NCBI GenBank assembly: GCA_944380515.1
Contig: CALWHT010000028.1
Coordinates: 1-64,000, forward strand
Reading direction: 5' to 3'
Length of the DNA stretch: 64,000 bases
Source of the DNA: an uncultured Roseburia sp.
GTDB lineage: Bacteria > Bacillota > Clostridia > Lachnospirales > Lachnospiraceae
Position numbers and translations under genes: made by a program. This document shows, in pieces, positions 1-64,000 of this stretch (the stretch's first letter is position 1; every line of letters starts with the position of its first letter). Below the pieces are notes generated by a model that had not been told where the DNA came from, searched no databases, and saw only the letters and a program-made list of their open reading frames with translations.

Positions 1-345
1 ACGGTAAATTCCAAGGGTAAGGTGACGGCAAAGAAAGCCGGGACGACGACGATTACCGCGAGAACCTCGAACGGAAAGAAAGTGACCTGCAAGGTGACGG
101 TGAAGGCGCCGAAGGTGACCTTAAGGAAAACAAGCGCGAGCATCAAGGTCGGAAACACGGCGGCGATTCGGATTAAGTCGACCTATCCGGCAAAGGATGA
201 GGTAAAATCCTATAAGAGCTCAAACACAAAGGTTGCGACCGTAAACAAAAACGGAAAGGTGACGGGCGTAAAGAAAGGAAAAGCAACCATCACAGTAACG
301 ATGAAGAGCGGCGCGAAGGCAACGTTTAAAGTGACTGTAAAATAA
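1..345 (+). CDS. C-terminal end of a secreted Big_2 (bacterial Ig-like) repeat protein, partial
   Basis: The frame is open from the first base, so the gene begins outside the window and only the last ~114 residues are seen. They hold part of one and one complete beta-sandwich repeat of the Big_2 type: Lys/Thr-rich text with the 'SSN-KVATVN-NGKVTG-KKGKATITV' pattern that ends each repeat (about residues 72-105). Such domains occur at the C-terminus of surface or secreted proteins in Lachnospiraceae, often repeated in tandem as a stalk or carbohydrate-binding region. No sorting motif (LPxTG) follows, so attachment, if any, must come from another part. A strong terminator follows directly. What the missing N-terminal part does cannot be told. 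Confidence 0.85.
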   Translation, partial: TVNSKGKVTAKKAGTTTITARTSNGKKVTCKVTVKAPKVTLRKTSASIKVGNTAAIRIKSTYPAKDEVKSYKSSNTKVATVNKNGKVTGVKKGKATITVTMKSGAKATFKVTVK

Positions 346-367
346 AAGTTGATGCATTAATACAAAG

Positions 368-402
368 AGGACATTCCGAAATTAAGCGGAATGTCCTTTT
401 TT
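368..402 (+). terminator. Intrinsic terminator of the Ig-like protein gene
   Basis: Perfect 11-bp stem (368-378 with 387-397) with an 8-nt loop, followed by a run of T at 397-402. It separates the truncated upstream gene from cysD. Confidence 0.9.
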
Positions 403-434
403 GAATATCAAAACGCTGTTTTTATCAAACAAGC

Positions 435-464
435 TTTACAGTTTAATTTTAATAATGTTATAAT
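435..464 (+). promoter_or_regulatory. Probable cysD promoter
   Basis: TTTACA (435-440), 18-bp spacer, TATAAT (459-464) with an upstream TG (extended -10). The 5' leader to the cysD start is about 65 nt and shows no riboswitch that I recognise. Confidence 0.65.
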
Positions 465-536
465 AGTGAATGTACGGTGTTACGGAGAATAAAGATGTAA
501 GTTTTATTCAAGAATAAACGAAAACAGGAGAGAACA

Positions 537-1430
537 ATGGATCATTTGGATGAATTGGAAGCAGAAGCAATTTATATTATGCGCGAGGTAGCTGCGGAAT
601 GTGAAAAACCGGTGATGCTCTATTCCATCGGAAAGGATTCTTCCGTGATGCTGCATCTGGCGTTAAAGGCGTTTTATCCGGAGAAGCCGCCTTTCCCGTT
701 TCTGCATGTCAATACGACATGGAAGTTCCGGGAGATGATTGAGTTTCGGGATAAGACTGCCAAAGACCTTCAGATAGAAATGATTGAGTATATCAACGAG
801 GAGGGCGTGCGTCAGGGAATTAACCCGTTTGACCATGGATCAGCATATACGGACATTATGAAGACACAGGCGTTAAAGCAGGCCCTGGATAAATACGGGT
901 TTACGGCGGCGTTCGGCGGCGGACGGCGGGATGAGGAGAAGTCAAGGGCAAAGGAGAGGATTTTTTCTTTCCGTGACGCCAACCACAGCTGGGATCCGAA
1001 ACGGCAGAGGCCGGAGATGTGGAAGCTCTATAATACCCAGATTCACAAGGGAGAGAGCATTCGGGTATTTCCGTTGTCAAACTGGACGGAAAAGGATATC
1101 TGGCAGTATATCAAGAGAGAGAATATACCGATTGTGTCCCTCTATTTTGCGGCACCCAGACCCGTAGTGTACCGGGACGGCAATATTATCATGGTGGATG
1201 ACGACCGTATGAGGCTTAGAGAAGGCGAAAAGGTGGAGACAAAGATGGTCCGTTTCCGGACGCTGGGCTGCTATCCGCTGACAGGAGGGATTGAGTCAAA
1301 CGCCACAACGCTGGACGAAATTATTGAGGAGACCCTGGCATCCGTAGAATCGGAACGGACAAGCCGCATTATCGATTCGGACGGAGGAGCCTCCAGTATG
1401 GAAAAAAGAAAACGGGAAGGGTACTTTTAG
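537..1430 (+). CDS. cysD: Sulfate adenylyltransferase subunit 2 (CysD)
   Basis: Small catalytic subunit of ATP sulfurylase: with CysN it makes adenosine 5'-phosphosulfate (APS) from sulfate and ATP in the cytoplasm. The 297-residue length fits the family. The PP-loop SIGKDSS sits at residues 30-36, and an [16 protein letters not shown] stretch typical of CysD follows near residue 125. An AGGAG ribosome site lies 5 nt upstream. The stop is two bases before the cysNC start, so the two are surely co-transcribed. No sulfite reductase or APS/PAPS reductase is seen nearby, so the fate of the activated sulfate cannot be read from this window. Confidence 0.95.
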
Positions 1431-1432
1431 AG

Positions 1433-3265
1433 ATGAAAAACGATTTGTTGAAATTTATTACATGCGGCAGTGTGGATGACGGAAAATCGACGCTGATTGG
1501 TCATATGCTGTATGATGCGAAGCTATTGTTTGCGGATCAGAAAAAAGCGCTGGAACTCGATTCAAAGGTTGGCTCCACCGACGGAAAGGTGGATTATTCA
1601 CTGCTTTTAGACGGACTTATGGCGGAGCGTGAGCAGGGTATCACGATTGATGTGGCGTACCGCTATTTCTCTACGGAAAAGAGAAGCTTCATTGTGGCAG
1701 ATACGCCGGGACATGAGGAATATACCAGAAATATGGCGGTGGGCGCATCCTTTGCTTCTCTGTGCATTATTCTGGTGGACGCGAGCCGCGGTGTACTCAT
1801 TCAGACGAAACGGCATGCCAGAATCTGTTCCCTGATGGGAATTAAGCATTTTGTGTTCGCTGTCAATAAAATGGATATTGTCAACTATGATAAGGAAAGG
1901 TTTGAGCATATCCAGAAAGAAATCCGTGTACTCATGGCGGAGATTGAGGCGAAAAGCTGCATTATGATACCTGTATCCGCGACGGAGGGAGATAATATTA
2001 CCTCGAAGTCTGCAAGGATGCCCTGGTATCAGGGACCGGCTCTTTTGGATTATCTTGAAACGGTAGACGTGTCGGAGGAGAATGACACGAAGGGATTTAT
2101 TCTTCCCATTCAGCGCGTATGCAGGCCGAATCAGAACTTCAGGGGCTTTCAGGGACAGGTCGCGTCCGGTACCATCAAGGTTGGGGACACGGTAAGGGTT
2201 CTGCCCAGCAGGGAAACGGCGGCTGTAACGGGAATCCTGCGGGGAGACAAGGAGGTTCCGGAGGCTGAGAAGGGCTGGGCGGTAACGCTTCAGCTTGACA
2301 CGGAGATTGATGTTTCCAGAGGCTGTGTGCTGGAAAAGGACAGCAATCTTTCCGTTGGCTCCATGCTCTCGGCTACGATTCTGTGGATGGATGATAACAC
2401 GCTGGTTCCGGGAAAGAATTTCCTTTTAAAAGTTGGGACACAGCTTGTGCCGGCTACGGTGATGAAGATTAAGTACCGCATTGATGTGAATTCCGGGGCA
2501 GAGGAATATGCGGAGAAAATATATAAAAATCAGATTGCCTACTGTGAAATCTCGGCGGGCAACAAGATTGTGTTTGAGCGGTTTAAGGACGATCGGGATA
2601 TGGGAGCCCTCATTCTGGTTGACCGCATTACCAATATGACCTCCGCGTGCGGCGTTATCGAGCAGGCGCTCGGCAGGGAAAATAATCTTAGCTGGCATAA
2701 CATGGATATTACGAGGGAACTCAGAGAAGACCAGATGGATCAAAAGGCGGTGACGGTATGGCTGACCGGTCTCTCCGGTGCCGGAAAGAGCACGCTTGCG
2801 AATGCGTTGGAAAAAAGGCTGTTTTCTCTCGGAAAGCATACGATGCTTTTAGACGGCGACAATGTCCGTATGGGCTTGAATAAGGACCTTGGCTTTGAGG
2901 AGAAGGACCGTATCGAAAACATCCGGCGAATTGCGGAGGTTTCAAAGCTGATGAACGACGCGGGACTGATTGTGCTGACCTCGTTCATATCGCCGTATCG
3001 CCTGGATCGGAGGCGCGCGAAGGAAATCATCGGAGACCGCTTTATCGAGGTGTATGTGAGCACGCCGATGGAAGAGTGTGAGCGACGCGATGTGAAGGGG
3101 CTGTATCAGAAAGCGCGAGAGGGCAAGATAGCTAACTTTACCGGTGTTACCAGCGCTTACGAGGCGCCGGAAAACCCGGATATTGTGATAGACACCACAG
3201 GCAGAGATGTGGAGAGCTGTACGGAGGAGCTGCTGGATCAGCTTCGAAAGGCAATCGGTCTGTAG
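1433..3265 (+). CDS. cysNC: Bifunctional sulfate adenylyltransferase subunit 1 / APS kinase (CysN-CysC fusion)
   Basis: 610 residues with two enzymes in one chain. The N-terminal ~430 residues are the EF-Tu-like GTPase that drives ATP sulfurylase: G1 loop at residues 12-20 (GSVDDGKST), DTPGHEEY switch II near 91, NKMD near 145, then beta-barrel domains. The C-terminal ~170 residues are APS kinase: P-loop GLSGAGKST at 446-454 and the LDGDNVRMGLN motif, which phosphorylates APS to PAPS. The same fusion is known as NodQ and in many other bacteria. It lies two bases after cysD. The product PAPS can feed sulfation or reduction; the window does not decide which. Confidence 0.95.
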   Translation: MKNDLLKFITCGSVDDGKSTLIGHMLYDAKLLFADQKKALELDSKVGSTDGKVDYSLLLDGLMAEREQGITIDVAYRYFSTEKRSFIVADTPGHEEYTRNMAVGASFASLCIILVDASRGVLIQTKRHARICSLMGIKHFVFAVNKMDIVNYDKERFEHIQKEIRVLMAEIEAKSCIMIPVSATEGDNITSKSARMPWYQGPALLDYLETVDVSEENDTKGFILPIQRVCRPNQNFRGFQGQVASGTIKVGDTVRVLPSRETAAVTGILRGDKEVPEAEKGWAVTLQLDTEIDVSRGCVLEKDSNLSVGSMLSATILWMDDNTLVPGKNFLLKVGTQLVPATVMKIKYRIDVNSGAEEYAEKIYKNQIAYCEISAGNKIVFERFKDDRDMGALILVDRITNMTSACGVIEQALGRENNLSWHNMDITRELREDQMDQKAVTVWLTGLSGAGKSTLANALEKRLFSLGKHTMLLDGDNVRMGLNKDLGFEEKDRIENIRRIAEVSKLMNDAGLIVLTSFISPYRLDRRRAKEIIGDRFIEVYVSTPMEECERRDVKGLYQKAREGKIANFTGVTSAYEAPENPDIVIDTTGRDVESCTEELLDQLRKAIGL

Positions 3266-3282
3266 GCATATCTGCTGCAGAC

Positions 3283-4302
3283 TTAAAGGTTCTCGGCAAT
3301 TTTGATGCTCAAATCCATATAAATACAGTTTTTTTCGGGCGGTTTTCCGCCGAGAAGATAATCCACGAGCAGGGCAAGCGACAGCGCGCCCTGCTCGTTT
3401 GGCTGTTGGCAGATGGTAGCGGATATCACGCCCTTTTTTATCATTTCCTTTGTGGAGGGGACAGCGTCGAAAGTAATGACCTTAGGCGCCTGCGGCAGCG
3501 CCGCGTTGATAATTGCGCGGCATCCGCCGTATACTCCTGCGGCAGTGAAATAAAGCGCGGACAAATCAGGATGCTTTTCTAAAAGAAGGGATACTGCTTC
3601 ATAGCTCCTGTAATCGTCGTCATGATTTTCCACGATGTCCGCAATATGGATGCCGGGATGCTTTTGGTGCAGATAGGAGGTAAAGCCGCAGACCCGTTCC
3701 TCGTGACAGAGTACGCTGTGGGAGCCTGTCACGATGCCGACCCTTGCTTCTCCCCCGGTCAGCAGTGCAAGAAGCCCTGCGGCAGTCTGGCCGCATTTCA
3801 GGTAATCGCTGCCGACGTAAGCAATTCTTTTTGACTGGGGCATATCGGTATTGACCGTAACGCATGGGATATTGCATTCCCAGAGACGGTCAATTTTTTT
3901 CTGGATTTTTATATCGTTGCAGGGGGCTAAAATAAGCCCGTGAATCTTTTCATCAACCAGCTCGTCGATTGCGGCAAGCTGGCTTTTAACATCCAGGGGG
4001 ATGCGTTTTTCCACAATCGTACACCCATAAATGGAAAGCTCGTCGAGCTTGTCTTTTAAACCTTCCATCACTTCGTCGAAAAAGGGATTTTCAACGCCGA
4101 AAAGAAGCACCCCGATTTTGAACTTTTTCTTTTGCGCGGCCAGGGCGATGCCGGCCCTGTTCGGCTGATAATCCAAAAGCCTGGCGATTTCAAGTACCTT
4201 TCGTTCTGTTTCCGGGCTTACGGTTCCGCGATGGTTGAGCACGCGGTCTACGGTGCCTCGGGAAACGCCTGAAAGCTCTGCGATTTCTTTCATGGTTGCC
4301 AT
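3283..4302 (-). CDS. LacI-family transcriptional regulator of the adjacent sugar genes
   Basis: 339 residues from the ATG at 4302, chosen because GGAG lies 8 nt upstream of it; an in-frame GTG at 4311 would overlap that site. The N-terminus is a LacI helix-turn-helix (MKEIAELSGVSRGTVDRVLN) with hinge, then a periplasmic-binding-protein-like sensor domain (about residues 60-335) as in RbsR-type proteins. The gene is divergent from a sugar kinase and isomerase. Three copies of a 16-bp palindrome around these genes (4392-4407, 4498-4513, 6021-6036) are its likely operators; the one at 4392 lies close to its own start, suggesting autoregulation. The effector is probably the pentose or deoxy-sugar substrate of the neighbours, not identified. 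Confidence 0.9.
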   Translation of the reverse strand: MATMKEIAELSGVSRGTVDRVLNHRGTVSPETERKVLEIARLLDYQPNRAGIALAAQKKKFKIGVLLFGVENPFFDEVMEGLKDKLDELSIYGCTIVEKRIPLDVKSQLAAIDELVDEKIHGLILAPCNDIKIQKKIDRLWECNIPCVTVNTDMPQSKRIAYVGSDYLKCGQTAAGLLALLTGGEARVGIVTGSHSVLCHEERVCGFTSYLHQKHPGIHIADIVENHDDDYRSYEAVSLLLEKHPDLSALYFTAAGVYGGCRAIINAALPQAPKVITFDAVPSTKEMIKKGVISATICQQPNEQGALSLALLVDYLLGGKPPEKNCIYMDLSIKIAENL

Positions 4303-4391
4303 GGCAGTCACTCCTTTATCCTGTTGATGTTCTTTTTTTCGGATATTCCCATATTACGAGAATAGCATATCCAAAAGGCCGTTGTCAATAT

Positions 4392-4407
4392 GCGTGCACG
4401 GTCACGT
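4392..4407. promoter_or_regulatory. LacI-type operator copy 2 (regulator-proximal)
   Basis: GCGTGCACGGTCACGT matches the perfect palindrome at 4498 in 14 of 16 positions. It lies between the divergent lacI-type gene and the kinase promoter. Confidence 0.7.
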
Positions 4408-4460
4408 AAAGTCGTTAAAAGTTCACAAAAAGCATCGTTGAAAAATGTCTAAAAAATATA

Positions 4461-4489
4461 TTGCCAAAGTGGAAAACCGGTTGTATGAT
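4461..4489 (+). promoter_or_regulatory. Probable promoter of the kinase-isomerase operon
   Basis: TTGCCA (4461-4466), 17-bp spacer, TATGAT (4484-4489). The expected start of transcription (~4496) falls at the edge of the operator at 4498-4513, the usual place for repression. Confidence 0.6.
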
Positions 4490-4497
4490 AATAAAAA

Positions 4498-4513
4498 ACG
4501 TGCACGGGCACGT
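4498..4513. promoter_or_regulatory. LacI-type operator copy 1 (perfect palindrome)
   Basis: ACGTGCACGGGCACGT: arms ACGTGC and GCACGT around a 4-bp centre. It sits just downstream of the -10 box and upstream of the kinase ribosome site. Confidence 0.8.
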
Positions 4514-4527
4514 AAAAGGAGGGAGCT

Positions 4528-5997
4528 ATGCTGTATATAGGAATTGACCTCGGCACGTCCTCCGTGAAGCTGCTGCTGATGGATGAGGCGGGGAAGATTG
4601 AAAGGATTGTTTCAAGAGAATATCCCGTCTCTTTTCCGCATCCCGGCTGGTCGGAGCAGAATCCGGACGACTGGTACCGCGAGACATTGCGGGGACTTGG
4701 CGAGTTGCTGGAGGGGATTGATAAAACCCGGGTCGCGGGAATCGGCCTCGGCGGGCAGATGCACGGGCTGGTTATTCTGGATGAAAACGATAAGGTGATT
4801 CGGCCGGCGATTTTGTGGAATGACGGAAGGACCTCGGAGGAGAACGATTATTTAAACAATGTGATCGGAAAGGAGCGGCTTTCCGAATACACGGCCAATA
4901 TTTCCTTTGCCGGTTTTACCGCTCCGAAAATTTTGTGGGTGAAAAATAACGAGCCGGAAAATTTCGCGAGAATCCGTAAGCTTATGCTGCCGAAGGATTA
5001 TATTGTCTATAAGCTGACCGGAGTGCACGCTACCGATGTTTCCGATGCGTCGGGCACCCTGCTTTTGGATGTGAAAAACCGGTGCTGGTCGAAAGAAATG
5101 TGCAATATCTGCGGAGTCAGGGAAGAAATGCTGCCAGGACTGTTTGAAAGCTATGAATGTGTCGGTACAGTTTTGCCGCGCATCGCGGAGGAACTGGGCC
5201 TGCCGGAAGGTGTCAGGGTCGCGGCCGGCGCCGGGGACAATGCGGCCGCCGCCGTGGCGACGGGCACTGTGGGTGACGGGCGGTGCAATATTTCGCTCGG
5301 AACAAGCGGAACCATTTTTATTTCCTCCGCGGAATTCGGAATGGATGAAAACAATGCGCTGCACGCCTTCTGTGCCGCGGACGGCGCCTGGCATCTCATG
5401 GGCTGTATGCTTTCTGCGGCTTCCTGCAACCGGTGGTGGCTGGATGAAATTATCGGAACGAAGGACTACGCAAAGGAGCAGGCAGACATCAAAAGGCTGG
5501 GGGAAAACCATGTGTATTATCTGCCGTATCTGATGGGAGAGCGTTCCCCCTACAATAACCCGAATGCACGGGCGGTATTTATCGGAATGACAATGGATAC
5601 CACACGCAGCGATATGACGCAGGCAGTGCTGGAGGGTGTTGCGTTTGCCCTGCGGGATTCTTTTGAGGTGGCGAAGTCTTTGGGGTTAGATGTTGAGCGG
5701 ACAAAAATCTGCGGTGGCGGCGCGAAAAGCCCGCTGTGGAAAAAGATTATCGCGAATGTGCTGAATGTGGCGGTCGATGTGGCAGAAACCGAGGAAGGTC
5801 CGTCGTTTGGCGGTGCGATGCTGGCGGCAGTGGCATGCGGTGAGTATGAGAGCATGAGGGCGGCTGCGGAAAAAATGGTAAAGGTTGTTGAAACGGTCGA
5901 GCCGGAGCCGGAGCTTGCGGCAAAGTATGAGGCGCGTTATCGTCAGTTTCGCCAGATTTATCCTGCCTGCCGCGGACTCTTTGATGAGCTGCTTTAA
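4528..5997 (+). CDS. xylB: Xylulokinase-like FGGY-family sugar kinase
   Basis: 489 residues, the normal length for FGGY carbohydrate kinases. The N-terminal ATPase motif YIGIDLGTSSVKLLLMD (residues 3-19), the GLGGQMHGLVILD segment and the AGAGDNAAAAV loop carrying the catalytic Asp match xylulokinase best; the C-terminal EGVAFALRDSF and ICGGGAKSPLWKKI segments are the second FGGY signature. The enzyme would phosphorylate a ketopentose, with D-xylulose the default guess. GGAGG lies upstream of the ATG. It pairs with a fucose/arabinose-type isomerase rather than a classical XylA, so the true substrate may be another ketose. The operators point to induction by the sugar. Confidence 0.88.
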   Translation: MLYIGIDLGTSSVKLLLMDEAGKIERIVSREYPVSFPHPGWSEQNPDDWYRETLRGLGELLEGIDKTRVAGIGLGGQMHGLVILDENDKVIRPAILWNDGRTSEENDYLNNVIGKERLSEYTANISFAGFTAPKILWVKNNEPENFARIRKLMLPKDYIVYKLTGVHATDVSDASGTLLLDVKNRCWSKEMCNICGVREEMLPGLFESYECVGTVLPRIAEELGLPEGVRVAAGAGDNAAAAVATGTVGDGRCNISLGTSGTIFISSAEFGMDENNALHAFCAADGAWHLMGCMLSAASCNRWWLDEIIGTKDYAKEQADIKRLGENHVYYLPYLMGERSPYNNPNARAVFIGMTMDTTRSDMTQAVLEGVAFALRDSFEVAKSLGLDVERTKICGGGAKSPLWKKIIANVLNVAVDVAETEEGPSFGGAMLAAVACGEYESMRAAAEKMVKVVETVEPEPELAAKYEARYRQFRQIYPACRGLFDELL

Positions 5998-6020
5998 GGG
6001 CAGATACCGGGGACGGATGT

Positions 6021-6036
6021 ACGTACCCGTGCACGC
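6021..6036. promoter_or_regulatory. LacI-type operator copy 3, between kinase and isomerase
   Basis: ACGTACCCGTGCACGC matches the reverse complement of the palindrome at 4498 in 14 of 16 positions. It lies inside the operon, 40 bp before the isomerase start, so it could act as a roadblock, help DNA looping, or control an internal promoter. Confidence 0.7.
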
Positions 6037-6075
6037 AAAATAATTTTTAGAGGAAAAGAAAGCGAGGAAAAAGAA

Positions 6076-7560
6076 ATGAATAATATTCCGAAAGTGAAGG
6101 TTGGGATTGTGGCAGTGAGCCGTGACTGTTTCCCGGAGTCTCTTTCCGTGAACAGAAGAAAGGCCCTGGTAGAGGCATATACAAAGAAATACGATGCGGC
6201 GGATATTTATGAATGTCCAATCTGTATTGTGGAGAGTGAAATCCATATGGTACAGGCGCTTACTGACATCAAGGAGGCGGGGTGCAACGCGCTGTGCGTT
6301 TATCTTGGGAATTTTGGGCCCGAGATTTCCGAGACGCTTTTGGCAAAATATTTTGAGGGACCGAAGATGTTTATTGCCGCTGCGGAGGAAACGCAGGAAA
6401 ATCTGATACAGGGTCGCGGAGACGCTTACTGCGGAATGTTAAACGCAAGCTACAACCTGAAATTGAGAAACGTCCGTGCCTACATACCCGAATACCCGGT
6501 CGGGGACGCCGCCGACTGCGCGGATATGATTCATGAGTTTTTGCCGGTTGCGCGGGCGGTCATCGGATTATCCGAACTGAAAATCATTAGCTTCGGCCCG
6601 AGACCGACGAATTTTCTCGCATGTAATGCGCCGATTCAGCAGCTTTATAATCTGGGTGTGGAAATCGAGGAAAATTCCGAGCTGGATTTGTTTGAGGCCT
6701 TTCACCGCCATGCGGGTGATGCGAGAATCCCTGGGGTAGTTGCCGATATGGAGAAAGAGCTTGGCGCCGGGAATAAGAAACCTGAAATTCTCGAAAAGCT
6801 GGCCCAGTATGAACTGACGCTGACGGACTGGGTAAAGGAGCACAAAGGCTGCCGCAAATATGTTGCCATTGCCGGAAAATGCTGGCCTGCGTTTCAGACG
6901 CAGTTCGGTTTTGTGCCCTGCTATGTGAACAGCCGCCTGACCGGACAGGGAATCCCTGTTTCCTGTGAGGTGGATATTTACGGGGCGCTGAGTGAATTTA
7001 TCGGTACCTGTGTCAGCGAGGATGCGGTGACGCTGCTTGACATTAATAATTCTGTTCCAAAGGATATGTACGAGGAATCTATCCGGGGAGCATTTAACTA
7101 TAAGCATACCGATACTTTCATGGGATTCCACTGCGGAAATACCTGCTCCGGAAAGCTGAAAAGCTGTGAGATGAAGTATCAGATGATTATGGCAAGAAAT
7201 CTTCCGGTGGAGGTGACGAACGGAACGCTGGAGGGAGATATTCTGCCGGGCGATATTACGTTTTTCCGTCTTCAGTCTGCCTCCGATAACAAGCTTCGGG
7301 CTTATGTGGCCCAGGGGGAGGTGCTTCCGGTGGCTACGCGTTCCTTCGGCTCCGTCGGGGTATTCGCAATTCCGGAGATGGGAAGATTTTACCGTCATGT
7401 CCTGATTGAAAAAAATTATCCGCATCACGGTGCGGTGGCGTTCGGACATTATGGGAAAGCACTGTTTGAGGTGTTTCGGTATATCGGTGTTCCGATAGAG
7501 GAAATTCAGTATAATCATCCTGCCGGGCTGCCGTATCCGACGGAAAATCCATTTGCATAA
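6076..7560 (+). CDS. L-fucose / L-arabinose isomerase-family protein (sugar isomerase)
   Basis: 494 residues of the FucI/AraA fold: N-terminal Rossmann-like domains, then the C-terminal active-site domain with CEVDIYGALSEF (catalytic acid and metal-ligand region, near residue 296) and FHCGNTCSG near 350, where a metal-binding His is expected. Family members convert an aldose to a ketose using a divalent metal. The partner kinase would then phosphorylate the ketose. Sequence memory alone does not let me choose between L-fucose, D-arabinose, L-arabinose or a rarer sugar; no FucA/AraD aldolase or epimerase is adjacent, and no transporter either. The gap of ~80 bp after the kinase holds an operator. 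Confidence 0.8.
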   Translation: MNNIPKVKVGIVAVSRDCFPESLSVNRRKALVEAYTKKYDAADIYECPICIVESEIHMVQALTDIKEAGCNALCVYLGNFGPEISETLLAKYFEGPKMFIAAAEETQENLIQGRGDAYCGMLNASYNLKLRNVRAYIPEYPVGDAADCADMIHEFLPVARAVIGLSELKIISFGPRPTNFLACNAPIQQLYNLGVEIEENSELDLFEAFHRHAGDARIPGVVADMEKELGAGNKKPEILEKLAQYELTLTDWVKEHKGCRKYVAIAGKCWPAFQTQFGFVPCYVNSRLTGQGIPVSCEVDIYGALSEFIGTCVSEDAVTLLDINNSVPKDMYEESIRGAFNYKHTDTFMGFHCGNTCSGKLKSCEMKYQMIMARNLPVEVTNGTLEGDILPGDITFFRLQSASDNKLRAYVAQGEVLPVATRSFGSVGVFAIPEMGRFYRHVLIEKNYPHHGAVAFGHYGKALFEVFRYIGVPIEEIQYNHPAGLPYPTENPFA

Positions 7561-8206
7561 GGGCTCGAAAATGCGATGCGGCCGAAATGTGCGGCGAGAA
7601 ATCTTACCGCTTAGGCAGAGCAGGTGTTCCACCTGCTCCATGCCGCGGCAGGCAAGCTGGATTCAGAGAAATCAGAAAAATCATAGAAATCATAGAATTA
7701 TGGAATGCTGTCTTATGCATTCTCTTCTTTGGTGTTTTCGGTAATGAAATATTTTATCAGAAGGTCTATCGTGTGTTTTTGGGTTTTTACAATTTCCTTT
7801 AGTACATGATTCTCCTTTTGGATACGTTCAACTTCATTTAAATTTTCCATCATAATCACTCACCCGTTATGTCATTCTGTCCGCTGCGCCATCAGCAGAC
7901 GATATTCAGCGATAAGGATTCGGCTGCTCACCCATTCGGCACAGGAATCCTTAAGAAAAACTCATATTCTCAGAGTAGCATAACACAAAATCTTTGTAAA
8001 CGTTTTATTCAAAAAGGGAATAAGTTTTTATAGGGCTTTTCCGACAAAATTCTACCATAATCCGGAAAATTCTGGAAATTTTGCTGCATTTCGTCAGAAA
8101 AGCTGCTTTGGCAGGATATTCACGGAGGACTGTTTGAGGGAGCGGGACATTTGAACAGGCAGCGCATTCTTATGTGGGACAATAGGACTATTTTTGACGT
8201 TTTTGT
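7561..8206. other. Long intergenic region holding the small reverse ORF and hairpins
   Basis: Apart from the 46-residue reverse frame, this stretch has a perfect 9-bp hairpin at 7618-7638 (no T-run) and a longer imperfect hairpin near 7915-7953. No further coding frame with a ribosome site was seen. Confidence 0.5.
7713..7853 (-). CDS. Small 46-residue coiled-coil-like protein, unknown function
   Basis: A short frame begins with two adjacent ATG codons (7853 and 7850) preceded by GGGTGAG at a suitable distance. The product is MMENLNEVERIQKENHVLKE at the start, with heptad-like Leu/Ile/Val spacing to about residue 34 and an acidic tail, so a short amphipathic or coiled-coil helix is likely. 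It lies alone in a 730-bp gap. Upstream on its strand a possible TTTACA / extended -10 pair (about 7977-8000) and a hairpin (AAGGATTC with GAATCCTT, about 7915-7953) suggest a structured leader. The family is not recognised; it may be non-coding. Confidence 0.45.
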   Translation of the reverse strand: MMENLNEVERIQKENHVLKEIVKTQKHTIDLLIKYFITENTKEENA

Positions 8207-8236
8207 TTGACGCTTTATCATATATCAGTATATAAT
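8207..8236 (+). promoter_or_regulatory. Probable promoter of the PPC-repeat protein gene
   Basis: TTGACG (8207-8212), 18-bp spacer, TATAAT (8231-8236). Confidence 0.7.
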
Positions 8237-8291
8237 GAAATTGTATCTAAAAACTTTTGGTTTTGAGAGAATATGCAAAGGAGTTTTGAGT

Positions 8292-11261
8292 ATGAAATTG
8301 AAATCAGCAAAAGCAATGCTGTGTCTTGCATTGTCTGCTTTTATGCTGCTGGGGGATGCGGGAGGCGTAACCGCGTATGCAGCAGCGGAAGTACCGGCAC
8401 AGTCCCTGGAAGACATTGAGACAACCGAAGTGCCGATGGATACGGAAGAAGGTTCTGAGCTTTCCAACGAGGAAATCACTGAGGAAACGGAAAGTACCGA
8501 GACCGGAGAGCCGGAGGAAGGTACGGAAGCGATTGAGTCAACAGAAGCCGTGGAGCCGGGCAGCGAGAACGGGAACACGGAAAGTACCGGGACAGACGGC
8601 GCAGCAGAGAGCACAGAAGATACCGAGACAGATGGTGAAGCAGAGAGCACGGAGAATACAATAGAAAGCGGCGAGACGGAAAGCACGGAAGCCATGGAGC
8701 CTGTGGAGGAAGTTCCGGCTTCTGAGACGGAAAGCACGGAGGAGATTACGGAAACCGGGACGGAAGAAACCGAGCTGATGGAGGAGACCGAAGCGACGGA
8801 GGAGGACGAGCTGCAAAAGGAAGAAAAGCTTTTGGGGGCTTCCGTTACACCGGGCGCGAGTTTTTCCGCGGCGCAGCAGGTGAGCCTGAATACGGCGTAT
8901 TCCGCGACGATGACGGCTGCGGGCTATGACCACTATTATAAATTTACCCTGCCGTCACAGGGGCTGGTTACCCTGAATTTTCAGCATGTAAGCGGAACTG
9001 ACCTGAGTTATAAGGTCTATCTGGATTATAAGTCGAACGGAAGTTCAACGTGGGATACATATGTAAATAGCGCGGAATCCGTAAAAAACCGTCCGCTGGG
9101 TCTTGCTGCGGGAACCTATTACCTTTATGTGGACGGCGGTTATTTATACGGCAGTGATAATCAGACCTATACGTTTACGCTGAATTTTACGGCTAATTCA
9201 TATTCCGAGACCGAGTATAACGGAGATTTTGCAAATGCGGATGCGATTCCGGTCAATACGAAGGTTACCGGTTCTACGATAGCAAGCTCTGATTTGGATT
9301 ATTACAAATTTACGCTTTCGGCACCGGGCAGTGTAAGCTTTAATCTTACCCACGGAATCGTCGACGGGCGTGAAGCGGATGATGTATATGACGTTTCCTT
9401 TTATAATTCCGCGACCGGAAATCGGTTGCTGTATTTTGAATCCCTGGGAGGGGAGACATCGAAAACATCCAATATCATAGGATTGCCAAAGGGAACCTAT
9501 TATGTATGCGTGGAAGCGGGCTATGGCAATTATGATACAGGTTCCTATGGTTTGACGGTTAATTATACGGCTTCCAATTACTGGGAGGCGGAAACAAATG
9601 ATACATTCGCGACCGCAAACGCGGTTGCACTCAACCAGCAATACAGCGGAACCATTCATGATAGCGGCGATGAAGATTTCTATAAGGTTACATTGGCGCA
9701 GGCAGGAGCTATAGGTGTGAATTTCACCCATCCGAATATTGACGGATATGAGACAATACTTTGCTTTACACTGGATATTTACAGTGCATCGAATCTGACA
9801 GCTCCTTTCTATAAAATGTATATTGACGGTGCGGAAACAAATATGCAGACGCCTCAGATTGGTCTTGCTGCGGGAACCTATTATATAAAAATTGGAGGAG
9901 TGTGGAAGTATGACGGTGTTTACGGACTGAAGGTCAATTATGCCGCATCGGAATATTGGGAAAGAGAAGAAAATGGTACGGGGGCTACGGCGACTGCCAT
10001 CAAGTCCGCAAAGACGTATTCGGGAAGTATAAAAGACAGTTCGGACGAAGATTATTATAAACTTTCGGTTGGCAGCAACGGGTATATGACTGTTAATCTG
10101 AAGCATTCGTCCTCTGCTGCAGACCGGATTTATACGGTGCGGGTATATAATTCCGATTTTAATGAGGTACATTCTTTTTACGTTTATGGAACCGATAAGA
10201 ACGTAACCTCCTGTAAGCTCGGAGTCGGAAAGGGCACCTATTATATTCAGGTCAGACCGTATGGAGTTGATACCGGAACGTATCAACTGACTGCTACGGC
10301 GAAAAAGGCATCCAACTGGGAGACAGAAATAAATAACGACCGTGCAGGCGCCGATAAAATTTCGCTTGGAAAATCGGTGAACGGTGTTAATGATGATTTA
10401 TACAGCGGCGACTATGATTATTATAAGTTTACACTGAGCAAGGCAACCTATGTGAATTTCAGCCTTTCCCACAGAAAGATAAATGGTTCGGGTGCTGTAT
10501 GGGATGTTACTCTTTTTGATTCCAAGGGGAGCCGGGTAAGCTGGGGAGACGAGGGAAATCTATCGTCAAAAGAGTCTGCGGTGTATACGGAAAGCAAGCC
10601 GACAAAGCTTGCCAAGGGAACCTACTATCTCAGAGTGCAGGCAAGCGGCAACGGTGTGGGTGAGGAATACGAGCTTGGCCTCAACAAGGTTACCGTAAAG
10701 GCTCCGACGATTTCCAGTGTACAGTCCACCCAGTATAATAAGATAAAGGTCAGCTGGAAGACGGTTGCGGGCGCCGATAATTATACGATTTACCGCAGTA
10801 CCTCCAAGAATGGTACCTACAAAAAGGTAAAGACAATTTCTGACACTGCGGCCACGAGCTGGACGGATGGCAGCGTGAAGGCCGGAACGACCTATTACTA
10901 TAAAATGAAGGCGAAGGTCACCACCAATAAAGCAACGACCAGCGGATATTCCAAGGTAAAATCTGTAAAGTGTGTTCCGGCGAAGCCGACAGTCACCTTA
11001 AATTCTTCGAAAGCAAAACAAATCAAGGTATCCTGGAAGAAGGTTTCGGGAGCCAGCGGCTATGAAATTTATCGTGCAACCTCAAAGAACGGGAAATATC
11101 AAAAGGTGACTACTGTCAAAAAGGGAGGCACGACGAGTTACACCAATAAGAAACTCACCAGCAAAAAGACCTACTATTATAAAGTTCGGGCTTACCGGAC
11201 AGTAAACGGGAAAAAGGTTTACAGCAGCTATTCCAGTGTTGTTTCCCAGAGGGCAAGGTAA
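8292..11261 (+). CDS. Secreted PPC-repeat and fibronectin-III-like surface protein
   Basis: 989 residues from the ATG at 8292 (AGGAG 8 nt upstream; an earlier in-frame ATG at 8235 lies on the promoter and is unlikely). A signal peptide ends near residue 30 (..VTAYA-AAEV). Residues ~35-180 are a Glu/Thr/Ser-rich, very acidic low-complexity linker. Five beta-sandwich repeats of the bacterial pre-peptidase C-terminal (PPC) type follow with a period of ~124 residues; the hallmark D-D-YYKFTL core is near residues 210, 334, 459, 584 and 707. Two Fn3-like domains (IKVSWK..GA..Y.IYR) fill 805-989. No protease or sorting motif is present, so it may be a matrix, adhesion or glycan-binding protein. Confidence 0.85.
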   Translation: MKLKSAKAMLCLALSAFMLLGDAGGVTAYAAAEVPAQSLEDIETTEVPMDTEEGSELSNEEITEETESTETGEPEEGTEAIESTEAVEPGSENGNTESTGTDGAAESTEDTETDGEAESTENTIESGETESTEAMEPVEEVPASETESTEEITETGTEETELMEETEATEEDELQKEEKLLGASVTPGASFSAAQQVSLNTAYSATMTAAGYDHYYKFTLPSQGLVTLNFQHVSGTDLSYKVYLDYKSNGSSTWDTYVNSAESVKNRPLGLAAGTYYLYVDGGYLYGSDNQTYTFTLNFTANSYSETEYNGDFANADAIPVNTKVTGSTIASSDLDYYKFTLSAPGSVSFNLTHGIVDGREADDVYDVSFYNSATGNRLLYFESLGGETSKTSNIIGLPKGTYYVCVEAGYGNYDTGSYGLTVNYTASNYWEAETNDTFATANAVALNQQYSGTIHDSGDEDFYKVTLAQAGAIGVNFTHPNIDGYETILCFTLDIYSASNLTAPFYKMYIDGAETNMQTPQIGLAAGTYYIKIGGVWKYDGVYGLKVNYAASEYWEREENGTGATATAIKSAKTYSGSIKDSSDEDYYKLSVGSNGYMTVNLKHSSSAADRIYTVRVYNSDFNEVHSFYVYGTDKNVTSCKLGVGKGTYYIQVRPYGVDTGTYQLTATAKKASNWETEINNDRAGADKISLGKSVNGVNDDLYSGDYDYYKFTLSKATYVNFSLSHRKINGSGAVWDVTLFDSKGSRVSWGDEGNLSSKESAVYTESKPTKLAKGTYYLRVQASGNGVGEEYELGLNKVTVKAPTISSVQSTQYNKIKVSWKTVAGADNYTIYRSTSKNGTYKKVKTISDTAATSWTDGSVKAGTTYYYKMKAKVTTNKATTSGYSKVKSVKCVPAKPTVTLNSSKAKQIKVSWKKVSGASGYEIYRATSKNGKYQKVTTVKKGGTTSYTNKKLTSKKTYYYKVRAYRTVNGKKVYSSYSSVVSQRAR

Positions 11262-11280
11262 AAATCAGTTTTAATTTTCG

Positions 11281-11310
11281 GAGGCGGGAGATTCCCGCCT
11301 CTGTTTTTTT
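11281..11310 (+). terminator. Intrinsic terminator after the PPC-repeat gene
   Basis: Perfect 9-bp GC-rich stem (11281-11289 with 11293-11301), 3-nt loop, T-run at 11304-11310. Confidence 0.9.
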
Positions 11311-11444
11311 GGAAATATCTACTTGTAGATTCCCGTCGTTTCCTCTGCTAGAATGCATTTATAAAACAAATGAAATAAGTTTGTAATAATTGGTTAACAA
11401 ATTTACAGCATTTGGAAAAACAAAGGTTGGAGGACAGTTACGTA

Positions 11445-12737
11445 ATGAACAGAAGAAACAGGATGGTAGGACTTTTACTGGCGGGAAGCATAGTCTTGAC
11501 GGGTTCCGGCGCGGCATATGCCGATGGAGTGCAGCAGGATAATTCAGGCTTGCAGGCAGGTATATTTGAAGTGATTGGCAGCCGCCTTGCAGAGGAAACA
11601 GGGCTGTCTGCGGACCTTGCAGCGCACAGTGAGGACCGCATGCGGCTTGCGGTAAACGAGAATGTACAGGACGAAACGGAGCAGGCGGATGTCGAGCAGC
11701 ATGAGACGCCCGAGGTGAAATCAGAGTACGCGGATATCGGAATCGCGTCAGTTCTCAATTATGTGAATCTGAGAGCGGAGCCTGACACGGAAAGCGAGGT
11801 TTTGGGTAAGCTTTATAACAACAGCGCGGCGACAGTGCTTGAATCCGTGACGGATGACGCCGGAGAGGTGTGGTATCGGGTAAATTCCGGCTCAGTGGAA
11901 AATGCTTATGTGAAGGCGGAATACATAAAGGTCGGGGATGAGGATTTGATCCGGGGAATCAGCACCCGATACGCGACCGTTACGACAACGACACTGTTTG
12001 TTCGGACGGAGCCGGGAGTGGCATCGTCTGTGATGACGATGCTTCCCGAGGGAGATGACGTTGTGGTTTATGACGAATTGGAGCATGGTTGGCTTAGGGT
12101 TTCCACGGAGGAAGGACTCGGCTACATATCAGGGGATTACGTGACGGTACGGACCGAGTTTCGGGTAGCGGAGTCGAAGGCGGAGGAAGAAGCGCGGCTC
12201 GCCAGAGAGGAGGCGGAGCGTCAGGCAGCAGCGGCAGCGGCTGAGGCGGCAAGGCGGGAAAGAGAGGCGGCGCGAAGCTCCTCGGGCAGCACCAAAAAGA
12301 GCAGCGGTTCTTCCCAAAGCGGAAGCTCCTCGGGCAGCGGCAATCATACATCCTCCGGCAGCCAAAATGTGGGAAGCTCACAGCAAAGTGTTTCAAACGG
12401 ACAGGCAGTCGTGAATTATGCCAGCCAGTTTATCGGAAATCCGTATGTGTATGGCGGCAGCAGCCTGACAAACGGTGCGGACTGCTCCGGTTTTGTCATG
12501 AGCGTATACGCAGCTTTCGGAATCAGCCTGCCGCACTCCTCGAGTGCGCTTCGAAGCGTCGGTTATGCGGTAAGCATGGATAACATCCAGCCCGGTGATA
12601 TTGTGTGCTACAGCGGTCATGTCGGAATTTACGCAGGGACTAATACCCTGATTCATGCGAGTTCTCCGAGCACAGGTATTAAGTACACATCCCCGATAAC
12701 CTACCGTGAAATATTGGCGATTCGAAGAATTTTTTAA
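11445..12737 (+). CDS. Secreted SH3b-NlpC/P60 peptidoglycan hydrolase
   Basis: 430 residues from the ATG at 11445 (GGAGG 11 nt upstream; an in-frame TTG at 11412 has no ribosome site). Order: signal peptide ending near ..GAAYA-DG; two bacterial SH3 domains (about residues 100-165 and 175-240) that bind cell-wall peptide or glycan; an Ala/Glu/Arg coiled-coil (about 245-280); a Ser/Gly-rich linker; and a C-terminal NlpC/P60 cysteine peptidase with Cys347 (DCSGF), His392 (HVGIY) and His404 as catalytic residues. Such enzymes cut D-Glu-DAP bonds in peptidoglycan, in cell separation or wall turnover. It stands alone with no operon partner. Confidence 0.93.
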   Translation: MNRRNRMVGLLLAGSIVLTGSGAAYADGVQQDNSGLQAGIFEVIGSRLAEETGLSADLAAHSEDRMRLAVNENVQDETEQADVEQHETPEVKSEYADIGIASVLNYVNLRAEPDTESEVLGKLYNNSAATVLESVTDDAGEVWYRVNSGSVENAYVKAEYIKVGDEDLIRGISTRYATVTTTTLFVRTEPGVASSVMTMLPEGDDVVVYDELEHGWLRVSTEEGLGYISGDYVTVRTEFRVAESKAEEEARLAREEAERQAAAAAAEAARREREAARSSSGSTKKSSGSSQSGSSSGSGNHTSSGSQNVGSSQQSVSNGQAVVNYASQFIGNPYVYGGSSLTNGADCSGFVMSVYAAFGISLPHSSSALRSVGYAVSMDNIQPGDIVCYSGHVGIYAGTNTLIHASSPSTGIKYTSPITYREILAIRRIF

Positions 12738-13016
12738 CGGCATAACAATGGAAATGCAAAGGTTTTTAACGTATGGGGAACGCACGAAAACGCTGTGCAT
12801 ATAATCTTAATGGAGCTGTATTTACGGAAAAGATTGTAGAAAATGATAAAAAGGGAGAAACTGGAAATCAGATTTTAGTTTTTTTGCCCAAGCATAAAGA
12901 TACATTTGTGAACAAAGCGTGAAAACGGTTCATTTCCACCGGGAAGATTACCGGAAAATCTTTTTTGAAATGGTCATTTTGCTCACAAAACGGAAAACGG
13001 CAGAAATTACCATGAA
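12738..13016. other. Intergenic region with a weak terminator-like hairpin
   Basis: A 6-bp hairpin at 12944-12962 followed by T's may end the hydrolase transcript. A TATAAT at 12800-12805 has no good -35 box. Nothing else convincing was seen. Confidence 0.4.
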
Positions 13017-13045
13017 TTGACAAATCCTGGAAATTATGCAATAAT
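13017..13045 (+). promoter_or_regulatory. Promoter of the HPr-like gene
   Basis: Consensus TTGACA (13017-13022), 17-bp spacer, AATAAT (13040-13045). Confidence 0.75.
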
Positions 13046-13104
13046 CGCAAACTAACGAGGAACAAATAGTGTTTGTGTTGTATGATGAGGAAGGAATGAG
13101 TCGT

Positions 13105-13332
13105 ATGATAGAAAGAAAAATCAAATTATCTGACACAGAAGAAGTCAAGGAATTTGTGAATGCTGCCGGAAAATGTGATTTTGAAATTGATGTATTTTAT
13201 AACCGCGCAGTGATCGACGCAAAATCTTTACTTGGGATGCTGTATCTGGGAGTTTGCAAAGAGCTTACTATCAAATACGGTGAGCAGGATGCAGGCTTTG
13301 AAAAGACAGTGCGGAAATACGCAATTGCATAA
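13105..13332 (+). CDS. HPr-family-like protein without the phosphoryl-accepting histidine
   Basis: 75 residues from the ATG at 13105, chosen for AGGAAGG ~10 nt upstream. The length and the second half (AKSLLGMLYLGVCKELTIKYG) follow the HPr fold of the phosphotransferase system, where the equivalent stretch carries the regulatory Ser46. The first half lacks the H-A-R-P motif that contains His15: the matching place reads AAGKCDFEIDV, with no histidine at all in the protein. It therefore cannot serve as a standard PTS phosphocarrier. A Ser is present in AKSLLG at the HPr-kinase site. It is monocistronic with its own promoter and terminator. Confidence 0.7.
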   Translation: MIERKIKLSDTEEVKEFVNAAGKCDFEIDVFYNRAVIDAKSLLGMLYLGVCKELTIKYGEQDAGFEKTVRKYAIA

Positions 13333-13343
13333 GATATGGCAGT

Positions 13344-13400
13344 AAAAAACTGTCCCGGTACCGGATGGCGCATGAGCTCTGGTATCGGGGCAGTTTTTTT
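13344..13400 (+). terminator. Intrinsic terminator after the HPr-like gene
   Basis: About 15-bp stem (13348-13362 with 13381-13395, with G-U pairs) and T-run to 13400. Confidence 0.85.
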
Positions 13401-13403
13401 CTA

Positions 13404-13430
13404 TTGAAAAAATAATGGCTGTGTTATAAT
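13404..13430 (+). promoter_or_regulatory. Promoter of the helicase gene, very close to its start codon
   Basis: TTGAAA (13404-13409), 15-bp spacer, TATAAT (13425-13430) with an extended TG. The first ATG of the helicase frame (13437) is 7 nt after the -10 box, where transcription itself should start, and no ribosome site precedes it. Confidence 0.6.
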
Positions 13431-13436
13431 GGACTT

Positions 13437-15851
13437 ATGAATGAAAAAGTTGTGAAAGAGGAAAAAGAAGTCATTAAAATATCGGTTCGAGAGCTGGTCG
13501 AATTTATCCTGCGGGAGGGAGATATTGACAATCGCCGCGGGAGAGGGGCTTCGGCGGAGGCAATGCTGGCGGGCAGCAGAATCCACCGGAAAATCCAAAG
13601 GAGCATGGGAGCGGACTATCATGCTGAGGTTCCGTTAAAGCTGGCGGTTGACGAGGGAGATTACTGGCTCGTCATCGAGGGCAGGGCAGACGGTATTCTG
13701 ATGGAAAGCGACAGGATTACCATTGATGAAATAAAGGGTATCTACCGTAAACTGGAGCTTTTAGAGGATGCCGCAGGCGTCCACAGAGCGCAGGCCATGT
13801 GCTATGCATATATCTATGCCCTGCAGCAGGGACTTGGGCAAATATCTGTGCGGCTGACTTATTGCAATCTTGACACGGAGGACATCCGGTACTTTCATTA
13901 TGAATATACGTTTGAGGAACTTTCCGCATGGTTTGAAAAGCTGATCGCGGAATATAAAAAATGGGCGGATTTTCAGTTTGCCTGGAAAAAATTAAGGCAG
14001 GCTTCCATTAAAAAGCTGGAATTTCCGTTTGCGTACCGCAAAGGGCAAAGAGAACTGGCAGCGGGCGTTTACCGGACCATCAGCAGGAAAAAGACGTTGT
14101 TTATACAGGCTCCTACCGGGGTCGGCAAGACGGTTTCGACGATTTTTCCCGCAGTGAAGGCAGTCGGAGAAGGACTGGGAGATAAAATTTTTTATCTGAC
14201 GGCAAAGACCATCACCGGAACCGTGGCAAAGGAAACGTTTGAACTGCTCCGCAGGCAGGGTTATCAGGCAAAGGTCGTGCAGATTACGGCGAAGGAAAAG
14301 CTCTGCATGTGCGAGGAAATGGACTGCAATCCGGAACACTGCCCCTACGCGAAGGGACATTTTGACAGAGTCAACGACGCCGTGTTCGGGCTGCTTCAGA
14401 CAGAGGACGTTTTTACCAGGGAGGTGCTTCTGCGGCAGGCCGAGGAGTGCCGGGTGTGCCCGTTCGAGTTATGCCTTGACGTGGCGTCCTGGGCGGACGA
14501 CATTATCTGCGATTACAACTATGTGTTTGACCCCAATGTGTATCTCAAACGTTTCTTTGCGGAAGGGACGCGCGGAAGCTATCTTTTTCTGGTCGATGAG
14601 GCCCATAATCTGGTGGAGCGCAGCAGAGAGATGTACAGCGCGGCGCTTTATAAAGAAGATTTTCTCGCGGTAAAAAAAATATGGAAGCGCTATCATCAGT
14701 CGAAGCTGGAAAAGGAGACGGAAAAATGCAACCGTGTGCTTTTGGGCTATAAGAGGGAGTGCGCAAACTATGTTGTTTACGATAATATCGGAAATCTTGT
14801 TTTTGCGCTGATGAACCTGGCTTCTGATTTGGATGAGTTTTTACAGAAGATGCAGGAATTTCCGGAGCGCGGCGAACTGACGGAATTTTATCTGAAACTC
14901 CGCAATTTTTTAAATATTTATGAGCTGGTGGATGAGCATTATGTCATCTATTCGGAGCATGAGGAGGACGGACGGTTTAAGCTTAAGCTGTACTGTGTGG
15001 ACCCGTCCAAAAATCTTCAGGAGCGGATCGATAAGGCAAATTCTGCCATACTGTTTTCGGCGACACTTCTGCCCATCCAATACTACAAGAATCTGCTTTC
15101 CACAAGGAGCGACAATTACGCAATCTATGCCGAAACGGCATTTCGGGAGGAACAGCGCCTGCTTTTGCTGGGAAATGATGTGAGCAGCAGGTATACAAGA
15201 CGCAATGAAAATGAATTTGAACGGATTGCTTCTTATATTATAAAAACAGTAGAGGCAAAAAAGGGAAATTATATGATATTTTTTCCCTCCTACAAAATGC
15301 TGGGACAGGTATATGAGGCATTTTGTAAAAAAAACGGGGATGCCGCGGACAGCGCGGAATGTATCGTGCAGTGCCCCGGAATGACGGAGGAGGAGCGCGA
15401 GGAGTTTCTCGGAGCTTTTTCCATGGAGGCCTCCGCGAGAAGGGAGGTCTCTCTTGCCGCTTTTTGTGTGTTAGGCGGGATTTTCGGAGAGGGAATTGAT
15501 TTAAAGAAGGAACAGCTCATCGGAGCGATCATTGTCGGCACGGGACTGCCGCAAATCAGTAATGAGCGTGAAATCCTGATGGATTATTTTTCGAAGAGTC
15601 TTGGGGAGGGCTTTGATTACGCCTATCGGTATCCCGGTATGAATAAGGTGCTTCAGGCGGCGGGGCGTGTCATCCGTACCGCCGAGGATGTCGGGGTGAT
15701 TGAGCTGCTCGACGAGCGTTTCCTTCAGAACGATTATCGCAGGCTGTTTCCGCGGGAATGGGAGAGACAGACCGTGTGCCGGATTGACACGGTCGGGAAA
15801 TATCTCGCGGAGTTCTGGAAAGAAAATTCAGACGCTCGGCAGCAGACGTAA
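13437..15851 (+). CDS. PD-(D/E)XK nuclease - XPD/DinG-type iron-sulfur helicase fusion
   Basis: 804 residues. The N-terminal ~190 residues look like a Cas4/RecB-type PD-(D/E)XK nuclease: Asp85 in EGRADGI, then E98-x-K100 in IDEIKG. The rest is a superfamily-2 helicase of the DinG/XPD class: Walker A APTGVGKT at 225-232, a cysteine-rich region from Cys290 (C-x-C-x4-C-x4-C, then CRVCPFELC near 338-346) fit for a 4Fe-4S cluster, DEAH at 387-390, and the C-terminal QAAGRVIRT motif VI. It likely acts on DNA repair or replication intermediates, cutting and unwinding in one chain. The start is uncertain because the promoter ends only 7 nt upstream; its end overlaps the convergent LysR gene by 24 bp. 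Confidence 0.88.
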   Translation: MNEKVVKEEKEVIKISVRELVEFILREGDIDNRRGRGASAEAMLAGSRIHRKIQRSMGADYHAEVPLKLAVDEGDYWLVIEGRADGILMESDRITIDEIKGIYRKLELLEDAAGVHRAQAMCYAYIYALQQGLGQISVRLTYCNLDTEDIRYFHYEYTFEELSAWFEKLIAEYKKWADFQFAWKKLRQASIKKLEFPFAYRKGQRELAAGVYRTISRKKTLFIQAPTGVGKTVSTIFPAVKAVGEGLGDKIFYLTAKTITGTVAKETFELLRRQGYQAKVVQITAKEKLCMCEEMDCNPEHCPYAKGHFDRVNDAVFGLLQTEDVFTREVLLRQAEECRVCPFELCLDVASWADDIICDYNYVFDPNVYLKRFFAEGTRGSYLFLVDEAHNLVERSREMYSAALYKEDFLAVKKIWKRYHQSKLEKETEKCNRVLLGYKRECANYVVYDNIGNLVFALMNLASDLDEFLQKMQEFPERGELTEFYLKLRNFLNIYELVDEHYVIYSEHEEDGRFKLKLYCVDPSKNLQERIDKANSAILFSATLLPIQYYKNLLSTRSDNYAIYAETAFREEQRLLLLGNDVSSRYTRRNENEFERIASYIIKTVEAKKGNYMIFFPSYKMLGQVYEAFCKKNGDAADSAECIVQCPGMTEEEREEFLGAFSMEASARREVSLAAFCVLGGIFGEGIDLKKEQLIGAIIVGTGLPQISNEREILMDYFSKSLGEGFDYAYRYPGMNKVLQAAGRVIRTAEDVGVIELLDERFLQNDYRRLFPREWERQTVCRIDTVGKYLAEFWKENSDARQQT

Positions 15852-16712
15852 GAATTCTTCCGTCGCTTGTGCCGTCGGAAGCGTGGGATTAATTGCCGCT
15901 ACCATCTGGCGGGAGGGAAGCTTTTCCTTCGTCTTAACGATAAAAAGCTCCTTGGATTCACGGTTCAGGCAGTAGTCGGGAATGAAAGCGATTCCAAGCC
16001 CGATGCGCGCAAGGTCGATGAGCAGATCGTTGCTGCTCAATTCAATCTGAGGAATCAGCTCAAGCTGGTGTTGCAGAAAAAGATTGTGAAGAAATTCGCT
16101 GGTGGTGCTTTTTCTGTCCAGCATCAGAATCGGGTATTGTTTTAATTCCTCGAAGGGGATTTCCTGCTGTCTGAGATTAAAGTAGGCGGGATTCGCGATA
16201 AATACGTCCGTAAAGGTTGCCACGGTTTTCTGGATATAGGCGTGGTTTAAGGCGGAATTAGGGAAGTTTGTAACGGCCAGATCCACCTTTCCCTGGTCGA
16301 GAAGTTCCACGCAGCTTAAGGAGGTTGCGTTTGTCACCTTAATCGGAACATTCGGAAATTTTTTGTGAAATTGTTTTAAATAGGGAACCAGAAAATAACG
16401 GCAGATGGTGTCGCTTGCGCCGATATGGAGCTGCCCGAGGCCGAGACTTCCCGAGTCCAAAAGCTGGCTTTCGCCCCGCTGGATCAGGTTCATGGCCGGC
16501 TCAATATGTTTTAACAGCACCTTCCCGGCGGGGGTGAGCTGGACTTTTTTTGTGCTGCGGATAAACAGCGGCTGCTCCAGCTTTTTTTCCAGCGTTTTAA
16601 TCGACTGGCTGACCGCCGACTGGGAGATGTAGAGCTGCTTGCTTGCCTCCGAAAAGCTCAGGGAGGTCGCGACATGATAAAATACTTTATATAATTCGTA
16701 ATTGATGTCCAT
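15828..16712 (-). CDS. LysR-family transcriptional regulator
   Basis: 294 residues from the ATG at 16712 (GAGG five nt upstream), which gives the standard LysR N-terminus MDINYELYKVFYHVATSLSF; an in-frame upstream extension to 16775 is not typical. Winged helix-turn-helix at ~16-60 (SEASKQLYISQSAVSQSIKTLE), long linker helix, then a periplasmic-binding-like effector domain to the end. It is divergent from purL with a ~280-bp gap, and its 3' end overlaps the helicase gene. The regulated target is not evident; purL is possible only by position. The effector is unknown. Confidence 0.88.
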   Translation of the reverse strand: MDINYELYKVFYHVATSLSFSEASKQLYISQSAVSQSIKTLEKKLEQPLFIRSTKKVQLTPAGKVLLKHIEPAMNLIQRGESQLLDSGSLGLGQLHIGASDTICRYFLVPYLKQFHKKFPNVPIKVTNATSLSCVELLDQGKVDLAVTNFPNSALNHAYIQKTVATFTDVFIANPAYFNLRQQEIPFEELKQYPILMLDRKSTTSEFLHNLFLQHQLELIPQIELSSNDLLIDLARIGLGIAFIPDYCLNRESKELFIVKTKEKLPSRQMVAAINPTLPTAQATEEFLRLLPSV

Positions 16713-16990
16713 GGAATCCTCATTTCCGCGGAAATTACCGCATCCTGTCATTGTTTGTAGCTGCCGGAAAAACATTCAGATTAATTATAAGTTCTGCTTA
16801 TAGGACTGTCAACGGAAACTTATGTTACGTTTTTTCGACTATTAACCATATTAATATAAATAATAAATAAGATTAAATATATTAATTATGCTTATTGCAG
16901 TACCTATGGTATACTCAATAAAGAAAACAAAAAGGCCGAAGTGCCCCGTTTGGGGCATGAAGGAGTGATACAGAATGGAGGAGCCAGACC
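16713..16990. other. Divergent lysR-purL intergenic region
   Basis: AT-rich (16840-16890). A TATACT with upstream TGG at 16910-16915 is a possible extended -10 for purL; the -35 is poor. A short hairpin (TGCCCC 16942-16947 with GGGGCA 16952-16957) lies just before the purL ribosome site. No purine riboswitch was recognised. Confidence 0.45.
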
Positions 16991-19900
16991 ATGAGCAGTG
17001 TAAAACGAGTCTATGTTGAAAAGAAACCCGCATTTGCCGTAAAGGCGAAGGAACTGCAATCTGAGATTTCGAGTTATCTTGGAATCAGCGGCGTGACAAA
17101 GGTGCGCGAGCTGGTTCGTTACGATATGGAAAATATTTCCGAGGAAACTTACCGCAAGGCGCTGGTAACGGTTTTTTCAGAGCCGCCGGTGGATGATATC
17201 TATGAGGAAACGTTTGATGTAAACGGAGCGCGGACCTTCTCCGTAGAGTTTTTGCCCGGGCAGTTTGACCAGAGGGCGGATTCCGCCGAGCAGTGCGTGA
17301 AGCTGTTAAATGAAAATGAGGAGCCTGTGATCCGCACGGCAGTTACCTATGCCATCGAGGGGGATATCAGCGAGGAGGAGTTTGCCGCGATTAAAAAGCA
17401 TTGTATCAATCCGGTGGATTCCCGTGAGACAGGCCTTGAAAAGCCCGAAACGTTGATACAGAGCTTTGAGGAGCCGGAGGATGTCAGAATTTTTGACAGC
17501 TTTATCGATATGCCGGAGACAGAGCTTAAGGCACTCTATGACTCGCTCAATCTGGCCATGACCTTCCGTGATTTTGTTCATATCCAGAATTATTTCAAAG
17601 GGGACGAGAAGCGCAACCCGTCCATGACGGAAATTCGCGTGCTTGACACCTATTGGTCCGATCATTGCCGCCATACGACCTTTTCTACGGAGTTAAAGGA
17701 GGTCTCCTTTGACGACGGCTATTACTGTGCGCCGATGAAGGCGTCCTATGAGGATTATCTGGAGACGCACAAGAAGCTTTATGCCGGACGGGACGATAAA
17801 TTCGTCTGCCTGATGGACATTGCGCTGATGGCGATGAAGCGCTTAAAGCAGGAGGGAAAATTAAACGACCAGGAAGAATCCGACGAGATAAATGCGTGCT
17901 CCATCGTGGTTCCGGTTGAGGTGGACGGCAAGACAGAGGAATGGCTTGTCAATTTTAAAAACGAGACGCATAACCATCCGACGGAAATCGAGCCGTTCGG
18001 AGGCGCGGCAACCTGCCTTGGCGGCGCGATTCGTGACCCGCTCTCGGGCCGTACCTATGTTTACCAGGCAATGCGCGTGACCGGGGCGGCGGATCCGACC
18101 GTATCGGTAAAAAACACGATTCCGGGAAAGCTTCCGCAGAAGAAGCTGGTGCGCGAGGCCGCTCACGGCTACAGCTCCTACGGAAATCAGATTGGGCTTG
18201 CGACCGGATATGTCAAGGAGGTTTATCACCCGAACTATGTGGCGAAGCGCATGGAAATCGGGGCGGTTATGGGCGCTGCGCCGAGACGCGCGGTGCAGAG
18301 GCTGACTTCCGACCCGGGTGATGTGATTATCTTGCTTGGCGGCCGTACAGGGCGTGACGGCATCGGCGGCGCCACCGGTTCCTCGAAAGCGCACAATACG
18401 CAGTCTACGGCAGTCTGCGGTGCGGAGGTACAGAAGGGAAATCCGCCGACGGAGCGCAAAATCCAGCGCCTGTTCCGCCGCGAGGAGGTTGCCCACATCA
18501 TCAAAAAGTGTAATGATTTCGGTGCGGGCGGCGTGTCCGTTGCGATTGGAGAGCTTGCCGACGGTCTGCGCGTACAGCTCGATAAGGTGCCGAAAAAATA
18601 TGCGGGACTGGACGGTACGGAGCTTGCCATTTCCGAATCCCAGGAGCGTATGGCGGTTGTCATCGCGCCGGAGGATGTAAATACCTTCCTTGGCTATGCG
18701 GCGGAGGAAAACTTAGAGGCGGTAGAGGTTGCGGTCGTGACGGAAGAGCCGAGACTGGTGCTGGAGTGGAGAGGAAAGGAAATTGTCAATATTTCCCGCG
18801 CTTTCTTAAATACCAACGGTGCGCATCAGGAGACGAATGTCGCGGTTGAAATGCCGAATCCGGATGAAAATTATCTGAACCGGATTTCCACGCCGAAGGT
18901 GGCGGAGGCGTTAAAGAACGGCGATGTCAAAGCGGCATGGCTTGCCGAGCTTGCGGACTTAAATGTCTGCTCCCAGAAAGGGCTTGTCGAAATGTTCGAC
19001 GGATCCATCGGCGCCGGCAGCGTATATATGCCGTTCGGCGGCAGATACCAGCTCACCGAGACGCAGTCGATGGTGGCAAAGCTTCCGGTGGCGGACGGGG
19101 ACTGTGACACCGTAACGATGATGGCATACGGCTTCGACCCGTATCTTTCGAGCTGGAGCCCGTATCACGGCGCTATTTACGCGGTACTGGAATCCTTATC
19201 CAGAATCGTTGCGGCAGGCGGAGATTATAAGAAGGTACGTTTCACCTTCCAGGAATACTTCCGCAGAATGAGCGGGGAGGCCAAGCGCTGGAGCCAGCCG
19301 TTTGCGGCTCTGCTCGGCGCCTATGACGCACAGATTGGCTTTGGCCTGCCGTCGATTGGCGGCAAGGACTCCATGTCCGGAACCTTCAATGACATTGATG
19401 TTCCTCCGACGCTGGTTTCCTTTGCTGTGGATATTGCAAGAGAAAAAGACATCATTACGCCGGAGTTAAAGCATACGGACAGTACCCTGTGGCTCTTTAC
19501 CGTCGAAAAGGACAAATATGACGTTCCTGTTTACGGGCAGGTTATGAAGCTTTACGATACGGTTCATGCGCTGATTGGAAGCGGAGCGGTTGTCTCTGCC
19601 TATGCGCTTGACGGAAAGGGACTTGCCGCTGCGCTCGGCAAGATGGCGTTCGGAAATCACATAGGCGTTACCGTGGAGGATGACGTTGCCGCGGAAACTC
19701 TGTTTGCGCCGGGCTTCGGCAATCTTATTGCGGAGATACCGGCAGGAAAAGAGGACGAGGTACGGGCAGCGTTTGCGGCGGCAGGACTTTCTGAGTATGC
19801 TTCTGCCGTGGGCGCGACAAACGGGGAGGAACAGTTTATTTGCGGCGGTATGAAGCTGTCCATGCAGGAAGCGCTTTCCGCTTGGACGGGTACCCTCGAA

Positions 19901-20794
19901 AAGGTATTCCCGACCAGGGCGACGGAGGAAAAGGAAACGCTTTCCACCGGTGTGTATACGGCAGAGAAGGTATATGTCTGCCGTCATAAGGTGGCAAGAC
20001 CTACCGTATTTATACCGGTATTTCCGGGAACGAACTGTGAATATGACAGCGCAAAGGCGTTTGCGCGCGCCGGGGCGGATACGGTGGTCAGAGTATTTAA
20101 AAACCGGAATGCGGAGGATATCCGCGAATCGGTAGACGAGTTTGTGAAGGCCATCGGGCAGGCACAGATGGTGATGTTCCCGGGCGGCTTTTCGGCGGGC
20201 GATGAGCCCGAGGGATCCGCAAAATTCTTTGCGACGGCGTTCCGCAACGAAAAGATGACGGAGGCTGTTATGAAGCTGTTAAATGAGAGGGACGGACTGG
20301 CGCTCGGTATCTGCAACGGTTTCCAGGCGCTGATTAAGCTCGGACTGGTTCCCTATGGGGAAATCCGCGCGCAGGAGGCCGATTCGCCGACGCTGACCTA
20401 TAATACCATCGGACGTCATATCAGCAAAATGGTATACACAAAGGTTGTGACGAATAAATCTCCGTGGCTGGCAGGCGCACAGCTCGGCAAGGTTTACTGC
20501 AATCCGGCTTCCCACGGCGAGGGGCGTTTCGTGGCTCCGAAGGAGTGGCTGGATAAGCTGTTTGCAAACGGACAGGTCGCGACACAGTATGTGGATGAAA
20601 ACGGCGTGCCGACAATGGATGAGGAATGGAATGTCAACGGTTCCTATTGCGCAGTCGAGGGTATCACAAGCCCGGACGGACGCGTATTGGGCAAGATGGC
20701 GCATTCCGAGCGCCGCGGCAGAAGCGTCGCGATGAACATTTACGGCGAGCAGGATATGAAAATCTTTGAATCAGGCGTGGCGTATTTTAAATAG
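16991..20794 (+). CDS. purL: Phosphoribosylformylglycinamidine synthase, single-chain type
   Basis: 1267 residues: the large, fused PurL that carries all parts on one chain, unlike the PurS-PurQ-PurL complex of Bacillus. It converts FGAR to FGAM with glutamine and ATP, step four of purine synthesis. The N-terminal PurS-like domain is followed by the two AIRS-type ATP-binding halves (LDTYWSDHCRHTTF, NHPTEIEPFGGAATCLGG, then a second copy with GLPSIGGKDSMSGTF), and a C-terminal class-I glutamine amidotransferase with the nucleophile in GICNGF and the His-Glu pair in SHGEGR. GGAGGAG precedes the ATG. It is alone, far from purC-purF-purB. Confidence 0.97.
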   Translation: MSSVKRVYVEKKPAFAVKAKELQSEISSYLGISGVTKVRELVRYDMENISEETYRKALVTVFSEPPVDDIYEETFDVNGARTFSVEFLPGQFDQRADSAEQCVKLLNENEEPVIRTAVTYAIEGDISEEEFAAIKKHCINPVDSRETGLEKPETLIQSFEEPEDVRIFDSFIDMPETELKALYDSLNLAMTFRDFVHIQNYFKGDEKRNPSMTEIRVLDTYWSDHCRHTTFSTELKEVSFDDGYYCAPMKASYEDYLETHKKLYAGRDDKFVCLMDIALMAMKRLKQEGKLNDQEESDEINACSIVVPVEVDGKTEEWLVNFKNETHNHPTEIEPFGGAATCLGGAIRDPLSGRTYVYQAMRVTGAADPTVSVKNTIPGKLPQKKLVREAAHGYSSYGNQIGLATGYVKEVYHPNYVAKRMEIGAVMGAAPRRAVQRLTSDPGDVIILLGGRTGRDGIGGATGSSKAHNTQSTAVCGAEVQKGNPPTERKIQRLFRREEVAHIIKKCNDFGAGGVSVAIGELADGLRVQLDKVPKKYAGLDGTELAISESQERMAVVIAPEDVNTFLGYAAEENLEAVEVAVVTEEPRLVLEWRGKEIVNISRAFLNTNGAHQETNVAVEMPNPDENYLNRISTPKVAEALKNGDVKAAWLAELADLNVCSQKGLVEMFDGSIGAGSVYMPFGGRYQLTETQSMVAKLPVADGDCDTVTMMAYGFDPYLSSWSPYHGAIYAVLESLSRIVAAGGDYKKVRFTFQEYFRRMSGEAKRWSQPFAALLGAYDAQIGFGLPSIGGKDSMSGTFNDIDVPPTLVSFAVDIAREKDIITPELKHTDSTLWLFTVEKDKYDVPVYGQVMKLYDTVHALIGSGAVVSAYALDGKGLAAALGKMAFGNHIGVTVEDDVAAETLFAPGFGNLIAEIPAGKEDEVRAAFAAAGLSEYASAVGATNGEEQFICGGMKLSMQEALSAWTGTLEKVFPTRATEEKETLSTGVYTAEKVYVCRHKVARPTVFIPVFPGTNCEYDSAKAFARAGADTVVRVFKNRNAEDIRESVDEFVKAIGQAQMVMFPGGFSAGDEPEGSAKFFATAFRNEKMTEAVMKLLNERDGLALGICNGFQALIKLGLVPYGEIRAQEADSPTLTYNTIGRHISKMVYTKVVTNKSPWLAGAQLGKVYCNPASHGEGRFVAPKEWLDKLFANGQVATQYVDENGVPTMDEEWNVNGSYCAVEGITSPDGRVLGKMAHSERRGRSVAMNIYGEQDMKIFESGVAYFK

Positions 20795-20802
20795 GCGTCA
20801 AA

Positions 20803-20851
20803 AAGGCCTTGTAGAGAGGGAACAAACCCTATCTATGAGGTCTTTTTTATT
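20803..20851 (+). terminator. Intrinsic terminator after purL
   Basis: Long imperfect stem (AAGGCCTTGTAGAGAGGG with CCCTATCTATGAGGTCTT, G-U pairs and a few mismatches) followed by a T-rich run at 20842-20851. Confidence 0.8.
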
Positions 20852-20863
20852 TAGCTAAAACCA

Positions 20864-20892
20864 TTGATAAAATCGAACGAAATGAGTATAAT
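20864..20892 (+). promoter_or_regulatory. Toxin-antitoxin promoter
   Basis: TTGATA (20864-20869), 17-bp spacer, TATAAT (20887-20892), 28 bp before the antitoxin start. Confidence 0.75.
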
Positions 20893-20920
20893 AATAGTAC
20901 AAAAGAAAGGAAGTGGTGAT

Positions 20921-21136
20921 ATGTCAATTACAGCAACAGAGCTAAAAAATAATCTCGGAAAATACCTGCTGTTATCAGCAACAGAAGATATTTTTATTAC
21001 AAAAAATGGGAAAATAGTTGCAAAGCTGACAAATCCATATCAGGACAGGGTGGAGACAGCGAAGTCTTTGTTTGGCATTTTGCCTGAGGAAGCAGATCTG
21101 GAAGAAGCAAGAGCAGAGAGGCTTGGTGCAAAGTAA
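20921..21136 (+). CDS. Phd/YefM-type antitoxin
   Basis: 71 residues from the ATG at 20921 (AGGAAGTGG upstream). The N-terminal half (SITATELKNNLGKYLLLSATEDIFITKNGKIVAKLTNP) is the Phd/YefM DNA-binding fold; the C-terminal acidic tail (about 45-71) is the usual toxin-binding segment. The stop codon is directly followed by the toxin ATG, so translation is coupled. Such proteins repress their own promoter and block the toxin. Base composition is more AT-rich than the neighbouring purL, in keeping with an acquired cassette. Confidence 0.88.
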   Translation: MSITATELKNNLGKYLLLSATEDIFITKNGKIVAKLTNPYQDRVETAKSLFGILPEEADLEEARAERLGAK

Positions 21137-21556
21137 ATGAAAATACTGATAGATACTAATGTAGTAATTGATGCATTGACTTCAAGGGAGCCTTGGAGCG
21201 AAAGTGCAGAAAAAATATTTCTTATGGCTGCTAACCACATCGTAGATATGTACATTACTGCAAGCTCTGCTACTGATATTTACTATCTTGTGAGAAAATA
21301 TCTGCACAGCACAGAAAAGGCAAAGCAAATCATGGGAAAGCTGTATTCGCTGACTGGAGTGTTGGAGGTGACAGGAACTGACTGCATGGAAGCCCTCGCC
21401 TCCCCTGTTCATGATTATGAGGATGCTGTCCTGGAAAAAGTGGCATCAAGGAAAGAGATGGACTATATTGTTACCCGCAATATAAAGGACTATCAGGAAG
21501 GATATACAAAAGCTATGCTGCCTGATGATTTTGTAAAAATGGCAGAACAAGAGTAA
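21137..21556 (+). CDS. PIN-domain toxin (VapC-like ribonuclease)
   Basis: 139 residues of the PIN fold: MKILIDTNVVIDAL gives the first catalytic Asp (residue 6), an acidic residue follows mid-chain near VHDYEDAV, and DYIVTRNIKDY is the usual fourth block. VapC-type toxins cut specific RNAs, commonly tRNA or rRNA, when freed from the antitoxin. It starts on the base after the antitoxin stop with no gap. PIN toxins usually pair with AbrB or RHH antitoxins; pairing with Phd/YefM is also common. The cell target is not predictable from sequence. Confidence 0.88.
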   Translation: MKILIDTNVVIDALTSREPWSESAEKIFLMAANHIVDMYITASSATDIYYLVRKYLHSTEKAKQIMGKLYSLTGVLEVTGTDCMEALASPVHDYEDAVLEKVASRKEMDYIVTRNIKDYQEGYTKAMLPDDFVKMAEQE

Positions 21557-21585
21557 AACTGATAGAACCCCCTTAAAAAGAAAAC

Positions 21586-22389
21586 TCACTCCAGACGGAT
21601 AAATTCCGGTTTCCGATTCCGGAAGACTGTATAATAGGAAAATCCCGCAGCTTTTAAAATCGGCGGTACCTTTTCAAAATCATAGGCGATGTGCTCCGGT
21701 TTGTGCGCGTCCGCACCGATGGTGATAATCTCACCGCCGAGCACGCGGTAGCGCGCAATCACCTCTTCGGTCGGATTTGGGTGCCCGAGTCCGTACTTAA
21801 AGCCTCCGGTGTTGATTTCAATGCCTTTTCCCTTTGCAATGAGAAGCTTTAAAATTTCGTCAATGACCTCCGCATATTTTTCATAGGTATAGTATGCATT
21901 TTGATTCGGGCCATAGCGAACGACATAATCGATGTGACCGTATACGTCAAAACCGTCAAAGGCTCTGATATTTTCCAGAATTGATTCAAAATATTCGAGA
22001 AAGCCTTCTTCCTCCGTGCGTCCTTCCCAATATGGAGAGTAATAGGGGTCGAGACCGTGCACCACATGGGAGGAGCCGATGACAAAGTCAAAGGGATACT
22101 GCTTTAAAATATCATCATGGACAGCGGCCAGATGGGGCTGAAGCCCAAGCTCTATGCCGAGGCGGACGGGAAGGCTGCCGTCATACTTTTCGCTCAGCGC
22201 ATGTACGGAAGCCGTGTAATTGGGCAAATCCAGAAGGAAGGCTTCCGGTTCTTCCGGATAATCAATATCGAGGTGATCGGTAAAACAGATTCCGTCCAGA
22301 TTTTTTTGGATGGCAGCGGAAATCATATCCTCCTGGGGCGACTGGCTGTCGCCGGAAAATTGGCTGTGCATATGCGTATCCCACAACAT
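21586..22389 (-). CDS. hisJ: PHP-family histidinol-phosphatase
   Basis: 267 residues. The metal-binding PHP motifs are clear: DTHMHSQFSGD (His6, His8), FTDHLD near 36, GIELGLQ near 78, the SSHVVHG block, and the late GADAH. The HisJ class hydrolyses L-histidinol phosphate in histidine synthesis in Bacillus and clostridia. GGAGG lies before the ATG at 22389. No other his gene is adjacent; a hisA lies 20 kb away. Some PHP phosphatases of this size act on other phosphoesters, so the substrate is probable, not certain. Confidence 0.85.
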   Translation of the reverse strand: MLWDTHMHSQFSGDSQSPQEDMISAAIQKNLDGICFTDHLDIDYPEEPEAFLLDLPNYTASVHALSEKYDGSLPVRLGIELGLQPHLAAVHDDILKQYPFDFVIGSSHVVHGLDPYYSPYWEGRTEEEGFLEYFESILENIRAFDGFDVYGHIDYVVRYGPNQNAYYTYEKYAEVIDEILKLLIAKGKGIEINTGGFKYGLGHPNPTEEVIARYRVLGGEIITIGADAHKPEHIAYDFEKVPPILKAAGFSYYTVFRNRKPEFIRLE

Positions 22390-22535
22390 AAAGGTACCTC
22401 CGGTGTAAAATTATCGTAAAAGCGGGAAAGAATCCTTAAGTTCATTCAGAGACAGTATAGCGCATTTTTTTATAGAAGAAAAGAAGCCATCTGGTGAAAA
22501 TTTTAACGAACAAGGAATAAAGTAGAGAAAAAGGC

Positions 22536-22564
22536 TTGAACTTTCCAAAAAAATTGGGTAAAAT
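22536..22564 (+). promoter_or_regulatory. gapA promoter
   Basis: TTGAAC (22536-22541), 17-bp spacer, TAAAAT (22559-22564). Confidence 0.65.
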
Positions 22565-22630
22565 AAAGAAAGCTTGGGACAGGTTCCCACGACAAGTTAT
22601 CACATTTATCAATTCTAGGAGGAATTAAAA

Positions 22631-23647
22631 ATGGCAGTAAGAGTAGCAATCAATGGTTTCGGCCGTATTGGCCGTCTCGCTTTCAGACAGATGTTTGGGG
22701 CAGAAGGATACGAAGTAGTAGCAATCAACGATTTAACAAGCCCGAAGATGCTGGCACACTTGTTAAAATATGACTCATCTCAGGGAAAATACGAGCATGC
22801 TGACGAAGTATCTTCTACCGAGGATTCCATTATTGTTTGCGGAAAAGAGATTAAAATCTATGCATTTCCGGATGCAAACAACTGCCCGTGGGGAGAGTTA
22901 AAAGTAGACGTTGTATTAGAGTGCTCCGGCTTCTATACCAGCAAAGAGAAAGCACAGGCGCATATCAATGCGGGCGCCAGAAAAGTTGTTATCTCTGCTC
23001 CAGCAGGAAATGACCTTCCTACTATCGTATACAATACCAACCACGAGACCTTAAAGGCTTCTGATACTATCATTTCAGCAGCTTCCTGTACGACAAACTG
23101 CCTGGCTCCGATGGCAGACGCGTTAAATAAATACGCACCGATTCAGTCCGGTATCATGGTAACCATCCATGCTTACACCGGCGATCAGATGACACTTGAC
23201 GGACCGCAGAGAAAAGGTGATTTAAGAAGATCCCGTGCGGCGGCAGTCAACATCGTTCCGAACTCTACCGGTGCTGCAAAGGCAATCGGTCTTGTTATTC
23301 CGGAGTTAAACGGAAAGTTAATCGGTTCCGCACAGCGTGTGCCGACCCCGACAGGTTCTACCACCATCCTGACAGCAGTTGTTAAGAAAGAGGGCGTTAC
23401 CAAAGAGGGAATCAACGCAGCTATGAAAGCAGCAGCAAACGAGTCCTTCGGATACAATGAGGACGAAATCGTATCCTCCGATATCATCGGTATGAAGTAC
23501 GGCTCCTTATTCGATGCTACACAGACGATGGTAAATCAGATTTCCGATGACCAGTATGAGGTTCAGGTTGTTTCCTGGTATGACAACGAGAACTCCTACA
23601 CCTCTCAGATGGTTCGTACCATCAAGTACTTCAGCGAGCTTGCTTAA
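22631..23647 (+). CDS. gapA: Glyceraldehyde-3-phosphate dehydrogenase, type I
   Basis: 338 residues, normal for the family. NAD-binding GFGRIGR is at residues 9-15 and AINDL ends the second strand with an Asp, favouring NAD. The catalytic Cys153 sits in SAASCTTNC. The enzyme oxidises glyceraldehyde-3-phosphate to 1,3-bisphosphoglycerate. An AGGAGG site stands 8 nt before the start. It heads the lower-glycolysis block gapA-pgk-tpiA-...-gpmI. A strong hairpin directly after it may reduce or process the transcript, giving more gapA than pgk message. Confidence 0.98.
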
Positions 23648-23682
23648 TCAAAAAAAGCCCGCGGTGTGCATATGTGACTTTT

Positions 23683-23715
23683 ACAGGTCCGGTCCTATTG
23701 GACCGGACCTGTTTT
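23683..23715 (+). terminator. Perfect hairpin between gapA and pgk (terminator or processing site)
   Basis: 13-bp perfect stem (23683-23695 with 23700-23712), 4-nt loop, only three to four T's. It may act as a partial terminator or as a 3'-stabilising stem for gapA mRNA. Confidence 0.75.
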
Positions 23716-23761
23716 GCAATAAGCGCGTGAATGCGCAATAAGAAAAAGGAGGACATTATTT

Positions 23762-24985
23762 ATGTCATTAAACAAAAAGTCAGTAGATGATATTAACGTA
23801 AAGGGAAGAAGAGTGCTTGTTCGCTGTGATTTTAACGTTCCGTTAAAAGAGGGCGTAATTACGGACGAAACACGTATTGTTGCGGCGCTTCCGACCATTC
23901 AGAAATTAATGAATGACGGCGGAAAGGTAATTCTCTGCTCCCATCTCGGAAAAGTTAAGAACGGTCCGAATGAGGGCGAGTCGCTTGCTCCGGTGGCAAA
24001 GAGACTTTCCGAGAAGCTCGGCAAGGAAGTGACCTTCGTATCCGATTACCACGTAACGGGAGAGGAAGCAACGAAGGCGGTTGAAGCCATGAAGGAAGGG
24101 GATGTTGTATTATTACAGAATACCCGTTTCCGCGGCGCTGAGGAGACAAAGAACGGTGAGGAGTTCAGCAAGGAGCTGGCTGATTTGGCGGATGACTACG
24201 TATGCGACGCATTCGGTTCTTCCCACAGAGCGCATGCTTCCGTTGCGGGTGTTACCAAATATATTACGGCAAAAGGCGGATCTAACGTTGTCGGCTACTT
24301 AATGCAGAAAGAAATCGACTTCCTCGGCAATGCGGTTGAGAACCCGGTGCGTCCGTTTGTTGCGATTCTGGGCGGTGCTAAGGTTGCTGACAAATTAAAC
24401 GTAATTTCTAATTTGCTGGAGAAGTGCGATACATTAATTATCGGCGGCGGTATGGCATATACTTTCTTAAAGGCGCAGGGCTATGAGATTGGAAAATCCC
24501 TGGTAGACGATACCAAGCTTGATTACTGCAAGGAAATGATGGAGAAAGCGGAGAAGCTCGGCAAAAAGCTTCTGCTTCCGGTGGATTCCGTAACGATTAC
24601 CGATTTCCCGAACCCGATTGACGCTCCGGTAGAGATTGAGACCTACGATGTTGCTAATATGCCGGCAGACAGAGAGGGCTGTGACATTGGACCGAAGACG
24701 GCAGCGATGTATGCCGAGGCTGTTAAGACCGCGAAAACCGTTGTCTGGAACGGACCGATGGGTGTGTTCGAGAACCCGATCCTTGCAAAAGGTACGATTG
24801 CAGTGGCACAGGCATTGGCAGACACGGATGCTACCACCATCATCGGCGGCGGTGACTCCGCAGCAGCAGTCAACCAGCTTGGCTTTGCAGACAAGATGAG
24901 CCATATTTCCACCGGCGGCGGTGCATCCCTCGAATTCTTAGAGGGCAAGGAACTCCCCGGCGTTATGGCAGCAGACGACAAATAA
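23762..24985 (+). CDS. pgk: Phosphoglycerate kinase
   Basis: 407 residues. The substrate-binding RCDFNVPL motif is near residue 21, LCSHLGK near 60, and the nucleotide-binding GGGDSAAAV near residue 365. It makes ATP from 1,3-bisphosphoglycerate. AGGAGG precedes the ATG. The last ten codons lie within a 63-bp tandem repeat and a perfect 15-bp inverted repeat, so the end of the gene shares sequence with the structured gap that follows. Confidence 0.98.
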
Positions 24986-25020
24986 GAACTGCCGGAACAA
25001 AAACTTGCTGCCATAACGCC
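24959..25020. repeat. Perfect 15-bp inverted repeat spanning the pgk stop codon
   Basis: GGCGTTATGGCAGCA (24959-24973) pairs with TGCTGCCATAACGCC (25006-25020) across a 32-nt loop that holds the stop codon. Confidence 0.85.
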
Positions 25021-25117
25021 GTAGTTATCGGCAGCAGACGACAAATAAGAACTGCCAGAACAAGAACCTGCTGCCAGAACGCCGTAGTTATTGGCAGCAG
25101 ATGATAAATAGTCGCGA
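24967..25117. repeat. 63-bp tandem repeat, about 2.4 copies, overlapping the 3' end of pgk
   Basis: GGCAGCAGACGACAAATAA starts at 24967 and recurs at 25030 and, with small changes, at 25093: an exact 63-bp period. The first copy contains the pgk stop codon. The repeats do not code further on the + strand, since each carries the stop. Confidence 0.9.
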
Positions 25118-25283
25118 ATAAGCGGAGCGAGAAGGCAGAAAACTCCGAAAACACCGTGCTTGTATGGAGGTGTCGGAGGGTTTCTGCCTTTGAGGGCGCA
25201 ACGCGCACGAGAAAACAGGAAGTGTTTTCGAGCTCCGCATTTGATGCGGCAGACAATTATAAAACGGGAAAGAGGATAAGAAC
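25118..25283 (+). other. Structured leader between pgk and tpiA
   Basis: A long imperfect hairpin (GGCAGAAAACTCCGAAAACACC with GGTGTCGGAGGGTTTCTGCC in RNA terms, about 25133-25189) is followed by a second small hairpin (GAAAACA / TGTTTTC, about 25211-25229). No coding frame was seen. It may set the relative amounts of pgk and tpiA message. Confidence 0.55.
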
Positions 25284-26033
25284 ATGGCAAGAAAGAAAAT
25301 CGTAGCCGGCAACTGGAAGATGAACATGACTCCGAGCGAGGCTGTAAAATTAGTAGAAGAATTAAAGCCGCTGGTGGTGAGTGACGATGTAGAAGTTGTT
25401 TACTGCGTGCCGGCGATTGATATCGTTCCGGTTGTAGAGGCCGTAAAGGGAACGAATGTGGCGGTTGGCGCCGAGAATATGTACTATGAGGAAAAGGGTG
25501 CGTACACCGGAGAGATTTCACCGGAGATGCTGGTGGATGCCGGCGTAAAATACGTGATTATCGGACATTCCGAGAGACGTGACTACTTCAAAGAGTGTGA
25601 CTGCATGCTCAATAAGAAGGTAAAGAAAGCCTTAGAGCACGGCTTGACACCGATTCTCTGCTGCGGGGAGACCTTAGAGCAGAGAGAGATGGGAATTACG
25701 CTCGACTGGATCCGCATGCAGATTAAGTCCGATCTGGTGGGCGTGACCGCAGAGCAGGCGGCTTCCATGGTAATTGCATACGAGCCCATCTGGGCTATCG
25801 GAACCGGAAAAACGGCGACGACGGAGCAGGCGGAGGAGGTATGTAAGGCAATCCGCGAGTGTATTGCGGAAATTTACGATACCGATACGGCTGAAAAAAT
25901 CCGTATTCAGTACGGCGGTTCTGTGAACGCCGGCAACGCGGCGGAGCTTTTCGCACAGCCTGATATCGACGGCGGGCTGGTTGGCGGCGCTTCCTTAAAG
26001 GCAGATTTCGGTAAAATCGTCAACTACAAATAA
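25284..26033 (+). CDS. tpiA: Triosephosphate isomerase
   Basis: 249 residues, TIM barrel. Substrate Lys in GNWKMN (residues 9-14), catalytic His in IIGHSERR (near 95), catalytic Glu in [12 protein letters not shown] (near 167) and the phosphate-binding GGSVNAGN all present. It interconverts dihydroxyacetone phosphate and glyceraldehyde-3-phosphate. AAGAGG precedes the start. Confidence 0.98.
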
Positions 26034-26056
26034 TGCTTCCAGGCTGGATGACAGAT

Positions 26057-26104
26057 AAAAGGGGGTTCTTTCTGAGCGGAGCTGCGGATAGAATTCCCTT
26101 TTAT
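26057..26104 (+). terminator. Probable terminator after tpiA
   Basis: Imperfect stem (AAAAGGGGGTTCT with AGAATTCCCTTTT) around an ~18-nt loop, followed by TTTTATT. It would split the glycolysis block and place the next gene under its own control. Confidence 0.55.
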
Positions 26105-26118
26105 TCATGGTATAGGAT

Positions 26119-27057
26119 ATGGGGAAAAAGATTGCGTTGATTGTTCTGTGCGGACTGGTTATGCTGGGAATCCGCGGAGCCTGGGCACAGCAACAGGTGA
26201 GGACAGAAGAAAAGAAAACAGAGTTGAAATATCAGGAGCCGGACCGTGGCCGCGACAATCAAATGCTGCAGGAAAAAGCAGTGTCGGAGCAAACGGAAAC
26301 ACAGGAATGGCAGGTGAATGTTTCGTCCGACACGCCGACGGCCGATGACAAGACACAGAGCGGCAGCGTGTCCGAAGCCGGGGAGGCTTTTGCGGCAGCG
26401 GGGGATCATGTGATACCGCAGCAGGAGCCGCAGGGGGAAGAAGCGCTGCAGCAGGAAGCTTTTGTATATGAAAAGGGATATATTTTCGTGGGCGATTCCA
26501 GGTTTTACCTGATGAACGAGGATTGCGGCATTGAGGATGTTCCCAATTTTTTTGTGGTGTCCTGTCCGGGAATGGGGTACCGGTGGTTGGTTTCGGCCGC
26601 ACTGCCGAAGGTTTCGGACATTCAAAAGCAGCATCCGGAAATTGAGCGCTGGGCTCTTATTTGCGGTTTGGGAGTCAATGATTTAAGCTATGCCGCATCC
26701 TATGTCCGGCAGTATACGTCATTGTCTGAAAATACGGAGCTTTGGCTGCTGTCTGTCAACCCTACCGGAGAGGGGGCGCCGTCCCGGTGCGGCAATGACA
26801 GGATTGAGGCGTTTAACAGGGAGCTTCGCCAGGTTTCCGGGGCAAAATATATCGATTCTTACAGTTATCTGAAGAAGCTCGGATACCGCACCGCCTCGGA
26901 TGGCGTTCATTATGATTCGGATTCCAACTGGGCGATTTATGCGTATATATTGGAGCAGCTTTACCGGGAGGTCGGAAATGACCCGGTCAATGAGAGCGAA
27001 TGTGAGGCGAGGGCCGGTACGCTGGAAAGAAAGCTGAGCCGGGAATACGGCAGCTAG
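26119..27057 (+). CDS. Membrane-anchored or secreted SGNH/GDSL-type hydrolase-like protein
   Basis: 312 residues. A signal or anchor segment occupies the first ~22 residues (MGKKIALIVLCGLVMLGI..). Residues ~25-115 are Glu/Gln-rich linker. The rest carries SGNH blocks: VGDSR (block I, nucleophile Ser), GLGVND (block III, Asn), and DGVHYD (block V, Asp-x-x-His). Such proteins are often O-acetyl esterases acting on cell-wall or surface glycans. The ribosome site is weak. It sits between tpiA and a CapA-like gene; the two may serve the same surface polymer. Substrate unknown. Confidence 0.7.
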   Translation: MGKKIALIVLCGLVMLGIRGAWAQQQVRTEEKKTELKYQEPDRGRDNQMLQEKAVSEQTETQEWQVNVSSDTPTADDKTQSGSVSEAGEAFAAAGDHVIPQQEPQGEEALQQEAFVYEKGYIFVGDSRFYLMNEDCGIEDVPNFFVVSCPGMGYRWLVSAALPKVSDIQKQHPEIERWALICGLGVNDLSYAASYVRQYTSLSENTELWLLSVNPTGEGAPSRCGNDRIEAFNRELRQVSGAKYIDSYSYLKKLGYRTASDGVHYDSDSNWAIYAYILEQLYREVGNDPVNESECEARAGTLERKLSREYGS

Positions 27058-27079
27058 GAAAAACGGCCCGTAAAAGGGC

Positions 27080-27108
27080 TTGAAATGCGGCGGCTTTATC
27101 AGTATAAT
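27080..27108 (+). promoter_or_regulatory. Promoter of the CapA-like gene, followed by an attenuator-like hairpin
   Basis: TTGAAA (27080-27085), 17-bp spacer, TATAAT (27103-27108). Downstream, ATTGCCC (27129-27135) pairs with GGGCAAT (27151-27157) and is followed by T's, all before the ATG at 27179. Confidence 0.7.
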
Positions 27109-27178
27109 GTTTTCTGGTATCAGGAAACATTGCCCTGGCATTGTAAGGATGGGCAATTTTGGGTAATTTAAGGAGCTT

Positions 27179-28723
27179 ATGAAAAACAGGTGCATAGGAA
27201 AAGCACTTATCATATTGGTTTTCATTGCCGGTCTGTATACCGTGGGAAATATCCGCGAAACGGAGCCCGCATACGGAGAGAGCGTAGCATCGGATGCTTC
27301 CGCGGCAACAGAGGCAGAATCGAAAGCCGGTGTAACACAAATGGCGGCGCAGCAGGCTTACAGGAATGATTTATCAGAGGCATTTCGTGTTATTTTGGAG
27401 GGTGCGACAAAAGAGTTTATTGCGGGCTATGTGATAGACGAATCGTTTTTGATGTGGCTGGATGCCGTATACGGAGATGAAAAAATAATAGAGCTTGCCA
27501 GCCGTGTATTGGATTCGGAGACGGATGTCGATACCTGGTATGAGGTGTTGGGGAGTTCGATTCATGTATTGTGGCTGGAATATTGCGGGAGTACAGGCTT
27601 TCAGAATTACCTGCTGAACGATGTTTACCGGAAAGAATGTGCCTCCGGGGAGGAAACCGTCATAAGCTTTGCGGGAGATTTTAATTTCGCGGATGGATGG
27701 TGCACGACGGAGTACATGGAGAAGCAGCCGAACGGTATTTATGACTGTTTTTCGGAGAACTTGCTTGACGCTATGAATGCGTCGGACATTCTGTTGATGA
27801 ATAATGAATTTACCTATACGGACTACACGGTGCCGCTCGCCGGAAAGGATTATACCTTCCGGGCGGAACCGGGGGCGGCGGAGCTGCTTTCCGTGTTTGG
27901 GACGGATGCCGTGACGCTTGCAAATAACCATGTCTTCGATTTCGGCGAAATCGGACTGTCCGATACGATGAAGTGTCTCGCACAGAACGAAATACCGTAT
28001 CTGGGTGCGGGAGAAAACCGTGAGGAAGCGTCGCGTATTCTCTATTTTGTTGCAAACGGCAGAAAGATAGCGTTTGTTTCTGCGACGGAAATTGAGCGCT
28101 CTAAAAAATATACAAGAGAGGCGACCGAGACACAGAGCGGTGTTTTAAAGACGCTGGATGTGAACAAATTTCTGCCGGTAATCGAGCAGGCAAAGCAGAT
28201 CAGTGACTATGTGGTTGCCGTGGTGCACTGGGGTACGGAAGGGACGCTTTATCCCGACAGCTCCCAGAAGCGGCTGGCACAGCAGATTGTCGGTGCTGGG
28301 GCGGACGCTATTATCGGCGGACATCCTCATCGGTTACAGGGAGCTTCCTTTGCGAATGGGGCTCCGGTGGCCTACAGTATCGGTAATTTCTGGTTTTCGG
28401 ACGGGACCCTTTACACGACGCTCGCACAGATTGTCATATCGGCGGACGGAGAGCTTCAGCTTCGGTATCTGCCGTGTATACAGGAAGAACTGACGACAAG
28501 GCTGATTACCGATGAGGCTGAACAGGAAGACTTTTATCATTATCTTGCGGCAATATCCCAGGATGTGGGAATAGACGCCCGGGGTAATGTTTATGATAAA
28601 AGCGCTCCGGATTATCCGGAGGGACAGATTTTGTATGACTCTGATACCAGTACTACCGGAATCAGCGGTTATACGGACAACGAGGGGAATGCCATTGACA
28701 TTGTGGGCAATCTCAGAAGATAG
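27179..28723 (+). CDS. Secreted CapA-type (poly-gamma-glutamate capsule) metallophosphatase-like protein
   Basis: 514 residues with a signal anchor (IGKALIILVFIAGLYTVG). After a ~130-residue linker region the PGA_cap fold begins with ISFAGDFNFAD; metal and active-site motifs follow: MNNEFTY, TLANNHVFDFG, VVAVVHWGTE and GGHPHRLQG. This is the CapA fold, related to calcineurin-like phosphatases, found in capsule and teichoic-acid-like polymer systems. AGGAG stands only 3 nt from the ATG, closer than usual. It is followed 19 bp later by gpmI. No CapB/CapC is nearby, so it is more likely a stand-alone surface enzyme than part of a capsule operon. Confidence 0.82.
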   Translation: MKNRCIGKALIILVFIAGLYTVGNIRETEPAYGESVASDASAATEAESKAGVTQMAAQQAYRNDLSEAFRVILEGATKEFIAGYVIDESFLMWLDAVYGDEKIIELASRVLDSETDVDTWYEVLGSSIHVLWLEYCGSTGFQNYLLNDVYRKECASGEETVISFAGDFNFADGWCTTEYMEKQPNGIYDCFSENLLDAMNASDILLMNNEFTYTDYTVPLAGKDYTFRAEPGAAELLSVFGTDAVTLANNHVFDFGEIGLSDTMKCLAQNEIPYLGAGENREEASRILYFVANGRKIAFVSATEIERSKKYTREATETQSGVLKTLDVNKFLPVIEQAKQISDYVVAVVHWGTEGTLYPDSSQKRLAQQIVGAGADAIIGGHPHRLQGASFANGAPVAYSIGNFWFSDGTLYTTLAQIVISADGELQLRYLPCIQEELTTRLITDEAEQEDFYHYLAAISQDVGIDARGNVYDKSAPDYPEGQILYDSDTSTTGISGYTDNEGNAIDIVGNLRR

Positions 28724-28742
28724 AAAGAGAAGGAGAGAGAAC

Positions 28743-30284
28743 ATGAGTAAAAAACCTACGGTATTAATGATTTTAGACGGCTTCGGCTTAAATGAGAGAA
28801 GCGAGGGAAACGCGGTTGCACAGGCAAATACACCCGTGATTGACAGTCTGATGCGGGATTATCCGTTTGTGAAGGGCTATGCGAGCGGGCTTGCGGTTGG
28901 TCTCCCGGACGGGCAGATGGGAAATTCCGAGGTTGGCCATTTAAATATGGGCGCGGGAAGAATCGTATATCAGGAGCTGACCAGAATTACCAAGGAGATT
29001 GAGGACGGAGAGTTCTTTCACAACAAAGCGCTGCTGGACGGCATCGCGAATGTGAAGGAGCATCATTCCGATCTGCATTTATACGGACTTCTCTCCGACG
29101 GCGGCGTACACAGCCACAATACGCATCTTTACGGGCTTTTGGAGCTTGCAAAAAGAGAGGGCGTGGAAAATGTTTACGTGCACTGCTTCCTTGACGGACG
29201 TGATACGGCGCCTACCTCGGGCAAGGGCTTTATCGAGGAGCTGGAAGCAAAGATGAAGGAAATCGGGGTCGGAAAGATTGCCACCATTTCCGGACGTTAT
29301 TATGTGATGGACCGTGATAACCGGTGGGATCGTGTAGAGAAGGCATACAACGTCATGACAAAGGGCGAGGGAGAAACGGCTGAGAGCGCAGTCGAAGCAA
29401 TGGAGGCTTCTTACGCAAAGGACGTGACGGATGAGTTTTTCGTTCCGACGGCGATTACGGAGAACGGCAGCCCGGTTGCTACCATCAAAGACAATGATAC
29501 GGTAATTTTCTTTAATTTCCGTCCGGATCGTGCAAGAGAAATCACGAGAGCATTCTGCATGGATGAATTTGACGGCTTTGACAGAGGAGCAAGAAAGAAA
29601 GTTACGTATATCTGCTTTACAGAGTATGATGTGACCATTCCGAATAAGGAAGTGGCTTTCCAGAAGGTAGAATTGAAAAATACCTTTGGAGAATATCTGG
29701 CAGCGCATGGAAAGACCCAGGCAAGAATCGCGGAGACCGAGAAATACGCGCATGTAACCTTTTTCTTTAACGGCGGCGTGGAGGAGCCGAATCCGGGCGA
29801 GGACCGTATTCTGGTAAAATCCCCGAAGGTTGCAACCTATGATCTGCAGCCGCAGATGAGCGCACCGGAGGTATGCGATAAGCTTTGTGAGGCAATCCGT
29901 TCCGAAAAATATGATGTGATTATCATTAATTTCGCGAATCCGGATATGGTCGGTCATACCGGTATTCTGGAAGCTGCGGTCAAAGCGGTGGAAACGGTGG
30001 ATTCCTGTGTGGGACGTGCCGTTGAGGCATTAAAGGAAGTGGACGGACAGATGTTTTTATGCGCGGACCACGGAAATGCGGAGCAGCTGGTAGATTACGA
30101 GACAGGGGCGCCGTTTACGGCACATACCACAAATCCGGTACCGTTTATCCTGATTAATGCGGATCCGGCGTACACGCTGAAGGAGGGCGGATGCCTTGCG
30201 GACATCATTCCGACCCTGATTGAGCTTATGGGTATGGAGCAGCCGGCAGAAATGACAGGAAAATCCCTGCTGATAAAAAAATAA
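28743..30284 (+). CDS. gpmI: 2,3-bisphosphoglycerate-independent phosphoglycerate mutase
   Basis: 513 residues from the ATG at 28743 (AGGAGAG upstream; an open extension to 28587 overlaps the previous gene and is not used). Alkaline-phosphatase fold: metal-binding MILDGFG at the start, the phosphoserine motif GNSEVGHLNMGAG, FFNFRPDRAREI and the late CADHGNAEQ metal site. It converts 3- to 2-phosphoglycerate with Mn2+. It completes the lower-glycolysis block, though separated from tpiA by two envelope genes. Confidence 0.97.
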   Translation: MSKKPTVLMILDGFGLNERSEGNAVAQANTPVIDSLMRDYPFVKGYASGLAVGLPDGQMGNSEVGHLNMGAGRIVYQELTRITKEIEDGEFFHNKALLDGIANVKEHHSDLHLYGLLSDGGVHSHNTHLYGLLELAKREGVENVYVHCFLDGRDTAPTSGKGFIEELEAKMKEIGVGKIATISGRYYVMDRDNRWDRVEKAYNVMTKGEGETAESAVEAMEASYAKDVTDEFFVPTAITENGSPVATIKDNDTVIFFNFRPDRAREITRAFCMDEFDGFDRGARKKVTYICFTEYDVTIPNKEVAFQKVELKNTFGEYLAAHGKTQARIAETEKYAHVTFFFNGGVEEPNPGEDRILVKSPKVATYDLQPQMSAPEVCDKLCEAIRSEKYDVIIINFANPDMVGHTGILEAAVKAVETVDSCVGRAVEALKEVDGQMFLCADHGNAEQLVDYETGAPFTAHTTNPVPFILINADPAYTLKEGGCLADIIPTLIELMGMEQPAEMTGKSLLIKK

Positions 30285-30290
30285 AAACAG

Positions 30291-30327
30291 ATGCGAAGGG
30301 AGACCACAAAAAGGTCTCCTTTTGCAT
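30291..30327 (+). terminator. Terminator of gpmI
   Basis: 15-bp stem with one G-U pair (30291-30305 with 30313-30327). The second arm includes CCTTTT, giving the T-rich tail. Confidence 0.75.
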
Positions 30328-30330
30328 GGA

Positions 30331-30480
30331 AAACAAAAAGCAGTCCCGGGGGAGGAACTGCTTTTTGCCGTTGGGCAGCGGTAAAACCGCTGCAATGAAA
30401 GGGATTTTAAACTGTATGGAAGCCGCAAGGCTTCCGATGAGTGGGATTTACATAATATCACTCATGATTCTTTCGAATCT
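30331..30480 (-). ncRNA. Candidate small RNA with five hairpins and C-rich single-stranded parts
   Basis: Read on the minus strand this 150-nt stretch has a near-consensus promoter, a run of perfect hairpins and an intrinsic terminator. Hairpins, 5' to 3' on the RNA: 30479-30466 (5 bp, GAAA loop), 30465-30437 (7 bp), 30435-30418 (GGAAGCC/GGCTTCC, UUGC loop), 30393-30375 (8 bp, UUU loop) and the terminator 30366-30335 (10 bp, then CUUUUUGUUUU). Unpaired segments contain AAAUCCC, AAAAUCCCUUUCAUU and CCUCCCCC, which could pair with purine-rich ribosome sites. No coding frame fits. It does not resemble 6S, SRP, tmRNA or RNase P RNA to my eye. Confidence 0.6.
30335..30366. terminator. Bidirectional terminator; ends the candidate small RNA on the minus strand
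   Basis: Perfect 10-bp stem AAAAAGCAGT (30335-30344) with ACTGCTTTTT (30357-30366). On the minus strand the T tract continues as TTTTTGTTTT. Confidence 0.85.
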
Positions 30481-30486
30481 GTAGCT

Positions 30487-30515
30487 ATTATATAACCACT
30501 ACTATTGTAAGTCAA
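30487..30515 (-). promoter_or_regulatory. Promoter of the candidate small RNA
   Basis: On the minus strand: TTGACT (30515-30510), 17-bp spacer, TATAAT (30492-30487). Expected start near 30480. Confidence 0.75.
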
Positions 30516-30650
30516 GCTTCTTCTGGAAAAATTAGAAGTCGTGGACAATTTAATAAGAATTGCTAATAAATAAAATAAAAATATACAAAAATACTAATAA
30601 AAAACTTTGATTTTTCTATGTGTCAATTTCTGGGGCAGAGGGCAAAATCA

Positions 30651-30680
30651 TTGACTTTCCAAAAGGCGATGTATTATAAT
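30651..30680 (+). promoter_or_regulatory. purC promoter
   Basis: TTGACT (30651-30656), 18-bp spacer, TATAAT (30675-30680). The AT-rich 30520-30650 stretch upstream shows nothing else. Confidence 0.75.
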
Positions 30681-30742
30681 TTTTGAGTAACAGTGTCGGC
30701 AAAAATCAGGTGCAGAAAGCGCCGGAAGAGAGGACAGAGAAT

Positions 30743-31621
30743 ATGAATGAAAAAGTATTTCAGCCAATCAAAGAAGGAAAGGTTCGTGAGGTATACGATA
30801 TCGGAGAAAGTCTGATTATCGTGGCAACAGACAGAATATCTGCTTTTGACCATATATTAAAAAATAAGATTACGGATAAGGGTGCCATTTTGACTCAGAT
30901 GTCTAAGTTCTGGTTTGATTTTACGAAGGACATTGTGCCGAATCATATGATTTCCGTAGACGTAAAAGATATGCCGGAATTTTTCCGAAACGAGAGATTC
31001 GACGGCAACAGTATGATGTGCAAGAAGCTCACGATGCTTCCGATTGAGTGTATTGTACGCGGTTATATTACGGGCAGCGGCTGGGCAAGCTATCAGGAAA
31101 ACGGTACGGTATGCGGCATCCGTCTTCCGGAGGGCCTGGTGGAATCCGATAAGCTGCCGGAGCCGATTTACACACCGAGCACCAAAGCGGATATCGGTCT
31201 GCATGACGAGAATATCTCCTTTGAAAAGAGCGTGGAAATTTTAAAGGAGCTCTATCCGGAAAAAGGCGAGGAGTATGCAGAGAAAATTAAGGAATACACG
31301 ATTGCTTTGTATAAAAAATGTGCGGAGTATGCGCTTGGCAGGGGAATTATCATCGCGGACACGAAGTTTGAGTTTGGACTTGACGAGAACGGCAATGTCG
31401 TTTTGGGTGATGAGATGCTTACGCCGGACAGCTCCAGATTCTGGCCGCTTGAGGGCTACGAGGCAGGAAAGGGACAGCCTTCCTTTGACAAGCAGTTTGT
31501 AAGGGATTGGCTGAAGGAAAATCCCGACAGCGATTATTTACTGCCGGACGATGTGATTGAGAAAACGATTGATAAGTATAAAGAGGCATTTGAATTGCTG
31601 ACAGGCAAAAAATTTGCATAG
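30743..31621 (+). CDS. purC: SAICAR synthetase (phosphoribosylaminoimidazole-succinocarboxamide synthase)
   Basis: 292 residues from the ATG at 30743 (AGAGAGGA upstream). GKVREVYDIGE at the N-terminus, ATDRISAFDHI, and the IECIVRGYITGSGW and KFEFGLDENG signatures are all present. It joins aspartate to CAIR in purine synthesis. First gene of purC-purF-purB. The order skips other pur genes, which must lie elsewhere. Confidence 0.97.
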   Translation: MNEKVFQPIKEGKVREVYDIGESLIIVATDRISAFDHILKNKITDKGAILTQMSKFWFDFTKDIVPNHMISVDVKDMPEFFRNERFDGNSMMCKKLTMLPIECIVRGYITGSGWASYQENGTVCGIRLPEGLVESDKLPEPIYTPSTKADIGLHDENISFEKSVEILKELYPEKGEEYAEKIKEYTIALYKKCAEYALGRGIIIADTKFEFGLDENGNVVLGDEMLTPDSSRFWPLEGYEAGKGQPSFDKQFVRDWLKENPDSDYLLPDDVIEKTIDKYKEAFELLTGKKFA

Positions 31622-31634
31622 TGGAGACATATCT

Positions 31635-33098
31635 ATGAATAACAAGGAATGCAGGAAACAGGAGCTGTGGCAGACAAACGGGGACAGCGGGCTTCATGAG
31701 GAGTGCGGTGTATTCGGGATGTACGACTTTGACGGTGGAGACGTTGCATCCACGATATATTACGGTCTTTTTGCGCTGCAGCACCGGGGGCAGGAGAGCT
31801 GCGGTATTGCGGTTACCCAGACGAACGGGCCGAAGGGAAAGGTTACTTCGTATAAGGGAATGGGCCTGGTAAACGAGGTCTTTACCCAGGAAAACTTAGA
31901 GCCGATGCGGGGCGACATCGGAGTCGGCCATGTCCGTTATTCCACGGCGGGCGCCTCCACCCGGGAAAATGCTCAGCCGCTGGTGCTCAATTATGTTAAG
32001 GGAACGCTTGCCCTGGCCCATAACGGCAACCTGATTAACGCGACGGAGCTGCGCAAGGATTTGGAGTATACCGGCGCCATTTTCCAGACAACGATTGATT
32101 CGGAGGTCATCGCATATCATATCGCAAGGGAGCGCTTGAAGTCGAAAACGGTGGAAGAAGCAGTCAGGCGCGCCTGCGGCAGGATTCAGGGCGCATATTC
32201 CCTGGTGGTTATGAGTCCGCGCAAGCTGATCGGGGCGCGGGACCCGTTCGGATTTAAACCGCTTTGTATCGGCAAACGCGATAATGCCTATATCATTGCC
32301 TCGGAAACCTGTGCGCTTGACACGGTGGGCGCCGAGTTTGTCCGGGATGTGCTTCCGGGAGAAATCGTAACGATTACGCCGGAGGGCGGAATCCAGTCTG
32401 ATCTGTCCATGGCGCTGCCCGCACAGCAGGAGGCACGGTGTATTTTCGAGTATATTTATTTTGCGCGGCCGGACAGCCATATTGACGGCGTCAGCGTCTA
32501 TGCTTCCAGAATTAAGGCGGGGCGTTTCCTTGCGATGGACAGCCCGGTGGAAGCGGATCTTGTGGTGGGCGTACCGGAGTCCGGCAATGCGGCGGCGCTC
32601 GGCTATTCCCTGCAGTCGGGTATCCCCTATGGGACGGCTTTCGTAAAGAACGGCTATGTGGGAAGAACCTTCATCAAACCCAAGCAGAGCAGCCGCGAAT
32701 CCAGCGTCAGGATTAAGCTGAATGTACTCAAAGAGGCGGTGGACGGAAAGAGGGTCATTATGATTGATGATTCCATTGTCCGTGGGACAACCTCGGACCG
32801 CATCGTAAAGATGCTGCGCGACGCCGGGGCGACCGAGGTGCATGTGCGAATCAGTTCCCCGCCGTTTTTATGGCCCTGCTATTTCGGGACGGATATTCCC
32901 GAACGCGAGCAGCTCATTGCCTACAACCGTTCGATAGAGGATATCCGGCGTGTGATTGGAGCGGATTCTCTCGGTTATCTTGAAATCGGGCGTCTGGAGG
33001 AAATGGTGGAGGGCCTGCATATCTGTAAGGGCTGCTTTACGGGAACCTACCCGATGGATCCGCCAACGGAGGATATCCGGGGAGATTTTGAGCGGTAA
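31635..33098 (+). CDS. purF: Amidophosphoribosyltransferase
   Basis: 487 residues from the ATG at 31635 (GTGGAG upstream). It makes phosphoribosylamine from PRPP and glutamine, the committed step of purine synthesis. The nucleophile is Cys24 in HEECGVFG, so the first 23 residues are a propeptide to be removed, as in Bacillus PurF. The glutaminase domain fills about 24-260; the phosphoribosyltransferase domain has the PRPP motif VIMIDDSIVRGTT near 375. C-terminal cysteines (CKGCFTG) with others may hold the 4Fe-4S cluster known in Bacillus-type PurF. Confidence 0.96.
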   Translation: MNNKECRKQELWQTNGDSGLHEECGVFGMYDFDGGDVASTIYYGLFALQHRGQESCGIAVTQTNGPKGKVTSYKGMGLVNEVFTQENLEPMRGDIGVGHVRYSTAGASTRENAQPLVLNYVKGTLALAHNGNLINATELRKDLEYTGAIFQTTIDSEVIAYHIARERLKSKTVEEAVRRACGRIQGAYSLVVMSPRKLIGARDPFGFKPLCIGKRDNAYIIASETCALDTVGAEFVRDVLPGEIVTITPEGGIQSDLSMALPAQQEARCIFEYIYFARPDSHIDGVSVYASRIKAGRFLAMDSPVEADLVVGVPESGNAAALGYSLQSGIPYGTAFVKNGYVGRTFIKPKQSSRESSVRIKLNVLKEAVDGKRVIMIDDSIVRGTTSDRIVKMLRDAGATEVHVRISSPPFLWPCYFGTDIPEREQLIAYNRSIEDIRRVIGADSLGYLEIGRLEEMVEGLHICKGCFTGTYPMDPPTEDIRGDFER

Positions 33099-33138
33099 AA
33101 AGCGGAAATATGCTTTGTTAGAGAAAAGGAGAATGACT

Positions 33139-34590
33139 ATGAGTACAGACCGATATACAAGCCCGCTGTCGGAGCGGTATGCCAGCAGAGAGATGCAGTA
33201 TATTTTTTCCCAGGATATGAAGTTTAAGACCTGGAGAAAGCTCTGGATCGCTCTGGCGGAGACCGAAATGGAGCTGGGGTTAAGTGAGAACGGAAAGCCG
33301 GTAATTTCACAGGAGCAAATCGATGAGCTCAAAGCCCATGCGGAGGACATCAATTATGATGTGGCAAGGGAACGCGAAAAGCTGGTACGCCATGATGTGA
33401 TGAGCCACGTCTACGCGTACGGGCAGCAATGCCCGAAGGCGGCGGGAATCATCCATCTGGGAGCAACCTCCTGCTATGTGGGCGACAATACCGATATTAT
33501 TGTGATGCGCGAAGCGCTGCGTCTCGTCCGTAAAAAATTGATCAACGTCATTGCGGAGCTGGCAAAGTTCGCGGAGCAGTATAAAAATCTGCCGACGCTG
33601 GCATTTACCCATTTTCAGCCGGCGCAGCCGACAACGGTCGGAAAACGCGCGACCCTCTGGGCCCAGGAGTTTATCATGGATTTGGAGGATTTGGATTATG
33701 TGCTCGGCTCTTTGAAGCTGCTTGGCTCCAAGGGCACGACGGGGACGCAGGCGAGCTTTTTAGAGTTGTTTGACGGAGAACAGGAGACCATCGATAAGAT
33801 TGACCCGATGATTGCGGAAAAGATGGGCTTTGAGGCCTGCTATGCCGTTTCGGGGCAGACCTATTCCAGAAAAGTGGATACGAGGGTCGCAAATATTCTG
33901 GCCGGCATTGCCGCGAGCGCGCATAAGATGTCAAACGATATCCGCCTGCTTCAGCATTTAAAGGAAGTGGAGGAGCCGTTTGAGAAAAATCAGATTGGTT
34001 CTTCGGCGATGGCATATAAGAGAAATCCGATGCGCTCCGAGCGGATTGCATCCCTGGCGCGCTATGTCATGATTGACGCATTAAATCCGGCAATCACATC
34101 CGCCACTCAGTGGTTTGAGCGGACGCTGGATGATTCCGCGAATAAGAGGCTGTCGATTCCCGAGGGCTTCCTTGCCGTTGACGGAATCCTTGACCTTTGC
34201 TTAAATGTGGTGGACGGGCTTGTGGTATACGATAAGGTAATCACAAAACACATGATGGCGGAGCTTCCGTTTATGGCGACCGAGAATATCATGATGGACG
34301 CGGTAAAGAACGGCGGAAACCGTCAGGAGCTTCACGAGAAAATCCGTACGCTGTCAATGCAGGCGGGAAAGACCGTTAAGGAGGAAGGAAAGGATAATAA
34401 TCTTCTGGAGCTGATTGCGGCGGATCCCGAATTTAATCTGACGCTGGAAGAGCTTCAGGCAACCATGGAGCCGTCGAAATATGTGGGACGCGCGCCGCTT
34501 CAGGTGGATAAGTTCCTTGCGGATGTGGTAAATCCGATTTTAGAGGCAAATCGTGAGCTTCTCGGAATGAAAGCAGAAATCAACGTTTAG
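33139..34590 (+). CDS. purB: Adenylosuccinate lyase
   Basis: 483 residues from the ATG at 33139 (AAAAGGAG upstream). Fumarase/aspartase superfamily: HLGATSCYVGDNTD near 115, and the signature loop SSAMAYKRNPMRSE near 294. It cleaves SAICAR to AICAR and adenylosuccinate to AMP. The length is at the long end and matches the clostridial/eukaryote-like PurB form rather than the 430-residue Bacillus form. A bidirectional terminator follows. Confidence 0.95.
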   Translation: MSTDRYTSPLSERYASREMQYIFSQDMKFKTWRKLWIALAETEMELGLSENGKPVISQEQIDELKAHAEDINYDVAREREKLVRHDVMSHVYAYGQQCPKAAGIIHLGATSCYVGDNTDIIVMREALRLVRKKLINVIAELAKFAEQYKNLPTLAFTHFQPAQPTTVGKRATLWAQEFIMDLEDLDYVLGSLKLLGSKGTTGTQASFLELFDGEQETIDKIDPMIAEKMGFEACYAVSGQTYSRKVDTRVANILAGIAASAHKMSNDIRLLQHLKEVEEPFEKNQIGSSAMAYKRNPMRSERIASLARYVMIDALNPAITSATQWFERTLDDSANKRLSIPEGFLAVDGILDLCLNVVDGLVVYDKVITKHMMAELPFMATENIMMDAVKNGGNRQELHEKIRTLSMQAGKTVKEEGKDNNLLELIAADPEFNLTLEELQATMEPSKYVGRAPLQVDKFLADVVNPILEANRELLGMKAEINV

Positions 34591-34638
34591 AAAAAAAGAA
34601 AGGCGGAGTACAGTGTTTTAAGCTGTACTCCGCTTTTT
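34591..34638. terminator. Bidirectional terminator between purB and degV
   Basis: Perfect 11-bp stem (34603-34613 with 34623-34633), A-run before and T-run after, so it works for both convergent genes. Confidence 0.92.
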
Positions 34639-35509
34639 AGCGGTAATCCCCCATATAAAACAGTGCCACCGTTCCGGGGCCTGAATGAGCGCCAATGGTG
34701 GGGCCGATATAGTCAATCAGGAAGGTCTCAAAGCCCAGCCGCTGCCTGATTAAATCCGCCACAAACCGGGCGTCTTCCTCACAGTCCCCGTGTCCGATGA
34801 AAATAATATCGTTCTTGTCCTTCCAGGAGCCGATTTGCTTTTCCATACAGTCAACAAGAGAAATCAGAGACTTTTTGCGTCCCCGTACCTTGTTCAGCAT
34901 CACAAGGTGTCCGTCGTTGTCTACGTGAAGTACCGGTTTTAAATTAATCATTGTTCCCACAATCGCGGCTGTTTTGGAAAGACGGCCGCCACGGTGCAGA
35001 TGGAATAAATCGTCCACGGTAAAATTCATCACCAGATGTTCTTTGTTTTTTTCGAGCCAGGTCACCGTTTCATCAAGGGATTTTCCGGCTTCCTTTAAGG
35101 TGACAGCCTTATGAACAAAAAGCCCTTCTCCCAGGGCTGCTGCGAGGGAATCCACCACGATGATTTTGCGGTCGGGGTATTTTTCCTGCACATCCGCTGC
35201 AGCCAGCCGGCAGGTATTATAGCTTCCGCTTAAGCCGGAGGAAAAAGCAACGTGCAGAATATCCGCATCCCGGCTTTTTAAAATGGATTCGTACAGAGCC
35301 TCCGCTTCCTCCAGGTTTGCCTGTGAGGTTGTCGGAAGAGCGCCTCCGCGCATTTTATCGTAAAATTCTTTGATTGGCATCGGCTGCTCCCAGGTGTAGG
35401 CAGTGCCGTCGATGGTGTAGGGGAGCGACATCATATAAAGCCCGTGCTCTTTGACATATTCCGCGGGCAGGTCTGTTGTGGAATCGGTTACGATAACATA
35501 ATCTCTCAT
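34637..35509 (-). CDS. DegV-family fatty-acid-binding protein
   Basis: 290 residues from the ATG at 35509 (GGAGGATATTT upstream; an open extension to 35620 has no ribosome site). The DegV signature is clear: VTDSTTDLP at the start, TSQANLEE near 78, FSSGLSGSYN near 104, and the late GPTIGAHSGPG. DegV/FakB proteins bind a fatty acid and present it to the FakA kinase for phosphorylation. FakA is not in the window, so this may be one of several FakB paralogues, which is common in clostridia. Confidence 0.93.
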   Translation of the reverse strand: MRDYVIVTDSTTDLPAEYVKEHGLYMMSLPYTIDGTAYTWEQPMPIKEFYDKMRGGALPTTSQANLEEAEALYESILKSRDADILHVAFSSGLSGSYNTCRLAAADVQEKYPDRKIIVVDSLAAALGEGLFVHKAVTLKEAGKSLDETVTWLEKNKEHLVMNFTVDDLFHLHRGGRLSKTAAIVGTMINLKPVLHVDNDGHLVMLNKVRGRKKSLISLVDCMEKQIGSWKDKNDIIFIGHGDCEEDARFVADLIRQRLGFETFLIDYIGPTIGAHSGPGTVALFYMGDYR

Positions 35510-35682
35510 AAATATCCTCCATTCCGGCGCGTTTTCACCACGGGTTCTTCTGCGGTGATTTGCGGCGCACCGGTAAAAATATCTGAAATTGATCAATGAA
35601 CGTTGTATTTTATGACTCAAGTACCAGACATAATTATAAAGGAAACAGAAAGAAAAGAAAAGGAAAAAAATAAAAAAAGGTA

Positions 35683-35711
35683 TTTACAAATGTAAAGAAA
35701 CGAAGTATGAT
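35683..35711 (+). promoter_or_regulatory. Promoter of the Tad-like locus
   Basis: TTTACA (35683-35688), 17-bp spacer, TATGAT (35706-35711). The -35 region is part of a small inverted repeat TTTACA-AA-TGTAAA (35683-35696). Confidence 0.65.
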
Positions 35712-35784
35712 ATTAATATCTTTTTATCAGATGTATGTGAATAGTCCGGTATCGTCTTAGTCCATTGAGGGGACAGGAGGAGCC

Positions 35785-35982
35785 TTGAAGGGGATTGTTT
35801 ACAGAGTTTATCGTGGCAGACGGGCCTGGGTCCGTCAGGGCCACATCACAGAGGGCGTATCTCATGCGCTCGTCTATCATCATTCGATTTATCCCATTTT
35901 AGAAGAACAATCAGGGACAGAAGGCAGAAGTATACCCTGCGGTCTTTATAGCGCGAAGGGAGGATGTGCCGTATGTCCGTAA
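35785..35982 (+). CDS. Possible 65-residue leader ORF of the Tad-like locus, doubtful
   Basis: A TTG codon follows a strong AGGAGG site by 4-5 nt and opens a 65-codon frame, basic at the N-terminus and ending CAVCP, which overlaps the next gene by 10 bp in another frame. Overlap would allow translational coupling. The composition is not typical of a folded protein and I recognise no family. It could be a leader peptide or chance. Confidence 0.3.
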   Translation: MKGIVYRVYRGRRAWVRQGHITEGVSHALVYHHSIYPILEEQSGTEGRSIPCGLYSAKGGCAVCP

Positions 35983-36542
35983 AAATTGCGTTTCGAAGTG
36001 CGGGAGAAGTCTGCCGTTCTGCGGATAATATGCTTTTGACGGCATGGTTTTACGCTGCTTTGCGGCCGGCGGGCAGCGTGCTGGTGCAGACAGATAAAAC
36101 CTGGCGCTGTATTTATTCCGGCGGGAAAGAAAGAATCCTGTTTGCGGACTGTGGCCGCAGCAGGGAGAAAAAGGTCTGCAACAGCCTGAAAAATGCGGAT
36201 GTTGTGGTGGTAAACCTGACCCCGAAAAAAGAGACGCTGGATGCGTTTTTTCATGAAAACAGGCATACCTCGGAAAAAATTCTTTATCTTATCGGAGACT
36301 GCCTCGGGGAAACGGACGCGATTGGCGCATACATGGAGCATATCCACAGGATTCCGCCGGAACAGGTGGGTTGGATACCTCATAACGAGGAGGCCAGACA
36401 GGCACTTGCCAACGGTGCGGTGGAGCGTTTTGTCAGGCAATATCGAAACCGGTGTGTTTCGGAGAGGAACCGGCGCTTTTTTAAGGAGATGGAAAGAAAT
36501 CTGTTTCTTTTGAGCAAACGTGCCGAGCAGCAGAAAAATTGA
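35973..36542 (+). CDS. Degenerate CpaE/TadZ-like (ParA-fold) protein of the Tad-like locus
   Basis: 189 residues from the ATG at 35973 (GGGAGG 10 nt upstream). The pattern of buried strands (RILFADCG.., ADVVVVNLTP, EKILYLIGDCL, VGWIPHNEEARQAL) follows the second half of a ParA/MinD-type fold such as CpaE/TadZ, which places Tad machines in the cell. The N-terminal P-loop (KGGxGKT) is absent, so it should not hydrolyse ATP. The assignment to TadZ rests on fold-like pattern plus its place in front of the CpaF ATPase. It is the first firm gene of the locus. Confidence 0.55.
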   Translation: MSVKIAFRSAGEVCRSADNMLLTAWFYAALRPAGSVLVQTDKTWRCIYSGGKERILFADCGRSREKKVCNSLKNADVVVVNLTPKKETLDAFFHENRHTSEKILYLIGDCLGETDAIGAYMEHIHRIPPEQVGWIPHNEEARQALANGAVERFVRQYRNRCVSERNRRFFKEMERNLFLLSKRAEQQKN

Positions 36543-36557
36543 AACAGGAGGTAAAGA

Positions 36558-36650
36558 GTGAAAAAGAAATTTTTCACTCGCAAGTTTGTGTCTGCGCGCT
36601 GCTTGACAGCAAACTTGTTATGCGCTAAAAGCAGCGCAGAAATGAGGTAA
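36558..36650 (+). CDS. Possible 30-residue leader peptide, doubtful
   Basis: A GTG codon six nt after a perfect AGGAGG opens a 30-codon basic frame (starts MKKKFFTRKFVSARC) that runs through all three hairpin elements and stops 3 nt before the mini-pilin ATG. Translation of it would open or close the leader structure. It may equally be chance. Confidence 0.3.
   Translation: MKKKFFTRKFVSARCLTANLLCAKSSAEMR
36629..36650 (+). repeat. 22-nt repeat, copy 1 (copy 2 at 52176-52197)
   Basis: AAGCAGCGCAGAAATGAGGTAA, identical in both places and containing the GAGGT ribosome site of the following gene (36654; ispF at 52200). Confidence 0.9.
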
Positions 36651-36653
36651 CAT

Positions 36654-36818
36654 ATGGAACAGGTAATGAAGCATTATGGAAATGCCATTCTGGCAGTTAT
36701 CGTATTATTGGCTCTGGGGGCAATTATCATAGCGGCACTCTCATCCGACGGCTATGTTGCTACAGAGTTTAAGAATGCCCTGACGGGATTTTTTTCCAGC
36801 ATGAACGGACTGAAATAG
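36654..36818 (+). CDS. 54-residue Flp-like mini-pilin or small membrane protein
   Basis: MEQVMKHYGNAILAVIVLLA begins a single hydrophobic helix (about residues 10-31) followed by a short polar tail ending in SSMNGLK. The size, the N-terminal polar segment with Y-G before the helix, and the position directly before a CpaF-type ATPase fit a Flp/Tad pilin. The canonical G|xxxxEY cleavage motif is not exact. The N-terminal pattern (xEφφxxφ[YF]GxAφφ) recurs in three further small proteins of this locus. A strong hairpin follows, as is common after abundant pilin messages. Confidence 0.6.
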   Translation: MEQVMKHYGNAILAVIVLLALGAIIIAALSSDGYVATEFKNALTGFFSSMNGLK

Positions 36819-36831
36819 CGGGGCGTACAAA

Positions 36832-36863
36832 GACCGCCGCGGCGTGCGATGTCTGCGGCGGTC
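36832..36863 (+). terminator. Hairpin between mini-pilin and ATPase genes
   Basis: 11-bp GC-rich stem (36832-36842 with 36853-36863, one G-U) without T-run: a likely mRNA-stabilising or partial termination element that keeps pilin message above that of the machine. Confidence 0.6.
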
Positions 36864-36879
36864 AGGAAAAGGAGGAAGA

Positions 36880-37944
36880 ATGAGCGAAACAATGATGTTT
36901 GAGCCGACTGCGGAGCAATTTGGGATTTTTTGGAAATATCTTTCACTTCCGCAGGTTACGGATGTGGATTATAACGGTCATGAGCTCTGGATTACCGATT
37001 TGCAGAGGGGCAGATACCTGGCAGAAGAAGAAGTTTCTCCGTCATTTATCAGCGCTTTTACCCACAATATTTCAAACTGTGTCAATCAGCAGTTCAATCA
37101 TGCGCACAAGGTTCTCGAGGCCGATACCAGGGAGCTTCGGATCAGCATGATTCATGAGTCGGCGTCCGGCACGGGAATCAGTATCTGCATCCGCAGGTCG
37201 CCCTGCTTTGTGCGGAATACGTTAAAGGACATGGTGCAAAAGCGCTACTGCCCCGAAAAAATACTGCATCTGCTATTAAATTGCGTGCATGCGGGGATGA
37301 ATTTTGTGTTCGGCGGGGAGCCGGGGGCGGGAAAGACGGAATGCGCTAAATTTTTTATGCAGTTTATCCCCAGGGAGGAGCGGGTGATTACCATAGAGGA
37401 CTCACTGGAGATGCACTATGCTCAGATTAATCCGGGAGCGGATACGGTGGAGCTGCGTGTCGGCGCAGGCTTTAGCTATACGGATGCCATCAAGGCGTCC
37501 CTGCGGCAGAACCCGAGCTGGCTGATGCTTTCTGAGGCCCGTTCGGTGGAAGTCACCTCCCTGCTGGAGCAGTGGAGTACCGGTGTGCATGGTTTTACGA
37601 CGATTCATCTGGATGATCTGCGGAAGCTGCCGGACCGCATTATGAATATGATGAATGATGTCAATGACGCGGATCGGATGGAGGACCGTATTTACCGTTA
37701 TGTAAATGTGGGAATATTGATCCGGCGCATGGAGCAGCCCGGCGGCAGTGTGCGCCGGTATATAGACCAGCTCTGTTTTTACTCCAGAGAGGGAAAGGAA
37801 AATAAAATATCCATGCTTGTGAAAAACGGGGAGTTGGTGTCTGAGGAGCTTCCACCGGATATCAAAAGAAAAATGGAGGAGAACGGAATCAAAAATCCCT
37901 TTCTCTGTGAGCGGTTTGAGCAATATGTCAGGGAGGGAAGATAG
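36880..37944 (+). CDS. CpaF/TadA-type secretion ATPase
   Basis: 354 residues from the ATG at 36880 (GGAGG 6 nt upstream). A type II/IV secretion ATPase: Walker A GGEPGAGKTE at 145-154 (Lys152), Walker B and Asp-box region IEDSLEMH, and the GFTTIHLDD His-box. It powers assembly of the pilus or pseudopilus in the cytoplasm. It is shorter than classical TadA (~420-450) because the N-terminal region is reduced. Its neighbours are the mini-pilin and a double T2SF membrane protein. Confidence 0.88.
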   Translation: MSETMMFEPTAEQFGIFWKYLSLPQVTDVDYNGHELWITDLQRGRYLAEEEVSPSFISAFTHNISNCVNQQFNHAHKVLEADTRELRISMIHESASGTGISICIRRSPCFVRNTLKDMVQKRYCPEKILHLLLNCVHAGMNFVFGGEPGAGKTECAKFFMQFIPREERVITIEDSLEMHYAQINPGADTVELRVGAGFSYTDAIKASLRQNPSWLMLSEARSVEVTSLLEQWSTGVHGFTTIHLDDLRKLPDRIMNMMNDVNDADRMEDRIYRYVNVGILIRRMEQPGGSVRRYIDQLCFYSREGKENKISMLVKNGELVSEELPPDIKRKMEENGIKNPFLCERFEQYVREGR

Positions 37945-37953
37945 GAGGAAAAT

Positions 37954-39474
37954 ATGTTTGGGTGGTTAAAATTATTAAACCCCAGAAATTTACAAAAAGA
38001 AGTGGATGTGTACGGGTATCATTTTTCCTGGAAGTCCCATATCTCGGTAATTTTGTTTGCGGGTGCCGCAAGCCTCGCACTGGGAGCGCTTTTTCAGCTT
38101 ACGCTTCCCCGGCTTATGGTGGCGCTTGCGGCGGCAGGAATACTTTTACCCATATTGATTCTGGATATGTATCGGAAAATGTATGAGCAGAAGCGGTTTG
38201 CCGACGCGGTAACCTATATGGAGCAGATGCTCTACGCATTTCAAAAGAGCGGAAAAATTATTACCGCGCTGAGGGAAACCGGAGAAATTTTTGAGGACGG
38301 ACAGATGCGTCGGACAATTGACGAGGCGGTGGCGTATCTGGAACGGGGGGAGGCGGCGTCGGAGGAAGGGCTTTTCCGGGAAGCGCTGGGCATCATTGAG
38401 GCTTCTTATCAATGCCCGAAAATCCGCGTTGTTCACGAGCTTTTGTTAAATGAGGAGGAACACGGCGGGGAGCTGGAGCAGTCCATACTGATTCTGCTGG
38501 ATGATTTGGAGCTCTGGAAACGCAGGGGATACCGGCTGCAGGCGGAAAAGAAAAAAAGCCATACGGATAATATTATATCCATTTTGGTTTCGGTGGCCCT
38601 GTGCGCGGTTGCGCTGTATGTGCTCGACGCCATGAAAAATATGTTTGCCGTGCAGACACAGATTGAAATTCTGCAGCTTGGAGTCATTCAGACCTCCTCG
38701 CTTCTGTTTCTTCTCTTCTCACTTTATATTTTTCTGAAAAGCTCCCGAAACCTTACCTGTGACTGGCTGCAGGCGGAGACGATGCACCCGTCGGATTATA
38801 TCCGTAAAAGCTACGAGACGGTGGTACAATACAATGAAAAAAAGGAAAAAAGAAAGAGTCTGCTCTGGGCAGCCCCGGCCCTTGTCGGTCTGGCAGTGGC
38901 GCTTTTATGCCGAAAGCCGGTGCCTGCAGTGGTTCTGCTGCTGTTATCGGTATTCCTGCTTATGCAGCACAGAGTCGGCTACCGCCTTGCCAGGAAGGAT
39001 GTGACCGAGGAAATTTATCTTGCCCTTCCCGGTTGGTTTATGGAGCTGGCGCTTTTGCTCCAAAATAACAATGTCCAGGTATCTATCGCAAAATCCGGAG
39101 AGGGAGCGCCGCCAGTTCTTGCACAGGAAATTGCAGCGTTGCAGCAGAGGCTTTCGGAGGCTCCTGCCCGCCTGCAATCCTATACGGAATTTTGCAGCCG
39201 TTTCGATGTGCCGGAGGCACAGAGCTGTATGAAAATGCTCCATGCGGTTTCGGAGATGGGAACGGGAAATGTGGGCGTGCAGTTAAACAATCTGATTGTA
39301 CGGGTGAATGAAATGCAGGATATGGCGGAAGAAATACGGGGGGAAAGGGCGGCATTCCGTATGAAAATGATTTTTTCTTACCCGGTGATGGCGGCAACCG
39401 TAAAGCTTCTGGCAGATTTGACGGTTGGCATGGCGGTTATGTTTCAAATGCTGGGAAGTATGGGAGGTGTTTGA
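37954..39474 (+). CDS. TadB-TadC-like inner-membrane platform protein (two T2SF halves in one chain)
   Basis: 506 residues. The first half has two N-terminal membrane helices (about 28-70), a cytoplasmic all-helical domain (70-205) of the T2SF type, and two more helices (about 207-260). The second half repeats this plan: helices at ~305-340, a helical domain (345-465) containing ..FCSRFDVPEAQSCMKMLHAVSEMGTG, and a C-terminal helix. TadB and TadC are normally separate proteins that form the platform together; here they seem joined. Nine bp after the ATPase gene. The fusion is inferred from hydropathy and pattern, without alignment. Confidence 0.75.
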   Translation: MFGWLKLLNPRNLQKEVDVYGYHFSWKSHISVILFAGAASLALGALFQLTLPRLMVALAAAGILLPILILDMYRKMYEQKRFADAVTYMEQMLYAFQKSGKIITALRETGEIFEDGQMRRTIDEAVAYLERGEAASEEGLFREALGIIEASYQCPKIRVVHELLLNEEEHGGELEQSILILLDDLELWKRRGYRLQAEKKKSHTDNIISILVSVALCAVALYVLDAMKNMFAVQTQIEILQLGVIQTSSLLFLLFSLYIFLKSSRNLTCDWLQAETMHPSDYIRKSYETVVQYNEKKEKRKSLLWAAPALVGLAVALLCRKPVPAVVLLLLSVFLLMQHRVGYRLARKDVTEEIYLALPGWFMELALLLQNNNVQVSIAKSGEGAPPVLAQEIAALQQRLSEAPARLQSYTEFCSRFDVPEAQSCMKMLHAVSEMGTGNVGVQLNNLIVRVNEMQDMAEEIRGERAAFRMKMIFSYPVMAATVKLLADLTVGMAVMFQMLGSMGGV

Positions 39475-39475
39475 G

Positions 39476-39811
39476 ATGAAGCAGATTATAGGAGCATTCT
39501 GTACTTTGTTTGTGCTGCTGTTATATTTATTTACCGGTGCGGGGGTGCTGGAGGCGAGCAGCGGCGTAGCGGCCGCAAAGGAATATAAGGCGGGAGTTAT
39601 TGCGCAAATTGAGAACAGCAATTTTAATCCAAAGGTGATCAATGCCTGTATTCAGAGTGCGGCAGAGGCCGGTTATGAGCTCGAGGTCACGAATTGCGAG
39701 TATGACATGTATCATAACATACAGACGGCGCAGGTAGCGCTGCACTATCAGTACAGACTTCCGCTGTTTGGAATTACACAGACAAAAACGACATATGGAA
39801 TTGCGAGGTGA
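39476..39811 (+). CDS. Small pseudopilin-like membrane protein of the Tad-like locus
   Basis: 111 residues. One N-terminal membrane helix (IIGAFCTLFVLLLYLFTGAGV) continues into an amphipathic stretch, then a small extracellular domain with two Cys (NACIQSAAEAGYELEVTNCEY) that could form a disulfide. This plan is that of minor (pseudo)pilins. It overlaps or abuts the end of the TadB-C-like gene and is followed 4 nt later by a 37-codon gene. No family name is recognised. Confidence 0.65.
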   Translation: MKQIIGAFCTLFVLLLYLFTGAGVLEASSGVAAAKEYKAGVIAQIENSNFNPKVINACIQSAAEAGYELEVTNCEYDMYHNIQTAQVALHYQYRLPLFGITQTKTTYGIAR

Positions 39812-39815
39812 AGCT

Positions 39816-39929
39816 ATGGGACTGGAGTTAATAACGGAAATATTTGGAGAAGCGTTTTTGGGTATGATTGCCGGCGGAGCGGCTATCGCGATGTTTACGA
39901 TGCTGCTTCAGTATGCGGCGGTATTTTAG
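39816..39929 (+). CDS. 37-residue hydrophobic mini-pilin-like protein
   Basis: GAGGTGAAGCT precedes the ATG. The product (MGLELITEIFGEAFLGMIAG..) is one hydrophobic helix after a short polar start with the E-I-F-G motif seen in its neighbours. It lies in a tight run of five small genes, so it is probably real despite its size. Confidence 0.6.
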   Translation: MGLELITEIFGEAFLGMIAGGAAIAMFTMLLQYAAVF

Positions 39930-39946
39930 AAAAAATGGAGGATAGA

Positions 39947-40096
39947 ATGGAACACATTGCAGAGGAATTCGGTAAAGGTTTTCTGGCATTGATAACCGGG
40001 AGCTTTCTGTTTCTCTTCATACAGGAGAGCATGGCAGAGGGCGGAATGATTTACAGTCTGGCGGTTCAGTTTATGCAGGGAATCTGCGGAGGTTAG
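39947..40096 (+). CDS. 49-residue hydrophobic mini-pilin-like protein
   Basis: GGAGGATAGA precedes the ATG. MEHIAEEFGKGFLALITGSF begins with the same polar segment + [FY]G + hydrophobic helix plan as the preceding 37-residue protein and the 54-residue mini-pilin, and ends in a second hydrophobic stretch with GICGG. Function unknown; likely a structural or membrane part of the machine. Confidence 0.6.
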   Translation: MEHIAEEFGKGFLALITGSFLFLFIQESMAEGGMIYSLAVQFMQGICGG

Positions 40097-40103
40097 GAGG
40101 AAT

Positions 40104-40562
40104 ATGCAGGAAATTATCGAAATATACGGAAAAGCAATCGTTCATATCGCGATAGCAGGATTTTTGCTTGCGCTGCTTTTTTGCGGCATATCCGACGAGT
40201 CAGGAAATCGGGGGGTTTTCGGGATTGCGGCGAAAGAGTTGGAATGGGAGCAGGATGAGAGTGCGCCCGAATTTGACGCCTACCGGCTGGAGAGCGGGAA
40301 AGAACCGCCCCGGTTTACCCTTGCATTTTCAGGGTACTGTGCGGTTGGACACTATGAGGCGGACGATTTGATTCGGGCGGAGGATTGTGAAGGAAACGGG
40401 CTTTCCGTTCGGGTAACGGCTGTCAGGGATCCGGAGGGGAGCGACCAGGGAACAGAGCTGTTATTTTCCAGGCCCGGGGTTTATGAGGTCAGTGTGTATG
40501 CTGTCGATGCGGGGAACAGAAAATCGGAAGGTATCATAAAAATACCGGTAAACAGAGGGTGA
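40104..40562 (+). CDS. Membrane-anchored extracellular protein of the Tad-like locus
   Basis: 152 residues; AGGAGG precedes the ATG. The N-terminus (MQEIIEIYGKAIVHIAIAGF) again shows the shared E-I-Y-G plus helix plan. A ~115-residue beta-rich domain follows, ending with GVYEVSVYAVDAGNRKSEGI, the look of a small Ig-like or cadherin-like fold. It could be a tip or adhesin-like pilin. No catalytic motif is seen. Confidence 0.6.
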   Translation: MQEIIEIYGKAIVHIAIAGFLLALLFCGISDESGNRGVFGIAAKELEWEQDESAPEFDAYRLESGKEPPRFTLAFSGYCAVGHYEADDLIRAEDCEGNGLSVRVTAVRDPEGSDQGTELLFSRPGVYEVSVYAVDAGNRKSEGIIKIPVNRG

Positions 40563-40569
40563 CAGAGAA

Positions 40570-40980
40570 GTGAAAAATATGATTATGATGATAACGGGTA
40601 TTGCGCTTGGCGTACTGACGCTTTTGATTGTGATGACAATTACGGGGCGCATGAATTACGCGTCGGAGCTGGAAAGCCAGCTTTCTTCGGTGTTGGAGGA
40701 GGCGCTTTGGAACCTGACGGCGGAAAAGGAATATACGGTTTCCGATACAGAGGAATTTTTGGCTGACGTGGTGGAAAATCTGGCAGCGTCGCTTGATGCC
40801 GAGACGGGACTTTCCGTGCGGATTCAAAAGGCGGACATGGAAAAAGGGCTGCTTTCCGTGGAGGTGGTTCGAAGCTTTCACTATCCGGGTGGAGCAGAGG
40901 GGCATGTGTCCTGCAGCAGGACGGTTCTGCTAAACAGCGTTCCGGAGGAGGAAAGCCACCACTTTTATACATTAATGTAA
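40570..40980 (+). CDS. TadE-like or minor-pilin-like protein, last gene of the Tad-like locus
   Basis: 136 residues from a GTG at 40570; the ATG at 40579 is an alternative. One membrane helix (IMMITGIALGVLTLLIVMTI) is followed by a helical and strand-rich outer part with no clear domain (SVEVVRSFHYPGG..). The plan of helix plus small soluble domain is that of TadE or minor pilins. No prepilin peptidase gene was found in this locus, so processing would need a peptidase encoded elsewhere, or none. Confidence 0.55.
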   Translation: MKNMIMMITGIALGVLTLLIVMTITGRMNYASELESQLSSVLEEALWNLTAEKEYTVSDTEEFLADVVENLAASLDAETGLSVRIQKADMEKGLLSVEVVRSFHYPGGAEGHVSCSRTVLLNSVPEEESHHFYTLM

Positions 40981-41003
40981 CAAGGTCTTTCCTATGAAAT
41001 AAA

Positions 41004-41036
41004 AAAGTCCGGCGCCTTTATCCGGCGCCGGAAAAC
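41004..41036 (-). terminator. Terminator of guaB (minus strand)
   Basis: Perfect 9-bp stem TCCGGCGCC (41008-41016) with GGCGCCGGA (41024-41032); on the minus strand it is followed by CTTTTTT. Confidence 0.9.
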
Positions 41037-41058
41037 AAAAATGTATTTGTAATGCAGT

Positions 41059-42537
<1,479 letters not shown>

Positions 42538-42561
42538 TTAAAAAGGTATATTAGTTTTTGT

Positions 42562-42590
42562 ATAATAGCAAAAAAAAATTCGTATGTCAA
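42562..42590 (-). promoter_or_regulatory. guaB promoter
   Basis: Minus strand: consensus TTGACA (42590-42585), 17-bp spacer, TATTAT (42567-42562). Confidence 0.85.
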
Positions 42591-42650
42591 TGTAATATAA
42601 GCGTGAATTTTTAAAAAATAATGATATATTAGAAAAACTAATAAAATGGC

Positions 42651-42680
42651 GTGAATAACCTGATAGAAAAAGTTATTCAC
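42651..42680. promoter_or_regulatory. Perfect 9-bp inverted repeat overlapping the hisA-glnA -35 box
   Basis: GTGAATAAC (42651-42659), 12-bp spacer, GTTATTCAC (42672-42680). It covers most of the -35 hexamer, so it is a probable site for a regulator; its identity is unknown and it is not a close match to the GlnR box. Confidence 0.6.
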
Positions 42681-42704
42681 AAATGTTTTGATGTATGTTA
42701 TGAT
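42676..42704 (+). promoter_or_regulatory. Promoter of the hisA-glnA-ANTAR operon
   Basis: TTCACA (42676-42681), 17-bp spacer, TATGAT (42699-42704) with an extended TG. Confidence 0.65.
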
Positions 42705-42710
42705 GACAAC

Positions 42711-42842
42711 AGGCGACGGGGCCATCAAAGGGGTTACGTCGCCTATTTTAGCATTATAGCGGGTGTGTTGTACGCACCAATCATTATGGAAAAGAACGTA
42801 TGGCTACAGAGAATGACATGCGGCATGGAGATGGAGAACATC
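42711..42842 (+). promoter_or_regulatory. 5' leader of hisA-glnA with terminator-like hairpin
   Basis: AGGCGACG (42711-42718) pairs with CGTCGCCT (about 42736-42743), followed by ATTTTA; a second small hairpin (GGTGTG/CGCACC) lies near 42761-42778. This could be an attenuator acted on by the ANTAR protein encoded downstream, but the twin hexaloop (AnnGnn) motif is not evident. Confidence 0.45.
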
Positions 42843-43628
42843 ATGGAGTTTCGACCCTGTATAGATATTCATAACGGAAAGGTAAAACAAATTGTAGGAC
42901 AGAGCTTAAGGGATGCCGGCAGCATGGCAGAGGAAAACTTTGTCGCCTGCGAGGATGCGGCGTTTTTTGCAAAGCTTTATAAAAAGGATGGGCAAAAAGG
43001 CGGGCATGTGATTTTGCTCAATCCCAAGGACAGTCCGTATTATGAGAAAACAAAGGCGCAGGCGCTTTTGGCGCTGAAGGCTTATCCCGGCGGACTGCAG
43101 GTCGGCGGAGGCATTACCGATGGCAATGCACAGGAATTTTTGGACGCGGGGGCAAGCCATGTCATAGTGACCTCTTACGTGTTTCGTGAGGGGAAAATTC
43201 ATTATGACAATCTCAAAAAAATAAGCGCCAAGGTCGGGAAAGAACACCTGGTTCTTGATATAAGCTGCCGGAAACGTGACGGCGCGTATTATATAGTTAC
43301 GGACCGCTGGCAGAAATTTACCGGGGAAAAAGTCTGTGAAACGTTGCTGGAGCAGCTCTGTGGCTTCTGCGATGAATTTCTGATTCATGCGGTGGACGTG
43401 GAGGGAAAAGCAAACGGAATCGAGGAGGAATTGGTAAGCTTTCTCGGAAACTGGGAAGGGATTCCTATTACTTATGCGGGCGGTGTCGGAAGCTTTGCGG
43501 ATTTGGAAAAGCTTAGAAAGCTCGGGAAGGATAAATTAAACGTAACCATCGGAAGCGCGCTGGATTTGTTCGGCGGCCCTATGGCTTATGATAAAGTTTT
43601 GCAGTATATGAAAAGGAGTGAGCAGTGA
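42843..43628 (+). CDS. hisA: Eukaryotic-type ProFAR isomerase (HisA / yeast His6-like)
   Basis: 261 residues from the ATG at 42843 (GGAG 6 nt upstream; in-frame ATGs at 42825 and 42831 are alternatives). It performs the Amadori isomerisation of ProFAR to PRFAR in histidine synthesis. The motifs [65 protein letters not shown] and GSALDLFGG follow the fungal/plant His6 family far better than common bacterial HisA. It is not with other his genes but is followed two bp later by glnA, so histidine and glutamine synthesis are linked in one message. Confidence 0.88.
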
Positions 43629-43629
43629 C

Positions 43630-44961
43630 ATGGGCAATTATACAAAGCAGGATATTATCCGTATGGTAGAAGAGGAGGATGTGGAATTCATCCGTCTCCA
43701 GTTTACGGATATGTTCGGTACTCTGAAAAATGTGGCGGTGACCTCCAGCCAGTTGGAGCGGGCACTGAATAACGAGTGTATGTTTGACGGTTCTTCCATC
43801 GAAGGGTTTGTCAGAATCGAGGAATCGGATATGTATCTGTATCCTGATTTGGATACGTTTGTGATATTTCCGTGGAGGCCGCAGCAGGGAAAGGTTGCGA
43901 GGATTATCTGTGATGTGTATACGGCGGAGCGCAAGCCCTTTGAAGGAGATCCGCGTTACATTTTAAAAAAGGCGGTTGCAGCTGCGGCGGAGATGGGCTA
44001 TCGGTTTGACGTGGGGCCGGAGTGTGAATTTTTCCTGTTTAATCAGGATGATGACGGACAGCCCACGACCATCACTACGGAGCGTGCCGGTTATTTTGAT
44101 CTGGGCCCGGTGGATTTGGGAGAGAACGCAAGGCGCGATATGGTGCTGACGCTCGAGGATATGGGCTATGAGATTGAGGCTTCCCACCATGAGGTTGCGC
44201 CTGCCCAGCATGAGATTGATTTTCATTATGACGAAGCGGTGAAAACGGCAGACAATATCATGACGTTTAAGCTGGCGGTGAAGACCATCGCAAAACGCCA
44301 CGGGATGTTTGCAAGCTTTATGCCGAAGCCGAGATACGGCATGAACGGCTCCGGCATGCATGTCAACATGTCCCTGTCGAGAGACGGAAAAAATATTTTT
44401 GACGACCCGAACGGAGAGATGGGATTAAGCCGGGAAGCGTACTGGTTTATCGGGGGAATCATGAAGCATATGAAGGGAATGGCGGCAATCACCAATCCGC
44501 TTGTCAATTCCTACAAACGGCTGGTTCCGGGGTTTGAGGCGCCGATTTATATCGCATGGTCCGTCACAAACCGCAGTCCTTTGATACGGATTCCCGTAAC
44601 AAGGGGAGAGGGAACCCGCGTAGAGCTGCGCAGTCCCGACTCGGCGGCAAATCCGTATCTGACATTGGCAGTCTGTTTACAGGCCGGGCTGGACGGTATC
44701 AGAAACCACCTGGAGCCCCCTGCGCCGGTGACTGAAAATATTTTTGAGCTGCGCAGGTCACAGAAGCATGAGCTTGGAATCGAAGCACTTCCGGCAGACC
44801 TCGGTGAGGCACTGGAGGAATTTGAACGGGATGAATATTTAAAAGAGGTTTTGGGCGGGCATGTCACACGCAATTATATCAGGGCGAAAAAAGCGGAATG
44901 GGCAGATTACCGCGCGCAGGTGACAGACTGGGAAATCAACCAATATCTGTATAAAATATGA
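43630..44961 (+). CDS. glnA: Glutamine synthetase, type I
   Basis: 443 residues from the ATG at 43630 (AGGAGTG 11 nt upstream, inside the end of hisA). GSI-alpha size, as in Bacillus: [28 protein letters not shown] latch region, metal-binding [21 protein letters not shown], and the ATP loop [12 protein letters not shown]. It makes glutamine from glutamate and ammonia. The GSI-beta adenylylation Tyr motif is not seen. The downstream ANTAR gene suggests control by RNA antitermination, as for the glnA-nitR pair of solvent-producing clostridia. Confidence 0.96.
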
Positions 44962-44986
44962 CGGAAGCTGAATAAGGGGAAAAGAT

Positions 44987-45532
44987 TTGACCAATATAAT
45001 TATTGCATTTCCCAATCAGGAGATTGCCCGCAATATAAAAAGGATACTGATGCAGAACGGACATCAGGTCGCTGCGGTCTGCGCCACCGGCGCACAGGCT
45101 TTGCAGAATGCCAATGAGCTTGGCGGGGGTATCATCGTGTGCGGTTATCGGTTTGTGGACATGATGTATACGGAGCTGTATGAGTATCTTCCGCCTCAGT
45201 TCGAGATGCTGCTTGTTGCCTCGCCGGGAAACTGCAGCGAGCGGGAGGTAGAGAATCTGGTGTGCCTGGCTACGCCGCTTAAGGTAAATGAACTGCTTCA
45301 GACGGTCGAGATGATGGAATATACCATCATGCGCAGGAAAAAGAAAGCGAGGCAGAAGCCGAAGGAACGGACGCAGGAGGAAACGGAGCTGATTGGGAAA
45401 GCAAAGGCGCTTTTGATGGAGCGCAATAACCTTTCAGAGGAGGAAGCCCACCGTTATCTGCAAAAACGCAGTATGGATAACGGGACAGGGCTTGCCGAAA
45501 CTGCCCAGATGATATTAAGTCTGCTTATATAG
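44987..45532 (+). CDS. ANTAR-domain RNA-binding antiterminator with a degenerate receiver (NitR-like)
   Basis: 181 residues, TTG start (AGGGGAAAAG upstream). The N-terminal ~115 residues have the CheY fold pattern but lack the acidic pocket (IIIAFPNQ in place of the paired Asp) and the phospho-acceptor Asp (IIVCGYRF), so it is a pseudo-receiver. A basic linker (RRKKKARQKPKER) leads to the ANTAR three-helix domain (TELIGKAKALLMERNNLSEEEAHRYLQKRSMD) that binds paired RNA hairpins and prevents termination. Placed after glnA as in clostridial glnA-nitR; it probably senses nitrogen state by a partner rather than by phosphorylation. Confidence 0.88.
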   Translation: MTNIIIAFPNQEIARNIKRILMQNGHQVAAVCATGAQALQNANELGGGIIVCGYRFVDMMYTELYEYLPPQFEMLLVASPGNCSEREVENLVCLATPLKVNELLQTVEMMEYTIMRRKKKARQKPKERTQEETELIGKAKALLMERNNLSEEEAHRYLQKRSMDNGTGLAETAQMILSLLI

Positions 45533-45540
45533 AAAGAACC

Positions 45541-45622
45541 GGAATGCATCGTGAACCGAACTCCCAATCATTAGATTTTTAGTCTGACTTTTGGAGGTGG
45601 TTCACGATGTATTCCGTTTTTT
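45541..45622 (+). terminator. Large hairpin terminator after the ANTAR gene
   Basis: 17-bp stem with one G-U pair (45541-45557 with 45599-45615), ~41-nt loop that can itself pair (CTCCCAA with TTGGAG), then a T6 run at 45617-45622. Confidence 0.8.
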
Positions 45623-45652
45623 GCATTTTGATTCCAGGTAAACAAAAAATAC

Positions 45653-45681
45653 TTGCGAAGAAAGCAGCGCAATGTTATACT
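45653..45681 (+). promoter_or_regulatory. dapL promoter
   Basis: TTGCGA (45653-45658), 17-bp spacer, TATACT (45676-45681) with extended TG. Confidence 0.6.
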
Positions 45682-45784
45682 GTATCACAAATCCGCAGCG
45701 TTGGCACAGACATTTCCCCGTGCCGGCACCGCGCGGACGGCACGAAACTGCTGTATTGAAAAGAAAGAAATGAGGAGAACAGCC

Positions 45785-46999
45785 ATGTTTAAAATCAATG
45801 AAAATTACCAGAAGCTGCCCGGTAGTTATCTTTTTTCCAATATTGCGAAAAAGGTCAACGCATTTACGGCGGCGAATCCGGACAAACAGATTATCCGTCT
45901 CGGAATCGGTGATGTCACGCAGCCGATTGCCCCGGCTATTATCGATGCACTGCATAAGGCGGTCGATGAGATGGCGCACGCGGAAACCTTTCACGGTTAT
46001 GCACCGGATCTTGGTTATGAATTTTTGAGAAATGCCATTGTAAAAAACGATTATCAGGCGAGAGGCTGCGGCATCAGCGCGGATGAGATTTTTGTGTCTG
46101 ACGGTGCAAAGAGCGATTCCGGCAATATTCAGGAGATTTTTGCCGAGGATAACCGAATCGCGGTCTGCGACCCGGTCTATCCGGTTTATGTAGACTCCAA
46201 TGTTATGGCGGGCAGAACCGGAACCTATGACGCGAAGACGGAAATGTGGAGCAACGTCATTTACATGCCGTGTACGAGCGAAAATAATTTTGTGCCGGAA
46301 TTTCCGAAGGAAACGCCGGATATGATTTATCTGTGTCTGCCGAATAATCCGACCGGAACGACCGTCACGAAGGATCAGCTTCAGTCCTGGGTAGATTATG
46401 CGAACCGGGTTGGGGCGGTCATCATTTATGACGCGGCTTACGAGGCATATATATCGGAGGCGGACGTGGCTCATTCCATTTATGAGTGCGAGGGTGCAAA
46501 GACCTGCGCGATTGAAATCAAGAGCTTTTCCAAAAATGCAGGCTTTACGGGTGTGCGTCTGGGCTATACGGTTGTTCCGAAGGAGCTGAAATGCGGGGAT
46601 GTATCGTTAAACGCAATGTGGGCAAGACGCCACGGAACAAAGTTTAACGGCGCTCCGTACATCGTACAGCGTGCGGGCGAGGCTGTGTATTCAGAGGCCG
46701 GAAAGGCGCAGCTTAGGGAGCAGGTCGGTTATTATATGAAGAATGCGCAGGTGATTAAAAACGGCCTTAAGGAAGCAGGGTATACGGTATTCGGAGGAGT
46801 CAATGCGCCTTATATCTGGCTGAAGACGCCGGATAAGATGACTTCCTGGGAGTTTTTCGATTATCTTTTGGAGCGCGCGGGTGTCGTCGGCACTCCGGGC
46901 TCGGGCTTTGGACCAAGCGGAGAGGGATATTTCCGGCTGACCGCGTTCGGAACCTACGAGAATACGGTAGCTGCGCTTGAGAGAATCAAGGCGCTTTAA
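45785..46999 (+). CDS. dapL: LL-diaminopimelate aminotransferase
   Basis: 404 residues from the ATG at 45785 (AGGAG upstream). Class I/II PLP aminotransferase; Lys250 in [16 protein letters not shown] binds the cofactor. The N-terminus ([23 protein letters not shown]) and [19 protein letters not shown] are typical of DapL. It converts tetrahydrodipicolinate to LL-DAP in one step, bypassing the acylated route, supplying lysine and the peptidoglycan cross-link residue; this agrees with the DAP-type wall enzymes in the window. Found in clostridia, plants and chlamydiae. Confidence 0.95.
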
Positions 47000-47003
47000 G
47001 ACG

Positions 47004-47051
47004 GCAGAAAACGGCGGTCAGACTGCGGGGGCAGCTGACTGCCGTTTCTGC
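47004..47051 (+). terminator. Strong hairpin after dapL (poor T-run)
   Basis: About 17-bp imperfect stem (GCAGAAAACGGCGGTCAG with CTGACTGCCGTTTCTGC). The following bases are not T-rich, so termination efficiency is uncertain. A second GC-rich hairpin lies near 47068-47084. Confidence 0.55.
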
Positions 47052-47124
47052 ATGCAAAATAACCATCCCGCCCCAGGCGGGGCAGGAATTATCTGATAAG
47101 AGAGATGAGAAGACGGAGGTGCTT

Positions 47125-47607
47125 ATGAGAAGGAGAGAGCGGGAGATTACCGACGAGGCGGCAATCCGTGATATACTGGATAAGGCGGGCGTACTTCACC
47201 TTGGTTTAAGCGATGACGGTCAGCCTTATGTTGTTCCGATGAATTATGGCTACCGTTTGGAGAAAGGAAAACTGACCCTCTATCTGCACGGTGCGAGGGA
47301 AGGCTATAAATATGAGGTTCTTGCGAAAAATCCGCGCGTGTCGTTTGCGGCGGAGTGTGATACCGCACCCTTTGCGGGCAGGGTGGCATGCCAGTACGGC
47401 ATGGCTTACCGGAGTATTATGGGAAAGGGCACGGCACGGCTCATTGAGGACGTGGAGGAAAAGGCGGAGGCGCTGACAATTCTGATGAAGACACAGACGG
47501 GAGAGGATTTTACTTTCAATGAAAAGCTTGTTTCGATTGTCAATGTGATTCGGATTGATGTCAGTGAGTTTTCGGCTAAGTGCAGGAAGGTGCCCGGGGA
47601 AGAATAA
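47125..47607 (+). CDS. Pyridoxamine 5'-phosphate oxidase-like flavin-binding protein (NimA-like)
   Basis: 160 residues from the ATG at 47125 (GGAGG 5 nt upstream). Split beta-barrel flavin-binding fold: LHLGLSDDGQPYVVPMNYGY, LYLHGAREGYKYEVLAKNPRVSFAAE, and YRSIMGKGTARLIED. This is the group that includes 5-nitroimidazole reductases (Nim) and many proteins of unknown role. Sequence pattern alone does not tell a nitroreductase from a heme- or F420-type relative. Monocistronic or in loose array with the transporter downstream. Confidence 0.8.
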   Translation: MRRREREITDEAAIRDILDKAGVLHLGLSDDGQPYVVPMNYGYRLEKGKLTLYLHGAREGYKYEVLAKNPRVSFAAECDTAPFAGRVACQYGMAYRSIMGKGTARLIEDVEEKAEALTILMKTQTGEDFTFNEKLVSIVNVIRIDVSEFSAKCRKVPGEE

Positions 47608-47610
47608 AGC

Positions 47611-47638
47611 TTGACAATTTGTTTTCCCTGCGTATAAT
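47611..47638 (+). promoter_or_regulatory. Promoter of the metal exporter operon
   Basis: Consensus TTGACA (47611-47616), 16-bp spacer, TATAAT (47633-47638). Confidence 0.8.
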
Positions 47639-47640
47639 AA

Positions 47641-47678
47641 AAATGCAAACAATTTGCAAAAGCAATTTATTTGCATTT
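47641..47678. promoter_or_regulatory. Probable Fur/Zur-family operator
   Basis: AAATGCAAA (47641-47649) and TTTGCATTT (47670-47678) are inverted; between them TTTGCAAA (47653-47660) is itself a palindrome. The block begins 2 bp after the -10 box and reaches the ribosome site, where a repressor would block transcription. The regulator encoded at 48619 is the natural candidate. Confidence 0.7.
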
Positions 47679-47700
47679 TGCACAGAAATGGAGGAAAACA

Positions 47701-48555
47701 ATGTTACATATATTGATGCACAGTCTGGAGGAGAGCGCAAAGCTGCTGCCGTTTTTATTTTTGACGTATCTGCTGATGGAGCTGCTGGAGCATAAAACCG
47801 GGAGCGGAGCGAGGAACAGAATTAAGACGGCAGGACGGTTTGGACCCGTGTGGGGTGGACTTTTAGGCGTCGTGCCGCAGTGCGGCTTTTCGGCGGCGGC
47901 GTCAAGTCTCTATGCGGGAAGGGTTATCACGCTCGGAACCCTGATGGCCGTTTATCTTTCAACCTCCGACGAAATGCTTCCCATTTTAATTTCCGAGGCG
48001 GTGCCGGTGGCAACGATTGTGAAAATTCTTGCGGCAAAGGTTGTAATTGCTGTTGTATCGGGACTTTTGATTGAATTTTTGTATGTGAAGGTACTGAAAA
48101 AAAGAGAGAAGGATATGGATATCCATGTGGTGTGTGAGGAGGAGCATTGCCGCTGTGAGGACGGCATTTTCCGTTCTGCCCTTAAGCATACCCTGCGGAT
48201 TTTTTTCTATATTCTGCTCATCTCCCTGGTATTAAATTTTATCATAGAAAGCATCGGGGAGGACGCGCTGGCGGCGGTATTTACCGGTATGCCGGTGATT
48301 GGCGAGGCGGCAGCCGCGCTTGTCGGGCTGATTCCGAACTGTGCGTCCTCGGTGGTGATCACGGAGCTGTATCTGGACGGCATCATTGGAACGGGTGCCA
48401 TGATGTCCGGACTTCTGGTAAATGCAGGAGTCGGCGTGCTGGTATTGTTCCGGCTGAACCGCGACTGGAAGCAGAATGCGGGAATTGTTGCCGTACTGTA
48501 CGGGCTCGGTGTTTTTTGGGGCGTGCTGATAGAGCTTTTGGGCATCGCATTTTAA
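47701..48555 (+). CDS. Putative manganese/heavy-metal exporter (ArsP_2 / 10-TM type)
   Basis: 284 residues from the ATG at 47701 (GGAGGAAAACA upstream). About eight to ten membrane helices in two similar halves: the motifs LLGVVPQCGFSAAASSLYA in the first and LVGLIPNCASSVVITELY in the second mirror each other (P-[QN]-C-x-[SF]-S), which suggests an inverted repeat lining a metal path. The central loop is rich in His, Cys, Asp and Glu (DIHVVCEEEHCRCEDG) and may bind metal. Such proteins are annotated as putative manganese transporters or arsenic efflux proteins. With the Fur-type regulator, metal-dependent control is likely. Confidence 0.8.
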   Translation: MLHILMHSLEESAKLLPFLFLTYLLMELLEHKTGSGARNRIKTAGRFGPVWGGLLGVVPQCGFSAAASSLYAGRVITLGTLMAVYLSTSDEMLPILISEAVPVATIVKILAAKVVIAVVSGLLIEFLYVKVLKKREKDMDIHVVCEEEHCRCEDGIFRSALKHTLRIFFYILLISLVLNFIIESIGEDALAAVFTGMPVIGEAAAALVGLIPNCASSVVITELYLDGIIGTGAMMSGLLVNAGVGVLVLFRLNRDWKQNAGIVAVLYGLGVFWGVLIELLGIAF

Positions 48556-48618
48556 GGCGGGGCGAAGGACGCAGCTTTTTGTATGTCCGGCCCCGGTGTT
48601 TGGAAACGGAGGATTCGG

Positions 48619-49050
48619 ATGGCAGGAAATAGCTATGTGACTGCGAGCAGAAAAAAAATACTGGAATTTTTAAAGAATAACAGCGACAGGACCGTAACGG
48701 CGGCGGATATTGATGCCTACTTAAAGCAAAGCGGCGGGGAGGTCAACATCACGACGGTCTACCGTTATCTCGATAAGCTGGTGAAGGACGGGAGTGTCCT
48801 GAAATATGTGGCGGAAAAGGGAAGCCAGACGGTTTATCAGTATGTGGAGCAGGGACAGCAGTGTGAGCGGCATCTGCATTTGAAGTGCGTTCGGTGCGGA
48901 AGAATCATTCATCTGGACTGCACGTTTATGGATGAGATTTCAAACCACATTTTAAATGACCACGGCTTTGTGCTGCAATGCAGGAATTCCATTCTTTACG
49001 GCACCTGCCGCGCGTGCGCCGGGAAAGACGGAAACGCCGCGAAGGAATAG
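48619..49050 (+). CDS. Fur-family metalloregulator (Zur/Mur-like)
   Basis: 143 residues from the ATG at 48619 (GGAGGATTCGG upstream). Winged helix-turn-helix with VTAADIDAYLKQSGGEVNITTVYRYLDKLVKDG, then the dimer and metal domain with HLHLKCVRCGRIIHLDC and a second CRAC pair, giving a structural Cys4 zinc site, and His-rich regulatory site. The presence of both CxxC pairs suits Zur, Fur and Mur alike. It probably binds the inverted repeat at 47641-47678 and controls the exporter; the metal cannot be chosen from sequence. Confidence 0.88.
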   Translation: MAGNSYVTASRKKILEFLKNNSDRTVTAADIDAYLKQSGGEVNITTVYRYLDKLVKDGSVLKYVAEKGSQTVYQYVEQGQQCERHLHLKCVRCGRIIHLDCTFMDEISNHILNDHGFVLQCRNSILYGTCRACAGKDGNAAKE

Positions 49051-49101
49051 TCCTTTTTGGGTTTTCATACAATGAAAAGAAGGTTTGAAAAAGGTCAGTG
49101 T

Positions 49102-50166
49102 ATGAAAATAGATTTCGTGAGGCGAAAGGACAGGTGCAGCAGAATCCGGGCGGCAATCCTGCTGGAGGGAGCGCTGCTTTTGATGCTGGGAATCATGCTG
49201 TGGGAAAATACGGCGGGCAGCCGAAGAACTACGCTTGAAACCGCCGCGGACGGAACAATCCGCTGGGTGGATTTTAATGTGACCTACGAGGCGCTTTGCA
49301 AGGCATATGAGTATGACGTGGAAAGCTACGGAAAAGAGGTACATCTGAACTGGATTGATCTGCTGGCCTATGCCGCGGCGATGGAGGGCGGGGAATTCGG
49401 GGTGGATGCCGTTTCCAAAATCGGGGATATCGCCGAAAAGCTGGAGACGAAGGAGACGACTATCGAGCAGACGGCAAAGGAACTGAAATATTTTTCCTAT
49501 TATCAGGAGGCTTATTCCGCGGTACTCGGCGGGCTTGTGGGGGAATATGAAATCCAGGAGACAGAGGGAGGACCCTTTGTCAGGAAATACGGCCTGAAGG
49601 CGTTTTCCCCCATCGCGAAGGGCTTTCCATACAGCGATTACGATGATTTCGGCGTTTCCAGAAGCTACGGCTATCAAAGGCAGCATCTGGGCCATGATAT
49701 GATGGGCCAGGTCGGTACGCCGATTATCGCGATTGAAACCGGCTATGTGGAGGCCCTTGGCTGGAACCAGTACGGCGGATGGCGTATCGGCATCCGCAGT
49801 CTCGACGGGAAACGCTACTATTACTATGCGCATTTAAGGCAGAATTACCCATACCAGGGCGATTTAAAGGAGGGGGATCTGGTGACGGCGGGGGATGTGA
49901 TCGGCTATATGGGTCACACCGGCTACAGCACGAAGGAAAATGTGAACAATATCGATACCGTCCATCTTCATTACGGGCTGGAGCTCATCTTTGACGAGGA
50001 ATGGCGGGAAAGCGGCAATGAGATCTGGGTAGACTGTTACGCGCTGACGCGCTTTTTATATAAGAACCGTTCCGAGGTACATAAGGTGGAGGGAACAAAG
50101 GAGTGGAAGCGCACCTATGAAATGCGTGAGGAGATTCCGGAACAGAAAACGGTGAAAAAGCAGTAA
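49102..50166 (+). CDS. Membrane-anchored M23 (LytM-type) metallopeptidase
   Basis: 354 residues from the ATG at 49102 (AAGGTCAG upstream; an earlier in-frame ATG at 49072 has no ribosome site). A signal anchor lies at about 12-35 (ILLEGALLLMLGIMLW). A helical region (60-160) is followed by the M23 domain: QHLGHDMMG gives the zinc-binding His-x3-Asp, and HLHYGL the second zinc site. M23 enzymes cut peptide cross-links in peptidoglycan; this variant with a preceding helical domain resembles sporulation and wall-remodelling peptidases of clostridia, but its exact role is not clear. Confidence 0.88.
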   Translation: MKIDFVRRKDRCSRIRAAILLEGALLLMLGIMLWENTAGSRRTTLETAADGTIRWVDFNVTYEALCKAYEYDVESYGKEVHLNWIDLLAYAAAMEGGEFGVDAVSKIGDIAEKLETKETTIEQTAKELKYFSYYQEAYSAVLGGLVGEYEIQETEGGPFVRKYGLKAFSPIAKGFPYSDYDDFGVSRSYGYQRQHLGHDMMGQVGTPIIAIETGYVEALGWNQYGGWRIGIRSLDGKRYYYYAHLRQNYPYQGDLKEGDLVTAGDVIGYMGHTGYSTKENVNNIDTVHLHYGLELIFDEEWRESGNEIWVDCYALTRFLYKNRSEVHKVEGTKEWKRTYEMREEIPEQKTVKKQ

Positions 50167-50178
50167 AATCTGTCCGTC

Positions 50179-50207
50179 TTGTGAAAAAGATATATGTATG
50201 ATATTAT
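50179..50207 (+). promoter_or_regulatory. Promoter of the MNT-HEPN pair
   Basis: TTGTGA (50179-50184), 17-bp spacer, TATTAT (50202-50207). Confidence 0.65.
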
Positions 50208-50260
50208 AAAAATGGGAGCCAACAGGATAGATTTATGAGAATGAATGGGGGCGCAGCATT

Positions 50261-50593
50261 ATGAAGAACAATCAAAAGGTAATACAGGCATTTGTAAAAG
50301 AAGTGCAGCAAGTGTTTGGAAATACATTAAATCAGATAATATTATATGGTTCTTATGCAAGAGGGGATTATAGAGAGAACTCTGATATGGATGTTATGAT
50401 ATTGACTTCATTATCGGAGCAGGAAATTAAAAATATAGAAAATACAATTTATGATATAGCATATGAGTATGCGTTAAGTGATGAGGTTACGATAAGTGTA
50501 AATATTAAAAATGTAGAGCATTTCAATTACTGGTTAGGTGCGTTGCCTTACTATGATAATGTGCAAAAGGAGGGAATTGTGCTTGCCGGATGA
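50261..50593 (+). CDS. MNT-type minimal nucleotidyltransferase (antitoxin of HEPN-MNT module)
   Basis: 110 residues. The nucleotidyltransferase signature GSYARGDYRENSDMDVMIL (about residues 31-49: G-S-x-R-G..D-x-D) is intact, with the expected third acidic residue region later (TISVNIKN). In MNT-HEPN systems this enzyme adds AMP units to the HEPN toxin and silences it. It is followed by the HEPN gene with a 4-bp overlap (ATGA). The AT-rich composition differs from the adjoining M23 and ComEC-like genes, pointing to transfer. Confidence 0.88.
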   Translation: MKNNQKVIQAFVKEVQQVFGNTLNQIILYGSYARGDYRENSDMDVMILTSLSEQEIKNIENTIYDIAYEYALSDEVTISVNIKNVEHFNYWLGALPYYDNVQKEGIVLAG

Positions 50594-50877
50594 TAGAAGA
50601 TATGATTTGTGCAAATTATGCCATAAAGGCAGTACTGGCATTAGAAGAAAAGGATTTCAGGAGGCATAAAGATGTCATAGCATATTTTAACAAAACATAT
50701 GTTGCGACGAGTATGTTTTCTAAGGATACTGGACGAAAGATAGCACGCTTACAGCAGAAAAGAGAAAAGAGTGACTATGACGATTTTTATATTGCATCAA
50801 AGGAAGAAACCATAGAACAGTTAGAGTATGCAAAAGAGGTAATTTGTGAAGTTCAAAAATATCTGAACAAACAGTAA
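50590..50877 (+). CDS. HEPN-domain protein, N-terminally shortened
   Basis: 95 residues. ANYAIKAVLALEEKDFRRHKDVIAYFNKTYV and REKSDYDDFYIASKEE match the middle and end of the HEPN (PF05168) fold that normally spans ~125-135 residues. The usual first helix (about 35 residues before the SYYAIFHALRAL-like segment) is absent: the chain starts at that segment. No in-frame or frame-shifted remnant exists upstream because the MNT gene fills the space. It may be a compact functional form or an inactivated toxin kept with its antitoxin. Confidence 0.8.
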   Translation: MIEDMICANYAIKAVLALEEKDFRRHKDVIAYFNKTYVATSMFSKDTGRKIARLQQKREKSDYDDFYIASKEETIEQLEYAKEVICEVQKYLNKQ

Positions 50878-50882
50878 TGAAC

Positions 50883-50925
50883 AGAGACCTCCCGTGCCGT
50901 GGTGTGCACGCGGAGGCCTTTGTTT
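50883..50925 (+). terminator. Probable terminator after HEPN gene
   Basis: GC-rich hairpin (GACCTCC..GTGC with GCAC..GGAGGC) followed by CTTTG; imperfect stem, short T-run. Confidence 0.5.
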
Positions 50926-50960
50926 CAATCAGCTTAAAAGATATTGAGGGATAAGAAAGC

Positions 50961-52130
50961 ATGAAAAACAACAGAAAAAGGAAATATGCGGCAGCCGTGC
51001 TCTCGGCAGCTGCGCTTGCGGCGGCGCTTTCGGGTTGTGTCTCTCCGGCGGAGGAGACTGCGGAGAAGACTGCGGCATCTGCCGCCGCAGCAGATGCTGT
51101 AGATTCGGAGAGCAAAGCGGAAGCTGCCGCGGAGGCGCGGAGTAAGGCACAGGTGGGGGTCGGCGCGGAGACGGAGAAGAAAGAAGCGGCGGGCGAGCTT
51201 GAGGTTCATTTTCTTGACGTGGGGCAGGGAGACGCGACCCTTATCGCCTGTGACGGCCATTATATGCTGATTGACGCCGGAAACAATGATAAGGGGACGC
51301 TGGTGCAGTCCTATCTGGAACAGCAGGGAGTGGAAACGCTCGATTATGTGATTGGAACACATCCGGACGCGGACCATATCGGCGGGCTGGACGTTATTTT
51401 ATATAAGTTTGACTGTGGGACGGTAATCTTGCCGGAGGTGGAGAACGACACGAGAACCTATGAGGATGTCATCCGGGTTCTGGAGGAAAAGGACTATCCC
51501 GTCACGGCTCCCGTGGTGGGCGATACCTATACGCTCGGCGGTGCGTCTTTTACCATCATCGCGCCGAACGGCGATTACGGGGATGACTTAAATGACTGGT
51601 CGGTGGGCATACTTTTACAGAACGGCGAGAACCGCTTTTTGTTTACGGGCGATGCCGGGGAGCAGGCAGAGCAGGATATTCTGGCAAACGGCATTGATAT
51701 TTCCGCGGATGTGTACAAGGCGTCCCATCACGGCAGCAACACGGCATCCTCGGAGGCTTTTATTCAGGCGGTCAGCCCGGAATATGCGGTAATCAGCGTG
51801 GGTGAGGGAAATCAGTACGGACATCCCCACGCCGAGGTGTTAAACCGTTTTCGGGAAGCGGGGATTGAGGTATTTCGGACAGATGAGCAGGGAACCATCG
51901 TCGCCGCGTCGGACGGAACTGACATTACCTGGAATACCGCATTCTCCGGGTCATGGCAGGCGGGAGAAGCGCAGGGCGGCGGAGAGGTCACGGTACATAT
52001 TACAAAAACCGGTGAAACCTATCATGCCGCGGGCTGTTCGTATCTGAGCAGGAGTGATATTGAGATTACTCTCTCGGAGGCGAAGGAGAGAGGGCTTACA
52101 CCCTGCTCGCGGTGCAATCCGCCGCAGTAG
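50961..52130 (+). CDS. ComEC/Rec2-like metallo-beta-lactamase-fold lipoprotein
   Basis: 389 residues. Lipoprotein signal with lipobox LSGC near residue 26, an Ala/Glu linker to ~75, then the MBL fold: HFLDVGQGDATLI, the metal motif THPDADHIGG (H-x-D-x-DH), FTGDAGEQAEQD and SHHGSNTASS. This is the ComEC-type hydrolase domain without the membrane channel. A C-terminal Cys-rich extension (YHAAGCSYLSRS..TPCSRCNPP), as found in secreted nucleases and ComEC-like proteins, ends it. Proposed to be a surface nuclease or phosphodiesterase; substrate unknown. Confidence 0.85.
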   Translation: MKNNRKRKYAAAVLSAAALAAALSGCVSPAEETAEKTAASAAAADAVDSESKAEAAAEARSKAQVGVGAETEKKEAAGELEVHFLDVGQGDATLIACDGHYMLIDAGNNDKGTLVQSYLEQQGVETLDYVIGTHPDADHIGGLDVILYKFDCGTVILPEVENDTRTYEDVIRVLEEKDYPVTAPVVGDTYTLGGASFTIIAPNGDYGDDLNDWSVGILLQNGENRFLFTGDAGEQAEQDILANGIDISADVYKASHHGSNTASSEAFIQAVSPEYAVISVGEGNQYGHPHAEVLNRFREAGIEVFRTDEQGTIVAASDGTDITWNTAFSGSWQAGEAQGGGEVTVHITKTGETYHAAGCSYLSRSDIEITLSEAKERGLTPCSRCNPPQ

Positions 52131-52175
52131 GCAGGAAAACGGGTGATACCTGTAAGACATTTATGACTTTGCGCG

Positions 52176-52197
52176 AAGCAGCGCAGAAATGAGGTAA
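52176..52197 (+). repeat. 22-nt repeat, copy 2 (copy 1 at 36629-36650)
   Basis: AAGCAGCGCAGAAATGAGGTAA, identical to copy 1; it again supplies the ribosome site, here for ispF. Confidence 0.9.
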
Positions 52198-52199
52198 GC

Positions 52200-52739
52200 A
52201 TGAGAGTAGGAATGGGATATGATGTCCATAAATTGGTAGAGGGAAGAGATTTGATTTTAGGCGGGGTGAAGATACCTCATACCGTAGGGCTTTTGGGTCA
52301 TTCGGACGCGGACGTGCTGCTGCACGCCGTGATGGACGCGCTTTTGGGCGCAGCGGCGCTGGGCGATATCGGAAAACATTTTCCAGACACGGACGAGCGG
52401 TACCGGGGAATTTCCAGTCTGAAGCTTTTGGAGCATGTGGCAGAGCTGCTCAACCGGGAGGGTTATCTGGTAGAGAATATTGACGCGACGGTCATAGCGC
52501 AGCGGCCGAAGCTGCGCCCCTATATTGAAGAAATGGAACAGAATATCGCGCGCGTGCTGGGGATTCATGAAAGCCAGATCAACGTCAAGGCGACGACAGA
52601 GGAGGGCCTTGGATTTACGGGGACGGAGCAGGGCATCGCTGCGCAGGCAATCTGCGCGCTGACTACGGTTTATGAGAGCGGCGTTAAGGTGGCTGATTCT
52701 GCGGGAGGCTGTACGGGCTGTCCGCACCGCGCGGGCTGA
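52200..52739 (+). CDS. ispF: 2-C-methyl-D-erythritol 2,4-cyclodiphosphate synthase
   Basis: 179 residues. Zinc ligands Asp8 and His10 in GYDVHKL, His in [36 protein letters not shown], and the late [10 protein letters not shown]. It makes the cyclic diphosphate intermediate of the MEP isoprenoid route. The usual protein ends near residue 157; this one carries a ~20-residue tail with GGCTGCPH, a Cys-x-x-Cys that might bind metal. It sits between unrelated genes, just before the Cys T-box. Confidence 0.95.
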
Positions 52740-52741
52740 TA

Positions 52742-52780
52742 TTTCAGTGGAAATTTTCCTGTGGAGAATTTCCGCTGAAA
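52742..52780 (+). terminator. Hairpin after ispF
   Basis: 14-bp stem with one G-U (52742-52755 with 52767-52780), no T-run. Confidence 0.55.
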
Positions 52781-52783
52781 TGG

Positions 52784-52812
52784 TTGACAAACGGCCGGGA
52801 AGTGCATAAACT
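52784..52812 (+). promoter_or_regulatory. Promoter of the cysE T-box operon
   Basis: Consensus TTGACA (52784-52789), 17-bp spacer, TAAACT (52807-52812). Confidence 0.8.
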
Positions 52813-52817
52813 AGAAG

Positions 52818-53104
52818 GGCAAAGAAAAGAAAACACAGGAAAAGGCATGGAGCGGAGAGAGTAGGAAATCAGAGAGCTGTCAGAGAGAGGCTGCCGTCGG
52901 CTGAAAGCGGCCTTCAGAGGGAGATTTTTGAAGTGCATCCGGGAGCCTGCCGGGTGAAGGCAGTATGCGCGTTTTTGCAGCAGTAAGTACCCCGGTACGT
53001 CTGGCATACGTTACATGCATTGAGGGAAAATCGAAGGATTTTTAATAGAGTGGAACCGCGGATTATTTCGTCTCTGGCAGAGACGGGTAGTCCGCTTTTC
53101 ATTT
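52818..53104 (+). promoter_or_regulatory. T-box riboswitch, cysteine-specific
   Basis: The T-box core GAGTGGAACCGCGG (53047-53060) is followed by a terminator hairpin (GCGGATTA with TAGTCCGC, inner GTCTCT/AGAGAC) ending in TTTT at about 53097-53101. The stem I region holds TGC, a Cys codon, at 52934-52936 in an expected specifier-loop setting (GAAG-TGC-ATCC). Uncharged tRNA-Cys would bind and let transcription run into cysE-cysS. Confidence 0.9.
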
Positions 53105-53137
53105 GCACACTTTTTCAAAAAAGAAGGTTGGTGGAGT

Positions 53138-53809
53138 ATGGGAATCATCAGTCATGTCAAAGAAGAATTTGCGGTTATCAGGGAGCGTGACCCGGCAATC
53201 AAATCGCCGATGGAGGTGTTGCTTTACCCGAGCTTTCGTGTTATGTTAAGCTACCGAAGGGCGCATAAATTGTATCAAAAGGGACATTACTTTTGGGCGC
53301 GCTTTATATCACAGAGGGCGGCGAGAAGGACGGGAATCGAAATCCATCCGGGCGCGGTGATCGGAAAAGGTTTTTTCATTGACCACGGAAGCGGCGTCAT
53401 TATCGGGGAGACCGCGGTGGTCGGGGATAATGTGACGCTTTATCAGGGTGTAACGCTCGGAGGAACCGGAAAAGAGACCGGAAAGCGTCATCCGACCATC
53501 GGGGATAATGTCATGATCAGTGCCGGCGCAAAAATTATCGGTTCCTTTACGGTGGGGGAAAATTCCAAAATCGGAGCCGGAAGCGTCGTTTTGGAGGAGG
53601 TGCCGCCGAACTGTACGGTGGTCGGCGTACCGGGGCGTATTGTGAAGCGGGATAATATCAAAATTCCGCGCAGCGATATGGACCAGTGCCATCTGCCTGA
53701 CCCGGTCAAGGAGGATATTTCCGTATTGCAGAAGGAAAACGCGGAGCTTGTCAACCGTGTGCTGGATTTGGAGCAGGCGGTGCGCATGCTGACAGCGGGA
53801 AAAAAGTAA
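53138..53809 (+). CDS. cysE: Serine O-acetyltransferase
   Basis: 223 residues. N-terminal helices, then left-handed beta-helix hexapeptide repeats: GIEIHPGAVIGKGFFIDHGSGVIIGETAVVGDNVTLYQGVTLGGTG, with the catalytic His-Asp pair region and the acetyl-CoA site. It makes O-acetylserine, the acceptor for sulfide in cysteine synthesis. It is the first gene after the Cys T-box, so it rises when tRNA-Cys is uncharged. The C-terminal coil (about 185-223) replaces the feedback tail of enterobacterial CysE. Confidence 0.96.
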   Translation: MGIISHVKEEFAVIRERDPAIKSPMEVLLYPSFRVMLSYRRAHKLYQKGHYFWARFISQRAARRTGIEIHPGAVIGKGFFIDHGSGVIIGETAVVGDNVTLYQGVTLGGTGKETGKRHPTIGDNVMISAGAKIIGSFTVGENSKIGAGSVVLEEVPPNCTVVGVPGRIVKRDNIKIPRSDMDQCHLPDPVKEDISVLQKENAELVNRVLDLEQAVRMLTAGKK

Positions 53810-53831
53810 AGAAAAAGGAGTATATACGAGG

Positions 53832-55250
53832 ATGGAAAACAAATTCAGGTTTTATAATACCCTGACGAGAGAGGTGGAAACGATTATTCCCCATGAGGAC
53901 GGAAAAATAGCCATGTATACCTGCGGGCCGACGGTATATCATTTTGCCCACATCGGGAATTTAAGGAGCTATATTATGGAGGATGTGCTCGAAAAAGCCC
54001 TCCGCTATGCGGGCTATGAGGTAAAGCGCGTTATGAATATCACGGATGTCGGCCATCTGTCCTCCGATGCGGACACCGGGGAGGATAAAATGCTAAAGGG
54101 TGCGAAACGGGAGCACAAGACCGTGATGGAAATCGCAAAGTTTTATACCGACGCGTTTTTTGAGGATTGCAGGAAATTAAACATCAAGACCCCGGATGTC
54201 GTGGAGCCGGCGACCAACTGTATCCCGGAATTTATCCATATGATCGAGGAACTGCTCGCGAAGGGGTATGCGTATGTGGCCGGGGGAAACGTCTATTTTG
54301 ACACGTCAAAGCTCGACGATTATTATGTATTTTCCTCCCAGAGCGAAAAGGAACTGCTGGTGGGCGTCCGGGACGACGTGGAGGAGGATGTCAATAAGAA
54401 GAATAAAAACGATTTTGTTTTGTGGTTTACGAAGTCCAAATTCGAGGACCAGGCGTTAAAATGGGACAGTCCGTGGGGCGTCGGCTATCCGGGCTGGCAT
54501 ATCGAGTGCTCCTGCATCAGCATGAAGCATCTCGGCGAATACATGGATATTCACTGCGGCGGCGTGGATAATATTTTCCCGCACCATACCAACGAGATTG
54601 CCCAGTCGGAAAGCTATCTGGGGCATCCGTGGTGCAAATACTGGTTCCATGTGCAGCACTTAAACGATAAGTCCGGCAAGATGAGCAAGTCCAAGGGAGA
54701 TTTTCTGACGGTTTCCCTGCTGGAGGAAAAGGGCTACGACCCGATTGTGTACCGGATGTTCTGCTTACAGTCCCATTACCGCAAACCGCTGGAATTTTCC
54801 TATGACGCGCTTGACAATATGAGCGCCGCCTATAAGAAGCTGGTGAAAAAAATCGCGGAATTAAAGGATGAGGGAGAGACGGACAAAGAGCAGTATGCAG
54901 TCTGGAGGGAGAAATTTCTCGATGCGGTCAGCAATGATCTGAACACCTCCATGGCGATTACCGTTGTCTATGACCTGTTGAAGGCGGATATAAACGATAA
55001 GACGAAGCTGGAGCTCATTCGGGATTTTGACCGGGTGCTGTCACTGAATCTGACTGCGGCGGATACCAAAGAGGCGAAGGAGGAAATCGACGCCGAGCTT
55101 GAAAGCTATGTGCTGGAGAAAATCAAAGAGCGCAGCGCTGCCAAGAAAGAGAAGGATTTCGCAAAGGCGGACGCTATCCGGGCGGAGCTGCTCGAAAAAG
55201 GCATTGTACTCAAAGACACCCGGGAGGGCGTCATCTGGCAGAAGGCCTGA
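53832..55250 (+). CDS. cysS: Cysteinyl-tRNA synthetase
   Basis: 472 residues. Class I synthetase: Cys31 in YTCGPTVY begins the zinc site, HIGN (40-43) is the HIGH motif, HIECSCIS and HHTNEIAQSE complete metal and adenylate sites, and KMSKSKG is the KMSKS loop. It loads cysteine on tRNA-Cys. Translation starts 22 bp after cysE under the same T-box. Confidence 0.97.
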   Translation: MENKFRFYNTLTREVETIIPHEDGKIAMYTCGPTVYHFAHIGNLRSYIMEDVLEKALRYAGYEVKRVMNITDVGHLSSDADTGEDKMLKGAKREHKTVMEIAKFYTDAFFEDCRKLNIKTPDVVEPATNCIPEFIHMIEELLAKGYAYVAGGNVYFDTSKLDDYYVFSSQSEKELLVGVRDDVEEDVNKKNKNDFVLWFTKSKFEDQALKWDSPWGVGYPGWHIECSCISMKHLGEYMDIHCGGVDNIFPHHTNEIAQSESYLGHPWCKYWFHVQHLNDKSGKMSKSKGDFLTVSLLEEKGYDPIVYRMFCLQSHYRKPLEFSYDALDNMSAAYKKLVKKIAELKDEGETDKEQYAVWREKFLDAVSNDLNTSMAITVVYDLLKADINDKTKLELIRDFDRVLSLNLTAADTKEAKEEIDAELESYVLEKIKERSAAKKEKDFAKADAIRAELLEKGIVLKDTREGVIWQKA

Positions 55251-55274
55251 CGCCTGAGGAAAGGAAAATACGGT

Positions 55275-55709
55275 ATGGAAAAAGGGATTCATTCCTATAT
55301 CAAGCAGGAGTTTGGATTGCCGGAGGTAGACATCCGCACGTATTCACCGCTGACGCTCGCCTATATCGGTGACGGGATTTATGATCTCGTCATCCGTTCG
55401 GTGGTGGTTGCGGGCGGAAATACCAGAGCGGGGGAACTGCACAGGAGGACAAGCCAGATTGTAAAGGCGCATACGCAGGCAGAGATGATGGAGCTGCTGC
55501 TTCCGCTGTTGACGGAGGAAGAAGCTGACATTTACCGCCGGGGAAGAAATGCGAAGTCCCCGACGATGGCGAAAAACGCGACGATGGCGGATTACCGGAA
55601 GGCAACCGGCTTTGAGGCGTTGATGGGCTATCTGTATCTGACGGACCGGTTTGAACGGCTGGTGGAGCTGGTGAAAGCCGGCGTCCGCGGTCTGAAGCTG
55701 AATTTGTAA
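55275..55709 (+). CDS. mrnC: Mini-ribonuclease III (23S rRNA maturation)
   Basis: 144 residues: an RNase III catalytic domain without the double-strand-binding domain. The motif LAYIGDGIYDLVIR (about 29-42) carries the active-site acidic residues; a late FEALMGYLYL matches the second metal site. In Bacillus it trims the ends of 23S rRNA. Gene order cysS-mrnC-rlmB is a conserved Firmicutes arrangement. Confidence 0.94.
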   Translation: MEKGIHSYIKQEFGLPEVDIRTYSPLTLAYIGDGIYDLVIRSVVVAGGNTRAGELHRRTSQIVKAHTQAEMMELLLPLLTEEEADIYRRGRNAKSPTMAKNATMADYRKATGFEALMGYLYLTDRFERLVELVKAGVRGLKLNL

Positions 55710-55721
55710 AAAGGAGCGTTT

Positions 55722-56462
55722 ATGGGTTACGAGGAATTGAAAATCGAGGGGCGCAATGCCGTGTTGGAAGCGTTTCGCGCGGGAAAAACAATAGATCGTC
55801 TCTTTGTGCTGGACGGCTGTCAGGACGGTCCGGTGCGCACGATTGTGAGGGAGGCCAAAAAGCACGATACCGTGATTCATTTTGTGGAGAGGGAACGGCT
55901 TGACGGACTTTCGGAGACGAAAAAACATCAGGGTGTCATTGCCGTGGCGGCGGCCTACGAATACGCCCAGATCGAAGATATGTTAAAGCTGGCGGAGGAA
56001 AAGGGGGAACCGCCGTTCCTTTTTCTGTTGGATAATATTGAGGATCCCCATAACCTCGGGGCGATCATCCGCACCGCGAACCTGGCAGGCGCGCACGGCG
56101 TGATTATACCGAAGCGCAGGGCGGTGGGGCTTACCGCGACCGTGGCGAAAACCTCCGCGGGAGCGCTCAACTATACGCCTGTGGCAAAGGTGACCAACCT
56201 GAGTACCACGATTCAGGAGCTGAAGGAAAAAGGGATTTGGTTTGTGTGTGCGGACATGGGAGGCACACCGATGTACCAGCTTGATTTAAAAGGACCGATT
56301 GGACTTGTGATTGGAAGCGAAGGAGAGGGCGTCAGCAGGCTTGTGCGCGAAAACTGTGACTTTATTGCCTCTATCCCGATGAAGGGGGATATTGACTCCC
56401 TGAACGCTTCGGTGGCGGCCGGGGTTTTGGCATATGAAATTGTGAGACAGCGGATGCAGTAA
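55722..56462 (+). CDS. rlmB: 23S rRNA (guanosine-2251-2'-O)-methyltransferase, TrmH/SpoU family
   Basis: 246 residues. N-terminal substrate-binding domain (EGRNAVLEAFRAGKTIDRLFV), then the SPOUT knotted fold: LLDNIEDPHNLGAIIRTANLAGAHGVIIP (motif 1), GLVIGSEGEGVSRLV (motif 2) and IPMKGDIDSLNASVAAGVLAYE (motif 3). AAGGAG precedes the start. It modifies 23S rRNA in the peptidyl-transferase region. Confidence 0.94.
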   Translation: MGYEELKIEGRNAVLEAFRAGKTIDRLFVLDGCQDGPVRTIVREAKKHDTVIHFVERERLDGLSETKKHQGVIAVAAAYEYAQIEDMLKLAEEKGEPPFLFLLDNIEDPHNLGAIIRTANLAGAHGVIIPKRRAVGLTATVAKTSAGALNYTPVAKVTNLSTTIQELKEKGIWFVCADMGGTPMYQLDLKGPIGLVIGSEGEGVSRLVRENCDFIASIPMKGDIDSLNASVAAGVLAYEIVRQRMQ

Positions 56463-56483
56463 CGCCTGACAGGGAGGAAGAAA

Positions 56484-57101
56484 TTGGATTCTTATCGGAA
56501 TTTGACAGATGAACAGCTCATCGACAGGCTGCGTGGCGAGGACGATGCAGACGGGAAGATTATGGATTATATTTTGGATAAGTATAAGCCTCTGGTGCGC
56601 AAAAAGGCGAATGCGGTATTTTTAATCGGCGGGGAGACGGACGATTTGATCCAGGAGGGAATGATAGGGCTTTTTAAGGCAATTCGGGATTATGACGGAA
56701 CCAAAGAGGCGTCGTTTTTCCATTTTGCGGAGCTTTGTATCAGCAGGCAGCTCTATAAGGCGGTCGAAGCCTCCAACCGGAAAAAGCACGCTCCGCTCAA
56801 TTCGTACATTTCATTTTATTCGGAAACCGGGGAGAGGGGCCCTTCCCTGGCGGAAACGCTCACGGCCGAGGGTGCGGCAGACCCGGAGCAGCTTGTGATT
56901 GACAGAGAGAATGTCCAGGCGTTTTGGGACACGGTAAAAAAGAGACTGAGCAAACTGGAGCGGGAGGTTTTAGACGAGTATTTGGCGGGGCAGAATTACC
57001 GGCAGATTGCAAAAAAGCTGGGCAAGCCGCCCAAGACGGTGGATAACGCGCTCCAGCGCATCAAAACCAAAATTTTGTCAATTTGCACAAAAACAAGGTG
57101 A
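56484..57101 (+). CDS. sigH: RNA polymerase sigma factor SigH (Spo0H)
   Basis: 205 residues from a TTG (GGAGGAAGAAA upstream). Region 2 (DDLIQEGMIGLFKAIRDYD) and the C-terminal region 4 helix-turn-helix (YRQIAKKLGKPPKTVDNALQRIKTK) are clear. It is the late member of cysE-cysS-mrnC-rlmB-sigH, a clostridial/Bacillus synteny that supports SigH, the sigma factor for the transition to sporulation. A spore-forming or formerly spore-forming organism is thus plausible. Confidence 0.92.
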   Translation: MDSYRNLTDEQLIDRLRGEDDADGKIMDYILDKYKPLVRKKANAVFLIGGETDDLIQEGMIGLFKAIRDYDGTKEASFFHFAELCISRQLYKAVEASNRKKHAPLNSYISFYSETGERGPSLAETLTAEGAADPEQLVIDRENVQAFWDTVKKRLSKLEREVLDEYLAGQNYRQIAKKLGKPPKTVDNALQRIKTKILSICTKTR

Positions 57102-57157
57102 AAAATTTGTAAGATTTGTGAACACTGATTTTGGAAATCATGCTATTATAATTAACG

Positions 57158-57252
57158 TAAAAACCCCCCAATACATTATATAGTTTTTGCTATACCCCAT
57201 AGTAAAAATACCTTCTCCTAAAAAGTACAGCCCATGTCGGTTGTACTTTTTT
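57158..57252 (+). ncRNA. Candidate C-rich small RNA between sigH and thiC
   Basis: A 95-nt stretch downstream of a TATTATAAT box and ending in a good terminator. It holds CCCCCC (in AAAACCCCCCAAT), the small hairpin CTAT-ACCCC-ATAG with a C-rich loop, and ACCTTCTCCTAAAA, which is complementary to a ribosome site. The -35 region is poor, though a TG before TATTAT gives an extended -10. No ORF fits. It could instead be the untranslated tail of the sigH message. Confidence 0.4.
57220..57252 (+). terminator. Intrinsic terminator after sigH / candidate small RNA
   Basis: Perfect 10-bp stem (57220-57229 with 57242-57251), 12-nt loop, T-run to 57252. Confidence 0.88.
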
Positions 57253-57305
57253 ACGTGAGGGAAAAATGCGCGAACCAGATGGTGTGAGACAGAGAGCGCA
57301 GGGGA

Positions 57306-57334
57306 TTGACAAAGGAGAGAAATTGGGATAAGGT
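57306..57334 (+). promoter_or_regulatory. thiC promoter
   Basis: TTGACA (57306-57311), 17-bp spacer, TAAGGT (57329-57334). Transcription would start at the 5' edge of the riboswitch. Confidence 0.6.
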
Positions 57335-57361
57335 AAAGGAACTGAAACTAAATAATATCGC

Positions 57362-57505
57362 AGAGGGACGGCGATTGCAGCTTTTGCATGAGCGGTTGAG
57401 AAGGTTAAAACCTGACTCTTTGAACCTGTCAGTTAATACTGTCGTAGGGAGCGAAATAAGGATGAATAACGAAAGCCTTGTCGTGTCTGCGGCGGGGCTT
57501 TTTCC
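57362..57505 (+). promoter_or_regulatory. TPP (thiamine pyrophosphate) riboswitch with terminator
   Basis: The 3' half is textbook: CTCTTTGAACCTGTCAGTTAATACTGTCGTAGGGAG (within 57415-57451), preceded by GGTTGAGAAGG (the CTGAGA region, slightly changed) and a variable extra stem. A terminator hairpin (AAAGCC at about 57472 with GGCTTT at about 57496, then TTTTT) forms the expression platform. High TPP should end transcription before thiC. Confidence 0.92.
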
Positions 57506-57578
57506 ATATATAGGAAAATGTGCGAGCCGATTTTGACTGCCGGGTTTCCTTGTGCGGATACGTGGAATGGAGGAATTT

Positions 57579-58883
57579 ATGGAACAGTACGCAACACAGA
57601 TGGAGGCTGCCCGTAAGGGAATCGTAACAGAGGAGTTAAAGCGTGTCGCCGAAAAGGAGCGGATGACGACGGAGGAACTGCTGCCGCTGGTAGCGGAGGG
57701 AAAGGTCGTGATTTGCGCCAATAAAAGACATACCTGCATTGACCCGGAGGGGGTCGGCTCCATGCTGCGCACGAAAATCAATGTCAATCTGGGTGTTTCC
57801 AGAGACTGCAAGGATTATGATGTGGAAATGCAAAAGGTGATGGCGGCAGTTGAGATGGGCGCCCATGCGATTATGGATTTATCATCCCACGGAAATACGA
57901 TTCCGTTCCGCAGAAAGCTGACATCCGAATGTCCGGCCATGATCGGAACGGTGCCGGTATACGATTCCGTTATCCATTATCAGAGAGATTTGGCGGAGCT
58001 GACGGCAAAGGATTTTATCGACGTGGTGCGGCTGCACGCGCAGGACGGAGTTGATTTTGTCACGCTGCACTGCGGAATCACCAGAAAGACCATTGAGCAG
58101 ATTCGGGAGCACAAGCGCAAAATGAACATTGTGTCAAGAGGAGGTTCGCTTGTTTTTGCCTGGATGTGTATGACCGGTCAGGAAAATCCCTTTTACGAGT
58201 ATTACGACGAAATCCTTGATATCTGCCGGGAGTATGATGTCACCATCTCCCTCGGGGACGCCTGCCGTCCGGGCTGTCTTGCCGACGCCTCCGACGTCTG
58301 CCAGATTGAGGAGCTGGTGCGGCTCGGAGAGCTTACCAGGCGCGCGTGGGCAAAGGATGTTCAGGTGATGGTAGAGGGGCCGGGACATATGCCGATGGAT
58401 CAGATTGCCGCCAATATGAAAATACAGCAGACCATCTGTATGGGCGCGCCGTTTTATGTGCTGGGACCTTTGGTGACGGATATTGCGCCCGGGTATGACC
58501 ATATTACCTCGGCAATCGGAGGTGCGATCGCGGCGCAGAACGGAGCGGCATTTTTGTGCTATGTGACCCCGGCGGAGCATCTTGCGCTGCCGAATGTGGA
58601 GGATGTAAAACAGGGCATTATCGCCTCCAAAATAGCGGCCCACGCGGCGGATATAGCCAAAGGCGTGAGGGGAGCAAGGGAGATTGATGATAAAATGGCC
58701 GAAGCAAGACATACGCTTGACTGGGAGGCACAGTGGGAATGTGCCATGGATCCGGAGACGGCAAAGGCTATCTGGAACAGCAGAAAGCCGGAGCATGAGG
58801 ACACCTGCTCCATGTGCGGAAAATTCTGCGCGGTGCGGAGTATGAATAAGGCATTGTCGGGCGAGTATATCGACATTTTATAA
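57579..58883 (+). CDS. thiC: Phosphomethylpyrimidine synthase
   Basis: 434 residues from the ATG at 57579 (GGAGG 5 nt upstream; upstream in-frame starts are weaker). Radical-SAM-like enzyme that makes the pyrimidine part of thiamine from AIR. The C-terminal [10 protein letters not shown] is the C-x2-C-x4-C motif for its 4Fe-4S cluster. GHGNTIPFR..., [11 protein letters not shown]-like [15 protein letters not shown] and [11 protein letters not shown] are family blocks. Short bacterial form lacking the plant N-terminal part. AIR is an intermediate of the purine route, so thiC draws on the pathway of purL-purC-purF. Confidence 0.97.
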
Positions 58884-58905
58884 ACTGGCAGAAGGAGAAT
58901 TAGTT

Positions 58906-59436
58906 ATGAAGCTGAATATAAGAAAATTGGCTGTTGCGGGAATGATGACGGCAGTCGGGGTTGTTTTGTCTACGTTTTATATACCGGTGGGCATGTCAAA
59001 ATGCTTTCCCGTGCAGCATCTTTTAAACGTGCTTGCGGGCGTATTTTTGGGACCGTATTATGCGGCCGGTTTTGCTTTCTGTACCTCATTGATAAGAAAC
59101 CTCATGGGAACCGGAAGTCTTCTGGCATTTCCGGGCAGCATGGTCGGGGCGTTCTGCTGCGGAATGGCTTATCGCTATGCGAAAAAGCTTCCTGCGGCGG
59201 TTGCCGGGGAGGTTATCGGAACCGGTATTATCGGCGGTATGCTGTGTTATCCGGTGGCGAGATTTCTGCTCGGAAATCAGGAGGCGGCCCTGTTCACCTA
59301 TGTGCTGCCGTTTTTGGTGAGTACGGTCGGAGGGAGTGCGCTTGCGGCGGCGCTGCTTGGAATTTTATGCGGGTCGGGGGCGTTTTCTTACATGAAAGGG
59401 CTTTTTGCGGCAGATCATCGTTACGGAAAGGGATAA
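58906..59436 (+). CDS. thiW: ThiW-family thiazole transporter (ECF S component)
   Basis: 176 residues, five to six membrane helices, with the N-terminal AVAGMMTAVGVVLS of ECF substrate-binding components. The VGMSKCFPVQHLLNVLAGVFLGPYYA and GTGSLLAFPGSMVGA segments are typical of ThiW. It would bind hydroxyethylthiazole outside the cell and pair with a shared EcfA-EcfT module encoded elsewhere. GAAGGAG stands before the ATG; it is in one operon with thiC under the TPP riboswitch. With thiC making pyrimidine and ThiW importing thiazole, the cell appears to assemble thiamine from both. Confidence 0.9.
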   Translation: MKLNIRKLAVAGMMTAVGVVLSTFYIPVGMSKCFPVQHLLNVLAGVFLGPYYAAGFAFCTSLIRNLMGTGSLLAFPGSMVGAFCCGMAYRYAKKLPAAVAGEVIGTGIIGGMLCYPVARFLLGNQEAALFTYVLPFLVSTVGGSALAAALLGILCGSGAFSYMKGLFAADHRYGKG

Positions 59437-59449
59437 GGTAGGAGTCAGG

Positions 59450-60112
59450 ATGCAGGACAAAGGAAAAAGGCTGGCAAAATATGTTCCGGATTATGTGGTA
59501 TTTGATTTGGAGACAACCGGCATCAGCTATGTCAATGACGCGATTATTGAGATTTCGGCCATAAAGGTGAGAGGCGGGGAAATGACGGATACATTTTCCA
59601 CGCTTGTAAACCCGCAGAGAAGGATTCCCTGCGGGGCTACAGCCGTCAACGGGATTACCGATGAGATGGTCGCCGATGCGCCGTATATCGGAGACGCGTT
59701 GAGGGAGTTTCTGGATTTTGCGGGACAGGATGTCCTTGTGGGACATAATATCCAGTCTTTTGATTTGAAGTTTGTGCGGCTTGCTGCGCAGGAACTGTTT
59801 GGTCAGGATTTGGAAAATAATTTTATCGATACGCTTCCGATGGCAAAATCCTGCCTGCCGCAGCTTACGAGGTACCGGCTGGTGGATTTGGCGGAGTATT
59901 TTCATATCTCTACTGAGGGCGCGCACCGGGCAGAGAAGGATTGCGTGATGAATCAGAAATGCTATGAGGAACTCGGAAAAATCCAGCAGGGAATGGTGAT
60001 AGAGCTTTGTCCCAGATGCGGAGGGGAGTTAAAAAAGCGCAGCGGGAAGTTCGGGGAATTTTTGGGCTGCAGCAACTTTCCGCAGTGCAGATATACAAGA
60101 AATATCCGGTAA
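59450..60112 (+). CDS. DEDDh 3'-5' exonuclease with a topoisomerase-type zinc ribbon
   Basis: 220 residues from the ATG at 59450 (GGTAGGAG upstream). DnaQ-like exonuclease core: Asp19 and Glu21 in DLETTG, HNIQSFDLKF, and HRAEKD near residue 160 complete the D-E-D-D-h set. The C-terminal ~40 residues (LCPRCGGELKKRSGKFGEFLGCSNFPQC) are a Cys4 zinc ribbon of the type seen in topoisomerase I, which usually contacts nucleic acid. The fused zinc ribbon suggests direct binding to DNA or RNA substrates outside the polymerase. Confidence 0.9.
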   Translation: MQDKGKRLAKYVPDYVVFDLETTGISYVNDAIIEISAIKVRGGEMTDTFSTLVNPQRRIPCGATAVNGITDEMVADAPYIGDALREFLDFAGQDVLVGHNIQSFDLKFVRLAAQELFGQDLENNFIDTLPMAKSCLPQLTRYRLVDLAEYFHISTEGAHRAEKDCVMNQKCYEELGKIQQGMVIELCPRCGGELKKRSGKFGEFLGCSNFPQCRYTRNIR

Positions 60113-60191
60113 TAAACTGCCAGGATTTTTTTCTGGTAAAAGGCGCGCAGGCTGTGCTATAATAAAAACGTTCCAGCCGGCCGGTGATCGG

Positions 60192-61328
60192 ATGAAGAAA
60201 ATATATTTAGTAGACAGTGAAAATGTAGGAGACATATGGGTGCCGTTGTTGGTTTCCTCACAGCCCGAGGATGAGGTCTTTGTATTTTATACGCAGAAAA
60301 GCCCTCATATGAGCTATGAAAATGTGAGGTTACTCAAGGAAACGGAAAAAGAAGCAATCTTTATAAAATGTTTTGAGGGAAGCAACGCGCTGGATTTTCA
60401 GCTTGTCACGCAGCTCGGTTACATGCTGTGTGAAAACCCGGAATATCAGTATATCATTGTTTCTAATGATACGGGCTTTGACGCCGCAGTGCGCTATTGG
60501 ATGGCCCGGAAAATGCCGGTCAGCCGCCTGAGCGGAAAAGAGTGCAGTAAACGGCTGCAGCGCAGCCGGAGGGCAGCGGAAAGAGAACGGGCACAGAATA
60601 CCGGAGAGCCGACCCGGGACAGCGCCGGGGAAGAAGCGTCCCTGCCTGTGGAGAATGAAAAAGTACAGGAGGCGCCGGAGCAGGAGAAGGCTGCGGAGGA
60701 GCACCCGTACGAGGAACAGACCGCAAAGGATGAGAGCGGTATTGCCGGGGAAACGGCAGCCGCAGAATGTGCAGAGCCGGAGCAGGACGAAAAAGCCGGG
60801 GAACCGGAGAACGAAAACGACCGGGCAGCAGAAGAACATGGCGGAGAGAAGGAAAGACGCCGTGAAGCTGCAAATGCTGACACAGAGGAAACGCCGGAGC
60901 AGGAAGATATTATACCGGAACCGACCCAGGCACAGAAAGACGATATTGCAAAGAATCTTCTGTGCTGTATCAGCAAGGATAACCTTGCGGATTTCCACAA
61001 TGCACTGGTAGTCTTTTTCGGAAAGGAAAACGGGAAAAAGCTTTATCAGGAGATAAAGAGCAGCCCGGAATATACTGCTTATCGGGATAACCTGCAGGAG
61101 TGCAGCCTGGAGGAAAAGTTTGATATTTACTGCAGAATGGTTTTCGCTTACAGTAAACCCGTGGAGAGCTGTCCGAAGGATTTCTCGTTATTTTTATTTA
61201 AGGCAAATGGCAAACGGAAAAACCTGAATTCTTTGCGGGCGGCATTGCAGGGACATTACGGCAAGGAGAAAGGGATGCGGTATTATTCGCTCTTTAAATC
61301 ACACATCAAGATTATGAATCGTATGTAA
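60192..61328 (+). CDS. PIN/NYN-like nuclease-fold protein with acidic linker and C-terminal helical domain
   Basis: 378 residues. The N-terminal ~115 residues look like a PIN/NYN-type fold: KKIYLVDSENVGD (Asp8), ALDFQLVTQLGYML, and IIVSNDTGFDAAV with acidic residues at typical sites. A Glu/Ala/Arg-rich low-complexity linker fills ~120-250. The C-terminal ~125 residues contain two repeated helical units (KENGKKLYQEIKSS.. and KEKGMRYYSLFKS..), perhaps an RNA- or protein-binding domain. The role is likely in RNA processing; no antitoxin partner is next to it. Family name uncertain. Confidence 0.65.
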   Translation: MKKIYLVDSENVGDIWVPLLVSSQPEDEVFVFYTQKSPHMSYENVRLLKETEKEAIFIKCFEGSNALDFQLVTQLGYMLCENPEYQYIIVSNDTGFDAAVRYWMARKMPVSRLSGKECSKRLQRSRRAAERERAQNTGEPTRDSAGEEASLPVENEKVQEAPEQEKAAEEHPYEEQTAKDESGIAGETAAAECAEPEQDEKAGEPENENDRAAEEHGGEKERRREAANADTEETPEQEDIIPEPTQAQKDDIAKNLLCCISKDNLADFHNALVVFFGKENGKKLYQEIKSSPEYTAYRDNLQECSLEEKFDIYCRMVFAYSKPVESCPKDFSLFLFKANGKRKNLNSLRAALQGHYGKEKGMRYYSLFKSHIKIMNRM

Positions 61329-61347
61329 GAAGGAGAGGCTGGCTGGA

Positions 61348-61620
61348 ATGATAAAGGATAAGATTTATGAATTTGATGCTGTGATAAAGAAGGTTCCGGA
61401 TATTGACGGGGCATATATTGAATTCCCGTACGATGTCAGGGAAGAATTCGGAAAGGGACGCGTCAAGGTCCATGCGGAATTTGACGGCGTCCCCTACGAT
61501 GGAAGCCTTGTGCGGATGAAAACGCCGGGGCATATCATAGGGGTTCGGAAAGATATCCGCAAGCTGCTGCAAAAGCAGCCGGGAGACATGGTTCATGTTA
61601 AAATCCGGGAGCGGGAATAA
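61348..61620 (+). CDS. DUF1905 domain protein
   Basis: 90 residues. A small beta-barrel (YEFDAVIKKVPDIDGAYIEFPYDVREEFG..RVKVHAEFDGVPYDGSLVRMKTPGHIIGVRKDIRK) matching DUF1905. AGGAGAGG precedes the start. Members are often near YdeI-type proteins and their activity is unknown. Confidence 0.85.
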   Translation: MIKDKIYEFDAVIKKVPDIDGAYIEFPYDVREEFGKGRVKVHAEFDGVPYDGSLVRMKTPGHIIGVRKDIRKLLQKQPGDMVHVKIRERE

Positions 61621-61630
61621 ATTATGGGGT

Positions 61631-61879
61631 TTATTTTTTCAATCCTATAAACTCGTCCGAACTAATTTGCAGTACCTCGCACAATCCTTTTAACTCTATA
61701 TCAGTAACATATCTTTGATAATTTTCAATTCTTGTAATTACGTTTTTGTCTAAATTATATCCGGCTAATTGAAGTTTGCAGGCAAGCTCTCTTTGAGAAA
61801 GAGAGTGTTTTTTTCGGAGTGCAGTAAGTTGCTTCCCTATAAGATTTTTTTGATTGTCCAGTGAAAGTATTCTTGCCAT
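61631..61879 (-). CDS. XRE-family helix-turn-helix regulator, copy A
   Basis: 82 residues from the ATG at 61879 (GAGAGGATT upstream). A lambda-repressor-type domain: LRKKHSLSQRELACKLQLAGYNLDKNVITRIENYQRYVTDIELKGLCEVLQIS. It is close kin to the XRE protein at 62283 (shared DKNVITRIE...RYVTD(I/L)ELK). Its gene is convergent with DUF1905 and divergent from the unknown gene at 62017. The motif at 61924-61940 lies just upstream of it. It is AT-rich compared with the nearby chromosome. Confidence 0.88.
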   Translation of the reverse strand: MARILSLDNQKNLIGKQLTALRKKHSLSQRELACKLQLAGYNLDKNVITRIENYQRYVTDIELKGLCEVLQISSDEFIGLKK

Positions 61880-61923
61880 AAATAATCCTCTCTTCCATAT
61901 TTTGTCGAAAAATGGCAAAAAGT

Positions 61924-61940
61924 TTGTCTCACTTTTTGCA
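61924..61940 (-). promoter_or_regulatory. Operator-like motif, copy A
   Basis: Minus strand TGCAAAAAGTGAGACAA; shares the 13-nt core AAAAGTGAGACAA with copy B. Lies upstream of the XRE-A start and of the -35 box of the divergent promoter. Confidence 0.7.
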
Positions 61941-61949
61941 CCACTTGTA

Positions 61950-61978
61950 TTGATTCTATGACTTATAAGGGATATAAT
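61950..61978 (+). promoter_or_regulatory. Promoter of the unknown gene at 62017
   Basis: TTGATT (61950-61955), 17-bp spacer, TATAAT (61973-61978), with operator motif copy B starting 4 bp downstream. Confidence 0.75.
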
Positions 61979-61981
61979 TGG

Positions 61982-61998
61982 TTGTAAAAGTGAGACAA
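61982..61998 (+). promoter_or_regulatory. Operator-like motif, copy B
   Basis: TTGTAAAAGTGAGACAA placed over the expected start of transcription of the gene at 62017. Confidence 0.75.
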
Positions 61999-62016
61999 AA
62001 GAAAGGAAAATATGAT

Positions 62017-62319
62017 ATGAAAAAAAATAATGAAGAATTTAAACAATTAATTTATGATTTGATGATTGGCTCATTGGATATAAAGCGTTACCCCATAGAG
62101 GAAAGTAAGTATGTAAAAAATGAATTTGAAGAAGGAAGATTTTGCATGAAAGCATATACAGAGGTTTTTGAAGCAAACTCCCGTTTATGTGAACGTCTTG
62201 GAGTACAGGAAGACAGAGACGCAGAAATTCTTATAACAAATCTATTGGATATTGCACAATATTTATGCAAAAAAATGTATGATTACGGGGTGCTTTTTTC
62301 TTCCCCGTCAATTAGATAG
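62017..62319 (+). CDS. Unknown 100-residue protein of the XRE island
   Basis: Starts at the ATG 62017 (GAAAGG 10 nt upstream). It is mostly alpha-helical by composition, with no signal or membrane segment (KNNEEFKQLIYDLMIGSLDI.., AEILITNLLDIAQYLCKKMYDYG). Its last 37 bp overlap the 3' end of the convergent XRE-B gene. No family is recognised. Under a repressed-looking promoter between two repressor genes, it is the effector candidate of this island. Confidence 0.65.
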   Translation: MKKNNEEFKQLIYDLMIGSLDIKRYPIEESKYVKNEFEEGRFCMKAYTEVFEANSRLCERLGVQEDRDAEILITNLLDIAQYLCKKMYDYGVLFSSPSIR

Positions 62320-62543
62320 TCGTAAGAGACATGAAAAATTTCTGACAGTGCTTTCAATTCCAAATCCGTTACATAGCGTTTATTGGTTTCAATGCGGGTG
62401 ATTACATTTTTATCCATATCGATACCGGATAATTGCAGAAGATGGGCTAAGTCGCGTTGAGACAGTCCGTGCAGCTGCCGTAATTCCTTTAGACGTGAAC
62501 TGATTAAATTTTTTTCGCCGGTTTTTGTACGTGGTTTGGGCAT
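62283..62543 (-). CDS. XRE-family helix-turn-helix regulator, copy B
   Basis: 86 residues from the ATG at 62543 (AAAGGGGACTT upstream). LKELRQLHGLSQRDLAHLLQLSGIDMDKNVITRIETNKRYVTDLELKALSEIF is the same DNA-binding type as copy A, with a short C-terminal tail. It ends inside the convergent unknown gene. The motif at 62625-62641 lies ~80 bp upstream, in its likely promoter. Confidence 0.88.
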   Translation of the reverse strand: MPKPRTKTGEKNLISSRLKELRQLHGLSQRDLAHLLQLSGIDMDKNVITRIETNKRYVTDLELKALSEIFHVSYDYLIDGEEKSTP

Positions 62544-62624
62544 AGGATAAGTCCCCTTTGTCGTTAAGCCTGTCATGAGACCTTTGTGCATGTTTAGTCT
62601 ACCCCGGAATGGAAAATATATCGG

Positions 62625-62641
62625 TTGTAAAAATGAGACAA
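62625..62641 (+). promoter_or_regulatory. Operator-like motif, copy C
   Basis: TTGTAAAAATGAGACAA, 16 of 17 identical to copy B; upstream of the XRE-B gene. Confidence 0.7.
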
Positions 62642-62642
62642 C

Positions 62643-62697
62643 AAAAAATTTGCAGGGTGAGAAATGTCAGTATTTCCCGCCCTGCAAATTTTTTGTT
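62643..62697. terminator. Bidirectional terminator overlapping the stop of the DUF6774-like gene
   Basis: 15-bp stem (62643-62657 with 62680-62694), A-run and T-run at the two ends. The 3' arm codes the last residues of the minus-strand gene. Confidence 0.85.
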
Positions 62698-62873
62698 TCC
62701 GCCCGGTTATTTTCAGCGATTTCACAGGCTTCCTGGTGTGCGAGGATTGTTGTCAGGGTATCGCCAAGCTGGGTAAAGACAGCGGCCATAACGGCGAGGT
62801 CTTCCTTCCGGCAGGATTTTGCAATCGCGCACGCGACGGAGGAAACATAGGCGGCCAGTTCACATGAATTCAT
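62667..62873 (-). CDS. Small conserved protein, DUF6774-like
   Basis: 68 residues from the ATG at 62873 (GGAG 6 nt upstream; the ATG at 62885 is less well placed). MNSCELAAYVSSVACAIAKS..EDLAVMAAVFTQLGDTLTTILAHQEACE is a two-helix pattern common as a stand-alone small protein in Lachnospiraceae, which I recall as DUF6774. Role unknown. The stop lies inside the terminator hairpin. Confidence 0.65.
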   Translation of the reverse strand: MNSCELAAYVSSVACAIAKSCRKEDLAVMAAVFTQLGDTLTTILAHQEACEIAENNRAETKNLQGGKY

Positions 62874-63053
62874 AGGAAACTCCATTTCCGCGGCGCGGTA
62901 GTCCGGCGCCGCAAATATCCGGCAGGGAAAATTTTCTGATATATCATATGACAGAAAAGTGTGGAGGTGACAGGAAGCGGCTTTGCATAAACCATTGCGC
63001 GAGAGATATACTACCTATGGCAGCAGAAAAACTTTTCAGAATGAGGTGGGTAT

Positions 63054-63194
63054 ATGAAGGATATACAGAGGGAAGAAACACAGAAAAATCTCAATCAGTT
63101 TAACAGCGTTACGCAGAAGGTAAAACCGGAAAATCAGAATCAGACGCACAATGTCCGCAAAGAGGGCATACAGCCGGTAAATCCAAAAAGATAA
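63054..63194 (+). CDS. Small 46-residue hydrophilic Gln/Asn-rich protein
   Basis: GAGGTGGG precedes the ATG at 63054. The product (begins MKDIQREETQKNLNQFNSVT) is rich in Gln, Asn, Lys and Glu, with no Cys, no Trp and no hydrophobic core, so it is likely unfolded or a nucleic-acid or spore-associated peptide. A perfect-but-for-one-G-U hairpin without T-run (63196-63223) follows. Not recognised. Confidence 0.5.
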   Translation: MKDIQREETQKNLNQFNSVTQKVKPENQNQTHNVRKEGIQPVNPKR

Positions 63195-63468
63195 GAGAGT
63201 GCTGCCTTGGCGGGCGGCACTCTGAAAATGCATAGGTTGCACGCAGGAAAGCTGCGGAAATCCAGCCGCAGAAAAAGGAGTAGCCGACAAGACGGGGAAA
63301 TCCTGCCGGCGGTGTTATGAAAAAGAATTTCTTTTGACAGTATTAATATAGCTCCGGGATGTGAAAAGAGTATGAATCAGTTTTGAAAAAAATGTGAAAC
63401 GGGAACACTCGAGGCAGGAATTATTTGATATTGTCAATATCCCTTTACACTTTTTCTTCACGAAATCT
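63195..63468. other. Intergenic region up to the insertion sequence
   Basis: Hairpin at 63196-63223, a TTGACA at about 63336 without a matching -10, and a TTGATATTGTCAATATCC palindrome near 63427 that may mark the end of the insertion sequence. No gene was seen. Confidence 0.45.
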
Positions 63469-64000
63469 TTAAGCTGCCTGCTCCAGTGACTCGTAGTATT
63501 GTTTTCGTTTTATCATGGGCGGTAGTCCGCCATTGGCTGAACATATCCGGCGGGTATTCCAATAGATCATGTAATATCTCCATATCAAGGTCTTCAGTTC
63601 CTCAATCGTCATCCCCTTTGTATCATATCTACCATATAGGAGTTCTTCCTTCATTCTTGCCCACATAGCCTCACAGCGAGCATTGTCATGGCATCTGCCA
63701 CCATCACTGTTCATGCTCTGAATGATTCCACAACGCTCAAGCTCTGCCCGATAGAGTGTGCTGGTATACTGGCTTCCACGGTCGCTGTGGACAATTGCTC
63801 CGCTGATAGACGGGAAGGACATACATGCATTCTTTATTGTGGATACGCACAGGTCAGCCTTCATGTTATCCGACATTGCCAGTCCGAGCACTTCCAGGTT
63901 ATAGCAGTCAAAGATAGCAGATACATAGAGTTTTCCATCTTGGGCGGGGATTTCAGTAATATCCGTTACGCATTTCTCCAACGGCTTTTCGGCTGAGAAA
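63469..64000 (-). mobile_element. 3' part of an IS3-family transposase (OrfB, DDE integrase domain), cut by window edge
   Basis: The frame is open to the window end, so ~177 C-terminal residues are seen. The order EKPLEKCVTDITEIPAQDGKLYVSAIFDCYNLEVLGLAM gives the first catalytic Asp (TDIT), HSDRGSQYTS the second Asp, and ARCEAMWARMKEELLY the Glu: the full DDE triad of IS3/IS150-type OrfB. OrfA and the left end lie outside. The right inverted end should be near 63425-63450 but is not resolved. Confidence 0.92.

Follow-up and report, generated by a model that had tools for sequence, protein, structure and literature searches.

What is encoded in the gap between gpmI and purC in Roseburia, a major gut butyrate producer? 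The question is raised by an uncultured member of the genus, of which 64,000 nucleotides of contig CALWHT010000028.1 (hereafter, the window) were analysed. A first-pass annotation, made from the letters alone, placed a candidate small RNA on the minus strand of this gap, between a glycolysis and a purine gene, and Pfam domains bear out that location: gpmI (iPGM_N and Metalloenzyme) lies on the plus strand and ends at 30284, and purC (SAICAR_synt) starts at 30743.

Results

Layout of the locus

The promoter, the five stem-loops and the terminator all fall within 30331-30515 on the minus strand. The proposed TTGACT-17-TATAAT promoter is present as described, and the features of the gap are as follows.

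30335..30480, minus strand: proposed small RNA of about 150 nt, its start placed about 7 nt past the -10 (basis: fold and homologues)
30487..30515, minus strand: RNA promoter TTGACT-17-TATAAT, agreeing with the consensus at 11 of 12 positions; 8 of 62 genomes of the genus have the pattern at up to 3 mismatches
30466..30479, minus strand: hairpin 1, GAAA tetraloop (fold)
30437..30465, minus strand: hairpin 2 (fold); its loop contains UAAAUCC(C), at the position equivalent to the type A seed AUAUAACUCCUC
30418..30435, minus strand: hairpin 3, UUGC loop (fold)
30394..30417, minus strand: unpaired linker AUACAGUUUAAAAUCCCUUUCAUU, candidate seed (fold)
30375..30393, minus strand: hairpin 4 (fold)
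30335..30366, minus strand: terminator hairpin (fold), loop UCCCCC at 30348-30353
30298..30319, plus strand: separate hairpin right behind gpmI, likely gpmI's own terminator (reading)
30651..30680, plus strand: purC promoter-like site, divergent from the RNA promoter (promoter scan and aligned upstream regions)

Since purC has this promoter-like site of its own, the small RNA is not a purC leader, and since the RNA heads towards gpmI antisense on the minus strand, it has no leader role there either. Upstream of the purC promoter, at about 30540-30630 of the plus strand, lies an A/T-rich element of repeated ACTAAT/TTATAAG-like units, which is possibly an operator; units of the same type are visible by eye upstream of purC in most of 15 aligned Roseburia regions, with the small RNA present or absent. 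Elsewhere in the window, the Rfam search reported an ordinary T-box leader (52839-53078, plus strand) and an ordinary TPP riboswitch (57352-57467, plus strand).

Fold and strand

The 152-nt minus-strand sequence folds with a minimum free energy of -61.7 kcal/mol, whereas shuffles average -30.3 (z -8.54) and none of 200 reaches so low a value; with the terminator removed z is still -6.44. Five non-overlapping perfect Watson-Crick hairpins were counted, against a shuffle mean of 1.4, with as many in 1 of 1000 shuffles. The proposed series of perfect hairpins ending in a terminator is present, except that the terminator stem contains one G-U wobble; of CCUCCCCC, only UCCCCC falls within the terminator loop. 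The plus strand folds about equally (z -7.0), as hairpins must, so that the strand is set by the promoter and not by folding.

Distribution in Roseburia

Carriers among 62 Roseburia genomes, 30 of which pass a completeness and contamination cut, were collected from three sources: reading upstream of purC (13 of 30 loci), the promoter pattern and a covariance-model search. In 11 of the 62 the RNA lies in this same gap between gpmI and purC, and it comes in three types.

Type W: G000, G006
Type A: G020, G077, G035, G070, G073, G082
Type B (shorter): G028, G021, G023

Common to the types are the place, the promoter (degenerate in G023), a motif like AUAUAA(A/C)UCC, which in the window reads AUGUAAAUCC, and the terminator. 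In the remaining 51 genomes, a number of them incomplete, these searches did not find the RNA. Both flanking genes are widespread: of 60 genomes of the genus, gpmI was detected in 58 and purC in 51. In a tree of 30 gpmI genes, in which the G006 row was wrongly cut and its frame broken, the carriers are scattered within a clade of 24; a single old origin followed by losses is neither supported nor excluded by this tree. Upstream of purC in G004 (L041), the palindrome described below and the -10 are intact, the -35 is broken and the RNA body is gone; this locus is a relic of the small RNA gene. The gap of G078 (L051) has, at the position of the relatives' RNA, an open frame that by eye resembles a small PilZ-type protein.

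The covariance model R1 rests on the six type A sequences alone, the window being excluded. Genus-wide it recovered the six type A loci, the window locus (46.6 bits, E 3.5e-5) and G006 (E 3.0e-5), together with one chance match in G023 (E 0.07); no type B locus passed. The window scores mainly through its terminator hairpin and the loop of that hairpin, its body having diverged strongly. The window's own genome has a single match, and each of the eight genomes of types A and W has one. When 16 sources were searched, the type B loci scored 30.4, 27.7 and 23.9 bits (E 0.0014, 0.0045 and 0.023), and four more weak matches (E 0.27-0.67) fell on opposite strands or on the G004 relic. Across the family, with 7 candidates scored per genome and distant members therefore liable to be missed, R1 matched 3 of 397 genomes: that of the window, G293 (E 0.0018), judged a look-alike, and G263, judged a chance match. 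The matches at L006 (G012), L083 and L085 were on reading also taken as chance. G293, which belongs to another genus, has a candidate RNA at about 1501-1641 (minus strand) of L084, in which C-rich ACUCCCCC, UUCCCCG and UCUCCCCGG lie close to hairpins and a terminator. The distribution seen is that of the genus Roseburia and not of Lachnospiraceae at large.

Known families and coding potential

Rfam contains models for RsaE and LhrC. When its covariance models were run over the locus, no family reached its gathering score at the small RNA, and a permissive search gave eight matches up to E 10, all far under their own cut-offs and RsaE not among them. The first-pass view that no known RNA class accounts for the locus thus holds in this search. 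Its companion claim is that no coding frame does; both strands do have frames here. The RNA is overlapped by a 52-aa antisense frame and by a 134-aa minus-strand frame running into gpmI antisense, and these recur only in the near-identical sister G006. A small protein gene could draw on the type W frames (52 aa antisense and at least 45 aa sense), on short antisense frames in G077, G020 and G035 that start with the same residues and end differently, and on a 15-aa frame shared by G028 and G021. No reading frame is common to types W, A and B, however, and the gaps do not come in threes, which is why the coding reading was rejected and is held to be extremely improbable.

Constraint and covariation

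Conservation was expressed as identity averaged over the 15 pairings of the type A genomes, with fourfold sites of gpmI as the yardstick (0.48). The seed block AUAUAACUCCUC-UUUAUCUGCC, in which AUAUAACUCCUC is anti-Shine-Dalgarno, has an identity of 0.99 and the stem arm matching it 1.00; the loop of that hairpin has 0.45. The 5' part and the middle hairpin each reach 0.57, the linker 0.34 and the terminator stem 0.86, and the terminator loop UCCCCC is at 1.00. This loop is identical between types W and A, and its stem covaries in type A.

In the type A alignment, 94.9% of cells are paired, against 36.0-52.2% in slid controls, and seven pairs differ in both partners, where shuffles give 3.1 and reach that number in 3 of 500 cases; the alignment tested also served to predict the structure, which biases this test towards structure. 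The two-sided changes are located in two stems, three in the middle hairpin and four in the terminator, and the covariation score is equalled in 3 of 500 shuffles; for further pair types there is no excess, 452 of 500 shuffles being as high. As the first stem is invariant throughout, it carries no information for or against pairing. The expectation that the hairpins would be conserved with compensating changes is thus borne out for two type A stems. The five-hairpin layout itself is not kept: about four hairpins were counted in folded type A and about three in type B members, and hairpins 1-4 of the window are found elsewhere only in one 97%-identical sister.

These data bear on the view that the locus is only a terminator region of convergent or tandem genes, whose hairpins end stray transcripts, with no regulatory RNA. 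In G020 and G035 the terminal hairpin stands directly behind the gpmI stop, with no other hairpin seen before it, and so probably serves gpmI too; this hairpin is nearly symmetric, and R1 gives weak matches on the opposite strand as well. Yet a conserved promoter points into the region, the window's gpmI has a hairpin of its own, and the 22-nt unpaired and stem block is 99-100% kept and the terminator loop invariant, neither of which is needed for termination. With the promoter and the seed block conserved beyond the terminators, a plain twin-terminator region is improbable.

C-rich segments and target searches

The segments left unpaired in the folds are CUCCUCUUU in type A, UCCUCUU and UCCCCC in type B and UCCCUUUC in the window, all of which complement Shine-Dalgarno sequences. 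The UCCC sites of the window are three: one borders the loop of hairpin 2 and is half paired, one is in the linker as UCCCUUUC and one in the terminator loop as UCCCCC. The number of unpaired C-tracts is nevertheless matched by dinucleotide shuffles (147 of 300 as high for the window, 37-157 of 300 over 11 members), as is the unpaired C content (107 of 300 for the window; the lowest count, 11, in G035). Unusual C-richness of the loops was accordingly rejected as statistical evidence, composition alone giving as much.

Four of the six type A genomes have CAUAUAACUCCUCUUUAUC, which complements an entire start site, from the Shine-Dalgarno sequence through the spacer to AUG, without a mismatch: the seed of G035, G020, G077 and G070 exactly complements GATAAAGAGGAGTTATATG, a whole start site. 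The seed of G073 is one base off this complement and that of G082 has no match within 3 mismatches, so the anti-AUG part of the seed is not fixed.

Target prediction, which the first-pass annotation had suggested for a UCCC-containing segment, was run on the seeds and the linker and gave nothing above chance. The full seed complement has 11 non-self matches in six genomes, against 20 for a reversed control pattern, and the exact 11-mer 23 against 44. Eighteen of these 23 lie away from the RNA gene, and 7 of the 18 are just upstream of a frame of at least 60 aa, a count uncontrolled for start-site bias. The 11-mer sites include one orthologous pair, in G020 and G077. Exact 11-nt matches stand at the starts of two G020 genes: one, also matched in G077, which we take to be a transporter permease, and another whose product presumably resembles cellobiose phosphorylase, both assignments being judged from sequence. 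At 3 mismatches, the window's linker has two non-self matches and the control also 2. When the three seeds of the window, and seeds shuffled by single letters, were compared with 52 start regions of the window picked by a simple rule, 39, 134 and 66 of 300 shuffled seeds scored as low.

Among these 52 regions, purC ranks 28, 10 and 51 and gpmI 18, 29 and 20 for the three seeds. This is relevant to a cis-acting antisense RNA that would control the 3' end of gpmI or the neighbouring purC, as could be suggested by the position of the RNA opposite the region behind gpmI and by its promoter being divergent from that of purC. Neither gene is a top target, the window RNA ends short of gpmI and non-carrier genomes retain the same two genes, all of which makes cis action very unlikely.

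The lack of targets above chance, together with the invariance of both arms of the first stem beyond what seed pairing needs, would suit a structured RNA whose partner is a protein, or another RNA for which it is a sponge, in place of mRNA start sites. Such a role is considered rather unlikely, given that the unpaired stretch that never changes complements the Shine-Dalgarno sequence exactly and that all three types retain a C-rich motif of the same kind despite their differing bodies. The Hfq gene (PF17209) was looked for in 13 Roseburia genomes, the window's included, and found in none; the control search was positive in 5 of 14 well-known genomes.

The promoter and its palindrome

A loose promoter scan showed no enrichment (4 found, 4.5 expected). 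The promoter pattern, run across a named genome collection, returned 14 stretches, of which seven are this RNA in Roseburia and seven are unrelated on reading; G035 is not among the 14. The spacer between -35 and -10 reads TAC-AATA-GTA in the window and in relatives is the palindrome GTAC-TTTA-GTAC. At up to one mismatch, this promoter is the sole site in five of seven genomes, G020 has it and one other site, and G082 has none; the reversed control pattern gives 23 matches. A regulon sharing this operator was rejected, as the sites in the seven genomes are nearly confined to the RNA promoter. We infer, weakly, that the palindrome is a repressor site, and with no visible regulon the regulator is speculative.

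Discussion

The evidence is best read as a free-standing minus-strand small RNA, as first proposed: its place and promoter recur in relatives, a model built without the window detects it, type A stems covary, and the seed and the terminator loop are constrained. An own promoter, an intrinsic terminator and the lack of a shared frame are what a base-pairing small RNA would have; a conserved unpaired seed complementing ribosome-binding sites was found in type A, and type W offers one sister only for the comparison. Judged from sequence, it is probably a trans-acting Roseburia small RNA whose C-rich seeds pair with ribosome-binding sites and repress translation without Hfq. It would be transcribed from its own sigma-A-type promoter on the minus strand into the gap behind gpmI; UCCC or CUCCUCUUU, exposed in the linker or a loop, would pair with Shine-Dalgarno regions of mRNAs, as would the UCCCCC of the terminator loop; and this pairing would block translation with Hfq not required. 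A bolder version, which we regard as possible but doubtful, would make the RNA a Roseburia-specific mimic of the anti-Shine-Dalgarno tail of the ribosome, held by a dedicated repressor at the promoter palindrome and silencing carbohydrate-use mRNAs in butyrate producers without Hfq. As a well-delimited candidate whose seeds can be tested, from a clade in which no Hfq gene turned up, the proposed RNA allows one to ask directly how small RNAs work there.

Comparison with known small RNAs

Among the titles and opening abstract lines listed in searches of open-access literature, no description of this RNA or of any Roseburia small RNA was met. The first-pass annotation had compared its C-rich segments with the seeds of RsaE/RoxS, RNAs of Staphylococcus and Bacillus which, according to PMC4409812, have several C-rich regions able to pair with Shine-Dalgarno sequences. 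Multiple accessible C-rich regions are also present in the Roseburia RNA, though no more than composition gives; the sequence, hairpins and neighbours differ, and there is no Rfam match. The likeness is functional only. In layout, LhrC of Listeria is closer than RsaE/RoxS. According to PMC4132741, LhrC carries CU-rich motifs, redundant with one another, at three sites (a stem-loop, a single-stranded stretch and the terminator structure) and acts on the Shine-Dalgarno region of lapB without needing Hfq. The UCCC sites of the window RNA occupy the same three kinds of site. LhrC, however, has five copies per genome and the Roseburia RNA one, promoter and host differ, and again Rfam gives no match. 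PMC4132741 also names UCCC for FsrA; with FsrA and IsrR, iron-responsive C-rich RNAs, the Roseburia RNA seems to have the idea of a C-rich seed in common, with no Rfam match. It is probably best filed as a C-rich, Shine-Dalgarno-binding small RNA of Gram-positive bacteria that is neither RsaE nor LhrC.
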